A stretch of DNA of 64,000 bases, taken from positions 372,001 to 436,000 of the forward strand of contig CAJXKD010000001.1 of the NCBI GenBank assembly GCA_913055735.1. The letters are read 5' to 3'. The translations under genes were made by a program, and so were the position numbers. The stretch comes from an uncultured Rhodospirillales bacterium (GTDB lineage Bacteria > Pseudomonadota > Alphaproteobacteria > Rhodospirillales > UBA2165). Under the pieces are notes generated by a model. The model searched no databases, was not told where the DNA came from, and saw only the letters and a list, made by a program, of their open reading frames with translations. Below, one piece after another: positions 1 to 64,000 of the stretch; the stretch's first letter is position 1, and each line of letters starts with the position of its first letter.

Positions 1-960
1 GCTGTTGTACAGGGCCGAGTCCTTGCCCAGCAAATCGACGGTGACATTGACGAATGCATCGGTATCGGGAACCAGATAACCGGTACGGCCGTTGTGCACG
101 CGTTCTCCGACCGCGCCGGCACCGGCCCTGTCGGCCAGCACGACGGCAGGCAGACCGACGGCCTGGCTTTCGGCAATGGTCGATCCGTACATCTCGCCCG
201 AGATCACGGGATACAGATGAACCCGCGCGGCACGGTACGCCGCTGCCATGGCATCATCGCCTCCGGGCGCCTTGATGATGACGCCGTCAGCGGCGCCATC
301 CCGTGCTTCTTCAAAGACATCTTCGAGACGTTCCGGCACTTTGCCTTCCATCGCCGCCTTGGCGAGCGAGGCGGAAAACAATTGAAGTTCGGCATTTTCG
401 CACTTCGGCCGAATCCGTTCCCGCCATAAACGGATGATCCGCTGCATTCCGTGCAGCGGGTGGGTCGTCACAACGGCGATAGGCTTAGCGGCAGGTTCGG
501 CGGGCTCTGCCAAATAGCTCTCACCGATGCCCGGAGCGACGACGGCTTCGCGAAAGTCGCGCCAGGATTTCCATAGTCGTCTTTGGTAGGTGCTGACAAA
601 CGTTACCACCGGCTTATGCCGTTCGAGGACGGCTTGGTTGGGCGGCTCGTTGAGCATCTTGGGATGCGACCAGACCCATAGAACCATCTTGCCCGCGTCG
701 GATAGCTCGCCGAGCAACGCCGGTTTTCGATGGGCGATCAAAACGTCCGCACCGGGTGGCCGCGGACTGTCCCAGGGCAGCCATTGCACCCCGTCGATAT
801 TCTCCATCTCCTCGCAGCGGTTGATAGCGGTCACGTCATGGCCGCGCGCCGCAAGCGCCGACGCCAGCTGAGCAAAGGCTTTTTCTGCCCCGCCCAATGG
901 ACGCACCGCGGGCGTTCCACCATCGAAAGGAATGGAGTCGTCAATCAGTACGATACGCAT
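1..960 (-). CDS. glycosyltransferase, GT4-like (C-terminus off the window)
   Basis: The frame stays open for 320 codons from the ATG at 960 to the window edge, so the 3' end is missing. The N-terminus MRIVLIDDSIPF is a hydrophobic first beta strand, followed by PLGGAEKAFAQLASALAARG, the glycine-rich loop and helix typical of GT-B family 4 glycosyltransferases. The later part has GSTIAESQAVGLPAVV, which fits the EX7E-type nucleotide-sugar loop of that family (here E, then a small-residue-rich helix). It would transfer a sugar from an activated donor, probably to a surface glycan or glycolipid, at the cytoplasmic face of the membrane. Donor and acceptor cannot be read. It is divergent from ygfZ and shares the 961-1103 promoter region with it. 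Confidence is high for the fold, low for substrate. Confidence 0.82.
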   Translation of the reverse strand, partial: MRIVLIDDSIPFDGGTPAVRPLGGAEKAFAQLASALAARGHDVTAINRCEEMENIDGVQWLPWDSPRPPGADVLIAHRKPALLGELSDAGKMVLWVWSHPKMLNEPPNQAVLERHKPVVTFVSTYQRRLWKSWRDFREAVVAPGIGESYLAEPAEPAAKPIAVVTTHPLHGMQRIIRLWRERIRPKCENAELQLFSASLAKAAMEGKVPERLEDVFEEARDGAADGVIIKAPGGDDAMAAAYRAARVHLYPVISGEMYGSTIAESQAVGLPAVVLADRAGAGAVGERVHNGRTGYLVPDTDAFVNVTVDLLGKDSALYNS

Positions 961-1103
961 GGCTGGGTTATACGCGGCAGCCGCTTTCATGGAAAGAGCG
1001 AAACCCTTGATAATTTTGGGGTTTTGCGCTGCTTGCCGGATCCCGGGCACGCCCTATATGGTGATATAAGAGGCGCGTCCGGCTTGCCCCTTGGGAAATC
1101 CGC
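961..1103. promoter_or_regulatory. divergent promoter region, glycosyltransferase / ygfZ
   Basis: This 143-bp gap separates two divergent starts and must drive both genes. For ygfZ a weak sigma70-like pair is visible: TTGCCG at 1033-1038 and TATATG at 1055-1060 with a 16-bp spacer. A 6-bp inverted repeat, AAACCC at 1001-1006 and GGGTTT at 1019-1024, lies nearer the glycosyltransferase side. Promoter calls by eye are weak. Confidence 0.3.
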
Positions 1104-2009
1104 ATGGAAAACACAAAATTCGCTTATCTCGAGACTCGCGGCGTAATCCGTATTGCGGGCGACGACGCGCGGACGTTTTTGCAGGGATTGATTTCCAATG
1201 ACGTCGACAAGGTTTCCGAAAGCCGCGCCGTCTATGCCGCCTTTTTGACGCCTCAAGGCAAATACCTATTCGACTTTTTCGTCGCACAGGGTCCGGACGG
1301 GCCGAACGACCTGCTTCTCGATTGCGAGGCCAGCCGGTTCGACGATTTCCTCAAGCGTCTCAAACTTTACAAGCTGCGCGCCAAAGTCACGCTGAGTGAT
1401 GCCCGCACCGAATTGAAAGTTGCCGCCATCTTTGATGAAGACGCCGCCGACACCTTGGGACTCGCGAAGGACGCGGGCGCCGCCGCAACCCTCGGCGGCG
1501 GTGTTGCCTTCGTCGATCCGCGCCTCGCCGATGCGGGCGTACGCGTCATTCTTCCCGCCGGAAGCAACGCGCTGGACGAACTGACGCAGGCCACCACCGA
1601 CGATTATGACAGGCACCGTTTGGCGCTGGGTTTGCCAGACGGCAGCGCCGACATCGAGGTGGAGAAGGCAACGCTCTTGGAAAGCGGGTTCGAGGACCTC
1701 AACGGCGTCGACTTCAACAAGGGCTGCTATATGGGGCAGGAATTGACGGCGCGCACCAAATACCGGGGCCTGGTCAAGAAACGCCTGATGCCGGTCACCT
1801 TGGATGGCCCGTTGCCCGCGCCCGGCACGGAAATCACCATCGACGGCCGCAATGCCGGCGAAATTCGGTCCGGCCGCGACGAGCATGCCATCGCGCTGTT
1901 GCGCCTCGACGCCGTAGAAAAAGCGAACGCCGGCGACCGATTGACCGCGGGAAGTACCACGGTTGTCCCCGACACGCCCGATTGGATGAACCTGCCGGAA
2001 CCTGTTTAG
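1104..2009 (+). CDS. ygfZ: YgfZ/GcvT-domain folate-binding protein
   Basis: 301 aa. The hallmark KGCYMGQE is at residues 206-213, with the invariant Cys at 208, followed by a basic stretch (RTKYRGLVKKR). This is the signature of YgfZ (IbaG/COG0354), a cytoplasmic folate-binding relative of the glycine-cleavage T protein that supports tRNA modification and repair or assembly of certain Fe-S enzymes such as MiaB. The N-terminal part (FLQGLISNDVDKV, LTPQGKYLFDFFV) also fits the family. The ATG at 1104 follows GGGAAA, a modest ribosome site. The next gene starts 4 nt after the stop, so the two are probably co-transcribed. Family assignment is firm; the precise Fe-S client is inferred from the family. 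Confidence 0.93.
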   Translation: MENTKFAYLETRGVIRIAGDDARTFLQGLISNDVDKVSESRAVYAAFLTPQGKYLFDFFVAQGPDGPNDLLLDCEASRFDDFLKRLKLYKLRAKVTLSDARTELKVAAIFDEDAADTLGLAKDAGAAATLGGGVAFVDPRLADAGVRVILPAGSNALDELTQATTDDYDRHRLALGLPDGSADIEVEKATLLESGFEDLNGVDFNKGCYMGQELTARTKYRGLVKKRLMPVTLDGPLPAPGTEITIDGRNAGEIRSGRDEHAIALLRLDAVEKANAGDRLTAGSTTVVPDTPDWMNLPEPV

Positions 2010-2013
2010 CGCC

Positions 2014-2685
2014 ATGCGGTGGATGCTGTCTCAGCGAAGGAACGCCGTAGCGGCCGGCACCAGCGACCTGCCGCCCGTGCTCGCGCCGGTGTCACGCAGT
2101 TTCAGCCGTACAATCCGCAAGTATGGCCCGCGCGCCAAGGGCGTCGGCTGGTCGAATGCCGATTGGCAGCTCCGCCGGTTCCAGATTTTTGCGGGACTAT
2201 TCGCCTATGAGAAAACCGGCCTGACCATCAATGATCTCGGCTGCGGCTATGGCGCCATGTTCGAGGCCTACCGCGATCTGCCGCAACTTCTGGGCGGACG
2301 GTATGTCGGCTACGACATCAGCCCGCACATGCTGGATGAAGCGCGCAAACGTATATCTGACCCGCGCGCGGAATTCATTCTTTCCCATGAAGCGACGGAA
2401 GAAGCCGACTACTCGTTCGTCTCCGGCAGCTACAATATCTGCATGGAGGCAAATGAAAGGGAATGGCTCGGCTACGTGTTCGGCAATCTCGAACAGCTCT
2501 GGTCGAAGACCCGTACGGGTCTCGCCTTCAATATGCTCGACCGCGGCACCCCGGAGAAGGCCAAAACCCTCTATTACGCCGACCGGCGCGTGTTTCTAGA
2601 CTTCTGCCAGAAAGCCCTGTCTCCGAAAGCGCGTCTATTCGACGGATATTCGGACACGGAATGGACCATCTTCGTCCGCAGATAA
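2014..2685 (+). CDS. class I SAM-dependent methyltransferase
   Basis: 223 aa. DLGCGYG at residues 74-80 is motif I of class I SAM methyltransferases, preceded by a hydrophobic strand (LTIN). YVGYDISPHML further on supplies the acidic motif II region that contacts the SAM ribose. The substrate is unknown; the protein is of the short, single-domain type used on small molecules. The start at 2014 is 4 nt beyond the ygfZ stop, suggesting translational coupling. The stop abuts the stop of the convergent amidohydrolase, with no room for an intergenic terminator. Confidence 0.85.
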   Translation: MRWMLSQRRNAVAAGTSDLPPVLAPVSRSFSRTIRKYGPRAKGVGWSNADWQLRRFQIFAGLFAYEKTGLTINDLGCGYGAMFEAYRDLPQLLGGRYVGYDISPHMLDEARKRISDPRAEFILSHEATEEADYSFVSGSYNICMEANEREWLGYVFGNLEQLWSKTRTGLAFNMLDRGTPEKAKTLYYADRRVFLDFCQKALSPKARLFDGYSDTEWTIFVRR

Positions 2686-3693
2686 TTAGCTGAGTTCGGG
2701 CCACACCTTAGACAGCATCCGTGCCGCATTGCCATGCAGCATGCTCTCCTTGTCCGCCGCACTGAGATCGGTTGCCTGAATGGCCGCCATGGTCCGGTCG
2801 GTGCGGAAAATGGGACAATCGGTTCCCAGCATGATGTGCTCCGGCCCGAAGAACTTGGCGGCAAACTCGATGGTCTCCGTACCCAGCGACGAACAATCGA
2901 TCATGACCCGCTTGAGACGCGACGACGGCAATGGCGCGTTCGGCGCGCGCACGATGGTCATGTGATCCATGCGTTCGACCACCGCCGGAAGCGTACCGCC
3001 AAGATTGGCCGCATGCAGGGTGAGATTGGCATAGCCGTCGAGGAAATCCGTCATTAGCAAGGTCACCATAGCCTGAGCGACACGGTGCTGCACATCGAGG
3101 GCGGCGCGTTCCAACAGGTTGTCCTTGTGCGCCGGCGCCATCTCGCCGGCAAGATCGCGGCGCTGATCCGGACGCGGCCCGGGGTGCAGAAATAGGTGAC
3201 CGCCAAGGTCATCGGCGAGATCGAACAGCGGCCGTAAGGCCTGCGCCGATTCCAGGCTGTCGAAGTAGTTCATGGGCAGAATGGCGCCGATCAAGCCCAA
3301 CTCGGTCCACGCCCGGCGGTATTCGGCAAGCACCGCCTCCATATCGGCAAAGGGCAGCGCCGCCACACAGCCGAAACGTTTGGGGTGGGACTTCATAAGG
3401 GTCGCTGCGTCGTCGTTGAACAGGCGGCACAGGGGCGCAGCCTCGGCGGCGGGCAATGAATCGATCCCGAACAACCCGGCAAGCGACAGCAACTGCGCGT
3501 CGACACCGACCTCGTCCATGAAGGACAACCGCTTGTCCATATCCACATAATCGCGGGAAAACACAAGATGACCGGCAGGCATGATCAGCCGCTCCTCCCC
3601 CTCGACAGCGACGATTCGGGGAGCCTGTTCCCGTTCTCTCAGAGCTTGGACGAGGGCATCGGGGAGGTAGTGGGTATGGACGTCGACGGGCAT
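2686..3693 (-). CDS. amidohydrolase, ACMSD-like
   Basis: 335 aa from the chosen ATG at 3693. This start places the metal-binding HxH at residues 6-8 (MPVDVHTHYL) right at the N-terminus, as in the 2-amino-3-carboxymuconate-6-semialdehyde decarboxylase branch of the amidohydrolase superfamily, and a GAGAGGA ribosome site lies upstream. An alternative ATG at 3753 adds 20 residues (rich in Lys and Pro) and is less likely. Further family features are LFLHPGP (metal His) and MLGTDCP near the C-terminus (catalytic Asp). It probably decarboxylates or hydrolyses an aromatic-derived or short-chain acid using a Zn-type metal. Length matches the family (about 330). The substrate is unknown. Confidence 0.85.
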   Translation of the reverse strand: MPVDVHTHYLPDALVQALREREQAPRIVAVEGEERLIMPAGHLVFSRDYVDMDKRLSFMDEVGVDAQLLSLAGLFGIDSLPAAEAAPLCRLFNDDAATLMKSHPKRFGCVAALPFADMEAVLAEYRRAWTELGLIGAILPMNYFDSLESAQALRPLFDLADDLGGHLFLHPGPRPDQRRDLAGEMAPAHKDNLLERAALDVQHRVAQAMVTLLMTDFLDGYANLTLHAANLGGTLPAVVERMDHMTIVRAPNAPLPSSRLKRVMIDCSSLGTETIEFAAKFFGPEHIMLGTDCPIFRTDRTMAAIQATDLSAADKESMLHGNAARMLSKVWPELS

Positions 3694-3994
3694 TGTCTCT
3701 TCGTATCCTCTCTGGATTTTCGTGGGAGCGGGGCTCTTTTTAGGAGGCCGCATTATGGGTTATGGGACCCGCCCGGTCCATCCGGCATGCTGCTGCACAA
3801 ATTTGCCCACTTGGCGGGTAATGGGCCATCCTCTCCGACTACGTAAAAAAGCCTCCCACGTGGGAATTTCCCCATATTTCAATTGGTTAACGGGCAAACA
3901 ACCCCTTTCGAGCCAGGGCGAACTTGTATAGTCTCCGCCCCGCTCGCCGCGATACGCGGCGCCCTGTTTAAAGCCAAGGCAAAAGCAAAGAACA
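3694..3994. promoter_or_regulatory. 301-bp divergent intergenic region with a perfect 12-bp palindrome
   Basis: No gene is supported here. The region separates the amidohydrolase (minus) from the MetF-like gene (plus). It contains the perfect palindrome TCCCACGTGGGA at 3854-3865, which could be an operator. A TATAGT at 3927-3932 is a possible -10 element for the MetF-like gene, but no good -35 accompanies it. Confidence 0.35.
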
Positions 3995-4945
3995 ATGAAC
4001 GCTGCCGCCAGCACCGTGGCCCGAGAAGCGGCCGACCTCTCAGGCGAGGAATTGCGCGCCGCTATTCTGGCGTTTACCCAGAACCTGTCCATGGAAGTGA
4101 CGCCGAAGATCGTCAACGACTTCCTCACCGTCAAAGACGTGCTCAAACCAGGCACCGAGATTTATGTCAGTTCCGTTCCCGGTCAGCCGCACACGGAACT
4201 CGTCGAGGCCGCGAAGGCGCTCCGCGACAACGGCTTTACCGCTGTGCCTCACGTTACCGCGCGCAGCTTCGCCGACGCAGCGGCGCTGGATACATGTTTG
4301 TCGGCGTTAGCGGGCGAAGCGGGCGTCACCCAAACCCTGTTGATCGCCGGAGATCAGGACAAGCCGACCGGCCCCTTTCATTCCACCCTGCAATTGCTGG
4401 AAACGGGCCTGTTCGACAAACACGGTATCCGCAAGATGGGCATCGGCGGCCACCCGGAAAAACACCCACGCGTCGCCGCCGACGTGCTGCGCCAGGCCAT
4501 CGTCGACAAGGCGGCCTTCGCGGAGCGCACGGACGCCGAGATGTACGTCATCTCGCAGGTCTGTTTCGAGGCCGACGCCATCGAGACATGGGCTACCTCC
4601 ATCCGTGCGGCCGGGGTTACCCTGCCGGTCCGCGCCGGACTTGCGGGGCCTGCGAAATTGAAATCGTTGCTGACCTTCGCCGTCATCTGCGGTGTCGGCA
4701 ATTCCATGCGCGCCCTGAAACGCCAAGGCCGGTCCCTCACCAAAATGCTGTCGGTCGCCGATCCGAACGAACTGGTCGTTCAGTTGGCGACGCACAATGC
4801 CGGCATCACGCCCCCGATCATGGGCGCGCATTTGTTCTCGTTCGGCGGCGCCGCCCGCACCGCCAAGTGGATCCATACGGTGCAAACCGGAAAGTTCGAC
4901 CTTAACGCCGACAAATCCGGCTTCACCGTTTCAACCGACACCTGA
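3995..4945 (+). CDS. methylenetetrahydrofolate reductase family protein (MetF-like)
   Basis: 316 aa. The sequence follows the beta8-alpha8 FAD barrel of methylenetetrahydrofolate reductase: an early strand with MEVTPKI (family: S-x-E-x-(T/S)-P), GFTAVPHVTAR in the second strand region (family: PHLT), LLIAGDQDKPTGPF in the position of the folate-contacting LRGD strand, and IGIGGHPEKHP-type sequence in the middle (family: GVAGYPEGH). It should reduce 5,10-methylene-THF to 5-methyl-THF or catalyse the reverse oxidation. Such divergent MetF homologs occur in methyl-group catabolism, so the direction is uncertain. The ATG at 3995 has only a poor Shine-Dalgarno sequence. It stands alone in its orientation, 86 nt before the GltB-like gene. 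Confidence 0.85.
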   Translation: MNAAASTVAREAADLSGEELRAAILAFTQNLSMEVTPKIVNDFLTVKDVLKPGTEIYVSSVPGQPHTELVEAAKALRDNGFTAVPHVTARSFADAAALDTCLSALAGEAGVTQTLLIAGDQDKPTGPFHSTLQLLETGLFDKHGIRKMGIGGHPEKHPRVAADVLRQAIVDKAAFAERTDAEMYVISQVCFEADAIETWATSIRAAGVTLPVRAGLAGPAKLKSLLTFAVICGVGNSMRALKRQGRSLTKMLSVADPNELVVQLATHNAGITPPIMGAHLFSFGGAARTAKWIHTVQTGKFDLNADKSGFTVSTDT

Positions 4946-5031
4946 ACGCGATACCTGCTTTTTTGCCGGTGTCCGGTTGCCCCGTCGCCATATGCGGCTG
5001 ATAATCCGCCTGTGCACCTTGGGGGACATCC

Positions 5032-6627
5032 ATGAGCCGTTACACGATTTTCATCGCCATCGTCGTTTTGACCATCGTTGCGGCGGGACTGACCCTGGCA
5101 TCTTCCCTTTTCGTGTGGGCCTTTGCGCCGCTTCTCGTGCTGACACTCCTCGGAGTTTGGGATCTCGTGCAATCGGAGCACAGCATCCTGCGCAACTATC
5201 CGGTGATCGGCCATATGCGTTGGCTGTTCGAAGGTATCCGGCCCGAGATCCGGCAATATCTGATCGAAAGCGACCGCGACGAAACGCCGTTCAGCCGCGA
5301 ACAACGCTCGCTCGTCTATCAACGCGCCAAAGGCGAAGAAAGCGCACGGCCCTTCGGCACGCGCCATGACGTCTACGATTCGGGTTTTATCTGGCTGACC
5401 CATTCGGCGGCACCCAAGGCGCCGAGCGGTCACGACTTCCGCGTGACCATCGGCGGCGGCGATTGCCGGAAGCCCTACGACGCCTCCATCTACAACGTTT
5501 CCGCCATGAGCTTCGGGGCCCTCAGCGCCAACGCCATCCTGGCGCTCAATACGGGTGCCAAAATGGGCCACTTCGCGCACGATACCGGCGAAGGCGGCAT
5601 CAGCCGGTATCACCGCGAACCGGGCGGCGATTTGATCTGGGAAATCGGTTCCGGCTACTTCGGCTGCCGCGACGGCAACGGCAAGTTCGATCCGGCGCGA
5701 TTTAACGAGCAGGCACAGGCGGACCAGGTCAAAATGATCGAAGTGAAGCTGTCGCAAGGGGCCAAACCCGGGCACGGCGGCATGCTGCCGGCGACCAAGA
5801 TCACGCCGGAGATCGCCGAGGCGCGGGGTATCCCCATGGGCCAGGATTGCATTTCGCCCGCCTATCATAGTGCCTTTTCGACACCCATTGAGTTCATGCA
5901 TTTCCTGCAGGCCTTGCGCGAGAAGTCCGGCGGCAAACCGGTCGGGTTCAAGCTGTGCGTCGGCCATCGCTGGGAATTCATGGCCATGGTGAAAGCCATG
6001 CTCGAAACCGGCATCCGCCCCGATTACATCGTCGTCGACGGCAAGGAGGGCGGCACCGGCGCGGGCCCGTTGGAGTTCGTCAATCACCTCGGCACGCCGC
6101 TCACGGAGGGGCTTACCTTCGTCCGCAATGTGCTGACCGGTACGGGACTCCGCGACGATATCCGCATCGGTGCAAGCGGCAAGCTGGTCACCGCCTTCGA
6201 TCTCGTCTGGGCACATGCCCTGGGCGCCGACTGGTGCAATTCGGCGCGCGGATTCATGTTCTCGGTCGGCTGCATTCAGGCGCAAAGCTGCCACACCAAC
6301 CGATGCCCGACGGGCGTTGCCACCCAGGACCCGCTCCGGCAACGGGCGCTGAACGTTCCCGACAAGGCTCAGCGCGTGGCCAATTTTCACCGGAATACCT
6401 GCGAGGCATTGGCCCACATCGTCGGTGCCGCCGGGTTCATGCACCCCGAAGAACTGCAGCCGTGGCATTTGATGATCCGGCAACGCACCGGCGATGTCGT
6501 CTCGGCCGAGGAAGCCTTCCCTCTCTTGCAGAAAGGGGAACTGGTCAATGGACCGTGCGAGGACAGGACCTATGCCAAGCCGTGGGCGTTGGCCCGCGCC
6601 GACAGTTTCCTGCCTGCGGACAGCTAG
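5032..6627 (+). CDS. FMN-binding glutamate synthase family protein, membrane-anchored
   Basis: 531 aa. Residues about 4-45 contain two hydrophobic segments (TIFIAIVVLTIVAAG and LFVWAFAPLLVLTLLGVW), predicted as an N-terminal membrane anchor. The rest is the FMN/TIM-barrel synthase domain: the 3Fe-4S motif CIQAQSCHTNRCPTG has Cys at 414, 420 and 425, as in glutamate synthase. GKEGGTGAGPLEF is the FMN/substrate region. There is no amidotransferase domain, so it does not itself hydrolyse glutamine. This stand-alone family is common in proteobacteria; its true reaction is not established. It may form an operon with the SDR 90 nt downstream. Confidence 0.88.
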   Translation: MSRYTIFIAIVVLTIVAAGLTLASSLFVWAFAPLLVLTLLGVWDLVQSEHSILRNYPVIGHMRWLFEGIRPEIRQYLIESDRDETPFSREQRSLVYQRAKGEESARPFGTRHDVYDSGFIWLTHSAAPKAPSGHDFRVTIGGGDCRKPYDASIYNVSAMSFGALSANAILALNTGAKMGHFAHDTGEGGISRYHREPGGDLIWEIGSGYFGCRDGNGKFDPARFNEQAQADQVKMIEVKLSQGAKPGHGGMLPATKITPEIAEARGIPMGQDCISPAYHSAFSTPIEFMHFLQALREKSGGKPVGFKLCVGHRWEFMAMVKAMLETGIRPDYIVVDGKEGGTGAGPLEFVNHLGTPLTEGLTFVRNVLTGTGLRDDIRIGASGKLVTAFDLVWAHALGADWCNSARGFMFSVGCIQAQSCHTNRCPTGVATQDPLRQRALNVPDKAQRVANFHRNTCEALAHIVGAAGFMHPEELQPWHLMIRQRTGDVVSAEEAFPLLQKGELVNGPCEDRTYAKPWALARADSFLPADS

Positions 6628-6717
6628 GACACGACATCGCGCCCGGGATTGCAGGTCGCCCCGACGCCCTCGATAATCCATCCAACGAAAGAAACGCATC
6701 CAGGGAGACCGACGATC

Positions 6718-7491
6718 ATGGATATGGGGCTCAACGGCAAAACGGCGCTGGTCACCGGCGGCTCGAAAGGCATCGGCCTCGCGGTCGCGCATGGGTTGGC
6801 GGCGGAAGGCTGCAACCTGCATCTCGCAGCGCGCGGCCAGGAAGGGCTGGATGCCGCGGCCGAGGAAATCCGGGGCCGCCACAATGTGAGCATCGCCACC
6901 CATGCCGCCGATCTGAGCAATCCGGATGAGTTGGACGCGCTCGCGGAAGCCTGCAAGGACGTCGATATCCTCATCAACAATGCCGGCGCCATTCCGCGCG
7001 GCACGCTGCTCGACCTCGACGACCAGAAGCTGCGCGAGGTGTGGGAACTCAAACTGTTCGGTTACATCAACATGACCCGGCATCTCTACGGCCACATGAA
7101 GAGCCGGGGATCGGGCGTCATCGTCAATATCATCGGCGGGGCCGCCGACGTGGCGCCGCCCGACTATATCGCCGGCGCCATGGCCAATATCGCGCTCGTC
7201 AATCTCACCAAGGCGTTGGGCAAGGAAAGCACCTTCCACGGGGTGCGGGTGATCGGCATGCATCCGGCGGCGACGCTGACCGAACGGCTCGCCTTCCTGT
7301 TCGAGGAACGGGCGCAAAAACAATTGGGTGACAAAACGCGATGGAAGGAAGTGCTGCCCAAGCTGCCGTTCAACCGGCCGACCGAGCCTTCGGAAGTGGC
7401 CGACATGGTGGTGTTCCTGGCGTCCGAGCGCGCAGGCTACTCATCGGGGGTGGTGTACAGCATTTCCGGCGGGGTCGCGGGCGGGGAATAG
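6718..7491 (+). CDS. SDR-fold protein with altered catalytic residues
   Basis: 257 aa from the ATG at 6718, chosen because it is preceded by GGGAGA and begins a normal SDR N-terminus; an in-frame upstream start at 6649 adds an unstructured 23 residues. TGGSKGIG (cofactor loop) and NNAG are intact, so NAD(P) binding is expected. The active site is unusual: Tyr150 is present in PPDYIAGAMAN, but the position four residues on, normally Lys, is Ala154, and the Ser expected 12-13 residues before Tyr falls in VNIIGGAAD, which has none. Either a divergent SDR subgroup with a different proton relay or a non-reductase. Close to the GltB-like gene, same strand. Confidence 0.85.
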   Translation: MDMGLNGKTALVTGGSKGIGLAVAHGLAAEGCNLHLAARGQEGLDAAAEEIRGRHNVSIATHAADLSNPDELDALAEACKDVDILINNAGAIPRGTLLDLDDQKLREVWELKLFGYINMTRHLYGHMKSRGSGVIVNIIGGAADVAPPDYIAGAMANIALVNLTKALGKESTFHGVRVIGMHPAATLTERLAFLFEERAQKQLGDKTRWKEVLPKLPFNRPTEPSEVADMVVFLASERAGYSSGVVYSISGGVAGGE

Positions 7492-7503
7492 CCGGATACC
7501 CGC

Positions 7504-8457
7504 TCAGGAGCGCGCGACCAAGTAATACCATTCCTTCTCGAGGTCATTGAGGGAGCGGCCATAAACGGCCCGGTACGATCCGCCGGTATAGACCTGTTTA
7601 AATGGCTCGACGCCGTACCTCTCGATGAGAAACCCGACGAAGGAGCCGGCGAGGAAATATTCAAACGATTTCTGCATTCCGGTCGCGTCGGGGCCGCCAT
7701 ATCCGGATTTCCCGTTCCGCTGATCCAGATAGGCAAAATACCCGCCGGTAAAATTGTTTGCCGTGGACATCCATCGCGGCATGCGGCCCAAGGGCGGCAC
7801 ATTGGCCGAGTCACCGAACCGCGTGTGCAAATAAACCGCGAGGCCTTCGGACAGCAGCCAACTGTTGTTGCTGTCTTCGGTCCAGAAATGATGGGAGGCG
7901 ACGGCGTGAGCGACCTCGTGGGTCGTGCTGATTTTCATCCCGATCCGGCGCGCCGCGTTATACGGCAAAATAACCACCGACCGGCTTTCCCGCGACACCA
8001 ACACGTTGTCTCTAAAGTGCCGGTAGGAGACCGAGCGCGTTACCGGATGGGCTTCGCCGGTGTTCTTGAGAATGAGGACCGGGACAAGATCCGGCGGCGC
8101 AACATTCAAAAACCTGCTGACGTTGTCGACGGACCGTTGGGCGTGATCCGCAAGCGCCGCCAACTCGGCGACCGGAACTTCATCGGTAACGAGACAAACG
8201 TTGCGGCGGAGCGCATGACATTGGCGGCGGTTGGCCGAAAGCGCGTTTGCGAAATCGAACAGCTGCTTGTCGGTCAGACGCATCGGCGCGCCGGCTAGGT
8301 GCTGCGATACCGATGTACCCGTCGACACCCTCGGCTCAGAGGTGGATACGCAGCCGGCCAGGGCGGCAGCCGCCAGAACAAGCACCGCCAGCCGCACCAT
8401 CGCGTTCATCTCAACAAAGCCCCATCCGATTGCTCTCTCGATCGCCGCTTTTGACAT
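7504..8457 (-). CDS. lipoprotein with gluzincin-type HEXXH motif (putative metallopeptidase)
   Basis: 317 aa. A hydrophobic stretch ending in the lipobox LAGC (Cys36) predicts a lipoprotein exported by Sec and anchored in the outer or inner membrane. The HEVAH motif at 180-184 and a second acidic ligand candidate, Glu204 in WLLSEGLAVY, reproduce the HEXXH...(N/S)EG pattern of M1-like or MA-like peptidases. The ATG at 8457 is favoured by a clear AGGGAG ribosome site 7 nt upstream, although it gives a long 22-residue n-region; ATG at 8409 would be more usual for a signal peptide. Convergent with the SDR gene. No exact family recognised; proteolytic activity is an inference from the motif. Confidence 0.7.
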   Translation of the reverse strand: MSKAAIERAIGWGFVEMNAMVRLAVLVLAAAALAGCVSTSEPRVSTGTSVSQHLAGAPMRLTDKQLFDFANALSANRRQCHALRRNVCLVTDEVPVAELAALADHAQRSVDNVSRFLNVAPPDLVPVLILKNTGEAHPVTRSVSYRHFRDNVLVSRESRSVVILPYNAARRIGMKISTTHEVAHAVASHHFWTEDSNNSWLLSEGLAVYLHTRFGDSANVPPLGRMPRWMSTANNFTGGYFAYLDQRNGKSGYGGPDATGMQKSFEYFLAGSFVGFLIERYGVEPFKQVYTGGSYRAVYGRSLNDLEKEWYYLVARS

Positions 8458-8566
8458 GCCTCTGCTCCCTGACGTTCACCGGAGCAATTATACATTCCGC
8501 TTGGTTAACAAAATTTCTGGCGAGATTCCGCTATTTTCCTGAGGAAATCCGGCCCGTTCATCGCCC

Positions 8567-9196
8567 TCAATACAGCCCCGTTTTGACGCTTTCCTGATAG
8601 CTGGCCTCTTCGGCGTCGGCGTCATTGCCGGTCATCTTGGCCATCATGGCGCCCGCCGTCGGCAGGGTGCCGCGATCAACCTGCGCGTCCGGGTCCCACA
8701 GCCGTGAGCGGATCAGCGCCTTGGCGCAATGGATGAAGGCTTCTTTCACATGGATGATCAACGCCGTCTTAGGGACCGTGCCGCGTTCCTCGAATTGGGC
8801 GAGCAGATCGGCATCGTCGGTGATCTCGGCGGTGCCGTTGACACGCAGGGTTTCGCTCACGCCGGGGACGAAAAAGATCAGCCCCACCTCCGGGTCCTCG
8901 AGGATGTTGCGGTAGCCGTCGAGCCGGTTGTTGCCCTTGCGGTCGGGAATGATGAGGGTATTGTCATCCAAAACTTTGACGAAGCCGGGCGGATCGCCCT
9001 TGGGCGACACGTCGCCGCGCGTGCCCATCACGAGGAAAGGCGACGCCGCAATATAGGCCCGGCAATCGTCGTTGAGCCGGGTCATGGTCTTCATGGCCGC
9101 GCGTTTGGACGGCGCCCCGTACATCTCCTCCAATACCGAGATGTCGGTGATGCGGTTGGCAGTTTTCAGATCACCGGGCTTAATATCATCAGGCAT
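8567..9196 (-). CDS. pyridoxamine 5'-phosphate oxidase family (FMN split-barrel) protein
   Basis: 209 aa from the ATG at 9196, preceded by GGGAGGGG. The core has a split-barrel pattern: SPFLVMGTRGDVSPKGDPPGF, then DNTLIIPDRKGNNRLDGYRNI and VGLIFFVPGVSETLRVNGTA. The string of RxxxN-L-D-(G/S)-xxNI plus GLIFFxPG is typical of the MSMEG_1061-like FMN-dependent pyridoxamine-phosphate-oxidase-related group. They bind FMN or F420-like cofactors and perform redox on small molecules; the substrate is unknown. The upstream in-frame start at 9256 lacks support. Confidence 0.85.
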   Translation of the reverse strand: MPDDIKPGDLKTANRITDISVLEEMYGAPSKRAAMKTMTRLNDDCRAYIAASPFLVMGTRGDVSPKGDPPGFVKVLDDNTLIIPDRKGNNRLDGYRNILEDPEVGLIFFVPGVSETLRVNGTAEITDDADLLAQFEERGTVPKTALIIHVKEAFIHCAKALIRSRLWDPDAQVDRGTLPTAGAMMAKMTGNDADAEEASYQESVKTGLY

Positions 9197-9257
9197 TGGC
9201 CCCTCCCACGCTATGGTTCCGCCGCTACCATAAGGCGCGAAAACGGGCTTTACCACC

Positions 9258-11972
9258 CTAGCGCCGTATCCGCCGGATTGCCCATTTTTCGGCCTCGACC
9301 AACAGGAGGATCGAGACGGATACCGCCAAAATCCGCCCCCAATCCGCGACGCTCAACGGCCGGCTGTCGAATAGGAACTGCATGGGGGGCGCGTAGATGA
9401 AAGCAAGCTGCAGCAGGACCGTCACCGCGACGGCTAACAAGACCCAACGGTTGCCGAACAGCCCGGCGGGGGTCAAAACCGGGGCGCTCAAATACCGGGT
9501 GTTGAACAGATAGAAGATCTCGAACATCACCACGGTGGTGACGGCGACGGTCCGCGCGTGCGCGACATCGCCATCGCCGGATTGCGCCACGATAAACAAC
9601 GTGAAGGTTCCCGCGATCAACAGCACCGTCACGAAGAGAATCCGCCAAACGAGGAAGGCGGACAGCAATGGCGCGCCGGGTTTGCGCGGCGGCACCTTCA
9701 TAATGTCCCGTTCGGGAGGTTCGAAGGCGAGCGCCAGCGCGAGCGTTACCGTGGTGATCATGTTTACCCACAGAATCTGCACGGGGGTCAAAGGCAACGC
9801 CATGCCGAGCAGCACCGCCAATACGATGATCGACGCCTCGCCCGCACTGGTCGGCAGGATGAAGGCGATGGACTTGGTCAGATTGGCGTAAACCGTGCGC
9901 CCCTCCTCCACCGCGTCGGCAATGGTCGCGAAATTGTCGTCGGTGAGAACGATCTCGGCGGCTTCCTTGGCCGCGTCCGTCCCCTTGCGACCCATGGCAA
10001 CGCCGACATCCGCCTGTTTCAAGGCAGGTGCGTCGTTGACCCCATCGCCGGTCATGGCCACCACCTGACCGGTGGTTTGAAACGCGCGCACCAGCCGCAA
10101 CTTATGCTCGGGAGTTGTCCGGGCGAACACGTTCGCCTGGGCCGCCCGCTCCACGAGCGCGGACTCATCGAGGTGGTCGATGTCATGACCGGTTAGAACG
10201 CCGTCCTCACCAAGTCCCAGTTGACGGGCAATCGCCGAGGCGGTGTTTGCATGATCACCGGTAACCATCTTTACCGTAATGCCTGCCTGATGACATCGGC
10301 GCACGGCAGCGATCGCTTCTTCGCGGGGCGGATCGGCAAGACCGAAGAGGCCCAGCAAAGTAAGCCCCGCTTGAACGTCATCGAAGGATAGGCTGCGTTG
10401 TTCCGCCGGCAAGACGGCGGACGCGATGGCCAGCGTCCGCTGTCCGTTCGCCGCGATGCGCGCCATGCAGTCCTCCCAGTAGGCGGGATCGACGGCGGCA
10501 TCGCCCTCCGCGGTGCGCTCGCGCGAACACATTGCCAGGATGCGTTCCGGCGCCCCCTTGACCACCAACAGCCCTTCGCCCGTATCACCGTGATGCAACG
10601 TGGCCATAAATCTATGTTCCGCTTCAAACGGAATAAGGTCGGTCCGGGGGAACTGTTCCTTTTCCACGTCTGGATCGAGCCCGGCCTTCATGGCCGCAGC
10701 GATCAAGGCGCCCTCCATGGGATCACCGCCGACGGTCCACGTGCCGTCGACAGAAGACAAGTGTGCGTCGCTGCAAAGGAGCGCGCCACGCAAGGCGTCG
10801 CGAATATCAGTACGCGTGCCGACATCAGTAGTGACGCCGTTGCGGCTAAACGCCCCTTCCGGCACGTAGCCGGCCCCACTAACCGTGTAGATGCCGTCCC
10901 GCACCGCGAGGGACTCAACCATCATCTCGTTCAGCGTCAGAGTGCCGGTTTTGTCGGAACAAATGAGCGTAACGGAGCCCAATGCTTCGACCACCGGCAA
11001 CCGCCGAACGATGGCATGGCGGCGGGCCATGCGCTGCACGCCGATGGCAAGCGCAATGGTGAGAATGGCCGGCAGGCCTTCCGGGATCGCAGCAACGGCA
11101 AGACCGACCGAGGCAAGAAACATCTCTGTGAGGTCGTAGCCGCGTGCCCAGATACCGAAGGCGAACGTTGCGACCGCCACCGCAACGATGACCAGCGTCA
11201 GCCAGCGGCCGAAACCGGCCAACTGGCGCATAAGCGGCGTATCAACTCCCTGCACCTCGGCGACGAGTTTGCCGATCCGGCCAACCTCCGTCGCGACGCC
11301 GGTCGCCACCACAATTCCCGCGGCCTGTCCCGTCGTTATCATCGTACCGGCATACGCCATCGACGTTCGGTCGCCGAGATCGGCATCGGCGGCCACCGGG
11401 CCGATCGTCTTTGCAACCGGCACCGCCTCGCCGGTCAGGGCCGCTTCCTGCGCGTTTACGTTGCGCGCCTCGAACAGGCGGATATCGGCGGGAACGCGAT
11501 CCCCGGATTGCAAAAATACCACGTCACCGGGCACCAACTCATCGGCGACAATCGAACGCCGGCGTCCGTCGCGCAGCACATTGGCCTGCACGCGCAACAA
11601 ATCGCGAATGGCCGCCAGGGCCGCCTCCGCCTTTCCCTCCTGGATGAAGCCGATGGTGGCGTTGATGATAACGACGCCATAGATCACCGCGGCATCGACA
11701 TAGTGGCCAAGGGCAACTGTTACGGCCCCCGCGGCGATCAGAACATAGATCAGAACGTTGTGGAATTGCTGTGCCAGACGGCGCAACGCCCCTCGCCGCC
11801 GCGCAAGGTCCAAGCGATTGGGGCCCCATTCCTGCAAGCGACGCGCCGCTTCGTCGGCACTCAATCCTTTGCGCGTCACGCGTTGCGCATCGAACACCGC
11901 CTCGGCAGCCATGGCATACCAAGCATCGGAAGCACTGCTTCTTTCGGCCTTTCTATTCCCTAGCTTGGTCAT
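9258..11972 (-). CDS. cation-transporting P-type ATPase (type II, Ca2+/Na+ class)
   Basis: 904 aa from the ATG at 11972 (a TTG at 12014 is the alternative start). The order of motifs is that of P2 ATPases: an N-terminal cation_ATPase_N region (GLSADEAARRLQEWGPNRL), the TGE phosphatase loop at 180-182, IPEGLPA in TM4 (the Ca2+ site sequence of SERCA/PMCA-type pumps), phosphorylated Asp340 in CSDKTGTLT, MVTGDHANTA, and TGDGVNDAPALK in the hinge. About ten transmembrane segments are expected. It should expel a cation, probably Ca2+ or Na+, across the inner membrane at the cost of ATP. Single gene, minus strand. Metal specificity cannot be fixed by eye. Confidence 0.93.
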   Translation of the reverse strand: MTKLGNRKAERSSASDAWYAMAAEAVFDAQRVTRKGLSADEAARRLQEWGPNRLDLARRRGALRRLAQQFHNVLIYVLIAAGAVTVALGHYVDAAVIYGVVIINATIGFIQEGKAEAALAAIRDLLRVQANVLRDGRRRSIVADELVPGDVVFLQSGDRVPADIRLFEARNVNAQEAALTGEAVPVAKTIGPVAADADLGDRTSMAYAGTMITTGQAAGIVVATGVATEVGRIGKLVAEVQGVDTPLMRQLAGFGRWLTLVIVAVAVATFAFGIWARGYDLTEMFLASVGLAVAAIPEGLPAILTIALAIGVQRMARRHAIVRRLPVVEALGSVTLICSDKTGTLTLNEMMVESLAVRDGIYTVSGAGYVPEGAFSRNGVTTDVGTRTDIRDALRGALLCSDAHLSSVDGTWTVGGDPMEGALIAAAMKAGLDPDVEKEQFPRTDLIPFEAEHRFMATLHHGDTGEGLLVVKGAPERILAMCSRERTAEGDAAVDPAYWEDCMARIAANGQRTLAIASAVLPAEQRSLSFDDVQAGLTLLGLFGLADPPREEAIAAVRRCHQAGITVKMVTGDHANTASAIARQLGLGEDGVLTGHDIDHLDESALVERAAQANVFARTTPEHKLRLVRAFQTTGQVVAMTGDGVNDAPALKQADVGVAMGRKGTDAAKEAAEIVLTDDNFATIADAVEEGRTVYANLTKSIAFILPTSAGEASIIVLAVLLGMALPLTPVQILWVNMITTVTLALALAFEPPERDIMKVPPRKPGAPLLSAFLVWRILFVTVLLIAGTFTLFIVAQSGDGDVAHARTVAVTTVVMFEIFYLFNTRYLSAPVLTPAGLFGNRWVLLAVAVTVLLQLAFIYAPPMQFLFDSRPLSVADWGRILAVSVSILLLVEAEKWAIRRIRR

Positions 11973-12072
11973 GAAGTACTGGTTACTGCGAGCACAAACC
12001 GTTCCCCATGACAACGGTCAACCTGCACCGGGTCAAGCGATGAATAGACGTCATGAATGCGAAGAAAAAAGG

Positions 12073-13452
12073 TTACCCGGCATCAGGTTTTGGCGATTGC
12101 GGTGCTTTCCCGGTCTCGGCAGGCTCATCCCCGGTCTTCTTGACCCGGGGTTCATCCTTGGTCGGGAGCGGACCGCCGATCAGGCGGATGACGATATCGT
12201 CGGCGAGGCTATCATCCGCCGGTGCCAGATCGGCGGACAAGCCGAAACCGGTCGCGACCAAATCTCGGACCCGCTCCGCCGCCAGCCGGTTGCCGGCACC
12301 GGCGAAGGCAACGCTGTTGGCCGCACCGGTCAAGGCATCGGAGGATTTAGACGAAACGGCAACGCCGAAGCCCGCCAGGGCGCCGCGCAACCGCTCGGCC
12401 AGATCCCGGCGGCCATCGCCATAGAGAATCGTCGCGCTTTTGCCCCGCAACAAGGACGTCGTCACATACGCATCGACGCGCCCGGCGAACTTGGCGGAAA
12501 TATCACTGCCGAGATCAATGACCACCCTTTGTTCGCCGATGGCATCCAGCCGCTCCCGCACCTTGTCCGCCAGCACCGTATAGCGCGTGCGCGATTCACC
12601 GTAGGACCGATTGGCAACCCGTGCATATTCGTTGGCCAACGCGGTTAGCCCGGAGATATAGGCCGACCGCGCGGTTTCAATGCTCGCCGTCAATTCCTGA
12701 AGCTTGCGGCGTTCCGCCTCGAGATCGGCCGCAAGTCTCTTCAAATCAGTGCCTATCCCCGCGACCGCGCCGCGTTTGTCATCGACACGCGCGGCAAGGC
12801 GCGCGGCTTCCTCATCCAGCCGTTTGCTGCGAGACTGAAGCGCCGCATTGCGGCGGTCGAGTTCCTCGATCTGCTCACTCAATGCCATGCGCTGTTCGTT
12901 CAGTTTGTCGATCGCTTCGGAAAGCTCGGTATTCTTCGCGGTCAACGCGCTATTCGCTTGGATGAGGGTTTCGTTGGTCCGTGTGAGGGATTCGGTCCGT
13001 GCGTTCAACGCTTCGAGTTCCGCCGACTGACGCGCGACCTCGCCGGTCAGGGCGGCCCGTCCGGCTTCTTGATTGAGCCGTGCCTTGTCGGCCTCCATCT
13101 GGGCCGTGACCTCGCGGAGCTGGCGCCGGCTTTCCTGAAGCTGTGCCTCCAAGTCCGCCGACCGGCGATCCAATGCGGGAGCGACGGCGAAGTGCCAGAC
13201 CGCCAGACCGCCACCCACGAGGAAAAGGGCGGTCAATAGCGACTGGCGGAATACACGGCCACCCATAGCGGACGAATGGTTGGCCCCCGTATCGGTCGCT
13301 TGCGGGGCGGGCGGCGCTTGAGGTTCAGCGGGCTTTTTGGGCGCAGAATCTGCATGCGGCGCGGCCCCGCCGGTCTCGTCCTTGGCCGGCGCGGGAACGT
13401 TGGCGCCGCCGGGTTCCGGCGCGCTTTTCGGCGGATAGAAAATCTCGCCCAT
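12073..13452 (-). CDS. membrane-anchored coiled-coil protein of unknown function
   Basis: 459 aa from the ATG at 13452, which has a strong AGGGAGGAGG site; the longer reading from 13485 lacks one. The protein starts with about 70 Pro/Ala-rich residues, then one hydrophobic segment (SLLTALFLVGGGLAVWHFAV), then about 220 residues of heptad-like, Glu/Gln/Arg-rich sequence predicted to be a coiled coil with LEAQL, ESRRQL, EQIEEL and LEAERRKLQEL. The C-terminal about 150 residues (ILYGDGRRDLAERLRGALAG, then LAAERVRDLVATGFG) are globular. Topology suggests one membrane pass with a large periplasmic coiled coil. I do not recognise the family. Same strand as ppdK but separated by a gap of over 100 nt. 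Confidence 0.7.
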   Translation of the reverse strand: MGEIFYPPKSAPEPGGANVPAPAKDETGGAAPHADSAPKKPAEPQAPPAPQATDTGANHSSAMGGRVFRQSLLTALFLVGGGLAVWHFAVAPALDRRSADLEAQLQESRRQLREVTAQMEADKARLNQEAGRAALTGEVARQSAELEALNARTESLTRTNETLIQANSALTAKNTELSEAIDKLNEQRMALSEQIEELDRRNAALQSRSKRLDEEAARLAARVDDKRGAVAGIGTDLKRLAADLEAERRKLQELTASIETARSAYISGLTALANEYARVANRSYGESRTRYTVLADKVRERLDAIGEQRVVIDLGSDISAKFAGRVDAYVTTSLLRGKSATILYGDGRRDLAERLRGALAGFGVAVSSKSSDALTGAANSVAFAGAGNRLAAERVRDLVATGFGLSADLAPADDSLADDIVIRLIGGPLPTKDEPRVKKTGDEPAETGKAPQSPKPDAG

Positions 13453-13565
13453 GGGGCCCCTCCTCCCTAAAGGATATGGTGCCACATTCGTTAATTAACG
13501 AGCCAGCAAAAAACCCCGGATTACCGCTGTCCGTGCCCCGGTCAGATGCCAGGCCAGGCTTCGTT

Positions 13566-16247
13566 TTAGGCGTCGATGAGCGCCTCGGCCCCAAGCGCCG
13601 CCTGGGCCGCCGCGAGCCGCGCGATGGGTACCCGGTAGGGGGAACAGGAGACGTAATCCAGCCCGACCTTCTGGCAGAAGGCGACGGACGCAGGATCGCC
13701 GCCATGCTCGCCGCAAATGCCGAGCTTGATATCCTTACGGGTCTTCCGGCCCCGTTCCGCAGCGATCCTCACCAATTCGCCGACTCCCTCGGTATCGATG
13801 CTGACGAACGGATCGACCTCGAAGATGCCCTTAGCCTCGTAGGTGCCGAGGAAAGCCCCTGAGTCGTCGCGGCTCAGACCGAATGTCGTTTGGGTCAAGT
13901 CGTTGGTACCGAAAGAGAAGAACTCCGCCGGCTCGGCGATCTGATCGGCGGTGAGCGCCGCGCGCGGCAATTCGATCATGGTGCCCGTGAGATAAGTGAG
14001 GTCAACGCCACTGGCGGTGCGTACTTCGCCGGCCACCCGGTCGACGACCTCTTTCAGGATGTCGAGCTCGCGCTTCATCCCGACCAGCGGGATCATCACC
14101 TCGGGGATAACCGCCTCGCCTGTCGACTTCTGCACCTCGGCGGCCGCTTCGAAAATGGCACGGCACTGCATCTCGTAGATCTCGGGATACATGATGCCCA
14201 AACGGCAACCGCGCAGACCCAGCATGGGGTTGGCTTCGTGCAACGCGGCGGCGCGCGCCTTCACGTCGGCGACGTCGGCCCCGGCGGCCTCGGCCACCTC
14301 TGCCATCTCGTCATCATTGGTCGGCAGAAATTCGTGGAGCGGCGGATCCAACAGGCGCACCGTCACCGGCAGACCGCGCATGATGGTGAACAGTTCGACG
14401 AAATCGCTCCGCTGATAGGGCAACAACTTGTCGAGCGCCGCCCGGCGGCCGCTTTCCGTATCGGCGAGGATCATCTCGCGCATGTTGATGATGCGCGCCG
14501 GGTCGAAGAACATGTGCTCGGTCCGGCATAGGCCGATGCCTTCGGCACCGAACTTACGCGCCGTTGCCGCATCGTCCGGCGTTTCAGCGTTGGTGCGCAC
14601 CTTAAGCTGGCGCACCTCGTCGACCCAGGCCATCAGCGTGGCGAAATCGCCCGTCAATTCGGGCTGAATGGTTTTAACTTCACCGCGGATCACTTCGCCG
14701 CGCGCGCCGTCGATGGTGATGACGTCGCCTTCGGCAATCGTCTCGCCCATGGCTGAAAATGTCCCGGCCTTGTAGTCGACGCGAATCTCGCCGGCACCCG
14801 CGACACAGGGCCGGCCCATGCCGCGCGCCACGACGGCGGCGTGGCTAGTCATGCCGCCGCGGGTCGTCAGAATGCCTTCGGCCGCGTGCATGCCGCCGAT
14901 ATCCTCGGGGCTGGTTTCGACACGAACCAGAATGACTTTCTCGCCCTTGGCCGCGCGCGATTCCGCGTCGGCTGCAGAGAACACCACCTTGCCGCACGCC
15001 GCCCCCGGCGACGCCGGCAAACCGCGCGACAGAACCTGACGCGGCGCGTCGGGATCGAGCATCGGATGCAGCAATTGATCGAGTTGCGCTGGGTCGATAC
15101 GGCGGATCGCCTCTTCCCGGCTAATGACGCCTTCGTTGGTCATATCGACGGCGATTTTGAGCGCCGCCTTGGCCGTGCGTTTGCCGTTGCGGGTCTGGAG
15201 CATCCACAGCTTGCCCTGCTGGACCGTGAACTCCATGTCTTGCATGTCTTTGTAGTGAGCTTCCAGCCGGGCGCGCACCTGGTCCAACTCGCCGAACAAT
15301 TCCGGCATGATCTCTTCCATGGACGGCAGCCCGACACCGCCGTTGGCGGCATGCTCGGCTTTGGTCAACGGTTGCGGTGTACGGATACCGGCCACCACAT
15401 CCTCGCCCTGGGCATTAACGAGATACTCGCCGTAGAAGAAATTGTCGCCGGTGGACGGGTTTCGGGTGAAACAAACGCCCGTCGCCGACGTCTCGCCCAT
15501 GTTGCCGAACACCATGGATTGGATATTGACGGCGGTGCCCCATTCCTCGGGGATGCCGTGCAGCTTCCGGTAAGTGATGGCGCGGTCGTTCATCCAGCTG
15601 CCGAAGACGGCGCTGACGGCACCCCACAACTGCTCGCGCGGGTCCTGCGGGAAGGGCTTGCCCAATTCCGCTTCAACGCAGGCAACGAACGCCGCCGCGA
15701 CTTTCTTCCAGTCATCGGCGGTCAATTCCGTGTCGAGGGAGACCCCTTTCTGATCCTTGTGGTCGGCGAGGATGTCTTCGAAATTGTGATGTTCGACGCC
15801 GAGCACCACATCGCCGTACATCTGGATGAAACGGCGGTAACTGTCCCAAGCGAACCGTTCGTCGCCCGATGCCTTGGCCAACCCTTGGACCGTTTGATCG
15901 TTAAGACCGAGGTTGAGGACCGTGTCCATCATGCCGGGCATGGATGCGCGTGCGCCCGAGCGTACCGACACCAGCAGCGGATCGTCCGCATCGCCGAACT
16001 TCTTGCCGATAATGCCCTCGACCTTGGCGAGCGCCTCTTCAACCTGTGCATCGAGATCGGCGGGATACGTGCCGCCCGATTGGGTATAGGCGGTGCAAAC
16101 CTCAGTGGTGAGCGTAAAACCGGGCGGAACCGGCAAACCGAGGCTCGCCATTTCGGCGAGATTGGCCCCCTTGCCGCCCAATAGATTGCGCATATCGGCG
16201 CGCCCTTCGGCGCCGCCGTCTCCGAAAGCATAGACCCACTTCGTCAA
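13566..16247 (-). CDS. ppdK: pyruvate, phosphate dikinase
   Basis: 893 aa. Catalytic His469 lies in [11 protein letters not shown] (swivelling phosphohistidine domain), and Cys845 in [10 protein letters not shown] (pyruvate domain), with [10 protein letters not shown] and [11 protein letters not shown] typical of the TIM barrel. The N-terminal part has [12 protein letters not shown], the ATP-grasp-like domain. The enzyme interconverts pyruvate, ATP and Pi with PEP, AMP and PPi in the cytoplasm. The start is TTG at 16247: it overlaps the glyS stop (TTGA) and is preceded by GGGGGGAG, so translation is coupled to glyS. Length matches the bacterial family (about 880). Confidence 0.96.
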
Positions 16248-18322
16248 CGCTCTCCCCCCTCGATCTTGGAAAAGTCAGCTACACGGTTCATGGTCGTTCT
16301 GATACGCGACAATAGACGCAGCCGGTTTACCCGAAGCGCCGCGTCATCGCAATTTACGGTTACCTCGTTGAAGAATTCGTCCACGGGCTCACGCAGTTCG
16401 GCGAACGCCGCCATGGCATCGTCGAAGCGTTCCGCCTTTAGAATCGGGACGATACGGCTTTCCACCGACATCAGCCGGTCGAACAAAACCTTCTCCTCGG
16501 CGTCACTGAGAATCTTGGCGTCGACCGCCGCACCGAAGGACGTTCCGTCTTTTTTCTCTTCGATTCGCAAAATATTGGCGGCGCGCTTATAGGCGGTCAG
16601 CAGATTGGCGCCGTCCTTCGTAACGAGGAAACCGTCCAAAGCCGTGACCCGGGCCATGAGGCGGACCAGATCGTCCTCGCCGCCCAACGCGAATACCGCC
16701 GAAATCAGATCGTGGCGCACACCCTGCTCGCGGAGGTGGACCTTCAGCCGGTCAGCGAAAAAGGCGAGCAAGTCATCGCCATCGAAGCTTTCCGATTTAT
16801 TGGGCAAATCGCGATACAGCAGGATCGCCTTGTCGAACAATTTCAACAGCGGCAGACGCAGCTTGTTTTCTAGCACAAGACGGATGACGCCCAGCGCGGC
16901 GCGGCGGAGCGCATAGGGATCACGCGAGCCGGTCGGCTTTTCGTCGATGGCCCAGAAGCCGACCAGAGTATCGATCTTGTCGGCGAGCGCCACCGTGACG
17001 CTGATCGGCGCCGTGGGACAATCGTCGGACGGCCCCAGTGGCGAATAGTGGTCGCGAATGGCGTCGGCAACCGCCGCGTCTTCGCCGTCCTTCAGCGCGT
17101 AATAGCGCCCCATGACGCCCTGCAATTCCGGGAACTCGTAAACCATTCCGGCGGTAAGGTCGGCCTTGGCCAGCCGCGCCGCCGACCGCACCTTGTCGAG
17201 ACCAGCACCGGACACGTGACCGGCGATCTCCGCGGCCAAAGACTGCACCCGGTCAATCTTGTCGTCGATGGTGCCGAGCTTGGCGTGGAAAGTGATGTCC
17301 TTGAGGGCCGGCGCGCGCGACGACAGCGTTTGTTTGCGGTCCTGGTCCCAATAGAACTGCGCATCCGACAACCGTGCGCGCAACACGCGTTCGTTCCCCG
17401 CGACCACCGCCTTACCTTCGTCGTCGGTGACCGTGTTGGCGACAACGACGAAATGCGACGCCAGCTTGCCGTCCTTACCGCTCAGCGCGAAATATTTCTG
17501 ATGGGCCCGCATCGACGTGGTCAGCACCTCGGGCGGCAAATCCATAAAGACGCCATCGATGGCGCCGAGATAGACCACCGGCCATTCGACCAGCCCCGTC
17601 ACCTCATCGAGCAGCGCGGGATCGTCATTGAGCGTCAACCCGGCCTTCTTGGCCAATGCCTGAGCGTCCTTGAGGATTTTCGCCTTACGCTCCACCGGAT
17701 CGAGCAGGACCTTCGCCGTCTTGAGCTTCTTCTTGTAGTCCTCGAAATTCGCGACCGAAATCTGTTTCGGCGCCAAAAAACGGTGCCCGGCTGTCTTGTT
17801 GCCGCTGTCGATACCGGCGAACGACAAGGACACGATCCGGCCATCCAGAATGCATAGGATACCCTGCAACGGACGCACCCAGCGTTCGGAACGGTCGGCC
17901 CAGCGCATGGATTTAGGCCAGGGCATTGCCGTGAGCACGCCTTCGAGGAGGTCGGGCAGCAATTCCTCCGCCTTGGTACCTTTGCGGTCGATGGTCGCGA
18001 AATAGAACGACCCCTTGTCGGTTTCCCGTACCTCGAGGTCGCTTTTCTTGAGCCCGTTGCTGCGCAGAAAGCCATCGACCGCCTTGTCCGGCGCATCGGC
18101 GCGCGGTCCCCGGCGTTCCTCCGAGATATCCTTGGTTTTCGCAGGCAAACCGTCGACCACCAACGCCAAACGGCGCGGCGTCACGAAAGCCTCGGCCGTC
18201 TTGAACGTCAGCCCGACATGCTTGAGCGCATCGGTGACGAGACGCTGCAAATCATCCGCCGCACGCGCCTGCATGCGTGCCGGGATTTCCTCGGACAACA
18301 GTTCGAGAAGCAACTCCGCCAT
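16244..18322 (-). CDS. glyS: glycyl-tRNA synthetase beta subunit
   Basis: 692 aa, the usual size for GlyS. The N-terminus [18 protein letters not shown] is the family signature, followed by [32 protein letters not shown] (family: LMDNPxVLxxSMExHQKYF region) and the C-terminal anticodon-binding DALR-like region. It forms the alpha2beta2 glycyl-tRNA synthetase with GlyQ. Starts 2 nt after the glyQ stop, and its stop overlaps the ppdK TTG start. The operon is glyQ-glyS-ppdK. Confidence 0.97.
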
Positions 18323-18324
18323 GA

Positions 18325-19251
18325 TCAGCCGTTGCTCCCTTTGTTATGCCCCTGGCTCGCGAGCCATTGTTCGCAACAGGCCTTGGCGAGCGCCCGTACC
18401 CGGCCGATATAGGCCTGCCGCTCGGTCACGCTGATCACGCCGCGCGCATCAAGCAGATTGAAGGTATGCGACGCCTTGATGCACTGATCGTAGGCGGGCA
18501 ACGCCAGCTTGGTGTCGATCAGCGATTTGCACTCGGCTTCCGCGTCGGTGAAGTGGCGGATGAGCAGGTCCGTATCGGCATGCTCGAAATTGAAGTGCGA
18601 GTATTCGCGCTCGTTCTGCAGGAACACATCGCCATAGCTCACCCCGGCGCCGTTGAAATCCAATTCGTAGACGTTCTCGACACCCTGAATGTACATGGCG
18701 AGACGCTCGAGCCCGTAGGTGATCTCCGCCGAGACTGGATCGCAGTCGATGCCGCCGACCTGCTGGAAGTAGGTGAACTGCGTCACCTCCATGCCGTCGC
18801 ACCAGACCTCCCAGCCTAGCCCCCAGGCACCGAGGGTCGGGCTCTCCCAGTCGTCCTCGACGAAGCGGATGTCGTGAACGCCCTCCTCGATGCCCAGCTC
18901 GTAGAGGCTTTCGAGATACATCTCCTGCACGTCCGCCGGGGACGGCTTGAGGATCACCTGGAACTGATAATAGTGCTGGAGCCGGTTCGGGTTTTCACCA
19001 TACCGCCCGTCGGTCGGGCGCCGCGACGGCTGGACATAGGCGGCGCGCCACGGCTTCGGTCCGAGGGCGCGCAAGGTGGTCGCTGGATGAAAGGTCCCGG
19101 CCCCCATCTCCATGTCGTACGGTTGCAGGACAACGCAGCCGCGATCGGCCCAAAACCGCTGCAGCTTCAGGATCAAAGACTGAAAATCGTGGCCCTTCCG
19201 GCCCTTTTTAGGAGCCGGTTTCGGGGCCGCTTTCGCGGGTGCTTTCGCCAT
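18325..19251 (-). CDS. glyQ: glycyl-tRNA synthetase alpha subunit
   Basis: 308 aa. The catalytic class II domain is recognisable from [38 protein letters not shown] and [20 protein letters not shown], which are nearly invariant in GlyQ. Charges tRNA-Gly with glycine in the cytoplasm together with GlyS. About 18 residues of Lys/Ala/Pro-rich sequence precede the family's normal start. This is common in alphaproteobacterial proteins; an internal start cannot be ruled out. No clear Shine-Dalgarno sequence before the ATG at 19251. First gene of the glyQ-glyS-ppdK operon. Confidence 0.97.
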
Positions 19252-19416
19252 AATGTGTCCGGGCCCGGTGGAACGCCGGGCGATAGGTAATGGGCACCCG
19301 ATTGGGAGTCAAGAAATCTCCTGGGAAATGGTCGGATTTCAACCCTCTAGCCCCTTTTTCGAGCCGATTTCGGCCCAACTGCCCACTGGGGTATAGGCGC
19401 CGCCCCCTGGGCCTGC

Positions 19417-19434
19417 TAAGAGTGTTAACTCTTA
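19417..19434. promoter_or_regulatory. dyad upstream of alpha/beta hydrolase, operator candidate
   Basis: TAAGAGT at 19417-19423 and ACTCTTA at 19428-19434 form perfect 7-bp arms around GTTA. The dyad ends 33 nt before the ATG at 19468, where a repressor could block transcription. No similar site was noticed elsewhere in the window. Confidence 0.4.
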
Positions 19435-19467
19435 TATAAGTCCTAAAAATGCCCAGGGGAGGAAGGA

Positions 19468-20685
19468 ATGCCGCTCAGGAAACTTCGGACGCAGCGGGAC
19501 AATCAGCAATGGATGCTGGATCTGGCGCTCAACATGCGCGGCCGGGTCCAGAATTTCGAGCGCGACGAATGGGAAACCCCCAAGCGCGCGCATAATTACC
19601 GCATGCTGCCCAAAATGTGGCGCCAGAAGGCGGAGCGGGACGAGCGGCTCGGCCGTCAGGCGCAAGCCGAAGGGTTCAACGCAACGGCGACGCGGCACTA
19701 CGACAACGCCATCGAAGCCTACCGGATGTCGCAGCACCCCATCTTTTACGACGACAACCCGGTGAAACTCGCCACCTACGCCAAACTCAATGAGATGGTC
19801 GACCGCCGCAGCGAAGTTTCCCCCTATCCCATCGAGCGCGTCGAAGTGCCGTTCGACGACGGCAAGACCATTTCCTGCCTGTTGCACCTGCTCCCCGACC
19901 GGCGCAAGGCGCCGTGCGTGATCTATGTCCCCGGCATGGATCAATCAAAGGAGGCGGTGCCGAAGGCGCACAACAACCCCGCCATCGCCAGGGGTATGCA
20001 CATCCTGTCCATGGACGGACCTGGCCAGGGCAATTCCAACATCCAAAAGATCCGGGCGGTCGGCGACAACTACGAGCGTGCCGGTGCGGCTGTGATGGAT
20101 TACCTGCAGAAGCGCGAAGAGGTCATGGCCGACAAGATCGGCGTCTATGGGGTGAGCATGGGCAGCTACTGGTCGTTGCGCCTTGCCAGCTACGATCACC
20201 GGCCGGCGGCGTTGGCGAGCGGCGTTGCCTGCTTCAATCCCAACAACACCATCTTCAGCCAGTCGTCGCCGCGCTTCAAACAGGTGTTCATGTACATGGC
20301 CGGCATGACCGACGAAGACGAATTCGACGAGATGGCGGCGGGCATGACGGTCAAAGGCTACGCCGACAAGATCAAATGTCCGACGCTTCTGGTCACCGGC
20401 GAGTTCGATCCCCTGTGCCCGCTGGAGGATGCCATCGAAACCTATGGCGATCTTACCTGCCGCAAGGAAATGTGGGTGATGGAGAACCAGTTCCATCCGC
20501 TCTGGGATATCTCAAATCTGGGCGGCATGGATTGTCACGATTATATCTGTGACTGGCTGGCGCGCGCGCTTCACGACGGTAAGACCAACGACGGCCGCAT
20601 CGCCTACGTCACCGAAGGCGGCGACGGGCCGTTCAGTGATTGCGAATGGACCCCAACCGTGGGACCGGGCCAAGCTTATTTCTAG
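19468..20685 (+). CDS. alpha/beta hydrolase with N-terminal helical cap
   Basis: 405 aa. The C-terminal two thirds are an alpha/beta hydrolase: nucleophile elbow GVSMGS with Ser230, acid candidate Asp314 (GEFDPLC) and base candidate His343 (NQFHPLWD), plus YVPGMDQSKE in the oxyanion region. The N-terminal about 110 residues are helical and charged, as in the FrsA/DUF1100 and 2,6-dihydroxypseudooxynicotine hydrolase group, where they form a cap and carry the substrate pocket. Likely cleaves a C-C or ester bond in a small molecule. The start at 19468 has AGGGGAGGAAGG before it. Divergent from glyQ. Confidence 0.85.
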   Translation: MPLRKLRTQRDNQQWMLDLALNMRGRVQNFERDEWETPKRAHNYRMLPKMWRQKAERDERLGRQAQAEGFNATATRHYDNAIEAYRMSQHPIFYDDNPVKLATYAKLNEMVDRRSEVSPYPIERVEVPFDDGKTISCLLHLLPDRRKAPCVIYVPGMDQSKEAVPKAHNNPAIARGMHILSMDGPGQGNSNIQKIRAVGDNYERAGAAVMDYLQKREEVMADKIGVYGVSMGSYWSLRLASYDHRPAALASGVACFNPNNTIFSQSSPRFKQVFMYMAGMTDEDEFDEMAAGMTVKGYADKIKCPTLLVTGEFDPLCPLEDAIETYGDLTCRKEMWVMENQFHPLWDISNLGGMDCHDYICDWLARALHDGKTNDGRIAYVTEGGDGPFSDCEWTPTVGPGQAYF

Positions 20686-20698
20686 CTAGAATGGGATA

Positions 20699-20926
20699 TC
20701 ATTCGGAGTAGGGACACTCGGGCCGGGTACATTTCGTGCCCGGCGCGAGGAAATCGCCGCAGCCCGGACATTTGGTCATGTCGACCGCGTCGGGCTCGTC
20801 AGACCGCACCCGGTCGGCTTTCTCGTTCTCAACGGACTTCTTGCCGCCGAACCGGTTGAAGGCCCACCAGATGGCCGCGACGATGGCCACTAGAACAATG
20901 AGTTTGGGAAGACTGAATCCGAACAT
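20699..20926 (-). CDS. small membrane protein with C-terminal zinc-ribbon motif
   Basis: 75 aa. The N-terminus is one hydrophobic helix (LPKLIVLVAIVAAIWWAF); the C-terminus reads CPGCGDFLAPGTKC with a further Cys-Pro at the end (RPECPY), a four-cysteine knuckle like a zinc ribbon. A single-pass inner-membrane protein with a cytoplasmic metal-binding tail is predicted. Convergent with the alpha/beta hydrolase; a 12-bp palindrome TTCTAGCTAGAA (20681-20692) spans the hydrolase stop. Function not known. Confidence 0.65.
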   Translation of the reverse strand: MFGFSLPKLIVLVAIVAAIWWAFNRFGGKKSVENEKADRVRSDEPDAVDMTKCPGCGDFLAPGTKCTRPECPYSE

Positions 20927-20978
20927 GCCGATGTTCTAGGCTGCCGAGGGGTATGTGGTCAATTTATTCGTCGGCCAG

Positions 20979-21218
20979 TTACTCTTCGGCCTGGGCGGAT
21001 TTCCGATGTCCGGCAATCTCGTCCCAGACGATGAACGCGGTGGGAATCAGGATCAATGAGAAGGCCAATCCGCCGAGGATGCTGCCCGCCCCGAACAGCA
21101 GCACCGCCATGAACAGGCAAACGACGACCAGTAGGGCACCGAAAAACGGTTCGGTTGCCTTGGGCAGGACCCGCGACGTAGACCGCTCGCGCATCTGGCG
21201 TTTCTGAACGTCGAACAT
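20979..21218 (-). CDS. small membrane protein, two transmembrane segments
   Basis: 79 aa. Two hydrophobic stretches (FFGALLVVVCLFMAVLLF and GGLAFSLILIPTAFIVW) separated by a short loop; the N-terminus is Arg-rich and likely cytoplasmic. It starts 9 nt after the stop of the S49 peptidase gene, so it is probably translated from the same mRNA. No family recognised. The coding call rests on the operon position and the coherent hydrophobic pattern. Confidence 0.6.
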   Translation of the reverse strand: MFDVQKRQMRERSTSRVLPKATEPFFGALLVVVCLFMAVLLFGAGSILGGLAFSLILIPTAFIVWDEIAGHRKSAQAEE

Positions 21219-21227
21219 TTCCTATAC

Positions 21228-22088
21228 CTAGAGACCGTAACGGCCCCACAAGGCCCGCTCTTCGAGGGCCGCGACCAATTCCCCGGCCCAACCGGCGGCG
21301 CCCGCAGACGGCACACCTGACCACGCCATTCCAGCGCCCAGATGCGCCCCCAGACGGCGGCGCAACCAACCGCGCCGTTCCTCCACCGGCTGGAACCGGA
21401 CGTGCTCGCCGTAGCGCTCGCGCATGACGGATGTCATTTCACCAATCCCGTCGACGAGTCCCAGCTCCAGCGCCTTGCGGCCGGTCCAAAATTCGCCCGA
21501 AAACAAATCCTCTTCGGCACCTTTCAGCTTCCCTGCACGGCGCACCCTCACCATTTCCTTGAAGGTATCGTGGATATCCGTCTGCAGCGCCTCGAGCCGC
21601 CGCACGTGATCCGGATCCTCGGGCTGGAACGGATCGAGCATGCCCTTGCGCGTTCCCGCCGTGTGCATCCGGCGCTCCACGCCGATCTTGCCGATAAGAT
21701 CGGTAAAGCCGAAGCCCGCGGAAATGACTCCGATGGAACCGATAACGGACGAGTCGTCGGCATAGATCTCATCCGCCGCGCAGGCCAGCCAATAGCCGCC
21801 GCTGGCTGCGACATCTTCGGCAAAGGCGATCACGGGAACGTTCTTTTCCTCGGACAAGGCGCGGATGCGTTTGAAAATCAAAGCCGACTGCGCCGGTGCA
21901 CCGCCCGGCGAATTGATCGCCAGCGCCACCGCCTTGACGCCTTTAAGTTTGAAAGCCCGCTCAAACACGCGCACCAATCCGGCCAGAGTCAATCCCGGCC
22001 GTACCGGAAGAGGCCCTTGACCGATAACCCCCGCGAGACGCACCACCGCGACAACGGGATAGGGTTCGCTGATAAACGGAATTCTCAT
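21228..22088 (-). CDS. signal peptide peptidase SppA-like, S49 family
   Basis: 286 aa. The S49 fold is seen from LAINSPGGAPAQSALIFKRI, then VIAFAEDVAASGGYWLACAAD, with nucleophile candidate Ser in SSVIGSIGV and the Lys general base candidate in TAGTRKGMLDPF. The Ser/Lys dyad form cleaves residual signal peptides or small membrane proteins. It is of the short (SohB/SppA 36K) type, not the double-domain 67K form. The N-terminus lacks an obvious transmembrane anchor, so membrane association may be peripheral. Followed by a small two-TM protein gene. Confidence 0.88.
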   Translation of the reverse strand: MRIPFISEPYPVVAVVRLAGVIGQGPLPVRPGLTLAGLVRVFERAFKLKGVKAVALAINSPGGAPAQSALIFKRIRALSEEKNVPVIAFAEDVAASGGYWLACAADEIYADDSSVIGSIGVISAGFGFTDLIGKIGVERRMHTAGTRKGMLDPFQPEDPDHVRRLEALQTDIHDTFKEMVRVRRAGKLKGAEEDLFSGEFWTGRKALELGLVDGIGEMTSVMRERYGEHVRFQPVEERRGWLRRRLGAHLGAGMAWSGVPSAGAAGWAGELVAALEERALWGRYGL

Positions 22089-22151
22089 GGCGTCGGGAGC
22101 CGCTCCAACTCGTTGGTGAATTACGCCCCTAAAGTAGGCGGTTCAACGCCG

Positions 22152-22679
22152 TTACGCCAGTTCGGGATCGATCCGCTGTTCCCTTGCAACCGATAGAAGT
22201 TTGCTCACAGCCTGCCGATAGGCCTCGATCTCATCGGCATCGGGGAGCCTGGCGCCCGGTTGGGTGCGGGCCTCTATCTCGTCGATGAGGGAATTGAAAT
22301 CGGTTTGAAGTTCTGCGCCGTCGCAATACTCAATTCCTTCGACAAGGTAGACCAACAGTTCGTGCAGCGCCTTGATCGTAAAATAGGTGTCGAATACCTC
22401 GCGCGCCAAGGCGGGATCGTTGCGCCAGGACTGATTGGGGAAATGCGCCTGCACCACCTTTTGACCGGCGCCAAAACATTCATAGGCGCCGCATCCGCTG
22501 AACCCATGCTCGGCCAACTCCTCATGAATGGCGCAGCGGTTGTCGGTCATTAGGTGTTTGCAAACTTCGCCCGCGGGCTTCGAGTAGGCAAAGGTTTCCG
22601 ACTTCTCGAAGGTCGGCGCGATACAGCACAAGGCTTGGCAACGCGCGCAATCAGACTCGAAGTCGCTCTTTGAAACCAC
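22152..22679 (-). CDS. stand-alone cysteine-rich domain protein
   Basis: 175 aa from GTG at 22679 (a GAGAGAG site precedes it). The N-terminal 75 residues are rich in Cys: DCARCQALCC, EVCKHL, NRCAIHEEL and FSGCGAYECFGAGQ. I recall this block, including the spacing and the CFGAGQ end, at the N-terminus of actinobacterial pentapeptide-repeat proteins; here it stands alone, followed by about 90 helical, acidic residues. Metal or Fe-S binding by the cysteines is likely but unproven. It lies between the S49 gene and the TrmN6-like gene, same strand. Confidence 0.7.
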   Translation of the reverse strand: MVSKSDFESDCARCQALCCIAPTFEKSETFAYSKPAGEVCKHLMTDNRCAIHEELAEHGFSGCGAYECFGAGQKVVQAHFPNQSWRNDPALAREVFDTYFTIKALHELLVYLVEGIEYCDGAELQTDFNSLIDEIEARTQPGARLPDADEIEAYRQAVSKLLSVAREQRIDPELA

Positions 22680-22803
22680 ACGAACTCTCTCAGCGGAAGG
22701 TTACGAAAGTCGTTTTCGAGAAATCGAATGTCGAAAAGGTACGGCACGAAACATGGAAGTGAGAAACAGATTGTACCGGCGGCGACATATTTCTAGGCCG
22801 CAC

Positions 22804-23550
22804 TCACAATGTGAGCGCCGCCGCATCCCGCAAAATGGCCTCCGTTTCCGAGGTATAGCTGCCGTCGTCGCCGTGCAGAACCAAGCCGTCGCTCTCCCGA
22901 GGCGGGCCGTCACCTCCTTTCCGCGCGTGAACGATGACCCGTTTTGCGCGCTTGCGGCCCGGATCCGCCCATAAGGGAAAACTCACGATATCGCCACACG
23001 CCGGGGAAAGGCCGGCGACGACTTCCTCGCGCCGGTCATAGCGATGAATAAAGGTGATGCTGCCGCCGTCGACGACGTGCGCCAGCGCGGCCGCGATCCA
23101 ATCGGTGACGACCGCCTCGCCTTCCATATTGGCCAGGGCCTTCGCGGGATCGGGAGAAACCGTCCCCGCGCCGTTCGCCACATAGGGAGGATTGGCCATG
23201 ACATGATCGAAAATCTGCCCCAATGACAGCGTCAGGATATCGGCACTTTGGAACCGGGCCCGCGCCGCGAGGCCCGACAAGCCCGCGTTCTCCCGCGCAA
23301 GACGCACGAGATTGCTTTGGATATCCACGCCTTCGACAACAACGTCCGCGACGCGCGCCGCCAGGCACAGGGCGGCCGCTCCCACGCCGCAGCCCAGATC
23401 CAGCACCTTTTCCCCACCGGCTGCCGGAACCGCCGCCGCCAGCAACACGGGATCGATACCGGCGCGGTAGCCGCTTTCCGGCTGCTGCAGCATCACCTTG
23501 CCGTCCAGGAAACGATCGGTACTGAGCTTTTCAGGCGCCACCATAGACAT
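22804..23550 (-). CDS. TrmN6-like tRNA/N6-adenine methyltransferase
   Basis: 248 aa. Motif I is VLDLGCGVGAAALCLAAR, and the NPPY motif at residues 120-123 (VMANPPYV) marks an N6-adenine methyltransferase of the YfiC/TrmN6 type, which methylates adenine 37 of tRNA1(Val). The N-terminal STDRFLDGKVMLQQPESGYRAG is conserved in the alphaproteobacterial form. Start at 23550 overlaps the 3' end of the DUF2007 gene by 20 nt, indicating coupled translation. Confidence 0.9.
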   Translation of the reverse strand: MSMVAPEKLSTDRFLDGKVMLQQPESGYRAGIDPVLLAAAVPAAGGEKVLDLGCGVGAAALCLAARVADVVVEGVDIQSNLVRLARENAGLSGLAARARFQSADILTLSLGQIFDHVMANPPYVANGAGTVSPDPAKALANMEGEAVVTDWIAAALAHVVDGGSITFIHRYDRREEVVAGLSPACGDIVSFPLWADPGRKRAKRVIVHARKGGDGPPRESDGLVLHGDDGSYTSETEAILRDAAALTL

Positions 23551-23749
23551 CCCTGGACTGTTCGAGCAGATATTGCGCGCGCGGGAAATCCTCGTCCGCG
23601 ACCATCACCCGGCGCTGAATGGCATTGGCGCTTCCTTCGAGGATACTGGCATGAGCGTCGAGCACGACCATCCCGATATCCTCGTCGGCCAACAGGGCCC
23701 GAAGCCAGGAAATCAGAACCGGATCATTGGTCCGTAACAGTTCGACCAT
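23531..23749 (-). CDS. DUF2007 family putative signal-transducing protein
   Basis: 72 aa from the ATG at 23749. The sequence MVELLRTNDPVLISWLRALL and the ending IQRRVMVADEDFPRAQYLL match the small ferredoxin-like DUF2007 fold. The in-frame start 16 codons upstream is rejected because the family starts at M(K/V)ELLRTND. It overlaps the TrmN6-like gene, a pair I recall from several alphaproteobacteria. Function unknown. Confidence 0.9.
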   Translation of the reverse strand: MVELLRTNDPVLISWLRALLADEDIGMVVLDAHASILEGSANAIQRRVMVADEDFPRAQYLLEQSRDVYGGA

Positions 23750-23940
23750 ACCGCCCGCCGCCGTACTCACCAAAGGTTGTTCCCAAAAGAGGCACATTTG
23801 TGGCCATATCCGCCGCCACCGCCGTCGATTGACCCCCTTGAGGGGTTGACCAGGCCCGAGCCCCGCTCATATGCTCGCCGAAACCTCTTAATCATCCCGC
23901 GCCTACCGCGCAATCAATAGTAACAAGAAGGTTCCTGCTT

Positions 23941-24957
23941 TTGGGTGTAGTCGTCAATCTCGACGGCGGTTTCGACCGCAAGTCCGACCTCGGGGCTCTC
24001 GCGGCCCTCACGTCCGACGACCTGGTCCGCGTCAACGCCTTGATCGTACAAGCCATGGACAGTCCGGTGGTGCTGATCCCGCAGCTTGCCGGACATATCG
24101 TCGCGGCCGGCGGCAAACGGCTCCGTCCCATGCTGACCCTCGCCGCCGCCCGCATGTGCGGCTATGACGGCGACCGGCATATCGGCCTTGCCGCCTGCGT
24201 CGAGTTCATCCACACGGCAACGCTCCTACACGACGATGTGGTCGACGAGAGCGATCTGCGCCGCGGCCTCGCCTCCGCCAACGCGGTGTGGGGCAACCAG
24301 GCCAGCGTGCTGGTCGGCGACTTCCTGTTCAGCCGCGCTTTCGAACTCATGACCGCCGACGGCTCCATCCCCGTGCTGCGGGTGCTGTCGCATGCCTCCA
24401 AGGTGATCGCCGAGGGCGAGGTGATGCAGCTCACCACCTCCAACGACACGGGCACCGGCGAAACCGCCTATCTCGACGTCATTCGCGCCAAGACGGCGCA
24501 GCTGTTCGCCGCCGCCGGACGCATCGGCGCTCTGGTCGCGGACCGGCCCAAGATCGAGGAAGACGCGCTCGAAACCTACGGTATGAACCTGGGGATCGCC
24601 TTCCAGCTGATCGACGACGTGCTCGATTTCTCGGCCAAACAGGCGACGCTGGGCAAGACCATCGGCGACGACTTCCGCGAGGGTAAGATCACCCTGCCGG
24701 TCATCCTCGCCTTCCGCCGCGGCGACGACGAGGAGCGGGCTTTCTGGCGGCGCACCCTGGAAGATCTCGATCAGACCGAGGACGACCTGCCGCACGCCAT
24801 CAAGCTCCTGGAAAAGCACGGGGCCCTCGACGACACGGTGGAGCGGGCCCGCCATTACGGCGCCATCGCCCGCGACGCCATGGGCATTTTCGGAGATACC
24901 CCGGAAAAGGACGCCCTCATCGAAGTCATCGATTTCTGCATCGAACGGGCCTATTAA
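23941..24957 (+). CDS. ispB: polyprenyl diphosphate synthase (octaprenyl type)
   Basis: 338 aa. First Asp-rich motif DDVVD at 98-102 (LLHDDVVDESDLRRG) and second DDVLD at 225-229 (FQLIDDVLDFSAK) bind Mg2+ and the diphosphates; GGKRLRPML is the IPP-binding region. Residues just upstream of the first motif (FIHTATLLH) are small, which allows long chains as in octa- or decaprenyl synthases that make the ubiquinone side chain. The start is TTG at 23941 with AGAAGG 9 nt upstream; no ATG fits. Divergent from the DUF2007/TrmN6 pair. Confidence 0.93.
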   Translation: MGVVVNLDGGFDRKSDLGALAALTSDDLVRVNALIVQAMDSPVVLIPQLAGHIVAAGGKRLRPMLTLAAARMCGYDGDRHIGLAACVEFIHTATLLHDDVVDESDLRRGLASANAVWGNQASVLVGDFLFSRAFELMTADGSIPVLRVLSHASKVIAEGEVMQLTTSNDTGTGETAYLDVIRAKTAQLFAAAGRIGALVADRPKIEEDALETYGMNLGIAFQLIDDVLDFSAKQATLGKTIGDDFREGKITLPVILAFRRGDDEERAFWRRTLEDLDQTEDDLPHAIKLLEKHGALDDTVERARHYGAIARDAMGIFGDTPEKDALIEVIDFCIERAY

Positions 24958-24985
24958 GGCCTTTCTGCAGCCGCTTCTATTTATA

Positions 24986-25093
24986 AACCGTCATTACCGG
25001 GCCACTCGTTTTATTTCTGACCCGGTAATCCACCTTTACGGTATTCGCCGTTTCCAAGATGGATGCGCGGGTCAAGCCCGCGCATGACGGGTT
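24986..25093. repeat. REP/BIME-like pair of hairpins
   Basis: Two perfect hairpins lie in tandem. First: ATTACCGGG at 24993-25001 and CCCGGTAAT at 25021-25029 with a 19-nt loop. Second: ATGCGCGGG at 25063-25071 and CCCGCGCAT at 25077-25085 around TCAAG. The outer ends (AACCGTCAT at 24986-24994 and ATGACGGGTT at 25084-25093) are also nearly complementary. The TGGAT...TCAAGCCC...ATGACGG style is that of extragenic palindromes common in alphaproteobacteria. It fills the gap between ispB and the tRNA gene and may act as an mRNA 3' stabiliser or terminator. Confidence 0.6.
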
Positions 25094-25191
25094 AATCTGG
25101 AAATTCCAGGTCTTTCCAGCCTTGCCGGGGTGGCGGACGGGCGCTATAACTCCCGCCCCTGCCCTGACCCCGGAGATCCATCACATTCCGT

Positions 25192-25268
25192 CGGGGAGTA
25201 GCTCAGCCTGGTAGAGCACTGTCTTCGGGAGGCAGGGGCCGGAGGTTCAAATCCTCTCTCCCCGACCA
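25192..25268 (+). tRNA. tRNA-Pro(CGG), CCA encoded
   Basis: The 77-nt sequence folds as a cloverleaf: acceptor CGGGGAG with CTCCCCG, D stem GCTC with GAGC, anticodon stem CTGTC with GGCAG around loop TTCGGGA (anticodon CGG, reads CCG), and T arm GGAGG-TTCAAAT-CCTCT. The genomic 3' end is A then CCA (25266-25268). It sits between ispB and the TauD-type gene. Confidence 0.95.
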
Positions 25269-25281
25269 TTTTCTTTAAATT

Positions 25282-26160
25282 TTAGACCGCCATTTCCCGC
25301 TCGAGCGTCGTCACCCGGCGCATGTCGCGAGGGTACTGCAGATTGTCGAAGGTTGTGCCCCGGTGCATGGTGGCGAGGTTGTCCCACATCACGACATCGC
25401 CCGCCTGCCATTTATGGGCATAGACGAACTGCGGCTGGGTCGCGTAGGCGGTGAGTTCATCCAGCAGCGCGCGGCCCTTCTCCCGTGGCCAGCCGACGAT
25501 GTGCGAGGCGTGCGAGGCAAGATAGAGCGCCTTGCGCCCCGAGCGGGGATGGCTGTGGACGAGCAGATGCTGGGACGGCGGCCGGGTGGCTTTTTCCTCT
25601 TCCGATACGTCGGTCAGGCCGCCGAGGGCGCGCGAATACCACACCGAATGCTCGGCCTTCAGCCCCTCGAGTTCCACCTTCCTTTCGTCGGGCAGCGCAT
25701 CGTAGGCCGCGCGCATGTCGGCGAACTCCGTGTCCGCCCCCACCGGTGGAATGACGCGGGCCGACAGGATGGAATAGACGGCGCGGTTGTCATCGAACGA
25801 CACATCCGTGTGCCACAGCAGATTGCCGTCATTGTATTTACGGCTGCGGTCGTCGGCAGGGCGGATCTTACCGTCCGGGCCAAGGTTGCTGACGTCGATC
25901 AGTTCGGGTGTCGCCAGCCGGGTCGCGCCGCCTTGCAGCATCTTAATCATCTTCAGCTTCTGCAGTGGACCGAGGGCGCGGCCGAACGCGAGCTGCTGTT
26001 CATCGGTGAGCGGCGTGTCGTGACGGAAAACAAGCACGGCGTACCTGTTGATCGCCTCAACCACCGCGTCGATTTCGGCGGCCGCGAGAGGTTTGCGCAG
26101 GTCCATACCGGATACCTCCGCACCGAAGGTGGGGTTCAACGGCGTAACAGAGAAGCCCAT
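25282..26160 (-). CDS. TauD/TfdA family Fe(II)/2-oxoglutarate dioxygenase
   Basis: 292 aa from the ATG at 26160, which has AAGGAGA 8 nt upstream; the longer reading from 26253 adds an unlikely 31 residues. The 2-His-1-carboxylate iron triad is His117, Asp119 (LLWHTDVSFDD) and His266 (TMHRGTTF), with the 2-oxoglutarate-binding Arg in the C-terminal RDMRRVT. Members oxidise taurine, sulfonates, phenoxyacetates or amino-acid-like compounds, decarboxylating 2-oxoglutarate to succinate. It is divergent from an orphan TRAP binding protein, which suggests a shared substrate. The substrate itself is not readable. Confidence 0.9.
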   Translation of the reverse strand: MGFSVTPLNPTFGAEVSGMDLRKPLAAAEIDAVVEAINRYAVLVFRHDTPLTDEQQLAFGRALGPLQKLKMIKMLQGGATRLATPELIDVSNLGPDGKIRPADDRSRKYNDGNLLWHTDVSFDDNRAVYSILSARVIPPVGADTEFADMRAAYDALPDERKVELEGLKAEHSVWYSRALGGLTDVSEEEKATRPPSQHLLVHSHPRSGRKALYLASHASHIVGWPREKGRALLDELTAYATQPQFVYAHKWQAGDVVMWDNLATMHRGTTFDNLQYPRDMRRVTTLEREMAV

Positions 26161-26328
26161 GGCCGATTTCTCCTTATTGGTTTTTGGCCGGTTAGCGGCA
26201 AAATGTCCCGCGACTCTAGTCGGCGCGTCCGCTCTCCGGCAAGCCGGGAGCATGGCATGTCCGATTCCGACCTTACCGCGATACGCCGACAGCCAATGAA
26301 AGGATTTGGAAATAGCCGTTTCTGCGTA

Positions 26329-26358
26329 TTGACCCCTGAAGGCTTCCGCCCGTTTAAT
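26329..26358 (+). promoter_or_regulatory. candidate sigma70 promoter for TRAP binding protein
   Basis: TTGACC at 26329-26334 and TTTAAT at 26353-26358 are separated by 18 bp. Transcription would start about 26365, giving a very short leader with the GAGGAG ribosome site before ATG 26378. Called by eye from the consensus. Confidence 0.4.
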
Positions 26359-26377
26359 GGGCCGTCAGAGGAGCTTC

Positions 26378-27472
26378 ATGCGTAGTTTCATCATCGGCTG
26401 CACCCTCGGCCTGGTTGGCGGCGTCTTGCTGGCCGCCGCCGTCGGGACCCCCAACGGACCGCCACCGGAGACTCAGGCCGCCCGTCAAACGGTGGAAGGG
26501 GCCGATCCACCCATCCGCTGGCGTCTCGTGAGCGCCTTCCCCACCAACATGTCACCGCAGGGAACGCGGGTGACGGAGCTCGCCTCCAAAATCAAAGTCA
26601 TCTCGCGCGGCGACATCGAAATGAGCGTGAACGAACCGGGGGCCCTGGTTCAGTCGGCGGATATATATGACGCTGTCGCGTCCGGAGTGGTCGATGCAGG
26701 TTTCGCCAGCCCGTCCCTTTGGGCCAAGAAGTCACCGGCGCTCCAGCTTTTCGGCGCTATCCCCTTCGGTCCCGAACCGGCCGAGTTTCTTGCCTGGTTC
26801 AAGTTCGGCGGCGGCAACGAACTGTTCGATGCCATCAATCACAGCCAGAACATCCACAGCGTGCTGTGCGGCGTCGTCCCCGCCGCCGGCGGCGGCTGGT
26901 TCAAGAAACCCGTGGATGACATCTCCGACTTGGCCGACAAGACCATCGCCGTTTCCGGACTGGGGGCCGAGGTTCTAAAGAACATCGGCGCGACGGTGGT
27001 GGTGATGCCACCCGCCGACCTCGCGAATGCTCTGGGCCGGAACGACGTCGACGGTGCCGTTTTCTCCGTCCCCACCGCCGATCTCGGGCTCGGCTTCGAT
27101 AAACGCGCGCGCTACTACTACTTCCCCGGATGGCATCAACAGACCGGTATTCTGGAACTGCTGATCAACCTCGAAGCGTGGAACCTGCTGTCCGACGGGC
27201 GCCGCGCACAGATCGAAAGCGTCTGCCTCGCCAACCTGGGCGACAGCCTGGCGCGCAGCGAAGCGGATCAATTCGCCGCGCTCAAATCCCTGGTTCTTCA
27301 GGGCGTGGAAGTGAAGCGCTGGAAGCCAGAGATCACGACGGCGTTAAGCCGCGCCTGGCAGGCGGTCGCGACGGTGCAAGCCGCCAAGGATAAATCCTTT
27401 AACGAGGTGTGGCAGTCTCTCTCCGCGTTCCGCGAAGACTATGCCATCTGGAAAGAGCTCGGCTATCTGTAG
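26378..27472 (+). CDS. TRAP transporter substrate-binding protein, DctP family (orphan)
   Basis: 364 aa from the ATG at 26378 (GAGGAG upstream). The N-terminus RSFIIGCTLGLVGGVLLAAA is a Sec signal or lipoprotein-like segment with a Cys at residue 8. The mature part shows the DctP fold: WRLVSAFPTNMSPQGTRVTELA, VDAGFASPSLWAKKSPALQL, FGAIPFGP, KPVDDISDLADKTIAVSGLG and a C-terminal helix. It captures a carboxylate-type ligand in the periplasm. No DctQ/DctM genes lie beside it, so it would depend on a distant permease. Divergent from the TauD-type dioxygenase, with a shared 217-bp region. Confidence 0.87.
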   Translation: MRSFIIGCTLGLVGGVLLAAAVGTPNGPPPETQAARQTVEGADPPIRWRLVSAFPTNMSPQGTRVTELASKIKVISRGDIEMSVNEPGALVQSADIYDAVASGVVDAGFASPSLWAKKSPALQLFGAIPFGPEPAEFLAWFKFGGGNELFDAINHSQNIHSVLCGVVPAAGGGWFKKPVDDISDLADKTIAVSGLGAEVLKNIGATVVVMPPADLANALGRNDVDGAVFSVPTADLGLGFDKRARYYYFPGWHQQTGILELLINLEAWNLLSDGRRAQIESVCLANLGDSLARSEADQFAALKSLVLQGVEVKRWKPEITTALSRAWQAVATVQAAKDKSFNEVWQSLSAFREDYAIWKELGYL

Positions 27473-27486
27473 AACGGGAGCGCCGC

Positions 27487-28620
27487 TCAGTTGGCGGGAA
27501 CCTCTTCCGCCGGCAATTGAGACATCTTGGCCAGCAGATATTCGAGATCGCCGGATTCCATCTTCACGCCCAAATCACCGTATTGCGTGAGGATCCGTTC
27601 GATCATGCGGCGTGTGTAGCGCTCGCGGTCGTTCTCGCCGCCGTCATAATCGGTCTCGCGTTCCACGTCGATGGCGGCACGGATGGCCGGAAACAGATGC
27701 TCCGGCAGTTTCGCTTCCTTGAATAGGCGGCTAAGCCCCAAATGCCCCGAGTCGTGGATCAAGGTGCGGGCGTTGGTGATCGGGATGCCCACCAGCTTGG
27801 CCATGGAATATTCGAAGAACGACATATCGCCCATGCATACCGACCGCAAAATAATGGACGGGGTCAGGCGGCCATGCTCGTGAAGCTGCTCGACCAGGCG
27901 CTCGACGGACCCTTCGTCCGATTCCTTCGACAGGCCGATGGTCGCCCGTTCGCGGCTCTGCATAAGCAGATCAGCGGCAAGATCCGGGGACAACTCATGC
28001 CGTGTGACCAGCTGATCGCGCAACGATTCCGAAACGACCGTGACCAGCCGTTCCGCAATGGTTACCGGCAATTGCTTCCGGCCGACCAGTGAATTTTGGA
28101 TACTTTCCTTGTCACCGAAATCATCGATAACCTTTTGGAATGATTTCTCCGAGATATCGGCGCCGTCATTGGCAACCAGGCGGCCAACCGCTTCTTCGTT
28201 CCCGGTGCCGACGAGCGCGTCTGACAACTGTTCCGAAACCGACTCCCGCCCGGCAATCGCCGTGAGTTTCGCGGTATCGGCTTCGCGTATGATCTCGACA
28301 AGGTCCGCATCGCTCAGAACCTTGGAGAACTCGAGGATCGGCAAGGAAACATCATCCACGTCCCGCGCCAAAGCCAACGCAACATCCTGCGGCAGAAATG
28401 GATTTTCCTTCACATTCACGGCCAACGCCTGACGTACACGTACCTCTGCGTCCTGCACCATGACGTGGAAGATCTCCTCCGCCATTTTGCGCTCGGCGTC
28501 GGTCAGTTTTTCCGGATCGTAGATTTGGGCGACCTTGGCAACGGTCTCGGCGCGGTTATTGGCGGACGGATCGGTAAGAAGGCGTTCGACGTCCTGTTCG
28601 GTCAGCATGGGAGCGGACAT
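27487..28620 (-). CDS. DUF2336 domain-containing protein
   Basis: 377 aa from the ATG at 28620 (GAGGG before it). Alpha-helical, with HEAT-like repeats: VEREVRVRQALAVNVKENPFL-type segments early, and later ESVSEQLSDALVGTGNEEAV. This matches the DUF2336 family I recall in alphaproteobacteria near regulators and pilus or flagellar genes. About 25% charged residues, no signal peptide, so cytoplasmic. Function unproven. Convergent with the orphan TRAP gene, 14 nt between stops. Confidence 0.8.
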   Translation of the reverse strand: MSAPMLTEQDVERLLTDPSANNRAETVAKVAQIYDPEKLTDAERKMAEEIFHVMVQDAEVRVRQALAVNVKENPFLPQDVALALARDVDDVSLPILEFSKVLSDADLVEIIREADTAKLTAIAGRESVSEQLSDALVGTGNEEAVGRLVANDGADISEKSFQKVIDDFGDKESIQNSLVGRKQLPVTIAERLVTVVSESLRDQLVTRHELSPDLAADLLMQSRERATIGLSKESDEGSVERLVEQLHEHGRLTPSIILRSVCMGDMSFFEYSMAKLVGIPITNARTLIHDSGHLGLSRLFKEAKLPEHLFPAIRAAIDVERETDYDGGENDRERYTRRMIERILTQYGDLGVKMESGDLEYLLAKMSQLPAEEVPAN

Positions 28621-28955
28621 TTGGGTCCCTCGGCTTGTCACGTTGTCTCAGGTTGTCCCGGGGCACCAGGTGCCCATATAAGCGCCAGATAGACGATTGG
28701 GCGCCCCACGGCATGGCCGGAATTATCCCGGGATATCCTTGAGGGATATTGGGTTTCCGGACCGGAAATATAAGGTGGCCCGGTGAGAAATTACGCCAGC
28801 CGAAACCGCCTCCGGCCCGCCGACCCATGGCGTTTTTGGATAGCGGCTATCTGAGGAAAATCGACGGTTTTCCTTGCGTTTTTGGCTCAACTGAGCTTTT
28901 TGAGGGCTACTCGGGCCCGATTTTCAGGCCCATAGAAATACCAGGAGAACATTCC
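28621..28955. promoter_or_regulatory. 335-bp intergenic region with two dyads
   Basis: No gene is supported. Two inverted repeats are visible: ATATCC at 28733-28738 with GGATAT at 28744-28749 (5-nt loop), and the perfect TTTCCGG-A-CCGGAAA at 28754-28768. They lie between the DUF2336 start (minus) and the cytochrome c start (plus) and may be operators or a leader structure. An in-frame extension of the cytochrome c ORF through this region is not accepted as coding. Confidence 0.4.
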
Positions 28956-29360
28956 ATGAAATTTACCCGCCATCTGGCCTCAACCCTTGGTGCCGCCGTA
29001 CTCGCCGCGGCGACACTTGGCGCCGCCCCGACAGCCCACGCCGCCGGCGATGTCGCGAAGGGAGAAAAGGTCTTCAAGAAATGCAAAGCGTGCCACGATA
29101 CGACGGCCGGAAAGCACAAGACCGGCCCCTCCCTGGCCGGGATATTCGGACGGCAGGCCGGCACGGCAGAAGGCTTTAAAAGATACCGGGGCCTCAAGGA
29201 TGCGGATTGGACATGGGATGAAGCAACCCTCGACGACTATCTCGCCGATCCCAAGAAATTCACCAAAACAAAGACGGGTAAAAACGCCGCGATGGTCCTG
29301 AAGCTGAAAAAAGAAAAGGACCGCGCGGACGTTATCGCGTACCTCAAGACCTTAAAGTAG
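28956..29360 (+). CDS. periplasmic class I cytochrome c (c2/c550 type)
   Basis: 134 aa from the ATG at 28956, preceded by AGGAG. A Sec signal peptide ends near AHA-AGD. The haem motif CKACH has Cys43, Cys46 and His47; axial Met candidate is Met113 in NAAMVLKLKKE. The protein is a small soluble electron carrier between the bc1 complex and terminal oxidases or other periplasmic enzymes. The 203-residue open frame from 28749 is a run-through of non-coding sequence. Confidence 0.95.
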   Translation: MKFTRHLASTLGAAVLAAATLGAAPTAHAAGDVAKGEKVFKKCKACHDTTAGKHKTGPSLAGIFGRQAGTAEGFKRYRGLKDADWTWDEATLDDYLADPKKFTKTKTGKNAAMVLKLKKEKDRADVIAYLKTLK

Positions 29361-29391
29361 CACCCCGTTACCGGGGCAGCGGCGCAGCCGT

Positions 29392-29820
29392 TTAGCCCCG
29401 GACCACCATCACCGAACAATCGGCGTGGCGCACCACCCGCGCCGCATTGGGGCCGAGAAGATAATCGCTGAGCTCCGGCCGGTGCGACGCCATGACGATC
29501 AAATCCACGCCGATGTCCTTGGCCTTGTGCAAGATTTCTTTGTAAATGGTGCCCGCCCCGGTGTGGATTTCGAGATGGATGCCGTCGGGGATCGCATCCT
29601 CGGCCAACTGCTCCAATTTCGTGGTCGCTTCGTCGGCCATTTTCTCATCGAAATCGGGGGGGAAATAACTTTCCACCACATGCGAACCCAATTCGGGCGT
29701 CACGTTGAGAAGATGCATTTCGGCCTTGAAGGCCTCGCACAGGGCAACCGCCGTCGGCAAAGCCTTGCGCCAGGACGCTTCATCGCTGATATCGATTGTC
29801 AGCAAAATTTTACGGTACAT
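29392..29820 (-). CDS. universal stress protein (UspA fold), TRAP-associated
   Basis: 142 aa. KILLTIDISDEASWRKALP is the first strand and Asp of the ATP-binding fold; VDLIVMASHRPELSDYLLGP and RVVRHADCSVMVVRG form the second half. The usual GX2GX9GS/T nucleotide motif is partly degenerate (GPNA...DCS). It lies 47 nt downstream of the TAXI-TRAP fused permease, same strand, similar to TeaD next to TeaABC, a UspA that regulates TRAP activity. A role as regulator of the adjoining transporter is an inference from that arrangement. Confidence 0.88.
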   Translation of the reverse strand: MYRKILLTIDISDEASWRKALPTAVALCEAFKAEMHLLNVTPELGSHVVESYFPPDFDEKMADEATTKLEQLAEDAIPDGIHLEIHTGAGTIYKEILHKAKDIGVDLIVMASHRPELSDYLLGPNAARVVRHADCSVMVVRG

Positions 29821-29867
29821 CTTCTCTTCCTCTCATCACCCGTGGTGACACGTTCCAGATTCACGGC

Positions 29868-32411
29868 CTAGCTTTCCCGTGCCGCCGGCGCGGGCGCGGG
29901 CGCCCCGCCACGGCGCATCCATTGCCAGCCGAGTATCAAAGCCAACAACACTAGGCCGAGGGGATAGACCAATTCCTTCGGCGGGTTCCCCGTCTGTTCG
30001 ACATCCACATCGGTGACCAGGTCCCCGAAGTCGATTTTCGCTTGTTCGGCGGGGCCGTTGAACTCCAGATCTTCCACGAAATAGACACCGTCCGGTTCGC
30101 GCTCCAGCTTGAGGCCTAGGGAGGCCTGCCCAAGCTGGCCGCCCGGTGCCTCGAGGACGAATAGTTTGAACCGGTCGCCGTAATCGGTCTGGCGCGTAAC
30201 ATGCAGCCGCACCTTGCGGCCCTGCTCCACCTCCACCTGTCCGGAGACAAACCTTTCCATGTTGAGAGAGCTGTACTCGGGATAAACCATGTTGAGGAAA
30301 AAGGCGGGGCGGAATAGCGCCACCATCACCACAAGCAGCAACAACCTCTCCAGGATATTCGTCTTGATGATCAGCCACCCCTGCACCGCGGATGTGAAAC
30401 AGGCCATGGCGATGAGAGACATTACAAAAATGAGAATCCCATGGAAGAAACTGGTGACACCGATCAACAGCAGTTCCGTGTTGAAGATGAAAACGAACGG
30501 CAGGATGGCCGTCCGGATATCATACAGAAAAGACTGCACGCCGGTCTTCAATGGGTCCGCCCGAGAAATCGCCGAGGCGGCGAAGGCCGCCAAACAGACG
30601 GGCGGTGTGGAATCCGCCATCAGGCCGAAATAGAAGACGAACAGGTGAACTGCGATCAGCGGCAGGGTCAACCCGGCGGCACCCCCGAGTTCCACCAGCA
30701 CGCCCGCCAATAGGGATGCCACCACCAGATAATTTGCCGTCGTCGGCAAGCCCATGCCGAGGATCAGGCTGAGCACCGCCGTCAAAAGCAGCAGCGTGTA
30801 AACATTGCCACCGGACAGGGCCTCGACCACCCCGACCATGGCATTGTTGAGCCCGGTCGAAGAAACGGCACCTACGATAATGCCGGCAGAAGCAACGGCC
30901 ACCGCGATCCCCACCATGTTGCGGGCACCGGCCACCAAGCCGCCATAAATCTCAACCAAGGATTCCATGAACGCCGAGCCGGCATTGCCGTCCCGGCCGG
31001 CTTTAACCAGCCCGAGAGCCAAGACGATGAGCACGGCCGCACCCAAGCCCCAAAACAGCGACGGTTGCGCCGCGGAACCCATTGCGCGGAAGGCGGCGGC
31101 AATCACGATGGGAATGAGATAGAGCACGGTCATGACCGACCGGCTCAAGTTCGCCGGTGAAATACGCGCCGCGATCATAATCAGGAACATGACCAGAATG
31201 GTGTAGAAAACGGCGCTCGATGCCGTCCACCGCTCGATCATCAGGAGGTAGACGAGCACCGCAATAGGAACGATGAAGTGAACCCCCGCCATAAAGGTAC
31301 GGCCCAGTACCGGCACTTCGGATTTCGGCAGGCCAGTGAGCCCCAGTTTCATCGCCTCGAGATGTGAAACGTAAAGCAGACCGAGATAGCTTATGATGGC
31401 AGGCAGAAATGCCGCCTTGATGACGTCGAAATAACTGATGCCGATGAGTTCCGCCATGATGAAAGCGGCAGCGCCCATGATCGGTGGCATCATTTGGCCG
31501 TTTGTTGAGGCCGCCACTTCGATGGCGCCCGCCTTGACCGCCGGCAGGCCGGTCCGGCGCATTACCGGAATGGTAAAGACGCCGGTGGTCACCACGTTGG
31601 CGATGGAGGAACCGGAGATCAGGCCGGTCATACCGGACGCGAGAATGGCTGCCTTGGCGGGCCCCCCGCGATAGCGACCGACCATGGCAAATGCCAGATC
31701 GAGGAAATATTTACCCGCGCCGGCCCTATCGAGCAGCGCGCCGAACAACACGAACAAAAAGACGAAACTCACCGAGACATCGATGGGAATACCGAAGATG
31801 GCCTCGCCGCCGAGCCAATGGTAGCCGATCAAACGGTTAAGTGACACACCACGGTGAGAAATGATCTCGGGCATGGATTGCCCGAAAACCGAATAAATCA
31901 AAAAGACAATGGCAACGATCACCAGCGGTACGCCGATGGCCCGCCGCGTCGCTTCGAGCAACAACACAATACCCGCCGCGCCGATCAAGAATTCCACCGG
32001 AATGGTCCATCCGGCGATATCGACGTCGAGAAGCGTCCCGGCCCTGGTGACCAACCCCCGCCATCCAAGGAACAGATAGAGCGCGCAGCCGCAGGCAATC
32101 AGTGCAAGGGCAATATCGACATAGGATATCCGCCGGTGCGCCATCGATTTGAAGGCAGGGAACATGAGATAGACGAGCAACAGCGCGAATGCCAAATGAA
32201 TGCTGCGCGCCGGCACATCGGTGATAATGCCGAAATTCAGAATGAACGGCAGGGGCGACGCGATCCACAACTGATACAGGGACCACACGGCCGCGATGAT
32301 GCCGATAATAACACCGAGTGTTGGTCCCGTTTTTCGGCCCGTGTATTCGACTTCTTCGATCTTTTTCTGGATCTCGTCCTGAGAGACCCCGCTGCTTGGC
32401 GTATCGGCCAT
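29868..32411 (-). CDS. TRAP transporter fused permease (4TM/12TM, TAXI type) with DUF3394 end
   Basis: 847 aa with about 16 hydrophobic segments. The M-domain motif is seen in SGMTGLISGSSIANVVTTG and NGQMMPPIMGAAAFIMAE, and SLILGMGLPTTANYLVVASL near the second repeat; these mark the dctM-like domain of TAXI-type fused permeases. The C-terminal about 130 residues (RFVSGQVEVEQGRKVRLHV, then DGVYFVEDLEFNGPAEQA) look like the DUF3394 periplasmic domain, and are longer than plain fused permeases. It imports a substrate captured by the upstream TAXI protein, driven by Na+ or H+. Second gene of the TAXI-permease-Usp operon. Confidence 0.92.
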   Translation of the reverse strand: MADTPSSGVSQDEIQKKIEEVEYTGRKTGPTLGVIIGIIAAVWSLYQLWIASPLPFILNFGIITDVPARSIHLAFALLLVYLMFPAFKSMAHRRISYVDIALALIACGCALYLFLGWRGLVTRAGTLLDVDIAGWTIPVEFLIGAAGIVLLLEATRRAIGVPLVIVAIVFLIYSVFGQSMPEIISHRGVSLNRLIGYHWLGGEAIFGIPIDVSVSFVFLFVLFGALLDRAGAGKYFLDLAFAMVGRYRGGPAKAAILASGMTGLISGSSIANVVTTGVFTIPVMRRTGLPAVKAGAIEVAASTNGQMMPPIMGAAAFIMAELIGISYFDVIKAAFLPAIISYLGLLYVSHLEAMKLGLTGLPKSEVPVLGRTFMAGVHFIVPIAVLVYLLMIERWTASSAVFYTILVMFLIMIAARISPANLSRSVMTVLYLIPIVIAAAFRAMGSAAQPSLFWGLGAAVLIVLALGLVKAGRDGNAGSAFMESLVEIYGGLVAGARNMVGIAVAVASAGIIVGAVSSTGLNNAMVGVVEALSGGNVYTLLLLTAVLSLILGMGLPTTANYLVVASLLAGVLVELGGAAGLTLPLIAVHLFVFYFGLMADSTPPVCLAAFAASAISRADPLKTGVQSFLYDIRTAILPFVFIFNTELLLIGVTSFFHGILIFVMSLIAMACFTSAVQGWLIIKTNILERLLLLVVMVALFRPAFFLNMVYPEYSSLNMERFVSGQVEVEQGRKVRLHVTRQTDYGDRFKLFVLEAPGGQLGQASLGLKLEREPDGVYFVEDLEFNGPAEQAKIDFGDLVTDVDVEQTGNPPKELVYPLGLVLLALILGWQWMRRGGAPAPAPAARES

Positions 32412-32459
32412 CCCTGCCCCCTTTACATCTCCAAGATTGGCCGGAAACGATCAGGTCCC

Positions 32460-32486
32460 GGCGCCGCGTGATCTTCACGCGGCGCC
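32460..32486 (-). other. intercistronic stem-loop, TAXI binding protein to permease
   Basis: GGCGCCGCGTG at 32460-32470 and CACGCGGCGCC at 32476-32486 form a perfect 11-bp GC stem with a 5-nt loop, on the transcribed strand 33 nt after the binding-protein stop. No U-tract follows, so it looks like an mRNA 3' stabiliser or partial attenuator rather than a full terminator. Confidence 0.7.
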
Positions 32487-32518
32487 ACGACCGTATCGTC
32501 AGTCAAAGGTACCGGAAA

Positions 32519-33523
32519 TTACATCCAGCCCTTTTCCTTGTAGTACTTCGCCGCACCGGGATGCAGCGGTGCCGACAGGCCGTCCTTGATCATCCGCTTG
32601 GGATCAAGATTACGGAAGGCCGGATGCTGTTGACGGAAATCATCGAGATTTTCGAACACAGCGCGCACCACTTCATAGACGAGATCCTCGTCCACGTCGG
32701 CAGAGCTGACGAATGTCGCCATCACACCGAAGGTGGTCACATCCTGAGTGCTGGTCTTGTAAGTCCCCTTCGGGATGGTGGCGAAAGCGTAGTAAGGGAA
32801 CTTTTCGACCAAGCCTTTTTCGACGCCGCTGTTGAGATCGATGATCTTCGCACCGCAGCCGTCGGTGGCAATGGCAACACCGGCATTGGGCACACCAACG
32901 GTGTAGCCGTATGCGTCGATCTTACCGTCACAGAGTGCCTTGGACTGCTCGGTCGACGTCAATTCCGTTGCAACTTGGAAATCACCAGTGGTGGTTTTGT
33001 GCGCCGCCATCAAGACTTCCATGGTGCCGCGTTGGCCGGAGCCGGGATTGCCGATATTGACCCGCTTGCCCTTTAGGTCGTCCCAGCTGCGAATGCCCGA
33101 TTCACCGCCGACGATGATCTGGAACGGTTCCGGATGTACCGAGAATACGGCACGCAGCTTGTCGAACTTGTTGCCTTCGAAGCGGCTGGTACCGTTATAG
33201 GCATGATATTGCCAGTCCGACTGAGCGACACCGAAGTCCAATTCGCCGGCACGGATCTGATTGATGTTGTAAATGGACCCACCCGTGGACGGCGCGGAAC
33301 AACGGATGCCGTGTTTCCGGCCGCTTTTGCGTCCCTCCGCAGCTTCGCGGTGGACCTGACGGCAGATGTTATTGCCGGTCGCGAAGTAAACGCCGGTCGG
33401 ACCGCCGGTCCCGATAGCGATAAAACGCCGCTTGCTTTGGGCGTCCGCGTCGCTCGCACTCATCAAGAACGAGCCGACGGCAAGCCCCATGGCCAGAGCC
33501 GATATTGTGATCTTGTTTCTCAT
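32519..33523 (-). CDS. TAXI-family TRAP solute-binding protein
   Basis: 334 aa. Signal peptide ends at about SDADA-QSK. The mature sequence contains FIAIGTGGPTGVYFATGNNI, SVHPEPFQIIVGG, LKGKRVNIGNPGSGQRGTME and TYKTSTQDVTTFGVM, all diagnostic of TAXI (TRAP-associated extracytoplasmic immunogenic) proteins. Binds a carboxylate or amino-acid-like ligand in the periplasm and hands it to the fused permease at 29868-32411. First gene of the operon. Confidence 0.93.
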   Translation of the reverse strand: MRNKITISALAMGLAVGSFLMSASDADAQSKRRFIAIGTGGPTGVYFATGNNICRQVHREAAEGRKSGRKHGIRCSAPSTGGSIYNINQIRAGELDFGVAQSDWQYHAYNGTSRFEGNKFDKLRAVFSVHPEPFQIIVGGESGIRSWDDLKGKRVNIGNPGSGQRGTMEVLMAAHKTTTGDFQVATELTSTEQSKALCDGKIDAYGYTVGVPNAGVAIATDGCGAKIIDLNSGVEKGLVEKFPYYAFATIPKGTYKTSTQDVTTFGVMATFVSSADVDEDLVYEVVRAVFENLDDFRQQHPAFRNLDPKRMIKDGLSAPLHPGAAKYYKEKGWM

Positions 33524-33913
33524 GTCTGATTGCTCCTGAATATGTCACCTAATTTGTTCGAAAAAGGACGGGGCAACGCCATTCCTATTTCTTGAGGCCC
33601 AATACCAACGATCCGCATGAGCGATAGCTTGCGGACCGACAGATGCATCATTTTTTAAGGGCTTGACCGAAACGAAAACACCCGCCGATGGCGGAAACGG
33701 ACACAGCGATGACGACTTCGTGCCGATCACGAACGTTCTCCCTGGTACTGGTTTACGATCTACTTCTTCGTTCTCTTGGCGTTACAACGGGATAAGCGTA
33801 AACCAGCCTTCGTTCGCGGGACAACCCCCCTTCGACTCTTGAGTCGAAAAAGGTAAAAGCCGCGGCGTATATTCAAAGTTGCTTGAAAATGGGACGGCAC
33901 CCCGCAAATCGCG
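33524..33913. promoter_or_regulatory. 390-bp gene-free region with two dyads
   Basis: No gene is supported. TTCGACTC at 33831-33838 and GAGTCGAA at 33841-33848 form a perfect 8-bp dyad; CTGGTTTACG at 33748-33757 and CGTAAACCAG at 33797-33806 form a perfect 10-bp repeat separated by 39 nt. The region separates two genes on the same strand (aminotransferase 3' end and TAXI 5' start), so it holds the TAXI promoter and probably its regulator sites. Confidence 0.4.
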
Positions 33914-35242
33914 TCAAGACGCGGCGATCGCGGTGTCCACCGCATCGCTCAACCGATCAACAATCAAGGCAATATCATCGGCAGTGGCGATAAAAGGCGG
34001 CGCCAATTGGACGTGAACGCCGCGTACGCCGTCTACCGTCCCACCCATGGGATAACAGATCAAACCGCGCTCGAAGGCCGCTTTCTTGACGCGCGCATGA
34101 AGCCGCCGGGCGGGATCGAACGGTTCCTTGGTGTCGCGATTTTCAACCAGTTCGATTGCCTGAAACAGACCCCGCCCGCGAATATCGCCCACATGCGGAT
34201 GATCGCCAAACCGCTCTACAAGCCGATCGGTGAAGTCGCGCCCCCGGGCGACGACATTGGCAAGCAGATCCCTCTCATGGATGGCGGTCAACACCGCGAG
34301 ACCGGCCGCGCACGCGAGCGGATGTCCCTGATAGGTATGGCTGTGCTGAAAAAAGCCACTTCCCCCGGCAATGGTATCGACAACACGCCTGCTGGCCAGC
34401 ACGGCACCGAGGGGCACGTAACCACCCCCGACGCCTTTGGCGACGGTCATGATATCTGGGATCATGCTTTCCTGTTCGCACGCATGTAGCGTTCCCGTGC
34501 GGCCCATGCCGCACATGACCTCGTCGAGGACCAGCAACACGCCGTATTTATCGCAAATCTCGCGGATGCGCTTGAAATAGCCGGGAACGGGCGGCACGCA
34601 GCCGGTTGTCGACCCGACCACCGTCTCTGCGATAAATGCCGCGACCCGGTCGGCACCAAGTTCTACGATCTTGGCTTCCAACTCGTCGGCGGCACGCAAT
34701 CCGTACGCCTCCTCGGATTCACCGGGTTGCTGATTGCGGTAGGCAAAACACGGTGCGATGTGATGGGCCTTGAACAGCAACGGCGTGTAAGGCGCGCGGC
34801 GTTGCGCATGGCCACCGACCGCCAGGGCGGCCAAGGTGTTGCCATGAAAACTTTGACGGCGGGCAATGATGTACTCGCGTTGGGGATCGCCGTTCTCGAT
34901 GGCGAATTGACGCACGAGCTTCAATGCCGCTTCGGTTGCCTCCGACCCACCACTGACGAAAAACACTTTGTCGATACCTTCGGGCGCGTCGCGGATAAGC
35001 AGATCGGCCAGGCTCTCCGCTGCCTCGGACGAAAAAAAGGACGTATGCGCATAGGCAAGTTTCGCGGCCTGCGCCTGAATGGCGGCAATAACGTCGGGAT
35101 CACCGTGACCGAGACAGGACACCGCCGCGCCGCCCGAGCCATCGATATAGCGTTTACCGGCGGCGTCGATGAGGTACATCCCGTCGCCGCTGACGGCGAT
35201 CGGCGGAGTTTCATCCAAGCGTCGGTGCAAAACCCGTGTCAT
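33914..35242 (-). CDS. class III PLP aminotransferase (aspartate aminotransferase family)
   Basis: 442 aa. PLP Lys is Lys269 in TVAKGVGGGYVPLGAV; LLVLDEVMCGMGRTG is the Asp strand that contacts the PLP nitrogen, and FFVSGGSEATEAALKL the phosphate-binding region. FHGNTLAAL and FQHSHTYQGHP are typical of the omega-aminotransferase/gabT-like branch. It probably transfers an amino group from a terminal amine or beta/omega-amino acid. Acceptor unknown. It lies upstream of the TAXI region on the same strand, so a shared substrate is possible but there is a 390-bp gap. Confidence 0.92.
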   Translation of the reverse strand: MTRVLHRRLDETPPIAVSGDGMYLIDAAGKRYIDGSGGAAVSCLGHGDPDVIAAIQAQAAKLAYAHTSFFSSEAAESLADLLIRDAPEGIDKVFFVSGGSEATEAALKLVRQFAIENGDPQREYIIARRQSFHGNTLAALAVGGHAQRRAPYTPLLFKAHHIAPCFAYRNQQPGESEEAYGLRAADELEAKIVELGADRVAAFIAETVVGSTTGCVPPVPGYFKRIREICDKYGVLLVLDEVMCGMGRTGTLHACEQESMIPDIMTVAKGVGGGYVPLGAVLASRRVVDTIAGGSGFFQHSHTYQGHPLACAAGLAVLTAIHERDLLANVVARGRDFTDRLVERFGDHPHVGDIRGRGLFQAIELVENRDTKEPFDPARRLHARVKKAAFERGLICYPMGGTVDGVRGVHVQLAPPFIATADDIALIVDRLSDAVDTAIAAS

Positions 35243-35389
35243 TTATCGAAGCGCCCCTAAAAACGCCTTTTTGACCAGCGGACAATGGACGGCACGCGAT
35301 TGCCGTTCCGGAATCGACTGATTAGGATGGCGCGCCGGCCTTTAGCAAGGCGACACACCCGCCGGCTCACCAACCCTAAGAGATTTATA

Positions 35390-35905
35390 ATGGACCTCAA
35401 AGATCATATTCGCGGCATTCCCGATTTCCCCAAACCCGGCATCCTGTTCTATGACATCTCTACCCTGCTCGCGCATCCCGACGCTTGGCAGGTGGCCATG
35501 GGCCGGCTTGCCAAAGAAGTCAGCCGTCATCAACCCGACGTTCTCGCCGGCATCGAGTCGCGGGGGTTTCTGCTCGCCGCGCCACTGGCGCTGAAACTCG
35601 GCCTCGGCTTCATCATGGTCCGTAAGAAAGGCAAGCTGCCGGGCGAGACGATCCCCTTCGAATACGAACTGGAATACGGTACCGACACCGTCGAGGTTCA
35701 GGCGGACGCGGTCACACCTGGACAAAGAATTGTGATTCTCGACGATCTTTTAGCTACCGGCGGCACGATGGCCGCGGCGACGAACCTGCTGCGCCAAGTC
35801 GGCGGCGAGGTTGCGGGCGCAGCTTGCTTGATCGAGCTCACGTTTCTCAAAGGCCGAGAGAAAATCGATATCCCGTGCTCGACCCTGGTCAGCTACAACG
35901 AATAG
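35390..35905 (+). CDS. apt: adenine phosphoribosyltransferase
   Basis: 171 aa from the ATG at 35390, the family's normal length. [17 protein letters not shown] is the PRPP-binding loop, and [20 protein letters not shown] the N-terminal signature; [10 protein letters not shown] is the adenine-contacting region. Converts adenine plus PRPP to AMP and PPi in purine salvage. An in-frame start 105 nt upstream gives an Arg-rich extension and is rejected. Followed 41 nt later by the flavin reductase-like gene. Confidence 0.96.
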
Positions 35906-35946
35906 AAAAAAACCGGCATAACGACATACAGGAGGAAATTTCCACC

Positions 35947-36450
35947 ATGGACAATGACGCCAAGAAAATCGCCCTGCGCATGATCCCCTACGGCATCTAT
36001 GTGATGACTGCCGAGGACGACAACGGCAACGTCGCGGCAGCGACGGTCAACTGGGTGACCCAGACCGCATTCGCACCGCCCTTGGTGGTGGTGGGCGTAA
36101 AGGCCGATTCCGGTGCCTATTCCCTGATCAAGGAAACCAAGACCTTTGCCCTCAACATGCTCGGCAAAGGGCAGCAGGGAGCCGCTTTCGCCTTTTTCAA
36201 ACCCGCCGAGAAAGATGGTGACACCATCAGCGGCGAAGCGTACCACCGGGGTGCCAACGGCGCGCCCATCCTCGGCTCGGCCATTGCCAGTGTCGAATGC
36301 TCGGTCGTCGAGATCGTCGAACGTGGCGATCATCACATCGTTATCGGCGAAGTCACCGAAGCCAGCCTGAACAAGGCACCGGAAGGACGCCCCGACGAAG
36401 CCATCCTCGAAATGAAGGATCTGGGCGACAACGTCTTCTACGGCGGCTAG
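35947..36450 (+). CDS. flavin reductase-like, FMN-binding split-barrel protein
   Basis: 167 aa from the ATG at 35947 (CAGGAGGAAA upstream). The sequence PYGIYVMTAEDDNGNVAAAT, NWVTQTAFAPPLVVVGVKAD and TFALNMLGKGQQGAAFAFFK follows the flavin reductase/FMN-binding family of NAD(P)H:flavin oxidoreductases, and DHHIVIGEVTEA closes the barrel. It may supply reduced FMN to a partner oxygenase or act as a small redox protein. It is a small orphan here, between apt and pcm. Confidence 0.88.
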   Translation: MDNDAKKIALRMIPYGIYVMTAEDDNGNVAAATVNWVTQTAFAPPLVVVGVKADSGAYSLIKETKTFALNMLGKGQQGAAFAFFKPAEKDGDTISGEAYHRGANGAPILGSAIASVECSVVEIVERGDHHIVIGEVTEASLNKAPEGRPDEAILEMKDLGDNVFYGG

Positions 36451-36575
36451 CGGGTCCAACCTCAACCGAAAAAGCCAAAAACAAAAAGATCGCCATCGTT
36501 CCACCCAAATTGTGGTTTAATCCCGACTGTGACGGGACATCCCCTTTTTGGGCCCATTTTGGGTGGAGCATTTCG

Positions 36576-37250
36576 ATGGTCAGCGATCCCTATTCACAGC
36601 TTCGGCAAGCCATGGTGCAAATCATCGCCGCGCACGCCGACGCCACCAAAGACGAAACCGGCATCCCGACCTTCGACGCGCGTATCCTTGCGGCAATGGA
36701 AGAAGTGCCGCGCCATGCCTTCGTGCCGGCCGAAATCCGCGCCTACGCCCATGTCGACGGCCCACTGCCCATCGGTCACGACAAAACCATATCGCAACCC
36801 TTCATTGCCGCGTTGATGACCACGCTCCTGGACCCGCAAAGCGGCGACACCGTGCTCGAGGTCGGTACCGGGCTCGGCTATCACGCCAGCGTCCTTAGCC
36901 GCCTCGCAGACAAGGTCTATTCCATCGAGATCGTCGAGGAACTGTCCCGTCAGGCCGCTATCCGGCTGGGGGAAGTGGGGTGCGGCAATGTCCAGTTGCG
37001 GGTCGGCAACGGCTACCACGGCTGGCCCGAGAACGCGCCTTACGACAAGATCATCGTCGCCGCCGCGCCGGAGCTGATCCCGCCGGATTTGCTGCAACAA
37101 CTCAAACCGGGTGGGCGCATGGTCATCCCCGCGGGCCTGGATGCCGCACAGCAGTTGATGGTGGTCGAAAAGAACCCCGACGGAAAAATCAAAACACGCA
37201 GCGTCCTGCCCGTCCGCTTTGCCGCCATGGAAGGCGTCGCGGGCTTCTAG
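36576..37250 (+). CDS. pcm: protein-L-isoaspartate O-methyltransferase
   Basis: 224 aa from the ATG at 36576, with GGAG 9 nt upstream. VLEVGTGLGYHASVLSRLA is motif I, and GPLPIGHDKTISQPFIAALM is the PCMT substrate-loop signature; VGNGYHGWPENAPYDKIIVAAA follows. It repairs isoaspartyl residues in aged proteins using SAM. A longer in-frame reading from 36297 is rejected because it overlaps the previous gene. Confidence 0.95.
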   Translation: MVSDPYSQLRQAMVQIIAAHADATKDETGIPTFDARILAAMEEVPRHAFVPAEIRAYAHVDGPLPIGHDKTISQPFIAALMTTLLDPQSGDTVLEVGTGLGYHASVLSRLADKVYSIEIVEELSRQAAIRLGEVGCGNVQLRVGNGYHGWPENAPYDKIIVAAAPELIPPDLLQQLKPGGRMVIPAGLDAAQQLMVVEKNPDGKIKTRSVLPVRFAAMEGVAGF

Positions 37251-37253
37251 CCT

Positions 37254-37655
37254 TCAGGCGATCGCCACGCATTCGATCTCGATGTCAAACGGCATCGGCC
37301 ACGACCCGACCGTGACGAAGGTACGCGCCGGCGGTTCGCTCGAAAAATATTGCCGGTAGATGTCGTTGACTTGGTGAAAATAGCCCGAGTTGGTGCAATA
37401 GACCGTCACCTTGACGACCTTGTCCAGGGATGACCCCGCGCATTCCAAGACATATTTGACGTTTTCGAGGGATTGGCGGGTTTGCGCCTGGATATCGCCG
37501 CGGATCATCTCGCCGGTGGCGCGGTCGATGGGCGGCAAGCCCGACACATAGACGAAGTCCCCGGCCTTCACACCCATGGAAATGGGCACGACGGGGGTGC
37601 CGTCCTCCCGCAGCGGCGTTTTCATTTCCGGCACATCGACGATCTCTTTTTTCAC
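37254..37655 (-). CDS. RidA family (Rid/YjgF) protein
   Basis: 133 aa from GTG at 37655 (GGGAGGAA 9 nt upstream; the ATG at 37727 is not supported). VKAGDFVYVSGLPPIDRATG, IQAQTRQSLENVKYVLECAG and the C-terminal IEIECVAIA are Rid-family features. Members deaminate reactive enamines/imines made by PLP enzymes such as the nearby class III aminotransferase. The active-site Arg of RidA corresponds to PPARTFVTVG, which has Arg, so imine deaminase activity is plausible. Divergent from the FAH-family gene. Confidence 0.9.
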   Translation of the reverse strand: MKKEIVDVPEMKTPLREDGTPVVPISMGVKAGDFVYVSGLPPIDRATGEMIRGDIQAQTRQSLENVKYVLECAGSSLDKVVKVTVYCTNSGYFHQVNDIYRQYFSSEPPARTFVTVGSWPMPFDIEIECVAIA

Positions 37656-37781
37656 GGCACATTTCCTCCCTGCCTTGAACCGATCCATGTGGTGAACAGC
37701 TTGACAGCCTCCGAACGCGGACGCCACAGTTCCTGTTCAATTATAAACAATCGAATACAAGGAATATCAGGGGAGGCGGCC

Positions 37782-38630
37782 ATGCGCATCGGCAGTTACA
37801 TCCATGAAGGAAACCGGAGCTACGGCGTCGCCGTCGAGGACGGTATCGTCGATATCGGCCGCCGGCTCGGCGACAGCTACCCCGATTTGTTGTCGATTCT
37901 GTCATCCTACGCGCTCGACGAAGCCTATGACGCGGCGGCGGGCCAATCCGCCGATTTCGGTTTCAATGACGTCACCTACCTGCCGCTAATTCCGACCCCG
38001 GGCATCATCTATTGCGCGGGCATCAACTACATGGACCATGTCATCGAGACGGGCCGTAACAAACCCAAATACCCGGTCGGTTTCGAGAAAATCCCACAGG
38101 CCATCGTCGGCCACGATCAGCCGCTGGTAAAACCCAAGGTCTCAGACGCCTTCGATTTCGAGGCCGAGCTGGCGGTCGTCATCGGCCGCGGCGGCCGCCA
38201 CATCCCCATGGAAAACTGGCGCGACCATGTCGCGGGCTACACCTGTTTCATGGACGGCAGCATCCGCGATTTTCAGAAACGCAGCGTCGATCAGGGCAAG
38301 AACTTCAACCGTTCGTCCAGTTGCGGGCCGTGGCTCACCACCCTCGACGAAGCGCCGGAGAAATTCGAAGACATCAAGCTCACCGGGCGGCTCAACGGCG
38401 ACGTGATGCAGCAATCGGACGTGGGACAGCTCGTGTTCTCCATCCCCGAAATGATCGCGTACTTCTCTCAAATCTGGGAGTTTGCCCCGGGCGACATCAT
38501 CGCCACAGGCACGCCATCCGGTGTCGGCGTGCGCCGCGACCCACCGGTCTTCATGAAGGAAGGCGACGTGTTCGAAGTGGAACTGTCGGGGATCGGCGTG
38601 CTGCGCAATCCCGTCATCAACGAACGCTAA
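37782..38630 (+). CDS. fumarylacetoacetate hydrolase family protein
   Basis: 282 aa from the ATG at 37782 (CAGGGGAGG upstream). The metal-binding FDFEAELAVVIGRGGRHIP (EAE), YCAGINYMDHVIETG and GDIIATGTPSGVGVRRDPP are the FAH signature. The fold hydrolyses C-C bonds or tautomerises/decarboxylates acids such as 2-hydroxyhepta-2,4-dienedioate, fumarylpyruvate or fumarylacetoacetate. It probably belongs to an aromatic ring-cleavage pathway, together with a glutathione S-transferase 14 nt away in convergent orientation. Confidence 0.92.
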   Translation: MRIGSYIHEGNRSYGVAVEDGIVDIGRRLGDSYPDLLSILSSYALDEAYDAAAGQSADFGFNDVTYLPLIPTPGIIYCAGINYMDHVIETGRNKPKYPVGFEKIPQAIVGHDQPLVKPKVSDAFDFEAELAVVIGRGGRHIPMENWRDHVAGYTCFMDGSIRDFQKRSVDQGKNFNRSSSCGPWLTTLDEAPEKFEDIKLTGRLNGDVMQQSDVGQLVFSIPEMIAYFSQIWEFAPGDIIATGTPSGVGVRRDPPVFMKEGDVFEVELSGIGVLRNPVINER

Positions 38631-38644
38631 CGAAGGCCGCTTTT

Positions 38645-39271
38645 TTAGGCCGCCATCGCTTTGGCCTGAATTTCCTGGGCTTCCTTGCAGGCCGGGCGCG
38701 CGAGACACCGGTCGAGCCAGTCGGCGACGTGCGGATAAGCGCCGAAATCAAACTCGACACGCTTCAGGACACGCGCAACGCACGAGACGTTGAGGTCGGT
38801 AACGGTGAAGCGCTCGCCCAACAGATACTCCTTGTCAGCCAGTTCGCCGTCGAGCACCGCCATCGGCGCTTTCACCGCCTCCATCGCGGCGGCAACCTTG
38901 TCCGCCGGGTGCGGATGCACGCCGGTCGCGTTCTGGACCAGAACCACACACGGCTCCTCCAACCGGGTGAGCGCCCACATGCTCCATTGCATCGCCAGCA
39001 TCTCCTCTTCGAGGCTGTTAGGCGTCAACGGGCCGGGGTGTTTGCGCGCCAGATAGAGGTTAATGGCGAGAGATTCCCACAACACGAAATCGCCGTCCTC
39101 GATGGTCGGCACGGTGGCGTTCGGATTGAGCGCGAGATAGGCGGGTTCCTTCGTCTCACCCTTGCGGAAATCCACCGGATCGAGTTCGTAATCGAGGCCC
39201 AGTTCGGTGGCCATCCAAATGGTGCGTATGGTACGTGATGCAGGCGTTCCGTAGATCGTGAGACGAGACAT
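38645..39271 (-). CDS. glutathione S-transferase family protein
   Basis: 208 aa from the ATG at 39271 (AGGGAAC before it). TIYGTPASRTIRTIWMATEL is the thioredoxin-fold beta-alpha-beta start, NPNATVPTIEDGDFVLWES contains the cis-Pro and ES G-site residues, and the C-terminal helical domain ends in LDRCLARPACKEAQ. An N-terminal catalytic Ser may be the one in TPASR. It might be a maleylpyruvate or maleylacetoacetate isomerase given the neighbouring FAH-family hydrolase, but sequence alone does not show this. Confidence 0.88.
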   Translation of the reverse strand: MSRLTIYGTPASRTIRTIWMATELGLDYELDPVDFRKGETKEPAYLALNPNATVPTIEDGDFVLWESLAINLYLARKHPGPLTPNSLEEEMLAMQWSMWALTRLEEPCVVLVQNATGVHPHPADKVAAAMEAVKAPMAVLDGELADKEYLLGERFTVTDLNVSCVARVLKRVEFDFGAYPHVADWLDRCLARPACKEAQEIQAKAMAA

Positions 39272-39318
39272 GTTCCCTGTTCCTGTTCTTATTTCGCGCA
39301 AACTGGGCAAGACTATAG

Positions 39319-39334
39319 GAACTCCACGGAGTTC
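39319..39334. promoter_or_regulatory. dyad GAACTCC-AC-GGAGTTC, operator candidate
   Basis: Perfect 7-bp arms (39319-39325 and 39328-39334) around AC, in the 194-bp gap between the GST gene (minus) and the aldehyde ferredoxin oxidoreductase gene (plus). This gap holds promoters for both. Confidence 0.4.
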
Positions 39335-39465
39335 TGTCAGCAAGATCGGTGTGGGCAAATCCGCCCGAGTGGGATCACGTGGAACTTACCATCAAGTAGG
39401 TGGATTATTGGCCCACCCCTTGGCACAATATCCGTCAAAGGGAGAACGAATAAGGTGAGGCTATT

Positions 39466-41214
39466 ATGCGCCGCTTTTTGCACATCAATCTCAAGGACCG
39501 GTCCATCCGCACCGAGGAAATCGAGGGCGAAGCGATCGTCCGCGGCGGCCGCTGGCTGATCGCCAAGACGCTGCTGGAACAAGGCAAGGCCAAGGTCGAC
39601 CCCCTGTCGCCTGACAACCCGTTGATTTTTTCCGCGGGCGCTTTTGCGGGCTCCAACTTCTCCAACGGCAATCGGCTGAGCGTCGGCTGCAAAAGCCCAC
39701 TGACCGGCGGTATCAAGGAATCCAATGCGGGCGGCACCTTCGCCTTTGCCCTCGGACAGATAGAGATCGCCGGGCTGACCCTCTATGACGCCTCCGACGA
39801 ATGGGTGGTGATCCGCATCCCCAAGGAAGGCGACATCACCTTCAAAAGCGCCGAGCCCTACATGGGCAAGGGCAATATGGAAGCGGCCCAGCTTCTGTTC
39901 GAGAAGTACGGCGAGAAAGTCAGCCTCGGCATCTGTGGGCCGGTGGGCGAGTATCTCGGCCTAATGGCGGGGATCGCCTTCACCGATCCCGAAGGCCGCC
40001 CGGTGCGCATCGCGGCGCGCGGCGGCGTCGGCGCCGTCATGGGCAGCAAGAAGGTCAAGGCCATCGTTGTCGACCGGGACAAGATGCCGACGTTCCACGA
40101 CCGCAAGGCGCTGATGGGCTCGGTGCGGGAATACGGCAAACGGTTGAGTGCCGATCCGGCCATCGAAGCGTTCCAGAAGTTCGGCACCGCCATGGTCGGC
40201 GACCTGACCAATCAGATCGGCGGCCTGCCCACCCGCAACTTCAGCGCCGGACGCTTGACCGAATCGGACGAAGGCCCGCTTAAGCTCGGTGGCACCTATA
40301 TCCGCGACCGCAATTTGGCGCGTGGCGGCGAAACGACCCACGCCTGTATGCCCGGCTGTATGATCAAATGCAGCAACATTTATGTCGATGAGAACGGCAA
40401 GGAGATGGTGTCGCCGCTGGAGTATGAGACCCTCGGCCTGATGGGTAGCAATTGCGGCCTCACAGATCCCGATGATGTGGCTTACCTCAACAATATCGCC
40501 AACGACCTCGGGATCGACACCATCGAAGTCGGTGCGACCCTCGGTGTCTTGATGGAAGCGGGCGAAGGCAAGTTCGGCGATCCCGGCTTCATGGAACAGG
40601 CGCTGGAAGATATCCGCGCCGGCAACGAACGGGGCCGCATCCTCGCGCAGGGTACCGCGCGGGTCGGTGACCATTACAAGGTCGCACGCGTTCCCGTGGT
40701 CAAGAAGCAGGGGATCAGCGCCTATGACCCTCGGGTGGTCGAAGTAACCGGCATCTCCATGATGGTAACGGCGCAGGGCGCCGATCATACGACGGGCAAT
40801 ATCCCGGGTTATGACTGTGTCGGCAAAAGCACCGAGGAACTGACCGCCGCCAGCCTGGAAATCCAGAGCCTATGCGCGGCTGCGGATTCCATCGGCATCT
40901 GCCTGTTCGGACGTTCGGTGACCAACGAGAGCGCCGATCTCATCGTCGGTGCCCTCAACAATGCACAAGGCACCAATTACGACGCCGAGTTCTTCAAACG
41001 GATGGGCCGCGAAGCTCTCGCCATGGAGTGGGAGTTCAACAGACAGGCGGGTTTCACCGAGGAAGATGACGAATTTCCAGAATTCTTCTTCACTGAGCCC
41101 CTCGCCCCGTCGAACAAGACCCAGCGCCATCGCGCCGCAGAGGTCAACAAGCATCTGCACGCCCAAATGGCGGAACTGGGGAATCCAGTCGGCGAAGACA
41201 AGACAGCGGCCTAA
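39466..41214 (+). CDS. aldehyde ferredoxin oxidoreductase family protein
   Basis: 582 aa. Fe-S cluster cysteines are Cys294, Cys298, Cys302 (HACMPGCMIKC) and Cys479 (SIGICLFG). The N-terminal domain has RRFLHINLKDRSI, GGRWLIAKTLLEQG and RLSVGCKSPLTGGIKES, typical of AOR, and AQGADHTTGN is in the cofactor region. The fold carries a tungsten or molybdenum bis-pyranopterin and one 4Fe-4S cluster and oxidises aldehydes to acids, passing electrons to ferredoxin. The spacing C-x3-C-x3-C differs from the archaeal enzyme (C-x2-C-x3-C). The start at 39466 has AAGGTGAGG upstream. It is convergent with the TRAP operon. Confidence 0.9.
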   Translation: MRRFLHINLKDRSIRTEEIEGEAIVRGGRWLIAKTLLEQGKAKVDPLSPDNPLIFSAGAFAGSNFSNGNRLSVGCKSPLTGGIKESNAGGTFAFALGQIEIAGLTLYDASDEWVVIRIPKEGDITFKSAEPYMGKGNMEAAQLLFEKYGEKVSLGICGPVGEYLGLMAGIAFTDPEGRPVRIAARGGVGAVMGSKKVKAIVVDRDKMPTFHDRKALMGSVREYGKRLSADPAIEAFQKFGTAMVGDLTNQIGGLPTRNFSAGRLTESDEGPLKLGGTYIRDRNLARGGETTHACMPGCMIKCSNIYVDENGKEMVSPLEYETLGLMGSNCGLTDPDDVAYLNNIANDLGIDTIEVGATLGVLMEAGEGKFGDPGFMEQALEDIRAGNERGRILAQGTARVGDHYKVARVPVVKKQGISAYDPRVVEVTGISMMVTAQGADHTTGNIPGYDCVGKSTEELTAASLEIQSLCAAADSIGICLFGRSVTNESADLIVGALNNAQGTNYDAEFFKRMGREALAMEWEFNRQAGFTEEDDEFPEFFFTEPLAPSNKTQRHRAAEVNKHLHAQMAELGNPVGEDKTAA

Positions 41215-41233
41215 GCCACCAACCACGCAAAAG

Positions 41234-41266
41234 AAAAGCCGGGGCGCATCATGCGTCCCGGCTTTT
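41234..41266. terminator. bidirectional stem-loop terminator, AOR / dctM
   Basis: AAAAGCCGGG at 41234-41243 pairs with CCCGGCTTTT at 41257-41266; the stem continues through a G-T pair and CGCAT/ATGCG. The A/T runs flank the stem on both strands, giving a U-tract for each direction. It sits between the convergent AOR and dctM stops. Confidence 0.85.
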
Positions 41267-41301
41267 GCCTTTCCGTTTGCCGCGGGTCACTTCGTGGCCC
41301 C

Positions 41302-42606
41302 TCACTTCATGGTATGGACCAGGAAGAGGGCAATCTCGGGGAAAAACAGAAGCAGTGCCAAACGGACAAAATCCGCCCCCATGAACGGCAGCACACCCTT
41401 GTAGATCTGCGGCAGCGAAATATCCCGCACCATATTGTTCATGATAAAGCAGATCATGCCGATAGGCGGCGAGATCAAACCGATTTCCACGGTCATGACG
41501 ATCAGTACGCCGAACCAGATGGGATCGAAGCCGAGCTGCACGACCACCGGGAAGAAAATCGGGATGGTCAACAAGATCACCGCCAACCCATCCACGAACA
41601 TGCCCGCCAGAATATAGAAGGCCATGATGACCATCATGATGCCGATTGGGCTGAACGGCAGACTGGTCAACAGCCCCGCCAGGAGCTGCGACGCCTGGGT
41701 CACCGCCAGGAAGTACTGGAACAGAAACGCGGAAACCAGAATGAAGAAAATGGCCGCCGAGGTACGCAGGCTTTCGACCAGCGCGTCGACGATCACCTTC
41801 CACGTGAGCCGACGGCGGGCAATGCCGATAATCAACGCGCCGAGCACGCCGAGGCCCGCCGCCTCGGTAACCGTCACGAACCCGCCGTAGATGCCGCCCA
41901 TCACGAGAACAAACAGCAAGATCGTCGCCCACACGTCCTTGAGGCTGTCCCAACGCTCGTGCTGACTGGCCCGTTCGCCGCGGGGCATCCAGCTTTTCTT
42001 CGCGCGATAAAGGATCTGGATCGTGAGGCAGTAGAGCGCGACGGTCAAAATTCCGGGAATGATACCGGCGATGAACAAGGTCGCCACATCGGTCTCGGTA
42101 AGGATGGCATAGAGAATGAACATCACCGAGGGTGGAATCAAAATGCCGAGGGTGCCGCCGGCGGCAATCACACCGGCCGACATTCCGGGGTCGTAGCCGA
42201 TCCGCCGCATCTCCGGCAGCGCCACGTGGGTCATGGTTGCCGCTGTCGCAACAGATGAACCGTTGATCGCGGCGAACCCACCGCACGCAAAAACAGTCGC
42301 CATCGCCATGCCGCCAGGCAAATGCCCGAGCCACGCGTTGGCGGCGCGGAAGAGTTCTCTCGACATGCCGCCGGCACTGACCAGCACGCCCATGAGAATG
42401 AACATGGGAATAACGCTGAAATTAAAGTTGGTGACCGTACGGATCGGCGAGTCGATGAGAATGCCGAGTGCCGGTGTCCAACCGACAAGATAACCGAATC
42501 CAACAACCGCCACCGAGCCGAGACAAATGGCGACGGGGACGCGCATCAACATGAGGACGATGACGGCGATACAGCCGACTGTCGCGACGAGAGTTGCTTC
42601 ATCCAT
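41302..42606 (-). CDS. dctM: TRAP transporter large permease
   Basis: 434 aa with about 12 hydrophobic segments. FAAINGSSVATAATMTHVALP, PGMSAGVIAAGGTLGILIPPS and GTLGILIPPSVMFILYAIL carry the DctM signature, together with LVIMTVEIGLISPPIGMICF near the end. It forms the transport channel with DctQ, powered by Na+. The start is ATG 42606 with AAGGATCC before it; gap to dctQ is 12 nt. Third gene of dctP-dctQ-dctM. Confidence 0.95.
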   Translation of the reverse strand: MDEATLVATVGCIAVIVLMLMRVPVAICLGSVAVVGFGYLVGWTPALGILIDSPIRTVTNFNFSVIPMFILMGVLVSAGGMSRELFRAANAWLGHLPGGMAMATVFACGGFAAINGSSVATAATMTHVALPEMRRIGYDPGMSAGVIAAGGTLGILIPPSVMFILYAILTETDVATLFIAGIIPGILTVALYCLTIQILYRAKKSWMPRGERASQHERWDSLKDVWATILLFVLVMGGIYGGFVTVTEAAGLGVLGALIIGIARRRLTWKVIVDALVESLRTSAAIFFILVSAFLFQYFLAVTQASQLLAGLLTSLPFSPIGIMMVIMAFYILAGMFVDGLAVILLTIPIFFPVVVQLGFDPIWFGVLIVMTVEIGLISPPIGMICFIMNNMVRDISLPQIYKGVLPFMGADFVRLALLLFFPEIALFLVHTMK

Positions 42607-42618
42607 TATTGGGGATCC

Positions 42619-43080
42619 TTATCGCCGCTCGAAGACAATTTGGTACCACCGCAAGGCGGCGGTAATCACCGCGGCCAAAATCCCGACGGACGCGAGTGTG
42701 TATCCGGTCCACAGGGGAATCGCCAAATCGTTGGAGATTTCGCCGGCCTCGAGGATGTCGAAGACCTTGAAGGTAATGGCGTAACCGAAGGCCGCCATAA
42801 ACAGGAAATTGATGGTATACCCGACCAAATCGAAGATACGCCGCATTCGGTCAGGCCCGAAGGTATAGAGAATGTCGACCGTGATATGGCGGTCGGCATA
42901 GGTCGCCGTCGCGATCCCCCAACAGATAGCAATACCCTGCATCATCTGCCCGAGCACGAACCCGTCGGGGATGTGGGTGCTGAAAAGATACCGGAGGATA
43001 GCTTCGGTAAAAGTGATGATGGCGAGAAAGCCAATAGCGTATCCCGCCGTCTTTTCGATTATTACGATGACCTTGGTCAC
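42619..43080 (-). CDS. dctQ: TRAP transporter small permease
   Basis: 153 aa, four hydrophobic segments, typical of DctQ. ILYTFGPDRMRRIFDLVGY and GIAICWGIATATYADRHITV resemble the DctQ conserved region around W and D-R-H. The start is GTG at 43080. Stem-loop 43098-43146 separates it from dctP. Anchors DctM and recruits the loaded binding protein. Confidence 0.92.
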   Translation of the reverse strand: MTKVIVIIEKTAGYAIGFLAIITFTEAILRYLFSTHIPDGFVLGQMMQGIAICWGIATATYADRHITVDILYTFGPDRMRRIFDLVGYTINFLFMAAFGYAITFKVFDILEAGEISNDLAIPLWTGYTLASVGILAAVITAALRWYQIVFERR

Positions 43081-43097
43081 GGTCCCTGCGCCCCTGT

Positions 43098-43146
43098 CAA
43101 CAGAGACGGCGCCCGCCGAGGAGTACCCCAGCGGGCGCCGCTGTTG
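43098..43146 (-). other. intercistronic stem-loop, dctP to dctQ
   Basis: CGGCGCCCGC at 43107-43116 pairs with GCGGGCGCCG at 43131-43140, extended by CAACAG/CTGTTG (43098-43103, 43141-43146) after a 3-nt bulge. It begins 6 nt after the dctP stop on the transcribed strand. No U-tract, so it is probably an mRNA stabiliser or partial attenuator. Confidence 0.75.
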
Positions 43147-43152
43147 AATGCC

Positions 43153-44184
43153 TTAGAACAAGGCGTCTTCTTTTTTGAGTTCGTCCTTCATTTCTTTCAG
43201 GACCGTATCCGGATCGAAGCCGGCCTTTTTCACCGACTCGCGCCACTGCTCGACGACAGGCTCGGCCGCGGCGAACCACAGCTTCATTTCGTCTTCGGTG
43301 GGCTGATACCAGGTGTGACCCGGCAGATTGATTTGGGCATCGTCGAGATCCGACTTGGCGTCGTTGTACCAGAAGCGATAGACCTTCGCCGACGCTTCCG
43401 GCGTGCAGTTGGCGTCAATCGCGCGGCGTTGATTTTCATCCATGCCGTCATAGATGAACTTGCTGATGCCGTGGGTGAAGGTCGACACATAGAGCGGTGC
43501 CACCAACGTGTATTTGACCACTTCACCGAAGTAGAAAACGCTGGTCTTGGCGATACCGTCGATGGTCACGGTGATACCGTCCGTGATGCCTTTTTCCAAC
43601 GTGTCCTTGGCTTCCATGATCGGCACCTGAACCGGGTTGCCGCCGATCGCGGTGATGAAGCGCGACATGGTCTGGTTAGCGGACCGCATGTTCAGGCCTT
43701 TCACGTCATCAGGCACACGGACCTGCTTTTTGGTCGTGTGAATGGTACCGATGTCATGCGTGAAGACGTGACACACATAGTGGTCCGGCATCTCCTTCGC
43801 TTCGTACTTGGCGTACCAGCGAGTCAATGCCCGGGCGCCGGCAAGGCTGTTCTTGTTGGTGAACGGCAGGTCGGACGCGCCGAGAACCGGGAAGCGGCCT
43901 GGCGTGTAGCCTGGGTTGATCAGGCCGAAGCCGGCGATGCCGCGCTTGACCATGTCATAGTGGTCACGCCCGGAGCCGAGTTGGCTGGACGGGAACAGAG
44001 TTACGGTAACCGAACCACCGGAGGCCGCTTTGACGTCCTCCGCCCATTCCTTGTAGCCGGGCGTCAGCGGGTGGCTCGGCGGAACCCAGTAGCTCAGCTT
44101 GATGTTCACGTCCTTGGCCTGCGCGGTCATGCCGCCCAAGGTGAATGCGAGCGCGCCCGCAGCCATTAGAAGTTTATGCTTCAT
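43153..44184 (-). CDS. dctP: TRAP transporter solute-binding protein, DctP family
   Basis: 343 aa. Signal peptide ends at TAQA-KDV. The mature part shows LSYWVPPSHPLTPGYKEWAE, SSQLGSGRDHYDMVKRGIAG and KGLNMRSANQTMSRFITAIG, with the conserved Arg in the ligand pocket (GLNMRS) and the AVGGNPVQVP-like IGGNPVQVP motif typical of DctP. It binds a carboxylate in the periplasm. Followed by dctQ and dctM. AGGGAGA precedes the ATG at 44184; a 10-bp dyad (44209-44237) lies upstream. Confidence 0.94.
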   Translation of the reverse strand: MKHKLLMAAGALAFTLGGMTAQAKDVNIKLSYWVPPSHPLTPGYKEWAEDVKAASGGSVTVTLFPSSQLGSGRDHYDMVKRGIAGFGLINPGYTPGRFPVLGASDLPFTNKNSLAGARALTRWYAKYEAKEMPDHYVCHVFTHDIGTIHTTKKQVRVPDDVKGLNMRSANQTMSRFITAIGGNPVQVPIMEAKDTLEKGITDGITVTIDGIAKTSVFYFGEVVKYTLVAPLYVSTFTHGISKFIYDGMDENQRRAIDANCTPEASAKVYRFWYNDAKSDLDDAQINLPGHTWYQPTEDEMKLWFAAAEPVVEQWRESVKKAGFDPDTVLKEMKDELKKEDALF

Positions 44185-44602
44185 GGAAAACGTCTCCCTA
44201 ATATGACGATGCTCTAAAGCACTAAGTTTTAGAGCATGTTGTTGTTTGTGTTACGGCCTCTCCGTCAAGTTGACAGCAAACCGCAACTGCGGCGGACGAG
44301 TCAAGCGCGATACCTCGTTTAGAGCGGGAGAATCCAAGGCAAAGTGGGATTTTTGACGGCGCGGCACCTCAAAAGATCGCGTATACGGTGCAAATCGGTT
44401 GTAACAGCCCCGGATTTCCACGCTCCCACCGTGTGAGCCGGCCCCCGGCCCGTTTTTGCGACACCCTCGAAAACGCCAAATGCTAGGGATTCTGCCCACT
44501 TTCGGGCGGGTAAATCCGGATTTACGCCCCCTTAACCCGCCGAGAGGGACAATTTTGTCTCACCGGTTTTAAAGGTCCAGGGAAGCGAACAAGAGGTGTG
44601 CC
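44185..44602. promoter_or_regulatory. 418-bp divergent region, dctP / GT41 gene
   Basis: No gene is supported. ATGCTCTAAA at 44209-44218 and TTTAGAGCAT at 44228-44237 are a perfect 10-bp inverted repeat with a 9-nt spacer, 25-53 nt upstream of the dctP ATG, a natural operator position. The remainder up to the GT41 start shows nothing I could call. Confidence 0.45.
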
Positions 44603-46888
44603 ATGAGCCCCGAACAGCAGAGCACCCAAATTCAGCGCGATTTGAAGACCGCGGTATCGCATCACAATTCTGGCCGGCTGGCGGAAGCGGCGGCCATTTA
44701 TGCACACATCCTCGCGGCAAGTCCCGATCATCCCGTGGCGCTACGGCTTTCCGGTCTGGCTGCCGTACAGCAGGGCAAACTGGAAGCGGGACTTGATCGC
44801 CTGTCGCGCGCCGTCGCGATGGCCCCGAACTCGGCGGAAGCCCAAAGCAATCTCGGCACGGGCATGGTCGCGGCCAAACGTTTCGACGAAGCCGCCGACG
44901 CCTTTCGCCGCGCCATCAACCTCAACCCGGCCAACGCAGGCGATCATCACAATCTCGGTGCCGCCCTCATCCGATCCGGCAAGTTCGACGAAGCCGTGAA
45001 AGTACTGCGGACCGCAATCGACGCACATCCCGACAACGTGCTGCTGTTGAACAATCTAGGAAATGCCTACGTCCAGCTTAAGGAGTTCGAGCGCGCGGCT
45101 GATACCTATGCGACGGCGACGCGCATCGATCCCGGCTATGTCGACGCTTGGTACAATCTGGGCACAGCCAATCTCCGCCTCAATCGACCGACCGAAGCGA
45201 CGACGGCGTTCGTCGAAGCGGTTCGGATCGATCCACGCCGTTCGGACGCCTGGTACAACCTCGCCGCCGCATATAAACGCGACGGCCGTTTACCCGACGC
45301 ACTTGAAGCCTATCGGGCCTGTCTCTCCGCGAGGCCAGAGTTTGCGCAAGCCTGGGTTGATTTCGGCCTTGTGCTGGAAAAAGTGGGACACGCCGAAGAA
45401 GCGATGGCCGCCTACCGTCGCGCGATCAGTATCGACGCTGAAAACGTCGACGCGATGAACAATCTGGGCCACGCCCTCGGCCGGGCCGGCAAATTCGCCC
45501 TCGCCGAAGAGACATTGCGCGATGCCATCGATATCGATCCGGAATCGCCCGAGTCACGAAACAATCTCGGCGTTATCCATCAGATGATGGGCGACGTGGA
45601 CGAGGCCATGAAGGAATTCCGCGCGGCACTGGAACTCGATCCCGATAAGCTGTTCGCCGAGAAGAACCTGCTCTTCGCCGCGCTCAACCATCCGAACCTA
45701 AGCAGCGAAGAACTGCTCGACATTCACGTGGAACAGGGCCGGCGCCACACGCAGCCCGGAACCGAAACGAAATTTGCGAGTCGTGTTGCCGACCCGGATA
45801 AACGCCTGAAGATCGGCTACCTCTCTTCCGATTTTCACGACCACCCCGTCGGGCACAACATATTCCCGCTTTTGCAACATCACGACGAGTGCGCGCACGA
45901 AATCCATCTCTACGCGGAACTGGAACGCACCGATGCGATAACGGAGCAATTCCAGGCGCTGGCGGACTGGTGGACGCCCGTGACAGACATGAACGACGAG
46001 GATGTCGCACGGCGGATCGAAGAAGACGGCATCGATATCCTCGTCACCACGGCGGGACGCTTCAATCTGAACCGGCGCCATGTGGCCCCCTATCGGCCGG
46101 CGCCGGTGCAAATCAGTTTTCACGACTGCGCCACCACCGGCCTTGCCGCCATGGATTATTGGCTGACGGATACGCGCCTGCATCCGGAGAACACGGCGGA
46201 ACGGTTCACCGAAACCCTGTGGCGGTTGCCTTGTTTCTACCAGTTCACCGCACCGACCGGTTTCCCGGAACCCGCCGCGTCCACGGATGGAGACGAGGTG
46301 ATATTCGGCAGCTTTTCCAAACCGGAGAAGATCACGCCCAAGGTCGTGGCGTTGTGGGCACGGGTTCTGGAGGCGATCCCGAACGCACGTCTAATGCTCA
46401 AATACCAGAACGCCTTTGCCGATCCTGATTTCCGCGACCGCTGGAAACGGCGCTTTGCCGGCCACGGCATCAAGGCCGACCGGCTGATCTTCGGTCATGG
46501 CAGTCACGAACGCGCAGATCACTTGCGGCTCTACAATAAGGTCGACATTGCACTCGACCCCTTCCCGTTCAACGGCGCGACGACGACCTTCGAAGCGTTG
46601 GCCATGGGCGTGCCTGTCATCACCTTGAACGGGCGCCACTTCGTCGACCGGGTTAGCGGCGCGATGCTTGGTCACCTGGGGTTGGAAAATCTAATCGCGA
46701 AGGACGAAACGGCCTTCGTTGACCTTGCCCGGGACCTCAGCAGCAACACGGCCTATCGCGCTGAACTTCGGCGCGGTTTGAGAGACCGCTTGATTGCCTC
46801 CCCCCTCTGCGATGGCGCGTCTTATGCGGCGTCGGTCGAGGCCGCATACCGCGAAATGTGGCATCGCTGGTGCAAAAACCCCAAATAA
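44603..46888 (+). CDS. TPR protein with GT41 (O-GlcNAc transferase/SPINDLY-like) domain
   Basis: 761 aa. Residues about 10-350 are roughly ten 34-residue tetratricopeptide repeats (e.g. DAWYNLGTANLRLNRPTEAT, DAMNNLGHALGRAGKFALAE). From about 385 the catalytic GT41 region follows: IGYLSSDFHDHPVGHNIFPL, GLAAMDYWLTDTRLHPE, VIFGSFSKPEKITPKVVALW and DIALDPFPFNGATTTFEAL with GVPVITLNG. This is the domain order of eukaryotic OGT and SPINDLY. It would transfer a sugar, probably from UDP-GlcNAc or GDP-fucose, to a protein Ser/Thr. The start at 44603 has AAGAGGTG upstream. Target protein unknown. Confidence 0.92.
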   Translation: MSPEQQSTQIQRDLKTAVSHHNSGRLAEAAAIYAHILAASPDHPVALRLSGLAAVQQGKLEAGLDRLSRAVAMAPNSAEAQSNLGTGMVAAKRFDEAADAFRRAINLNPANAGDHHNLGAALIRSGKFDEAVKVLRTAIDAHPDNVLLLNNLGNAYVQLKEFERAADTYATATRIDPGYVDAWYNLGTANLRLNRPTEATTAFVEAVRIDPRRSDAWYNLAAAYKRDGRLPDALEAYRACLSARPEFAQAWVDFGLVLEKVGHAEEAMAAYRRAISIDAENVDAMNNLGHALGRAGKFALAEETLRDAIDIDPESPESRNNLGVIHQMMGDVDEAMKEFRAALELDPDKLFAEKNLLFAALNHPNLSSEELLDIHVEQGRRHTQPGTETKFASRVADPDKRLKIGYLSSDFHDHPVGHNIFPLLQHHDECAHEIHLYAELERTDAITEQFQALADWWTPVTDMNDEDVARRIEEDGIDILVTTAGRFNLNRRHVAPYRPAPVQISFHDCATTGLAAMDYWLTDTRLHPENTAERFTETLWRLPCFYQFTAPTGFPEPAASTDGDEVIFGSFSKPEKITPKVVALWARVLEAIPNARLMLKYQNAFADPDFRDRWKRRFAGHGIKADRLIFGHGSHERADHLRLYNKVDIALDPFPFNGATTTFEALAMGVPVITLNGRHFVDRVSGAMLGHLGLENLIAKDETAFVDLARDLSSNTAYRAELRRGLRDRLIASPLCDGASYAASVEAAYREMWHRWCKNPK

Positions 46889-46993
46889 TCATCAGCGAAA
46901 GGTGACCTGCCGGGCCGCAGATGACGGATCGATTTGGTGCGCCCGCATTTTGTCACTAGAATTCAAGCGTTTCCGCGTGCGAGAACCGATGGC

Positions 46994-48364
46994 ATGACGC
47001 AACCGACCACCGACTCACAGGAGAGCCTGACACAACGGGCGTTCGATTATGTTTGGGGCCCTGATCTTTCCACGGCGCCGCCGCTCACCGCGCTGTACTT
47101 CCACACCATTCGCTTCCTCTTCGTCGTCGGACGCGATCTCGCCGAGGGTCAGTTGACGCTGCGTGCCATGAGTCTCGTTTATACGACCTTGCTGTCGCTC
47201 GTGCCTTTGCTGGCCATCAGCTTTTCGGTGCTCAAAGGGTTCGGCGTTCATAATCAGATCGAGCCCATGCTGCTCAATCTGGTCGCACCGCTCGGTGACA
47301 AGGGAACGGAGATCGTCGCCCAGATCATTGAATTCGTCGAGCGGATGAAGGTCGGCGTGCTCGGTTCGGTCGGCGTGGCGCTACTGATCTATACCGCCGT
47401 CGCCGTGATGCAAAAGATCGAACGCGCGCTCAATTACATCTGGCATATTTCGAGGCCGCGCCCCCTCGCCCAGCGGTTCAGCGACTATTTGAGCGTCATT
47501 CTCGTTGGGCCGTTGCTGATCTTCGCATCGCTCGGCATCTCCGCGTCCCTGACGAGTGCGACCCTTTTCGAAGACGTCCTGCACATCGCGCCCATCGGCA
47601 CCGCGGTCAAGTTTCTCGGCACGCTGATCCCCTTCGTGCTGTCGGTCGGTGCTTTCGCCTTCATATACATGTTCATCCCGAACACCCGGGTGCGGTTCGT
47701 TTCGGCCCTCGTTGGCGCCGTCGTCGCGGCGGTCCTTTGGAAAACCGTGGGCTGGGCCTTTGCGTCGTTCGTAGTAAGCTCCGGCCGTTACGCCGCCGTC
47801 TACTCAGCCTTCGCCACCCTCATCTTTTTTATGATCTGGCTGTATTTGAGCTGGCTCATCCTCATGATCGGTGCGGCGGTTGCCTTCTATCATCAGCACC
47901 CCGAGCACGTGAAGCAGCGGCGCGAAGCCCAGCACCTCTCCAATCGCGTGAAGGAACGCCTCGCCTTGTTGATCATGCAGTATATCGGGGCGCGGTTTTA
48001 CGAGGACGGCGGCCAACCGACAGCGGATGACATTGCGACAGCGACCAACGCCCCGATGGACGCGGTGGAACGGGTGCTTACCGGATTGGAAGACGCCGGG
48101 CTGCTTACCTGCTCCGGTGACGACCGGGTTCGGTATCTGCCGGCGCGGCCTCTCGACACGCTGCTTGTCGGCGATGTGGTCGACGCGATCCGTAAGGCCG
48201 GTGAGGACGGTTATCTGACGCCGGAGCGATTACGTCATGTTCCCGGTATCGACACGTTGAGCGACGAAACGGACGAGGCCCGTGCCCGTGCCTTCAATGG
48301 GCGTACCGTGAAAGACTTGGCGGTCAATGAAGGCAAGAATCCGGTGGCCGCCCCCGGCGAATAG
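46994..48364 (+). CDS. YihY/BrkB family inner-membrane protein with C-terminal winged helix
   Basis: 456 aa from the ATG at 46994. Six transmembrane segments of the YihY (virulence factor BrkB) type, with LTLRAMSLVYTTLLSLVPLL and VRFVSALVGAVVAAVLWKTV, and a terminal extension of about 140 residues (residues 315-456) containing ADDIATATNAPMDAVERVLT, which resembles a winged-helix DNA-binding fold. Not a RNase BN, despite older names. The upstream in-frame start at 46934 is less likely. Function not known. Confidence 0.88.
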   Translation: MTQPTTDSQESLTQRAFDYVWGPDLSTAPPLTALYFHTIRFLFVVGRDLAEGQLTLRAMSLVYTTLLSLVPLLAISFSVLKGFGVHNQIEPMLLNLVAPLGDKGTEIVAQIIEFVERMKVGVLGSVGVALLIYTAVAVMQKIERALNYIWHISRPRPLAQRFSDYLSVILVGPLLIFASLGISASLTSATLFEDVLHIAPIGTAVKFLGTLIPFVLSVGAFAFIYMFIPNTRVRFVSALVGAVVAAVLWKTVGWAFASFVVSSGRYAAVYSAFATLIFFMIWLYLSWLILMIGAAVAFYHQHPEHVKQRREAQHLSNRVKERLALLIMQYIGARFYEDGGQPTADDIATATNAPMDAVERVLTGLEDAGLLTCSGDDRVRYLPARPLDTLLVGDVVDAIRKAGEDGYLTPERLRHVPGIDTLSDETDEARARAFNGRTVKDLAVNEGKNPVAAPGE

Positions 48365-48472
48365 CCGTGCAGTTCCAACTTCTTACCCCAAATCCTTATC
48401 ATTGATTTGCGACCACTTCCGCACCACAGTGATCCTTCGGACCTATCTGCAAGGATTTAACCGGTCGCCCAT

Positions 48473-49690
48473 ATGGCACATCGCGATCCCTCCCCCCTTG
48501 TTCTGATCTGCATCGTCTGTGGCGCCGAAGTACTGACCATGGTCGGGGTTTTCGCCTTTCCGGCGCTGCTGCCTCTTTTTTTCGATGAATGGGGACTGAC
48601 CAATACGGAGGCAGGGTGGATCGCCGGTATCCGATATGCGGGCTATGCCGCCGCGGTTTTGCCGTTGGTCTCGTTCACCGACCGGATAGATGCCAGACGA
48701 GTTCACATGACCGGCGCCTTGATCGCCGCCTTGTCGCTCGGCGCCTTCGCGCTGACGGCGCAGGGATTTTGGACCGCGCTCATCTACGAATTCTTTGCCG
48801 GGATCGGATTGTCGGCGACCTATATGCCCGGACTTCGGGCCCTCGTCGACCGATATACCGGCGACCGCCAGCCCCGGGCCGTCGCCTTCTATACGGCGAG
48901 TTTCAGCCTCGGAACGGCCCTGTCCTTCCTGATCATGGGGGAGATGGGCGCCGCATTCGGCTGGCGTGCCGCCTTCGGCCTCGCCGCGTGTCTGGCCTTC
49001 CTGGCGGTGCTCGTCATGGCGTTTGCCTTACGGCCCGTGACACCGGACCGACCGGCGCAGGACACGCACCTTCTCGATTTTCGTCCGGTGGTCCGCAACC
49101 ACCGTGCCATGGGCTACGTGCTCGGCTATTTCATCCACAGTTGGGAGCTGTTCGCCTATCGGGGATGGCTGGTGGCGTTCCTGGTGTTCGGCCTCTCCGT
49201 CCAATCCGTGCGGGATGTATTGCTGAGCCCGACGACGGTCGCGACCATCAGCGGCCTCGTCGCCGTCGTTGCGTCCGTCGGCGGTAATGAAATCGCTGAG
49301 AAAAAGGGCCGGCGGCAAACCATCATCGTCTATATGTTTCTGGCTGCCGCTGTCGCCCTCGGCATCGGTTTCTTGGGCGACGGCACCTATTGGATCGCCG
49401 TGATCGCCGTATTGGTATACGCCGCGTTGATCCAACTGGATTCCGCGGCCTTGACCGCCGGTGTCGTCGCCGTCGCCGAAGACGGCCGGCGCGGCGCAAC
49501 CCTCGGCCTTCATTCATTGATTGGATTCACGGGCGCAGCCATCGGCCCGATTGCCGTCGGCGCCGTCCTGGATCTGACGGGAAGCGGTCTTACGGCCCAA
49601 TCCTGGGGCCTGGCCTTCGCCTCGGTCGGTGTCGTGGGATTATTCGGCCCACTTTTCCTTTATCTCACACGCCCTCGTCCCACTTCCTAG
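48473..49690 (+). CDS. MFS transporter
   Basis: 405 aa, twelve hydrophobic segments. YFHSWELFAYRGWLVAFLVF-like segment in the C-terminal half, LPLVSFTDRIDARRVHMTGA after TM2 is the MFS loop 2-3 signature (D-R-x-(D/G)-x-R-R), and GALIAALSLGAFALTA follows. Drug, sugar or organic acid uptake/export is possible; direction cannot be read. Same strand as the YihY gene but 108 nt away. Confidence 0.9.
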   Translation: MAHRDPSPLVLICIVCGAEVLTMVGVFAFPALLPLFFDEWGLTNTEAGWIAGIRYAGYAAAVLPLVSFTDRIDARRVHMTGALIAALSLGAFALTAQGFWTALIYEFFAGIGLSATYMPGLRALVDRYTGDRQPRAVAFYTASFSLGTALSFLIMGEMGAAFGWRAAFGLAACLAFLAVLVMAFALRPVTPDRPAQDTHLLDFRPVVRNHRAMGYVLGYFIHSWELFAYRGWLVAFLVFGLSVQSVRDVLLSPTTVATISGLVAVVASVGGNEIAEKKGRRQTIIVYMFLAAAVALGIGFLGDGTYWIAVIAVLVYAALIQLDSAALTAGVVAVAEDGRRGATLGLHSLIGFTGAAIGPIAVGAVLDLTGSGLTAQSWGLAFASVGVVGLFGPLFLYLTRPRPTS

Positions 49691-49794
49691 ACGCGAAAAT
49701 CTCGGCGCGCGGTTGCCAGAAACCGCAGCATGAAATACCGTCTCGCCAATATCTAATACATCATCAGAAGCAATACCCAAGGGAGGTAATTACC

Positions 49795-51000
49795 ATGCTA
49801 CGCAATACGACAACTGGATTCCGCGTCGCCGCCGGTGCCTTGGTGGCCGCGGGGCTTGCCCTCGCCGGTACGACGGCGAAGGCAGCGGACTTTAAATGGC
49901 CCCGTTATTTCAACGTGGTCACCCCCATCGTCGGTTCGGCAAACCATTCACTCGCCGTCGCTTGGACACCTGAATTCAGCAATGACACGGGCGTGCGGGT
50001 TCGCGTGCTCCCCACATCGACGGGGTATGCGCGCGCCGAATGGCTGACCACCAATCAGGGCCGACTGTCGCTTTATCAAGCGTCCGACTATTTCGATCAG
50101 ATGGATGCCAGCGAAGGTTATGCCACCCGTACCGCAGGGCCGGCTGATACGCGGGTCATCTATATGAACCTGGTGACGCCTTGGGGTTACATGGTGCGCG
50201 GCGATTCCGACATCAAAACGTTCAGCGATTTGAAGTCGAGCACCAGCGTGTCGTTCTATACGGGCTCTACCTTCATTTCCAACGGCATGCGCGCCGGATT
50301 GGCAATGGCAGGGCTGACCGAAGATCAAATCAAGAAGGTCGAGGTCGGCGGTTACGCGGGTAATACGAAAGTCGTCGTCGAAGGGCGTGCCGACATTACC
50401 TTCACCTCGCCACTGTCGGGCACCAGCTACGAAGCAGACGCCAACCCCAACGGCATCCGTTGGCTGGCAGTCGACACCGGCAATCCGAAATTTGCGGCTT
50501 ACCGCAAGCTGCAGGCGGGATACGTCCTGACCAAGACGACGGTTGGACCCAAGTCCGCGCTCGGCATCACCATGGACCACGCTTTCCAGACTAACCATGT
50601 GAGGGCCGACGAAGATCCGGAGTTCGTCTATCAGCTGGTGAAGTGGCTCGACGAGAACCATGACAAGTTCAAGGAGAAGTTCGTCCACGCCAAAATGATG
50701 AGCCTCGACAACGTGGTCGCCTTCCTGGAAGCGGGTCACTTGCAGCCGCTGCATGAAGGCCTTATCCGCTACCTCAAGGAAAAGAACCTGTGGAAGGACG
50801 CCTACCAGAAGCGTCAGGACGGTTTGCTTGCGCTGGCGAACAAACGCATCGAGACCTTCCAGGCGGCCTTGGATGCCGCGGGCGATGCCAAGATCATGAC
50901 TGACTCGCCCAATGACAAGTGGAAGGCCTTCCTGGCCGACGCTTACAAAAATGCGGGCATCACCAAGTCCTTCTCGGAAGAGGTCGCGGAACTCAACTAG
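49795..51000 (+). CDS. TAXI-family TRAP solute-binding protein (second system)
   Basis: 401 aa from the ATG at 49795 (GGGAGG upstream); longer in-frame readings run into the MFS gene. Signal peptide ends near AKA-ADF. The mature part has VRVLPTSTGYARAEWLTTNQ, DIKTFSDLKSSTSVSFYTGS and VGGYAGNTKVVVEGRADITF, fitting the NMT1/TAXI fold, about 70 residues longer than the other TAXI protein in this window. Binds a periplasmic ligand for the fused permease that follows. Confidence 0.88.
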   Translation: MLRNTTTGFRVAAGALVAAGLALAGTTAKAADFKWPRYFNVVTPIVGSANHSLAVAWTPEFSNDTGVRVRVLPTSTGYARAEWLTTNQGRLSLYQASDYFDQMDASEGYATRTAGPADTRVIYMNLVTPWGYMVRGDSDIKTFSDLKSSTSVSFYTGSTFISNGMRAGLAMAGLTEDQIKKVEVGGYAGNTKVVVEGRADITFTSPLSGTSYEADANPNGIRWLAVDTGNPKFAAYRKLQAGYVLTKTTVGPKSALGITMDHAFQTNHVRADEDPEFVYQLVKWLDENHDKFKEKFVHAKMMSLDNVVAFLEAGHLQPLHEGLIRYLKEKNLWKDAYQKRQDGLLALANKRIETFQAALDAAGDAKIMTDSPNDKWKAFLADAYKNAGITKSFSEEVAELN

Positions 51001-51029
51001 CGTTCCGGCACTCACGCCAAAGAAGAAAT

Positions 51030-51062
51030 GCGGGGACCACCGGACATCCGGTGGGTCCCCGC
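51030..51062 (+). other. intercistronic stem-loop, TAXI binding protein to permease
   Basis: A 14-bp stem (51030-51043 with 51048-51062, one bulged G at 51055) and an ACAT tetraloop, beginning 30 nt after the binding-protein stop. The outer part is GCGGGGACC with GGTCCCCGC. It lacks a U-tract and sits before the permease gene, like the junctions at 32460, 43098 and 56752. Confidence 0.75.
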
Positions 51063-51137
51063 CCTATAACGTTCCCAATACCCTAACCCCGGGGACGGTC
51101 ATTCAACGAAAACAAGAGGCCCCGGAAAACGGGGAAC

Positions 51138-53135
51138 ATGAAGATGGCTGACATGGAAACCCAAAAACCGGAAACCGAGGACGACCACGCGGTATTGGAG
51201 TCGGTTGTTCCGGAATCGATGCTCGACCATACCGAACAACGTTTCAAAAGCATGCCATTGCCCGTCCGTGCCTTGGTACTCGCTATGTCGGCCGGCGGCG
51301 TCGCTCTCGCCGTCTACTACATCTTCGGGCCGAACCCGCCCTTGGATCTCACCTACTACTACGCGCTGATGACCTTTTTCCTGCCGGCGGCGTTCCTATT
51401 GACCCCGGCGCATAAGAACGAGAAGAAAGTCGGTTGGTTAAGCTACATTCCGGCCATTCTGACCCTGATCGTCACCGCTTATTTAGCGACCCAGGGCCGC
51501 TCGATGATGTTCGAGACGTGGATCCCGCCGAACGAATGGCGGTATTTCGTCGCCATCGTCATGTTTCTCCTGGTGCTCGAAGCAGGCCGCCGCGCCGGCG
51601 GGCTGATTTTCATAGGGATCGTTATCCTGTTCGGCCTGTACCCGTTCTACGCCGACAACTTGCCCGGCATTCTTTGGGGCCCGCCGACCAGCCTCGACCG
51701 CACCATCGCATTCAACATCTATTCGGGCGACGCGCTGCTCGGCATCGTGACCCGCGTCGTCGCGGAAACGATCATCGGCTTTCTGATCATGGCGGCATTG
51801 TTGGTCGCCACCGGGGCCGCCGATTTCTTCCTAAATCTCGCCCTGTCCCTCATGGGCACCGCGCGCGGCGGCCCGGCGAAGGTCGCCGTGCTGGCGAGCG
51901 GGTTCTTCGGCAGTTTGAGCGGCTCGATTTTCGGCAATGTCGTCGGCACCGGCTCGGTCACCATTCCGTCGATGAAACGCTCCGGTTTTCCCGCTCACTA
52001 TGCGGGCGCGTTGGAAGCCTGTGCCTCGACGGGCGGCATGCTTATGCCGCCGGTAATGGGCGCCGTCGCCTTCATCATGGCCGATTTCACCACCACGGAA
52101 TACGGCGTCATCGTTATCGCCGCGGCGATCCCGAGCATCCTCTATTACTTCGGGCTCTATTGTCATGTCGACAGCTACGCGGCGAAAACGGGTCTCGCCG
52201 GACTTCCCCGCAAGGAATTGCCGTCGGTAAAACAAACCCTCAAGGATGGCTGGCCGTTCATCGTCGTGCTGGGCTTCCTGATTTGGGGTCTTGTGGTCAT
52301 GCGGTGGGAAAGGCTGACGCCGTTCTATGCCGCGGCGCTGTTGATCGCCCTGACCTTCACCAAACAAAGCATGCGCCTGAAACTGGAGCGCTGGCCGGCA
52401 ATCCTGTTCGAGATCGCCAAGCTGCTGAGCCAGACCATGGCGCTGCTGCTGCCCACCAGCTTCATTCTCGGCGGGATGATGCACACAGGCGCGGCGCCGG
52501 TCATTACATCCGAGCTGATGCGCATCGGCGGTGACAACGTCGCGCTGGTCCTCGGCATCGGCGTTCTGGTGTGTATCATTTTCGGCATGATGGGCATGCT
52601 CATCGCCGCCTATCTGATGCTCGCCCTCACGCTGGCGCCGGCCCTCGAACAATTAGCCGGATTGAACACACTCGCCATTCACTTGTTTATTGCCTATTAC
52701 GCGATGCTGGCCGCGATCACACCGCCCATCGCGCTGGCTGCTTTTATTGCCTCACGAATAAGTGGCTCCGATCCGATGCATACCAGTTGGCACGCCGCCC
52801 GGCTGGGCATCGTGCTCTATTTCATCCCATTCTTCTTCCTGTTCGAGCCCGCATTGATTTTCCAAGGAGACTTGCACGTAACGGCGATTTGGCTGGTGTT
52901 TAACGTTATTGCGGTCGTTTTAATCGCCGGGGCGTCGGAAGGCCGTCTGTGGGGGTTCGGCACCTTACGGACCTGGCCGCGACCGGTGCTGTTCGGTGCG
53001 GCGCTGCTGATCGGCTTTCCTGAATGGCGGACAACGCTCGCGGGAATGATTATCGTTGGTGTGATATTGGGACTACGTAATTTCTCACGAATACCGGACC
53101 GCGCACCCGTGCAGGCCGCAACCGCCGGCGAATGA
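51138..53135 (+). CDS. TRAP transporter fused permease (4TM/12TM, TAXI type)
   Basis: 665 aa with about 16 hydrophobic segments. GFFGSLSGSIFGNVVGTGSV, STGGMLMPPVMGAVAFIMAD and MGMLIAAYLMLALTLAPAL give the DctM-type transport domain; the N-terminal 4TM part corresponds to DctQ. It lacks the DUF3394 end seen in the other fused permease. Start ATG at 51138 or 51144; the former has GGGGAAC directly upstream. Imports the ligand of the TAXI protein at 49795-51000. Confidence 0.92.
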   Translation: MKMADMETQKPETEDDHAVLESVVPESMLDHTEQRFKSMPLPVRALVLAMSAGGVALAVYYIFGPNPPLDLTYYYALMTFFLPAAFLLTPAHKNEKKVGWLSYIPAILTLIVTAYLATQGRSMMFETWIPPNEWRYFVAIVMFLLVLEAGRRAGGLIFIGIVILFGLYPFYADNLPGILWGPPTSLDRTIAFNIYSGDALLGIVTRVVAETIIGFLIMAALLVATGAADFFLNLALSLMGTARGGPAKVAVLASGFFGSLSGSIFGNVVGTGSVTIPSMKRSGFPAHYAGALEACASTGGMLMPPVMGAVAFIMADFTTTEYGVIVIAAAIPSILYYFGLYCHVDSYAAKTGLAGLPRKELPSVKQTLKDGWPFIVVLGFLIWGLVVMRWERLTPFYAAALLIALTFTKQSMRLKLERWPAILFEIAKLLSQTMALLLPTSFILGGMMHTGAAPVITSELMRIGGDNVALVLGIGVLVCIIFGMMGMLIAAYLMLALTLAPALEQLAGLNTLAIHLFIAYYAMLAAITPPIALAAFIASRISGSDPMHTSWHAARLGIVLYFIPFFFLFEPALIFQGDLHVTAIWLVFNVIAVVLIAGASEGRLWGFGTLRTWPRPVLFGAALLIGFPEWRTTLAGMIIVGVILGLRNFSRIPDRAPVQAATAGE

Positions 53136-53144
53136 TGGAAATCA

Positions 53145-53181
53145 GTTGCGGCCAGAGCGTCTCGGATGCCCTGGCCGCAAC
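53145..53181. terminator. convergent stem-loop between TRAP permease and livF
   Basis: GTTGCGGCCAG at 53145-53155 and CTGGCCGCAAC at 53171-53181 form a perfect 11-bp stem with a 15-nt loop, in the 48-nt gap between two convergent stops. No U-tract follows on either strand, so termination may be weak or factor-dependent. Confidence 0.65.
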
Positions 53182-53183
53182 CT

Positions 53184-54044
53184 TCAGCCCCCCAAGAACA
53201 AACGGCCGACGTCGGGATCCTCGAGCAAGGCATCGCCACGGTCGGCCTTAGCCAACTGTCCCGATACCAGCACGTATCCCAAATCCGCGAATTCCAATCC
53301 CTTCTTGGCGTTCTGCTCGACCATGATGATGGTCTTGCCTTCGGCATGCTGCAGATCGTCGAGAATTTCGAACACCATATCGATGAAGCGCGGCTCCAAC
53401 CCGATAGACGGTTCGTCGACCAGCAACACGTCCGGGTCCATGATAAGCGCCCGCGATATTTCCAACAGCCGCCGCTCACCGCCCGACAAAACCCCGGCGC
53501 GCTGCGTGCGCCGTTCGGCGAGCCGGTTGTATTTCGTGAACACCCGTTCGGCTGCCTCGCGGGCCTGAGCGACGTTGTCCATCAGATAGCCGCCCATCAG
53601 CAGGTTCTCCTCGACGGTCATGTCGGGGAAAACGGAATTGTCCTGCAGGATGTAGGCAATACCCGCGGATTTGAGCTTGGCATTGGGGCCGAGCTTGGTG
53701 ACCGGCTTGCCCTTCACGCTGATCTCGCCGCCCATGATGTTGGTAAAGCCGTAGATGGAATGCAGCACCGTCGATTTACCGGCCCCATTGGGGCCGATGA
53801 GGCACAAGGATTGGCCTTGGCCGACAGCAAGATCGAAACTATGCAGCACCTCCATCTTGCCGTAGCCGGCCGTCAGCTTATCGATGGTCAGGAGGGGTTC
53901 CCCCTCCACCAGGCCGGCCAACGTCTCGCGGCTCGGCCCTTCCATCGCAAGCCTTTCCGCTTCCCGGGCAACGGCATCCACGGACATAACGGTGTCGACA
54001 TCGCCGAACCCATAACCGGATACTTTTTTCTGCGGACTGGCCAT
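53184..54044 (-). CDS. livF: branched-chain amino acid-type ABC transporter ATPase (LivF-like)
   Basis: 286 aa. Walker A is LIGPNGAGKSTV, the signature LSGGERRLLEISRALIMDP and Walker B LLVDEPSIGLEP; the switch is MVEQNAKKGLEFAD. The body is LivF-type, but about 50 N-terminal residues precede the normal start (ERLAMEGPSRETLAGL), which is unusual for a 235-aa family. ATG at 54044 overlaps the livG stop by one nucleotide (TAATG). Last gene of the SBP-livH-livM-livG-livF operon. Confidence 0.93.
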   Translation of the reverse strand: MASPQKKVSGYGFGDVDTVMSVDAVAREAERLAMEGPSRETLAGLVEGEPLLTIDKLTAGYGKMEVLHSFDLAVGQGQSLCLIGPNGAGKSTVLHSIYGFTNIMGGEISVKGKPVTKLGPNAKLKSAGIAYILQDNSVFPDMTVEENLLMGGYLMDNVAQAREAAERVFTKYNRLAERRTQRAGVLSGGERRLLEISRALIMDPDVLLVDEPSIGLEPRFIDMVFEILDDLQHAEGKTIIMVEQNAKKGLEFADLGYVLVSGQLAKADRGDALLEDPDVGRLFLGG

Positions 54045-54787
54045 TAGTGCGCTCCCAGGTAGGCATCGATGACCCGCTGATCATCGCGGAGGACATCGGG
54101 CGGACCATCGGCCAGCAGCTGCCCATGCGCCAAACAGTAGATGTGCTCGGCCAGGTTCATGATCACCCTCATATTGTGTTCGATCACCAACAACGTGATG
54201 CCGAGATCCGCGTTGGCCCGTTTCAGCCGGTCGATGATTCCGTTGATCAGGGTCGGATTGATGCCGGCCGTCGGTTCATCCAACAACAGCAGCTTGGGTT
54301 CGTTCATCAGCGCCATGGCGAACTCCAAGAGCTTTTGCTGGCCGAAAGATAAATCGCCGGCGAAAAGAAGCCGCTTGGAATAAAGTCCGACAAAATCAAG
54401 CAGTTGTTCCGCCTTCTCCATGTCTTCGGCGCGGTGATCCCGGAACAGCCCCAGAAACCCCTCGTCTCGCGTGGGGGTCGAGATGAGCATGTTCTCGACA
54501 CACGTCATCTCACCGTAAATCCGGGTCTGCTGAAACGTTCGCAGCATCCCCAATCGGGCGATATCGGGCACCCGTAGGCTGGAGATCTCCTTGTCTTGGA
54601 ACCGAATGGAGCCGCCATCGATGGGGTGGTAGCCGACGATAGAATTGAACAACGTCGTCTTACCCGACCCATTAGGACCGATGAGACCGATGATGGCACC
54701 TTCGGGAACTTGGATGGAGATATCGTCGTTAGCCACCACGCCGCCGAAGGTTTTGGACACGTTGGAAACTTCGAGAAGCTGGCTCAT
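54044..54787 (-). CDS. livG: branched-chain amino acid-type ABC transporter ATPase (LivG-like)
   Basis: 247 aa. Walker A is LIGPNGSGKTTL, signature LSFGQQKLLEFAMALMNEP, Walker B LLLLDEPTAGINP, and TLLVIEHNMRVIMNLAEHI is the His switch. The length and the order of motifs match LivG. Starts with an ATGA overlap with the livM stop, so it is translationally coupled. Forms the ATPase dimer with LivF at the inner membrane. Confidence 0.95.
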   Translation of the reverse strand: MSQLLEVSNVSKTFGGVVANDDISIQVPEGAIIGLIGPNGSGKTTLFNSIVGYHPIDGGSIRFQDKEISSLRVPDIARLGMLRTFQQTRIYGEMTCVENMLISTPTRDEGFLGLFRDHRAEDMEKAEQLLDFVGLYSKRLLFAGDLSFGQQKLLEFAMALMNEPKLLLLDEPTAGINPTLINGIIDRLKRANADLGITLLVIEHNMRVIMNLAEHIYCLAHGQLLADGPPDVLRDDQRVIDAYLGAH

Positions 54788-55842
54788 GCTTCACCCTCCC
54801 CCCGGACATTCATATCGTTCAGGGGCGTTTCCTCGACCCGATGCCCGAAACGCTCCGGCCATTGTTCGCGCAGAAATCCCATGATGCCCTGCGGAAAGAA
54901 GACGACGATCACGACGATCAGCGCGCCGAGGGCGACCTGTTGCCATTGCAACAGATAGATCCAAAAAACCTCTTTGAAGATCAAAAAGACGATCGCACCA
55001 ACCACCGGCCCCCAGATGGTGCCCTTGCCGCCGAGAATGGCCATCAGCACCATCCAGACGCCGAAGGTCACGCCGGCGAACGCCGTATCGCGCGGATCGA
55101 TAAAGCCGATCAGCAAACCGACCGGGCCGCCCACGAGACCGAGGAAAAAGGCCGACACCATCCAAGACATGGTTTTGTAATGTGTGGTCGGCAGGCCCAT
55201 GGCCTCGGCTTTGTCTTCGTCATCACGGATCGCGTTGATCGCCAAACCGAAGCGCCCGCGGTACAGCCACTTGTAGGCAAAGAAGGCGATCACCGTGATT
55301 GCAAAGAAAACGAAATAGAAAAACAGGGACCGGCTGCCCATGGCGTCGGGGAAAACCGGCGCGGCAACACCCGATCCGGCACCGATAAAGTCCCAGCCCG
55401 CGGCCAACTCGCCCGCCGCAATACCGAGACCCAGCGTGCCGATGGCGAAATAGTGACCGCGCAGCCCGAGGATTCCCGATCCGAGGATGATGGCGAGGAT
55501 CGCCGACGCGATACCGCCGGCGATCGTGCCCAGAGCAAGACCGATGATGTATTGATGGGTTGAGAAGGTGAATGCCTTTTCGCCACCGGGCGCGGTGTAT
55601 TCGGCGACATTGTAGCTATAGCCTACCATGACGACGATGCAGACATACATGCCGACGCCGAAATAGAGGATGTTGCCGAAACTGTTGTAGCCCATCTGCC
55701 CGCCCTGGGCGTCCCAGGTGAGGGCAAACAAGATAAACAACCACGCAAAAGCGAACTGCGCGACATATGCCGGGAACACAAACGGCGCAACCAAGCCGAC
55801 GATGGCCACAAGCCCGTAAAGGAGAGGTTTGTTGGCGGTCAT
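54784..55842 (-). CDS. livM: branched-chain amino acid-type ABC transporter permease (LivM-like)
   Basis: 352 aa with about ten hydrophobic segments. LALGTIAGGIASAILAIILG, GLRGHYFAIGTLGLGIAAGE and FAYKWLYRGRFGLAINAIRDDE are LivM features (LivM permeases carry the GRxxxAIRDDE loop that contacts the ATPase). Starts with an ATGA overlap with the livH stop. It is one of the two membrane subunits that pass the ligand inward. Confidence 0.95.
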   Translation of the reverse strand: MTANKPLLYGLVAIVGLVAPFVFPAYVAQFAFAWLFILFALTWDAQGGQMGYNSFGNILYFGVGMYVCIVVMVGYSYNVAEYTAPGGEKAFTFSTHQYIIGLALGTIAGGIASAILAIILGSGILGLRGHYFAIGTLGLGIAAGELAAGWDFIGAGSGVAAPVFPDAMGSRSLFFYFVFFAITVIAFFAYKWLYRGRFGLAINAIRDDEDKAEAMGLPTTHYKTMSWMVSAFFLGLVGGPVGLLIGFIDPRDTAFAGVTFGVWMVLMAILGGKGTIWGPVVGAIVFLIFKEVFWIYLLQWQQVALGALIVVIVVFFPQGIMGFLREQWPERFGHRVEETPLNDMNVRGEGEA

Positions 55843-56741
55843 GTCAGATACCTCCGCTGACGGCGCAGCATCAGGCTCCGGTAAATCAATATGACCACCA
55901 TCAGGATGTAAACGAACGCGACCTGGAACTCGGCGCCGAGGATGAAACCGGCATAGTTCTCAAGCGCCCCCAACCCCAACGCGGACACGACGACGGCCCC
56001 GAGATTGCCGAGCCCCGCCACTACCACGATGAGGAACGACCGCACCGTATAGATGATACCGAGGAACGGTCCGATGACCGAGGTCATCACCACCAAAGCG
56101 CCGGCCGCACCGCAAATGGCGGCATTCAACGCGTAGGTCGTTGCATAGACCTTGTCTGTATCGACCCCCATGATGCGCGCCGCCCGCGCGTTCTGCGACG
56201 TGGCGCGAATGGCGCGTCCCATGCGCGACTGGCGCATAAACATCACGAGGATGCCGCCAAGCACGAACACCATCGCAAAAGCGATCAACCGGATCGGCGC
56301 GACGATGATCATGTCATCCATGAAGCCCCAGCTCTCCAGCCCCGGATCGGCGGTCTGAATATCGGCACCGAAGAAAACGTTCATCAGCTGTTGCAGCATG
56401 ATGGAAATGCCGAAGGTCGCCAGAATGGAAATGAACAAATCCCGGTCGACAATCCGGAAAATGACGATCTTGTAGATCACCCACCCGATCACATAGAGGG
56501 CAACGAACGACACCGGGATACCCCAAATCGGGCTGATTCCCGTTGTCGTGAAAAGAATATAGGTTATGAAGCCGCCGAGCAGGACGAACTCGCCCTGGGT
56601 TACGTTGATGATATTCATCACGCCCCAAACGAGGGCCATGCCGTAGGCAGGCATCGCGAGAATGGCACCGACCAACAAGCCGTCGATCAGCACCTGAAGC
56701 GCCAGTGGAGGCGCTTGAAAAAGAAGGAGCAGGTTATCCAT
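55839..56741 (-). CDS. livH: branched-chain amino acid-type ABC transporter permease (LivH-like)
   Basis: 300 aa with about eight hydrophobic segments. QVLIDGLLVGAILAMPAYGM, QGEFVLLGGFITYILF and MGRAIRATSQNARAARIMG (the ATPase-contacting loop) identify LivH. It is coupled to livM by an ATGA overlap. Lies downstream of the periplasmic binding protein and a stem-loop. Confidence 0.95.
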   Translation of the reverse strand: MDNLLLLFQAPPLALQVLIDGLLVGAILAMPAYGMALVWGVMNIINVTQGEFVLLGGFITYILFTTTGISPIWGIPVSFVALYVIGWVIYKIVIFRIVDRDLFISILATFGISIMLQQLMNVFFGADIQTADPGLESWGFMDDMIIVAPIRLIAFAMVFVLGGILVMFMRQSRMGRAIRATSQNARAARIMGVDTDKVYATTYALNAAICGAAGALVVMTSVIGPFLGIIYTVRSFLIVVVAGLGNLGAVVVSALGLGALENYAGFILGAEFQVAFVYILMVVILIYRSLMLRRQRRYLT

Positions 56742-56751
56742 GGAACGGGGA

Positions 56752-56780
56752 ACCGCCCGCCACCTGACGGCGCGGGCGGT
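56752..56780 (-). other. intercistronic stem-loop, ABC binding protein to livH
   Basis: ACCGCCCGC at 56752-56760 and GCGGGCGGT at 56772-56780 form a perfect 9-bp stem with an 11-nt loop, beginning 27 nt after the binding-protein stop on the transcribed strand. No U-tract. Likely limits permease expression relative to the binding protein. Confidence 0.72.
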
Positions 56781-56807
56781 CCTTATCCATTTTCTACATG
56801 GCGGCTC

Positions 56808-58040
56808 TTACATACCGGCCCGGAATTTGCCCGTCGCAAATTTGGTCGGGGCTACCGGGATGTATTTGCCGTCCTGGATTTGCCGCAGCACCATGGGCTT
56901 GGCGATATTCTTGCCCGCCGCGTCAAACTTTATCGGACCATAGAAGGTCTCCATTTGCGTCGCGGCAATAGCATCGCGGACCTTGTCGACATCGAACGAG
57001 CCCGCCTTCTCGAAGGCCTTGGTGTACACATAGACCGCTGCGCTCGATTCCGCCGACTGATAAGGCGGATTGTAGTCATAATCCTTGGCGAAGCGATTGT
57101 AGTAGTCCAGGGCGCTGCCGAATATCTGATCCTTATAAGCGAGATTTTCATCCCACTGGGTGGCACACAAAGTGCCTTCGGCGTGCGTTCCGAAGTTCTT
57201 TTCATCGGTGACCTTGGCCGCCTCGCAGTGGGTCATGGCGAGCATCGGAACCTTAACCTTCATCTCCGTCATTTGACGGATGGCCAGTGCCGCGCCCTTC
57301 GAGTGACCGGAAACCACCAAGAGATCGGGACGAAGCGCGCGGACCTTGTTGAGGCTCGACGCCATGTCGTTCAATTCCGGCGGCAGCTTGTCGTCGATGA
57401 TGATCTTCATGTTGTGCTCTTTGGCCTTCTCTACGACACCGAGCCGCACATCCTGCGAGAACGGGTCGTTTTCGAAAACCAGCGCCACCTTCACGCTGGA
57501 CGGGTCCTTGCCTTGCGCTTTGGCATGCTCGGCGGCCAGCGTGATCGATTCAGCCAGATATTGATCGGCGGTGTTTAGAACCGCGAACAGATACTTATAG
57601 CCCTGGGTGAACAGGGAACGCGCCGCGCCGTTGGCTTCGATCATGGGGATTTTGTACTTGTCGATGATCGGCGCCACCGCCTTCGTCAGACCGGAAGAGT
57701 ACGGGCCCAACATGAATTTGACGCCATCCTGCTGGATCAGCCGCTCGACGAGTTGCGCGCCGCGGGCCGGCGTCGATTCATCGTCGTAGTATTTGATATC
57801 GATCTTGTAGGTCTTGCCGCCGACAGTGACACCGCCGGCATCGTTGATCATCTTCTTGGCAAGCTCATAGCCGCGCTGGGTATGGTGACCGGCAGTTGAA
57901 TACTTGCCGGTCAGGCTCAAGGCAGCACCGAGGGTGATGGTATCGCCGTCCACACGTGCATCAGCCGGGGTCGACGCCATCAGCGCGGCGACCGCGGCGC
58001 CGGTAGCCAGATAGGCAAACTTGCGTGATAGGAATGTCAT
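56808..58040 (-). CDS. ABC transporter substrate-binding protein (LivJ/K type)
   Basis: 410 aa from the ATG at 58040 (GGGAG 8 nt upstream; the in-frame start at 58127 is not supported). Signal peptide ends at TPADA-RVD. ITLGAALSLTGKYSTAGHHT is the periplasmic-binding fold type I start (LivJ), with KYYDDESTPARGAQLVERLI and FMLGPYSSGLTKAVAPIIDK; the ligand-contacting Ser/Thr in SLTG and S-S-G are present. It is first in the operon and should carry amino acids, amides or short-chain acids. Substrate unknown. Confidence 0.93.
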   Translation of the reverse strand: MTFLSRKFAYLATGAAVAALMASTPADARVDGDTITLGAALSLTGKYSTAGHHTQRGYELAKKMINDAGGVTVGGKTYKIDIKYYDDESTPARGAQLVERLIQQDGVKFMLGPYSSGLTKAVAPIIDKYKIPMIEANGAARSLFTQGYKYLFAVLNTADQYLAESITLAAEHAKAQGKDPSSVKVALVFENDPFSQDVRLGVVEKAKEHNMKIIIDDKLPPELNDMASSLNKVRALRPDLLVVSGHSKGAALAIRQMTEMKVKVPMLAMTHCEAAKVTDEKNFGTHAEGTLCATQWDENLAYKDQIFGSALDYYNRFAKDYDYNPPYQSAESSAAVYVYTKAFEKAGSFDVDKVRDAIAATQMETFYGPIKFDAAGKNIAKPMVLRQIQDGKYIPVAPTKFATGKFRAGM

Positions 58041-58097
58041 AATCATCTCCCGTGAGTTGATAATTTTGTTTTGAAGCCCCCCAGGTTCGTGCCTGAT

Positions 58098-58115
58098 GTT
58101 GGGTTGTTGCCCAAC
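58098..58115. promoter_or_regulatory. dyad GTTGGG-N6-CCCAAC
   Basis: Perfect 6-bp arms (58098-58103 and 58110-58115) in the 257-bp region between the ABC operon (minus) and the CitE-like gene (plus). It may be an operator for one or both. Confidence 0.3.
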
Positions 58116-58297
58116 TATAGGGCGCATCGAATTCGATTCTCAAGAGGGATCGAGCGGAATCGCGCGCAATTCATGCAAATCTTTGAATTATTGGCCGAAT
58201 TCGGCTCCAAGCACGGCGGTCGGCATCTCCGAGGCCAGGAAACGGCAGTGGAATCGGGCCTTCGCGCCCGCTAATAATGGCGTCGCAAGGAGCGATT

Positions 58298-59152
58298 ATG
58301 ACCGAATACGCCATCCAACCCCGCCGCAGCCTGCTCTATCTTCCCGGCGCCCGGCCCGAAATGTATCCCAAGGCCCTCAAAAGCGGTGCCGACATCGTGT
58401 GCGTGGATTTGGAGGACGCGGTCTCCGCGGATGTGAAGGATGAGACCCGCGCCAATGTTTTCGCGCTGTTCGCGGAGCCTTATGACGGTGACGTCGAGCG
58501 GCTGATCCGCCTCAACGGCGTCGAAACGGACGCCGGCAAGGCCGATCTTGAGGCGCTATCGCAGGCCGAAATCCCGTTGGATGGGGTCGTCATACCTAAA
58601 TGTGCAGATCCCGACCACGTCACGATGGTCGAGGACGCCGCCTGGTCGCGCCATCCTGATCTGCGTATCCATCCGCTCATCGAGTCCGCGCAGGGCGCGG
58701 AGGCGGCCTTCGACATCGCCGCCGCCAGCCCGCGTGTCGGTTTCATCATGCTGGGATCGCAGGATATGGCCACGAGCCTCCGCGCCGATCACGCCTGGGA
58801 GCCGTTGCTCTATACGCGATCGCGGCTGGTCGCGGCGGCCGCCGCGCACGGCAAGGACGTGCTAGATGCGCCCTATTTCGACATCGGCGATCTCGATGGG
58901 CTCGCCGATGAAACGGAAAAGGTTCGCGCTCTCGGGTTCGTCGGCAAGTCGGCCATTCATCCCAAGCAGATCGAAACCATCAACGGCATCTTCTCGCCGA
59001 ACGCCGACGAGGTCGACCGGGCACGTAATCTCGTCGCCAAATTCGAAGGCCAGGATCTCGCCGCGGTGATGATCGACGGTGAATTCATGGAACCGCCCAT
59101 CATCGCGCGCCTCAAACGGATCATCGCCATCGCCGACCGCATCGGCCTATAA
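58298..59152 (+). CDS. HpcH/HpaI aldolase-citrate lyase family protein (CitE-like)
   Basis: 284 aa from the ATG at 58298 (AAGGAGCG upstream). RRSLLYLPGARPEMYPKALK, DIVCVDLEDAVSADVKDETR (metal and Arg loop) and GFVGKSAIHPKQIETINGIF are the CitE/malyl-CoA lyase features. It cleaves or forms a C-C bond in a CoA ester or hydroxy acid, e.g. malyl-CoA, citramalyl-CoA or (S)-citramalyl-type substrates. The next gene starts 32 nt on; the pair is likely an operon. Its place beside a Liv-type importer suggests a role in using the imported compound. Confidence 0.9.
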   Translation: MTEYAIQPRRSLLYLPGARPEMYPKALKSGADIVCVDLEDAVSADVKDETRANVFALFAEPYDGDVERLIRLNGVETDAGKADLEALSQAEIPLDGVVIPKCADPDHVTMVEDAAWSRHPDLRIHPLIESAQGAEAAFDIAAASPRVGFIMLGSQDMATSLRADHAWEPLLYTRSRLVAAAAAHGKDVLDAPYFDIGDLDGLADETEKVRALGFVGKSAIHPKQIETINGIFSPNADEVDRARNLVAKFEGQDLAAVMIDGEFMEPPIIARLKRIIAIADRIGL

Positions 59153-59183
59153 GAAAAACCACGAGAACCAGGAACTTCCTTCC

Positions 59184-59981
59184 ATGGCCAACGGCTTCCC
59201 CGAACGCACCCAAGCGCCACGCCTGCATGTCGACCAGGGCGGCAGCGGTGACACCGTCTATCTGCTGGTTCACGGGCTCAGCACCACCGGCGCGGTGTGG
59301 CGCGACCTCGCCAAGATCATCGAAGACATGGGCGCCGGACGCTGGATCGCGCCCGATCTACGCGGCCAGGGGAGTTCAGATTGGGCGCTGAGCTATGGCA
59401 TGGGTGAACAGACCATGGACGTAGTGCCGCTGGTACGCGACGCGGAACGCCTGATCGTCATCGGCCATTCCAAAGGCGGACTCGTCGCCATGCTGTTGGG
59501 CAGTGGCTGGTTCGGCGTCAACCCGGCCGGTGTCATCGTCCTCGGCTGCAAGACCACTTTCACCGATGAACAGTTCGCTCGGGTGATGGCCTATGCCGAG
59601 AAACCGGCGCGCTGGTTCGACAGTTTCGACGACGCGGCCGAACGCTACATGAAAGCCTCCGGCTTGATCGGCCTCGTCGACCCCGACGATCCGCGCACCG
59701 CGCGGGGTGTTGCCGAAGGGCCGGGCGGTTTCCGCCTTGCCGCCGATCCCATTTGCACGGTGCCGGGCGGCGATGCCGCCCCCTATTACGGCACGGTCAG
59801 GTGCCCGGTGGTGATGGCGACGGGCAGCGAAGATCATATCGCGCCGTCCGAACCCATGTTCGACCTGCATCCGGAAACGGTGGTGATCGAAGGGGCGCCG
59901 CACAATGTCCACGTCACCCATCCCAAAGAGGTCTGGAATCTGGTCGGGCGGCTCGAAGAGAAGATCAAAATGATCAATTAA
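59184..59981 (+). CDS. alpha/beta hydrolase fold protein
   Basis: 265 aa from the ATG at 59184. LLVHGLSTTGAVWRDLAKII gives the oxyanion-hole region, Ser96 the nucleophile (VIGHSKGGLVAML), Asp217 in GSEDHIAP and His240/His243 in GAPHNVHVTHP the rest of the triad. Its stop (59979-59981) overlaps the convergent stop of the 2H phosphoesterase gene. Substrate unknown; co-located with the CitE-like lyase. Confidence 0.9.
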   Translation: MANGFPERTQAPRLHVDQGGSGDTVYLLVHGLSTTGAVWRDLAKIIEDMGAGRWIAPDLRGQGSSDWALSYGMGEQTMDVVPLVRDAERLIVIGHSKGGLVAMLLGSGWFGVNPAGVIVLGCKTTFTDEQFARVMAYAEKPARWFDSFDDAAERYMKASGLIGLVDPDDPRTARGVAEGPGGFRLAADPICTVPGGDAAPYYGTVRCPVVMATGSEDHIAPSEPMFDLHPETVVIEGAPHNVHVTHPKEVWNLVGRLEEKIKMIN

Positions 59982-60589
59982 TTTGTGGCAGATATTTTAT
60001 CTTGTTCCACCGAAACGGGACGGTTCACCATCCAAGTTAAGTGAGACGCAAGCCTGTTAATTAGGCTGATGCGTTTCCAATCCGGGAGCGTTCGGACGAC
60101 GTCGACAGTCAATTCTTCATCTGCAACTTTCCGGAGTAGATCCTTATCAATTCCAAACCAGAGCCCCATTTCTTTCTGTCCGCTGATTGATTTTCTGGTC
60201 CGAACTGCACCAATCTCAAGCGAAAAAAACATTCGGGTCTGATTTAAGGAACTATATAACTTTTCGGCAAACTCACGAGACGGACCATCATAGATCGTGA
60301 TATGCGGATTGAATCCAAAATCCTTTTTGCTCCAGTGTTTCTTGAGAAATTCAGAGCCACACCTGAGAAACACCGTATTCTGACCAGACTCAAAAAAATT
60401 GCCTACACCGACAACCGAAACTTCAGTACCAATCAGTGATAGCGGCAAGTTTTCACTCGCGATCATCGTCGGTCCCTGAATTGTAATGTGTGCAGAATCT
60501 TTCTCTAGTGGGTTCGCGATATATACCATTGCGTCCAAGCATGCTTGGATTTCCAGGCTCTGAAAATATAAGACAACGAACCAGCGCAT
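59978..60589 (-). CDS. 2H phosphoesterase (LigT/2'-5' RNA ligase-like)
   Basis: 203 aa. Two HxT motifs are clear: His34/Thr36 in SAHITIQG and His96/Thr98 in NPHITIYD, the diagnostic pair of the 2H phosphoesterase fold, which acts on 2',3'-cyclic or 2',5'-linked phosphodiester bonds of RNA or nucleotides. The N-terminus MRWFVVLYFQSLEI fits that family. Residues about 103-203 form an extra charged domain (GAVRTRKSISGQKEMGLWFG) not part of the minimal fold. The gene follows the nucleotidyltransferase by 11 nt and shares its AT-rich composition; no Shine-Dalgarno is visible, which suggests coupling. Its stop overlaps the hydrolase stop. Confidence 0.82.
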   Translation of the reverse strand: MRWFVVLYFQSLEIQACLDAMVYIANPLEKDSAHITIQGPTMIASENLPLSLIGTEVSVVGVGNFFESGQNTVFLRCGSEFLKKHWSKKDFGFNPHITIYDGPSREFAEKLYSSLNQTRMFFSLEIGAVRTRKSISGQKEMGLWFGIDKDLLRKVADEELTVDVVRTLPDWKRISLINRLASHLTWMVNRPVSVEQDKISATN

Positions 60590-60600
60590 TAATGATTCTA

Positions 60601-61581
60601 TTAAATAATTAAGTAACGGAGCTGTTCACTATTTGCGACAGCTCTTAATAGAAGGTGGATAAGATTTCCGAAATTCCTAGCCCTGGTAAAGGCTTCATCT
60701 CGTGTTTTTCGGTCTCCTATCCACTCTAAGACCTCTTTCTCCTCCCGACCAGTCATTTCTAAAAACCACGCATAGTGCTGCCCTATTTCGTCTATACGCT
60801 GAGAAAGATCATCTGACGACCGGTCGAGGCTATCCAGCCTTTGCAGGGGGGTCTGCTCAACGACCTCCAGGATTTTCTGCGGATCAATAGCTCCTTTAAT
60901 CGCCATTATTGAAATAATCATAGAGTAACAAATAAGTAACCGACTAAATTTCAGCTTAAAATTAGCCAAGTGCGAGCGATTCTTTTGATAATCTGAAATA
61001 TCCCCGCCTCTATTTCTACGGTGCTCAAAATTTAAACAAAGTGTCCTCCAGAATCTCTGAATGTCATTGACCAAGAAAATCGGAAGAAAATCTTTTTCAT
61101 GGTCATGATAATCTCTGAAATATGAGTCAATTATCTCACCAATCGCCTTATTGTATATTCCTTCGTTAAATATTGAGACGCTCTCCAATAACAATAACAT
61201 TCTCGCTGTAAATAAATTTCGGTAGTCATCCTCATGCCCACCCAAAAGATTTAGGATGTCGTCCAAGTAATGGACTTGGAGATAAATCCCGCCCTTCGTA
61301 AATTCTGGAAACTTGAGCTTTCTACAGGCTTTGACAACTGCCGCGTCTGTCAGAGATTTTTCAACAACCGAAATTGCATTTTTTTTCTCTGAACCTTGCC
61401 GCACGAAAAACAGGTCGAGATCCGAGTATCTCGAAGCCTCGAAACGACCATAAGACCCCGTTGCATAGATGCACGTGTCCGCAACGATATCTGGGTTTCC
61501 TGCAATTGCCTTTTCTAGTTGGCCTATCCTGTCGACGGCAAATTCACGTCGATCCTTGATCGTCTGGATATCGCAGATCAT
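60601..61581 (-). CDS. nucleotidyltransferase with large helical C-terminal domain
   Basis: 326 aa. The polymerase-beta-type active site is YATGSYGRFEASRYSDLDLF: Gly42-Ser43, then Asp54 and Asp56, the two metal-binding acidic residues. A third carboxylate may be Asp107/Asp108 in QVHYLDDIL. About 190 residues of helical sequence follow (FLVNDIQRFWRTLCLNFEH, then SRLLICYSMIISIMAIKG), larger than the minimal MNT antitoxin and without the HD/ACT domains of GlnD. It would transfer a nucleotidyl group from NTP to a protein, RNA or small acceptor. Composition is AT-rich (19 G/C in the 60 bases 61141-61200). First gene of a pair with the 2H phosphoesterase. Confidence 0.8.
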   Translation of the reverse strand: MICDIQTIKDRREFAVDRIGQLEKAIAGNPDIVADTCIYATGSYGRFEASRYSDLDLFFVRQGSEKKNAISVVEKSLTDAAVVKACRKLKFPEFTKGGIYLQVHYLDDILNLLGGHEDDYRNLFTARMLLLLESVSIFNEGIYNKAIGEIIDSYFRDYHDHEKDFLPIFLVNDIQRFWRTLCLNFEHRRNRGGDISDYQKNRSHLANFKLKFSRLLICYSMIISIMAIKGAIDPQKILEVVEQTPLQRLDSLDRSSDDLSQRIDEIGQHYAWFLEMTGREEKEVLEWIGDRKTRDEAFTRARNFGNLIHLLLRAVANSEQLRYLII

Positions 61582-61650
61582 GAATCACTTCTCGAAAAAT
61601 GGATGTCAGCGTGGCGCTTTAGAAAAGGAGAAAGGAAAATGTCGTAAATG

Positions 61651-61667
61651 CCTTCTATGATAGAAGG
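61651..61667. promoter_or_regulatory. dyad CCTTCTA-TGA-TAGAAGG upstream of the NTase gene
   Basis: Perfect 7-bp arms (61651-61657 and 61661-61667) about 70 nt upstream of the NTase start and within the 122-nt gap to the IOR stop. It may be an operator for the cassette or the remnant of a terminator for IOR; no U-tract was seen. Confidence 0.35.
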
Positions 61668-61703
61668 AACGCAACCAGTTTTACAACTCGAAGTCTAAAT
61701 TCT

Positions 61704-64000
61704 CTATTCGGCTGCCGCCATGTCGCGGTCGGGTGCCTGCAATTTGGCGCGGAGCATCTCCGCATCGGTCTTCACCTCGTCCACCGCCCGTTTCTTGATA
61801 TGCCCGAACCCCTTGATGCGTTGCGGCAACGCCGCCAGCGCGACGGCGTCATCGTAATTGGCCGGTGACAGTGCCGAGAGGATCTCATCGACGGTCGCGC
61901 GATAATCGGCGAGCAATCGCCGTTCCATCCGCCGGTCGGCCCCATAGCCGAATATATCGAAAGCCGTGCCGCGAAGGAATTTGAGCTTGGCCAATAGCTG
62001 CAATGCAAAGTACCACGCCGCCGGGTATTCCAGTTTTTGCGGCTCACCGGTCAGCGGGTTGGTGCGGGCGAGCAGCGGCGGCGCGAAATGGAAGGCGATC
62101 TTGAAGTCGCCTTCAAACGTATCCTTGAGGTTCTTTTCGAACCGGCCGTCGGTGAACAGCCGCGCCACCTCGTACTCGTCCTTGTAGGCCATCAGCTTGT
62201 AGAGACTGCGGGCGGCAGCCTCGGTGAGATCGGTGCGGCCAGGATTCACATTTGCCATGACCCGTCTTTCCGCTTCCGCCACGCGGTCGACAAGCGCCCG
62301 GTAGTTATTTGCATAAGCTACATTCTGATAGTCAGTCAGGGAGCCGACACGGCGGGCAATGATGTCGTCGAGCGTCTCCGTCGCATCAGGTTCCGCCGGT
62401 TTACCGGCAAGCGCGGCAATCCGCGCCGGATCCGCCGCGGCAGCCCGGCCCCAAGCCAACGCACGCAGGTTCGCGTCCACCGCCACGCCGTTGAGGCGGA
62501 TCGCTTCTTCCAGCGCCTTGAGACCGATGGGCAGATAGCCTTTCTGCAAGGCAAAACCGAGCTGGAAGATATTGGCCATGATGGTATCGCCAAGTAGCTT
62601 TTCGGCGATGCGCGTGGCATCCAGCAAGGTCGCGTTTTCGGTGCCGATGATCGCCGTGATGGCGTCGCGGTAACCGTCCTGACCGATGTTCATTTCCGGG
62701 TTCTCGGCGAACGCGGCAAGTGGGACCAGATGATCATTGATCACGGCACGGCTGCGCCCGGCCGACAGCGTGCCCAGCGGACCCTTCCCTGCCGCCGCGA
62801 TCATGTCAAAGCCCAACAATAAATCCGTAAGCCCGGCGCCGATACGAGTAGCGACGTTCTGTCCCGGTTCGGCGGCGATACGGATGTGGCTGCCAACGGC
62901 GCCGTTCTTTTGCGAAAGCCCGGTTTCGTCGAGCACCGTGACGCTGCGCCCCTCGATATGCGCCGCTGTGCCCAACAAAGCGCTGATGGTGATCACGCCG
63001 GTACCGCCGATGCCGGCAAGCAAGATGTTGTAACTGCCGTCGATGGGCGCGAGGGTCGGCGCGGGCAATCCCGCGGCGGGGTCCGCTTCCGATGTCGCCG
63101 TTTCCGGCTTGGCCGATCTCTTGAGCGTGCCTCCGGTTACCGTCACGAAAGACGGACAGAAACCATCAAGACAGGAGAAATCCTTGTTGCAGCTCGATTG
63201 ATCGATGCGCCGTTTGCGCCCGAAAGGCGTGTCCAACGGGCGCACCGCGACACAGTTGGATTTGACGCCGCAATCGCCGCAGCCTTCGCAGACCATTTCG
63301 TTGATGAACACCCGTTTGTCGGGATCGGGAAAGGTACCGCGCTTGCGGCGGCGGCGTTTCTCGGCGGCGCAGGTTTGATCATAGATGATGGCGGTGACAC
63401 CCGGCACCTCGCGCAATTCGCGCTGGACCTTGTCCAATTCGATGCGCGGATGAACCTTCACGCCGGGCGCCCAATCGGTGCTTTTGGGATATTTGTCGGG
63501 CTCGTCGGTGACGACGTCGATGCGCCCGACCCCCTCGGCCCTCAACTGACGCGAAATGTCGTCCGGCAGGAAGCCGCCCTCGACCGTCTGGCCGCCGGTC
63601 ATGGCGACGGCGTCGTTGTAAAGGATCTTGTAGGTGATGTTGACGCCCGCGCGCACGGCGGCGCGCACCGCCATCAGCCCCGAATGGTAATAGGTGCCGT
63701 CGCCCATGTTCTGGAACACATGCTTGGACGTGGTGAACGGCGCCTGGCCGATCCAATGACCGCCCTCGCCGCCCATATGCGTGTACGGCCCGGCATTGCG
63801 GTCCATTTGAATGGCCAGGGTATGACAGCCGATGCCCGACAACGTGCGGCTTCCCGCCGGCACCCGGGTCGAGGTGTTATGCGGACAGCCCGCGCAGAAC
63901 CACGGTTTGCGCTCGGTCAACTCGACGTTGCGGCCTTCCGATTTGGTGCGCTGCGAAAGCGTCGCCAACGCATCCTGTAAACAGCCCTGGCGTTCTTCTT
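61704..64000 (-). CDS. indolepyruvate ferredoxin oxidoreductase, fused type (5' end off the window)
   Basis: The reading frame is open from the stop at 61704 to the window edge at 64000 (about 765 codons), so the N-terminal thiamine-pyrophosphate half is missing. Visible are RKPWFCAGCPHNTSTRV (TPP-domain end), a Cys cluster VCEGCGDCGVKSNC and SCNKDFSCLDGFC (Fe-S), and the gamma domain ILLAGIGGTGVITISALLG with TGLSQKNGAVGSHIRI. This is the single-chain alpha-beta-gamma form found in proteobacteria; it oxidatively decarboxylates aryl or branched 2-oxo acids to acyl-CoA, passing electrons to ferredoxin. A TTG at 63968 is not accepted as a start because the frame continues upstream. Confidence 0.92.
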   Translation of the reverse strand, partial: EERQGCLQDALATLSQRTKSEGRNVELTERKPWFCAGCPHNTSTRVPAGSRTLSGIGCHTLAIQMDRNAGPYTHMGGEGGHWIGQAPFTTSKHVFQNMGDGTYYHSGLMAVRAAVRAGVNITYKILYNDAVAMTGGQTVEGGFLPDDISRQLRAEGVGRIDVVTDEPDKYPKSTDWAPGVKVHPRIELDKVQRELREVPGVTAIIYDQTCAAEKRRRRKRGTFPDPDKRVFINEMVCEGCGDCGVKSNCVAVRPLDTPFGRKRRIDQSSCNKDFSCLDGFCPSFVTVTGGTLKRSAKPETATSEADPAAGLPAPTLAPIDGSYNILLAGIGGTGVITISALLGTAAHIEGRSVTVLDETGLSQKNGAVGSHIRIAAEPGQNVATRIGAGLTDLLLGFDMIAAAGKGPLGTLSAGRSRAVINDHLVPLAAFAENPEMNIGQDGYRDAITAIIGTENATLLDATRIAEKLLGDTIMANIFQLGFALQKGYLPIGLKALEEAIRLNGVAVDANLRALAWGRAAAADPARIAALAGKPAEPDATETLDDIIARRVGSLTDYQNVAYANNYRALVDRVAEAERRVMANVNPGRTDLTEAAARSLYKLMAYKDEYEVARLFTDGRFEKNLKDTFEGDFKIAFHFAPPLLARTNPLTGEPQKLEYPAAWYFALQLLAKLKFLRGTAFDIFGYGADRRMERRLLADYRATVDEILSALSPANYDDAVALAALPQRIKGFGHIKKRAVDEVKTDAEMLRAKLQAPDRDMAAAE

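Follow-up and report, generated by a model that had tools for sequence, protein, structure and literature searches.

A nucleotidyltransferase (NTase) gene and a 2H phosphoesterase gene, adjacent in a 64,000-nucleotide stretch of DNA from an uncultured Rhodospirillales bacterium (the whole stretch analysed, hereafter the window), form a unit that recurs in other genomes, and a DEDDh 3'-5' exonuclease takes the place of the 2H enzyme in many of the loci. The general kind of system, in which a nucleotidylation writer is accompanied by a phosphodiesterase, is already known, and the module is real; no description of an NTase paired with a 2H or DEDDh enzyme was found in the one literature collection searched.

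The gene pair lies in a low-GC insert

The NTase gene (60601..61581, minus strand) encodes 326 residues comprising a GlnE/GlnD-like NTase domain and a C-terminal helical domain. The 2H gene (59978..60589, minus strand; 203 aa) lies 3' of it, and the NTase stop and 2H start are separated by an 11-nt spacer (60590..60600, minus strand), from which co-transcription is predicted. The two-gene cassette at 59978..61581 given in the preliminary description, with its 11-nt gap, was thus recovered with both frames in place. Upstream of the NTase gene, a weak sigma-70-like match (61657..61686, minus strand) agrees with the consensus at 9 of 12 positions; it is a consensus match only, and the region holds 6 matches as good against 2.4 expected from shuffles.

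The pair occupies an insert of about 1.7 kb (59982..61703, no strand) between two convergent host genes. The left border is an alpha/beta-hydrolase-like gene (59079..59981, plus strand; family assigned by eye), whose stop and that of the 2H gene share 4 nt, and the right border is an indolepyruvate-oxidoreductase-like gene (61704..63968, minus strand; named by eye). The insert is low in GC (0.43 versus 0.60): its value is 0.427, and none of 588 windows of equal length taken elsewhere falls below 0.559. It contains the NTase and 2H genes and no third gene, and no terminal repeats stood out at it in a repeat scan; a transposon or IS cassette was rejected on these two grounds.

The right-hand flanking gene was matched in 33 of 60 genomes searched, its own included, and its surroundings were compared in 11 other genomes, all from the family of the window genome. 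In six of these relatives the hydrolase gene lies directly across from it without the insert, in three a citE-like gene takes that position, and in two neither gene is present in the fetched flank. A strong NTase match was found in 1 of 24 genomes of the family, the window's own; 12 other family genomes hold NTase stretches of 35-43 residues in frames of 525-1,181 aa that are GlnD-like by motif. Given the insert-free relatives and the single strong match, the pair was most likely acquired by the window lineage, and the NTase-2H module itself is most likely mobile. The NTase matched none of 50,697 phage records, and viral contigs yielded one distant NTase relative and no 2H match, on which basis a phage gene was rejected. 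A plasmid gene was likewise rejected, the NTase matching 4 of 72,556 plasmid records, each at less than 32% identity.

The NTase is paired with either a 2H enzyme or a DEDDh exonuclease

A genome scan with the NTase alignment gave at least 80 candidate stretches and at least 64 confirmed loci, of which the partner counts below are a sample. Among the matches listed, a 2H enzyme of the same family lies directly downstream of the NTase in 22 of 64 loci (as one domain of a fusion in 5 of the 22), a DEDDh exonuclease replaces it as partner in the other 42, and none of the 64 has both partners or neither in the fetched flanks. The proposal of a functional pair therefore stood with respect to co-location in the 22 2H-type loci; the DEDDh partner of the 42 other listed loci was not visible from the window sequence. 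The NTase stop and the 2H start are -4 to +13 nt apart in 20 of the 22 listed 2H-type loci; in the two outside this range (L004 and L010), the gene caller took an earlier start. The DEDDh gene lies upstream of the NTase in the same direction in 38 of the 42 listed loci, and is divergent in four actinobacterial loci (L018, L020, L023 and L025).

The active-site residues of all three enzymes are nearly invariant. In readable NTase rows, G42, S43 and R46 are each conserved in 63/63, and D54 and D56 each in 62/63. In the 2H rows, H34 is found in 23/23, T36 in 22/23 (serine in one), H96 and T98 in 22/22, and Y100 in 21/22; the D, E, D, H and D of the DEDDh exonucleases are each present in 41/41 rows. 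Neither the NTase nor the 2H site is degenerate in homologs; degeneracy of either had been named beforehand as an observation that would count against a functional pair. The NTase-2H pairing goes beyond chance, because it recurs in 22 loci and its motif residues are conserved, and an ordinary or artefactual origin was rejected for the same reasons.

In a per-genome count covering 27 of the 64 loci, the 2H family has a single match in each of 13 2H-type genomes and none in 14 exonuclease-type genomes; in L003, L012 and L016, coordinates confirmed that this single match is the NTase neighbour. Different from other 2H enzymes, the window sub-family adjoins an NTase in every locus fetched. Among 398 genomes of the phylum, the 2H enzyme was matched at E 1e-6 in the window's genome alone, and four genomes matched the NTase with an E of at most 1e-20, three of which hold distant NTase relatives whose fetched flanks contain no 2H or exonuclease gene. 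A protein search returned 691 NTase homologs versus 31 2H homologs. In a tree that omits rows L001 (a copy of the window), L044, L062 and L064, the exonuclease rows require 2 changes, and the branch that divides the 2H group from the rest has a support of only 68. NTase frames are broken in L044 and L064 and the exonuclease frame in L047; L062 was excluded from this count for Ns in the region.

The NTase resembles protein-modifying enzymes

The window NTase carries the catalytic GS/GG...GRxE...SDxDL motif of GlnE/GlnD/DrrA-type NTases, with G42-S43, R46, E48, D54 and D56 all present; its Gly-Ser and Asp54/Asp56 had correctly been described as intact. A profile comparison over 34 columns gave a probability of 93% for GlnD, the frames serving as GlnD having been chosen by size and motif only. 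As a whole fold, the NTase model matches the protein AMPylators GlnE and DrrA/SidM, aligning to DrrA and GlnE across 257-265 of 325 residues. The HEPN-like helical domain that follows the NTase domain lacks the RNase motif, as judged by eye, and has conserved residues N207, K209, S213 and R214; NTase and HEPN-like domains of this sort are described as a domain pair in an excerpt of PMC3710099.

Both window proteins score below the Pfam cut-offs. In a PDB sequence-profile search, minimal NTases were the best matches to the window NTase, and minimal NTases and the GlnE/GlnD/DrrA type cannot be told apart by sequence alone. The poly(A)/CCA polymerase kind was rejected, with a profile probability of 0.1%. 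A CD-NTase seems unlikely for the window NTase, which had no PADLOC cyclase match at E up to 1; the relative L016 has weak cyclase matches (0.0065 and 0.031). The PADLOC profile PDC-M70A matches the window NTase (2e-29) and all three relatives scanned, both partner types included. No match under the name PDC-M70B appeared among the 2H or exonuclease partners scanned; PADLOC candidates of this class are unvalidated according to an excerpt of PMC12988326.

The preliminary description had seen no family whose biology could be named; fold and motif together suggest that the NTase belongs with GlnE, GlnD and DrrA, a kind in which the enzymes studied so far act on proteins. The window genome also encodes its own GlnE. 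GlnD and DrrA act on tyrosine. Excerpts of PMC12409994, PMC3480911 and PMC7641770 describe studied members of this fold as attaching AMP or UMP to tyrosines of proteins.

The partner is a 2H enzyme with a helical tail

The 2H protein has the two motifs previously noted at residues 34-36 and 96-98, H34-I-T36 and H96-I-T98, the latter within H96-x-T98-x-Y100-D-G. Alignment and predicted structure together place two Hx[ST] motifs on a bilobal fold, the hallmark of the 2H superfamily. The core is predicted to span approximately residues 1-142, leaving a mainly helical C-terminal extension of about 60 residues, shorter than the 100 first proposed. The model resembles cyclic phosphodiesterases and Acb1; compared with YjcG, plant cyclic phosphodiesterase, Acb1 and Usb1, the window enzyme is set apart by its HxTxYDG signature and helical tail. 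It scored 18.9 bits against Pfam 2_5_RNA_ligase2, under the gathering score of 27, and a sequence search of the PDB gave nothing for it with an E of 1 or less; a precomputed PF13563 assignment is given for many 2H relatives.

A reversible nucleotidyl mark as the proposed function

We tentatively put forward, as a real possibility, that the pair is a reversible nucleotidyl-mark module, in which the NTase writes on a target and the 2H enzyme removes the mark. The NTase would transfer an NMP, likely AMP, to a target hydroxyl, likely that of a protein tyrosine; hydrolysis of the resulting phosphodiester by the 2H enzyme would likely restore the target. The activity common to the 2H and DEDDh partners is phosphodiester hydrolysis. 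As suggested by the partner exchange, these two unrelated phosphodiesterase folds may fill one slot because both do one job, mark removal, and an exchange of erasers would be the simplest reading of the swap. During attack the mark might inactivate some component of the host or the phage, or it might act as a toxin checked by the partner; mobility and neighbours are what point to such a role in defence or toxicity. The wider proposition of a mobile protein-tagging switch, with a GlnE/GlnD-like writer and exchangeable erasers (2H, DEDDh and, in distant kin, HD), is more doubtful. If true, the 2H and DEDDh partners would be the first de-nucleotidylating enzymes of their folds, and protein AMPylation would be linked to restriction-modification and CBASS islands.

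Known systems offer partial precedents. SidM/DrrA is an AMPylator with an adjacent eraser, SidD, and the window pair is likewise adjacent, with the eraser role proposed by analogy. However, SidD has a phosphatase fold whereas the partners here are 2H or DEDDh enzymes, and SidM/DrrA is an injected effector whereas nothing points to injection for the window NTase, which matches in length just the AMPylating part of SidM/DrrA and belongs to a bacterial cassette that is most likely mobile. In GlnD, an HD domain strips the UMP added by the protein's own NTase domain, a precedent for a writer with an eraser; different from GlnD and GlnE, the window pair consists of separate genes with another eraser fold and a patchy distribution. 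2H chemistry normally needs a neighbouring ribose hydroxyl, which counts against the eraser reading, and RNase T is a DEDDh enzyme. The inactivity of RNase T on SelO substrates also counts against it, although a nuclease, RNase Z, does act as a protein deAMPylase (PMC12663964).

The partner could instead be the target, the NTase placing a nucleotide beside the active site of the 2H or DEDDh enzyme and thereby silencing a toxic nuclease, in the manner of HEPN-MNT (type VII) systems, which likewise combine a GS...DxD NTase with a nuclease-like partner bearing a tyrosine beside the catalytic motif. We regard this as rather unlikely. The window NTase, at 326 aa, is at least twice as large as those NTases, exceeds the limit of about 150 aa given for minimal NTases in an excerpt of PMC7641770, and bears its own long helical domain. 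A HEPN partner with an Rx4-6H motif is absent, the partners being 2H or DEDDh enzymes, and one NTase would have to recognise two unrelated folds. The divergent exonuclease genes of the four actinobacterial loci, the intact exonuclease kept beside a broken NTase in L044 and L064, and a 2H Y100 short of strict invariance also argue against it. A second-messenger system, in which an oligonucleotide signal is made by the NTase and broken down by its partner, is highly improbable: blastp clustering of called neighbours revealed no widely shared third gene (no other cluster exceeds 5 genes), CD-NTase models match weakly (E 0.0065 or worse, in L016), and the HalB alignment has a TM of about 0.2. The two-gene window insert has no dedicated CBASS effector gene.

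Editing of RNA 3' ends, in which the NTase extends RNA (e.g. tRNA) and the partner trims it, for toxin-antidote or repair purposes, draws on both partner folds having known RNA 3'-end trimmers: the 2H enzyme Usb1 deadenylates U6 with cyclic-phosphate ends (PMC8406329), and both DEDDh exonucleases scanned exceed the cut-off of the Pfam Rv2179c-like 3'-5' exoribonuclease family. The conserved N207, K209, S213 and R214 and weak, sub-threshold Pfam matches of NTase relatives to the mitochondrial poly(A) polymerase domain are consistent with it. Even so, this reading is rather unlikely in view of the negligible profile probability for poly(A)/CCA polymerases and because the whole fold matches protein AMPylators; in the Foldseek ranking TENT2 comes 41st (E 0.24), no poly(A) polymerase appears in the best 50 rows of a second structure search, and a cyclic phosphate left by the 2H enzyme would presumably stop re-extension. 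MntA can string three AMPs on a tyrosine through 3'-5' bonds, as stated in an excerpt of PMC7641770. We speculate that such an oligo-AMP mark might be a better fit than a single AMP for enzymes of the 2H and DEDDh folds, and would join the protein and RNA readings.

Neighbourhood of the 2H-type loci

Within the family, fusion partners or neighbours include restriction-modification enzymes, HNH domains and a CBASS operon; the HNH fusions are database proteins (P0130 and P0133), known without their neighbours. In L015, QueC, TGT, a CD-NTase cyclase, a 2TM effector and OGG begin 365 nt past the pair, a set that we take to be type IV CBASS. A type I restriction subunit lies directly upstream of the pair in L011, and a PDC-M62A protein lies near it in L012. 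Among the matches listed, restriction-modification, CBASS or PDC genes are fused or nearby in 6 of 22 2H-type loci (L011, L012, L014, L015, L016 and L050), where the assignments of L014 and of the L012 fusion are our own reading. The other genes scanned in L008 and L010 included none counted as defence, a kinase-like match in L008 being excluded.

The sample comprised 146 proteins of at least 150 aa from 2H-type loci, 141 scanned together (best 25 of 177 families) and 5 singly, with 4 repeats. In the small control of 44 ordinary window genes from one genome, four families were matched (mad2, mad3, mad8 and AriA), none of them a restriction enzyme or CBASS cyclase. The suggested link to defence islands thus gained some support from the restriction-modification and HNH fusions and the one neighbouring CBASS operon, tempered by the small control, and the association of 2H-type loci with defence is only indicative. 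Defence, or a toxin-antidote relationship, is the likely role of the pair.

Several neighbouring genes deserve mention. In L012 (12697-13338) and L016 (12685-13323), the gene after a 2H-methylase fusion has an ECKR motif and is possibly a PD-(D/E)xK nuclease; the L016 gene had no match in Pfam or PADLOC. Two related genes of about 520-550 aa stand one on each side of the NTase-2H cassette in L003 (6228-7781 and 9720-11363), with no PADLOC match. In exonuclease-type loci such as L048 (7344-8000), PADLOC calls the DEDDh exonuclease a CBASS effector even though its neighbour is a GlnE-like NTase and not a CD-NTase, a label that may be a mix-up.

Distant NTase relatives have varied neighbours

Strict pairing is a trait of the close NTase family and not of the distant one, because distant relatives have varied neighbours. 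A distant NTase adjoins an HD-domain protein in the viral contig L066 and a protein annotated 'HD domain-containing protein' in L067, a 4.5-kb E. coli plasmid; in L097 an HD protein lies about 540 nt away, and in L095 and L096 the fetched flanks hold none. Other neighbours include a histidine-phosphatase-like gene (L066), an annotated histidine phosphatase (L068) and a sugar-phosphate isomerase (L069).

In L066, an IMG/VR contig, C5-methyltransferase-like, HD, distant NTase and histidine-phosphatase-like genes (names mostly by eye) are consecutive at 3405-7428. A near-identical copy of the HD-NTase pair of plasmid pISHS7_5 (L067, 1-4499) was found in 1 of 5426 E. coli genomes, which is itself. 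In L092, L093 and L094, all from one genus, distant NTases lie less than about 1 kb from an adenosylhomocysteinase-like gene (named by eye), and an HD protein is near one of the three. Finally, P0118, an NTase relative of 418 aa, has an in-frame YbeY-like piece ahead of the NTase (precomputed PF02130), possibly the remnant of a gene hit by insertion.
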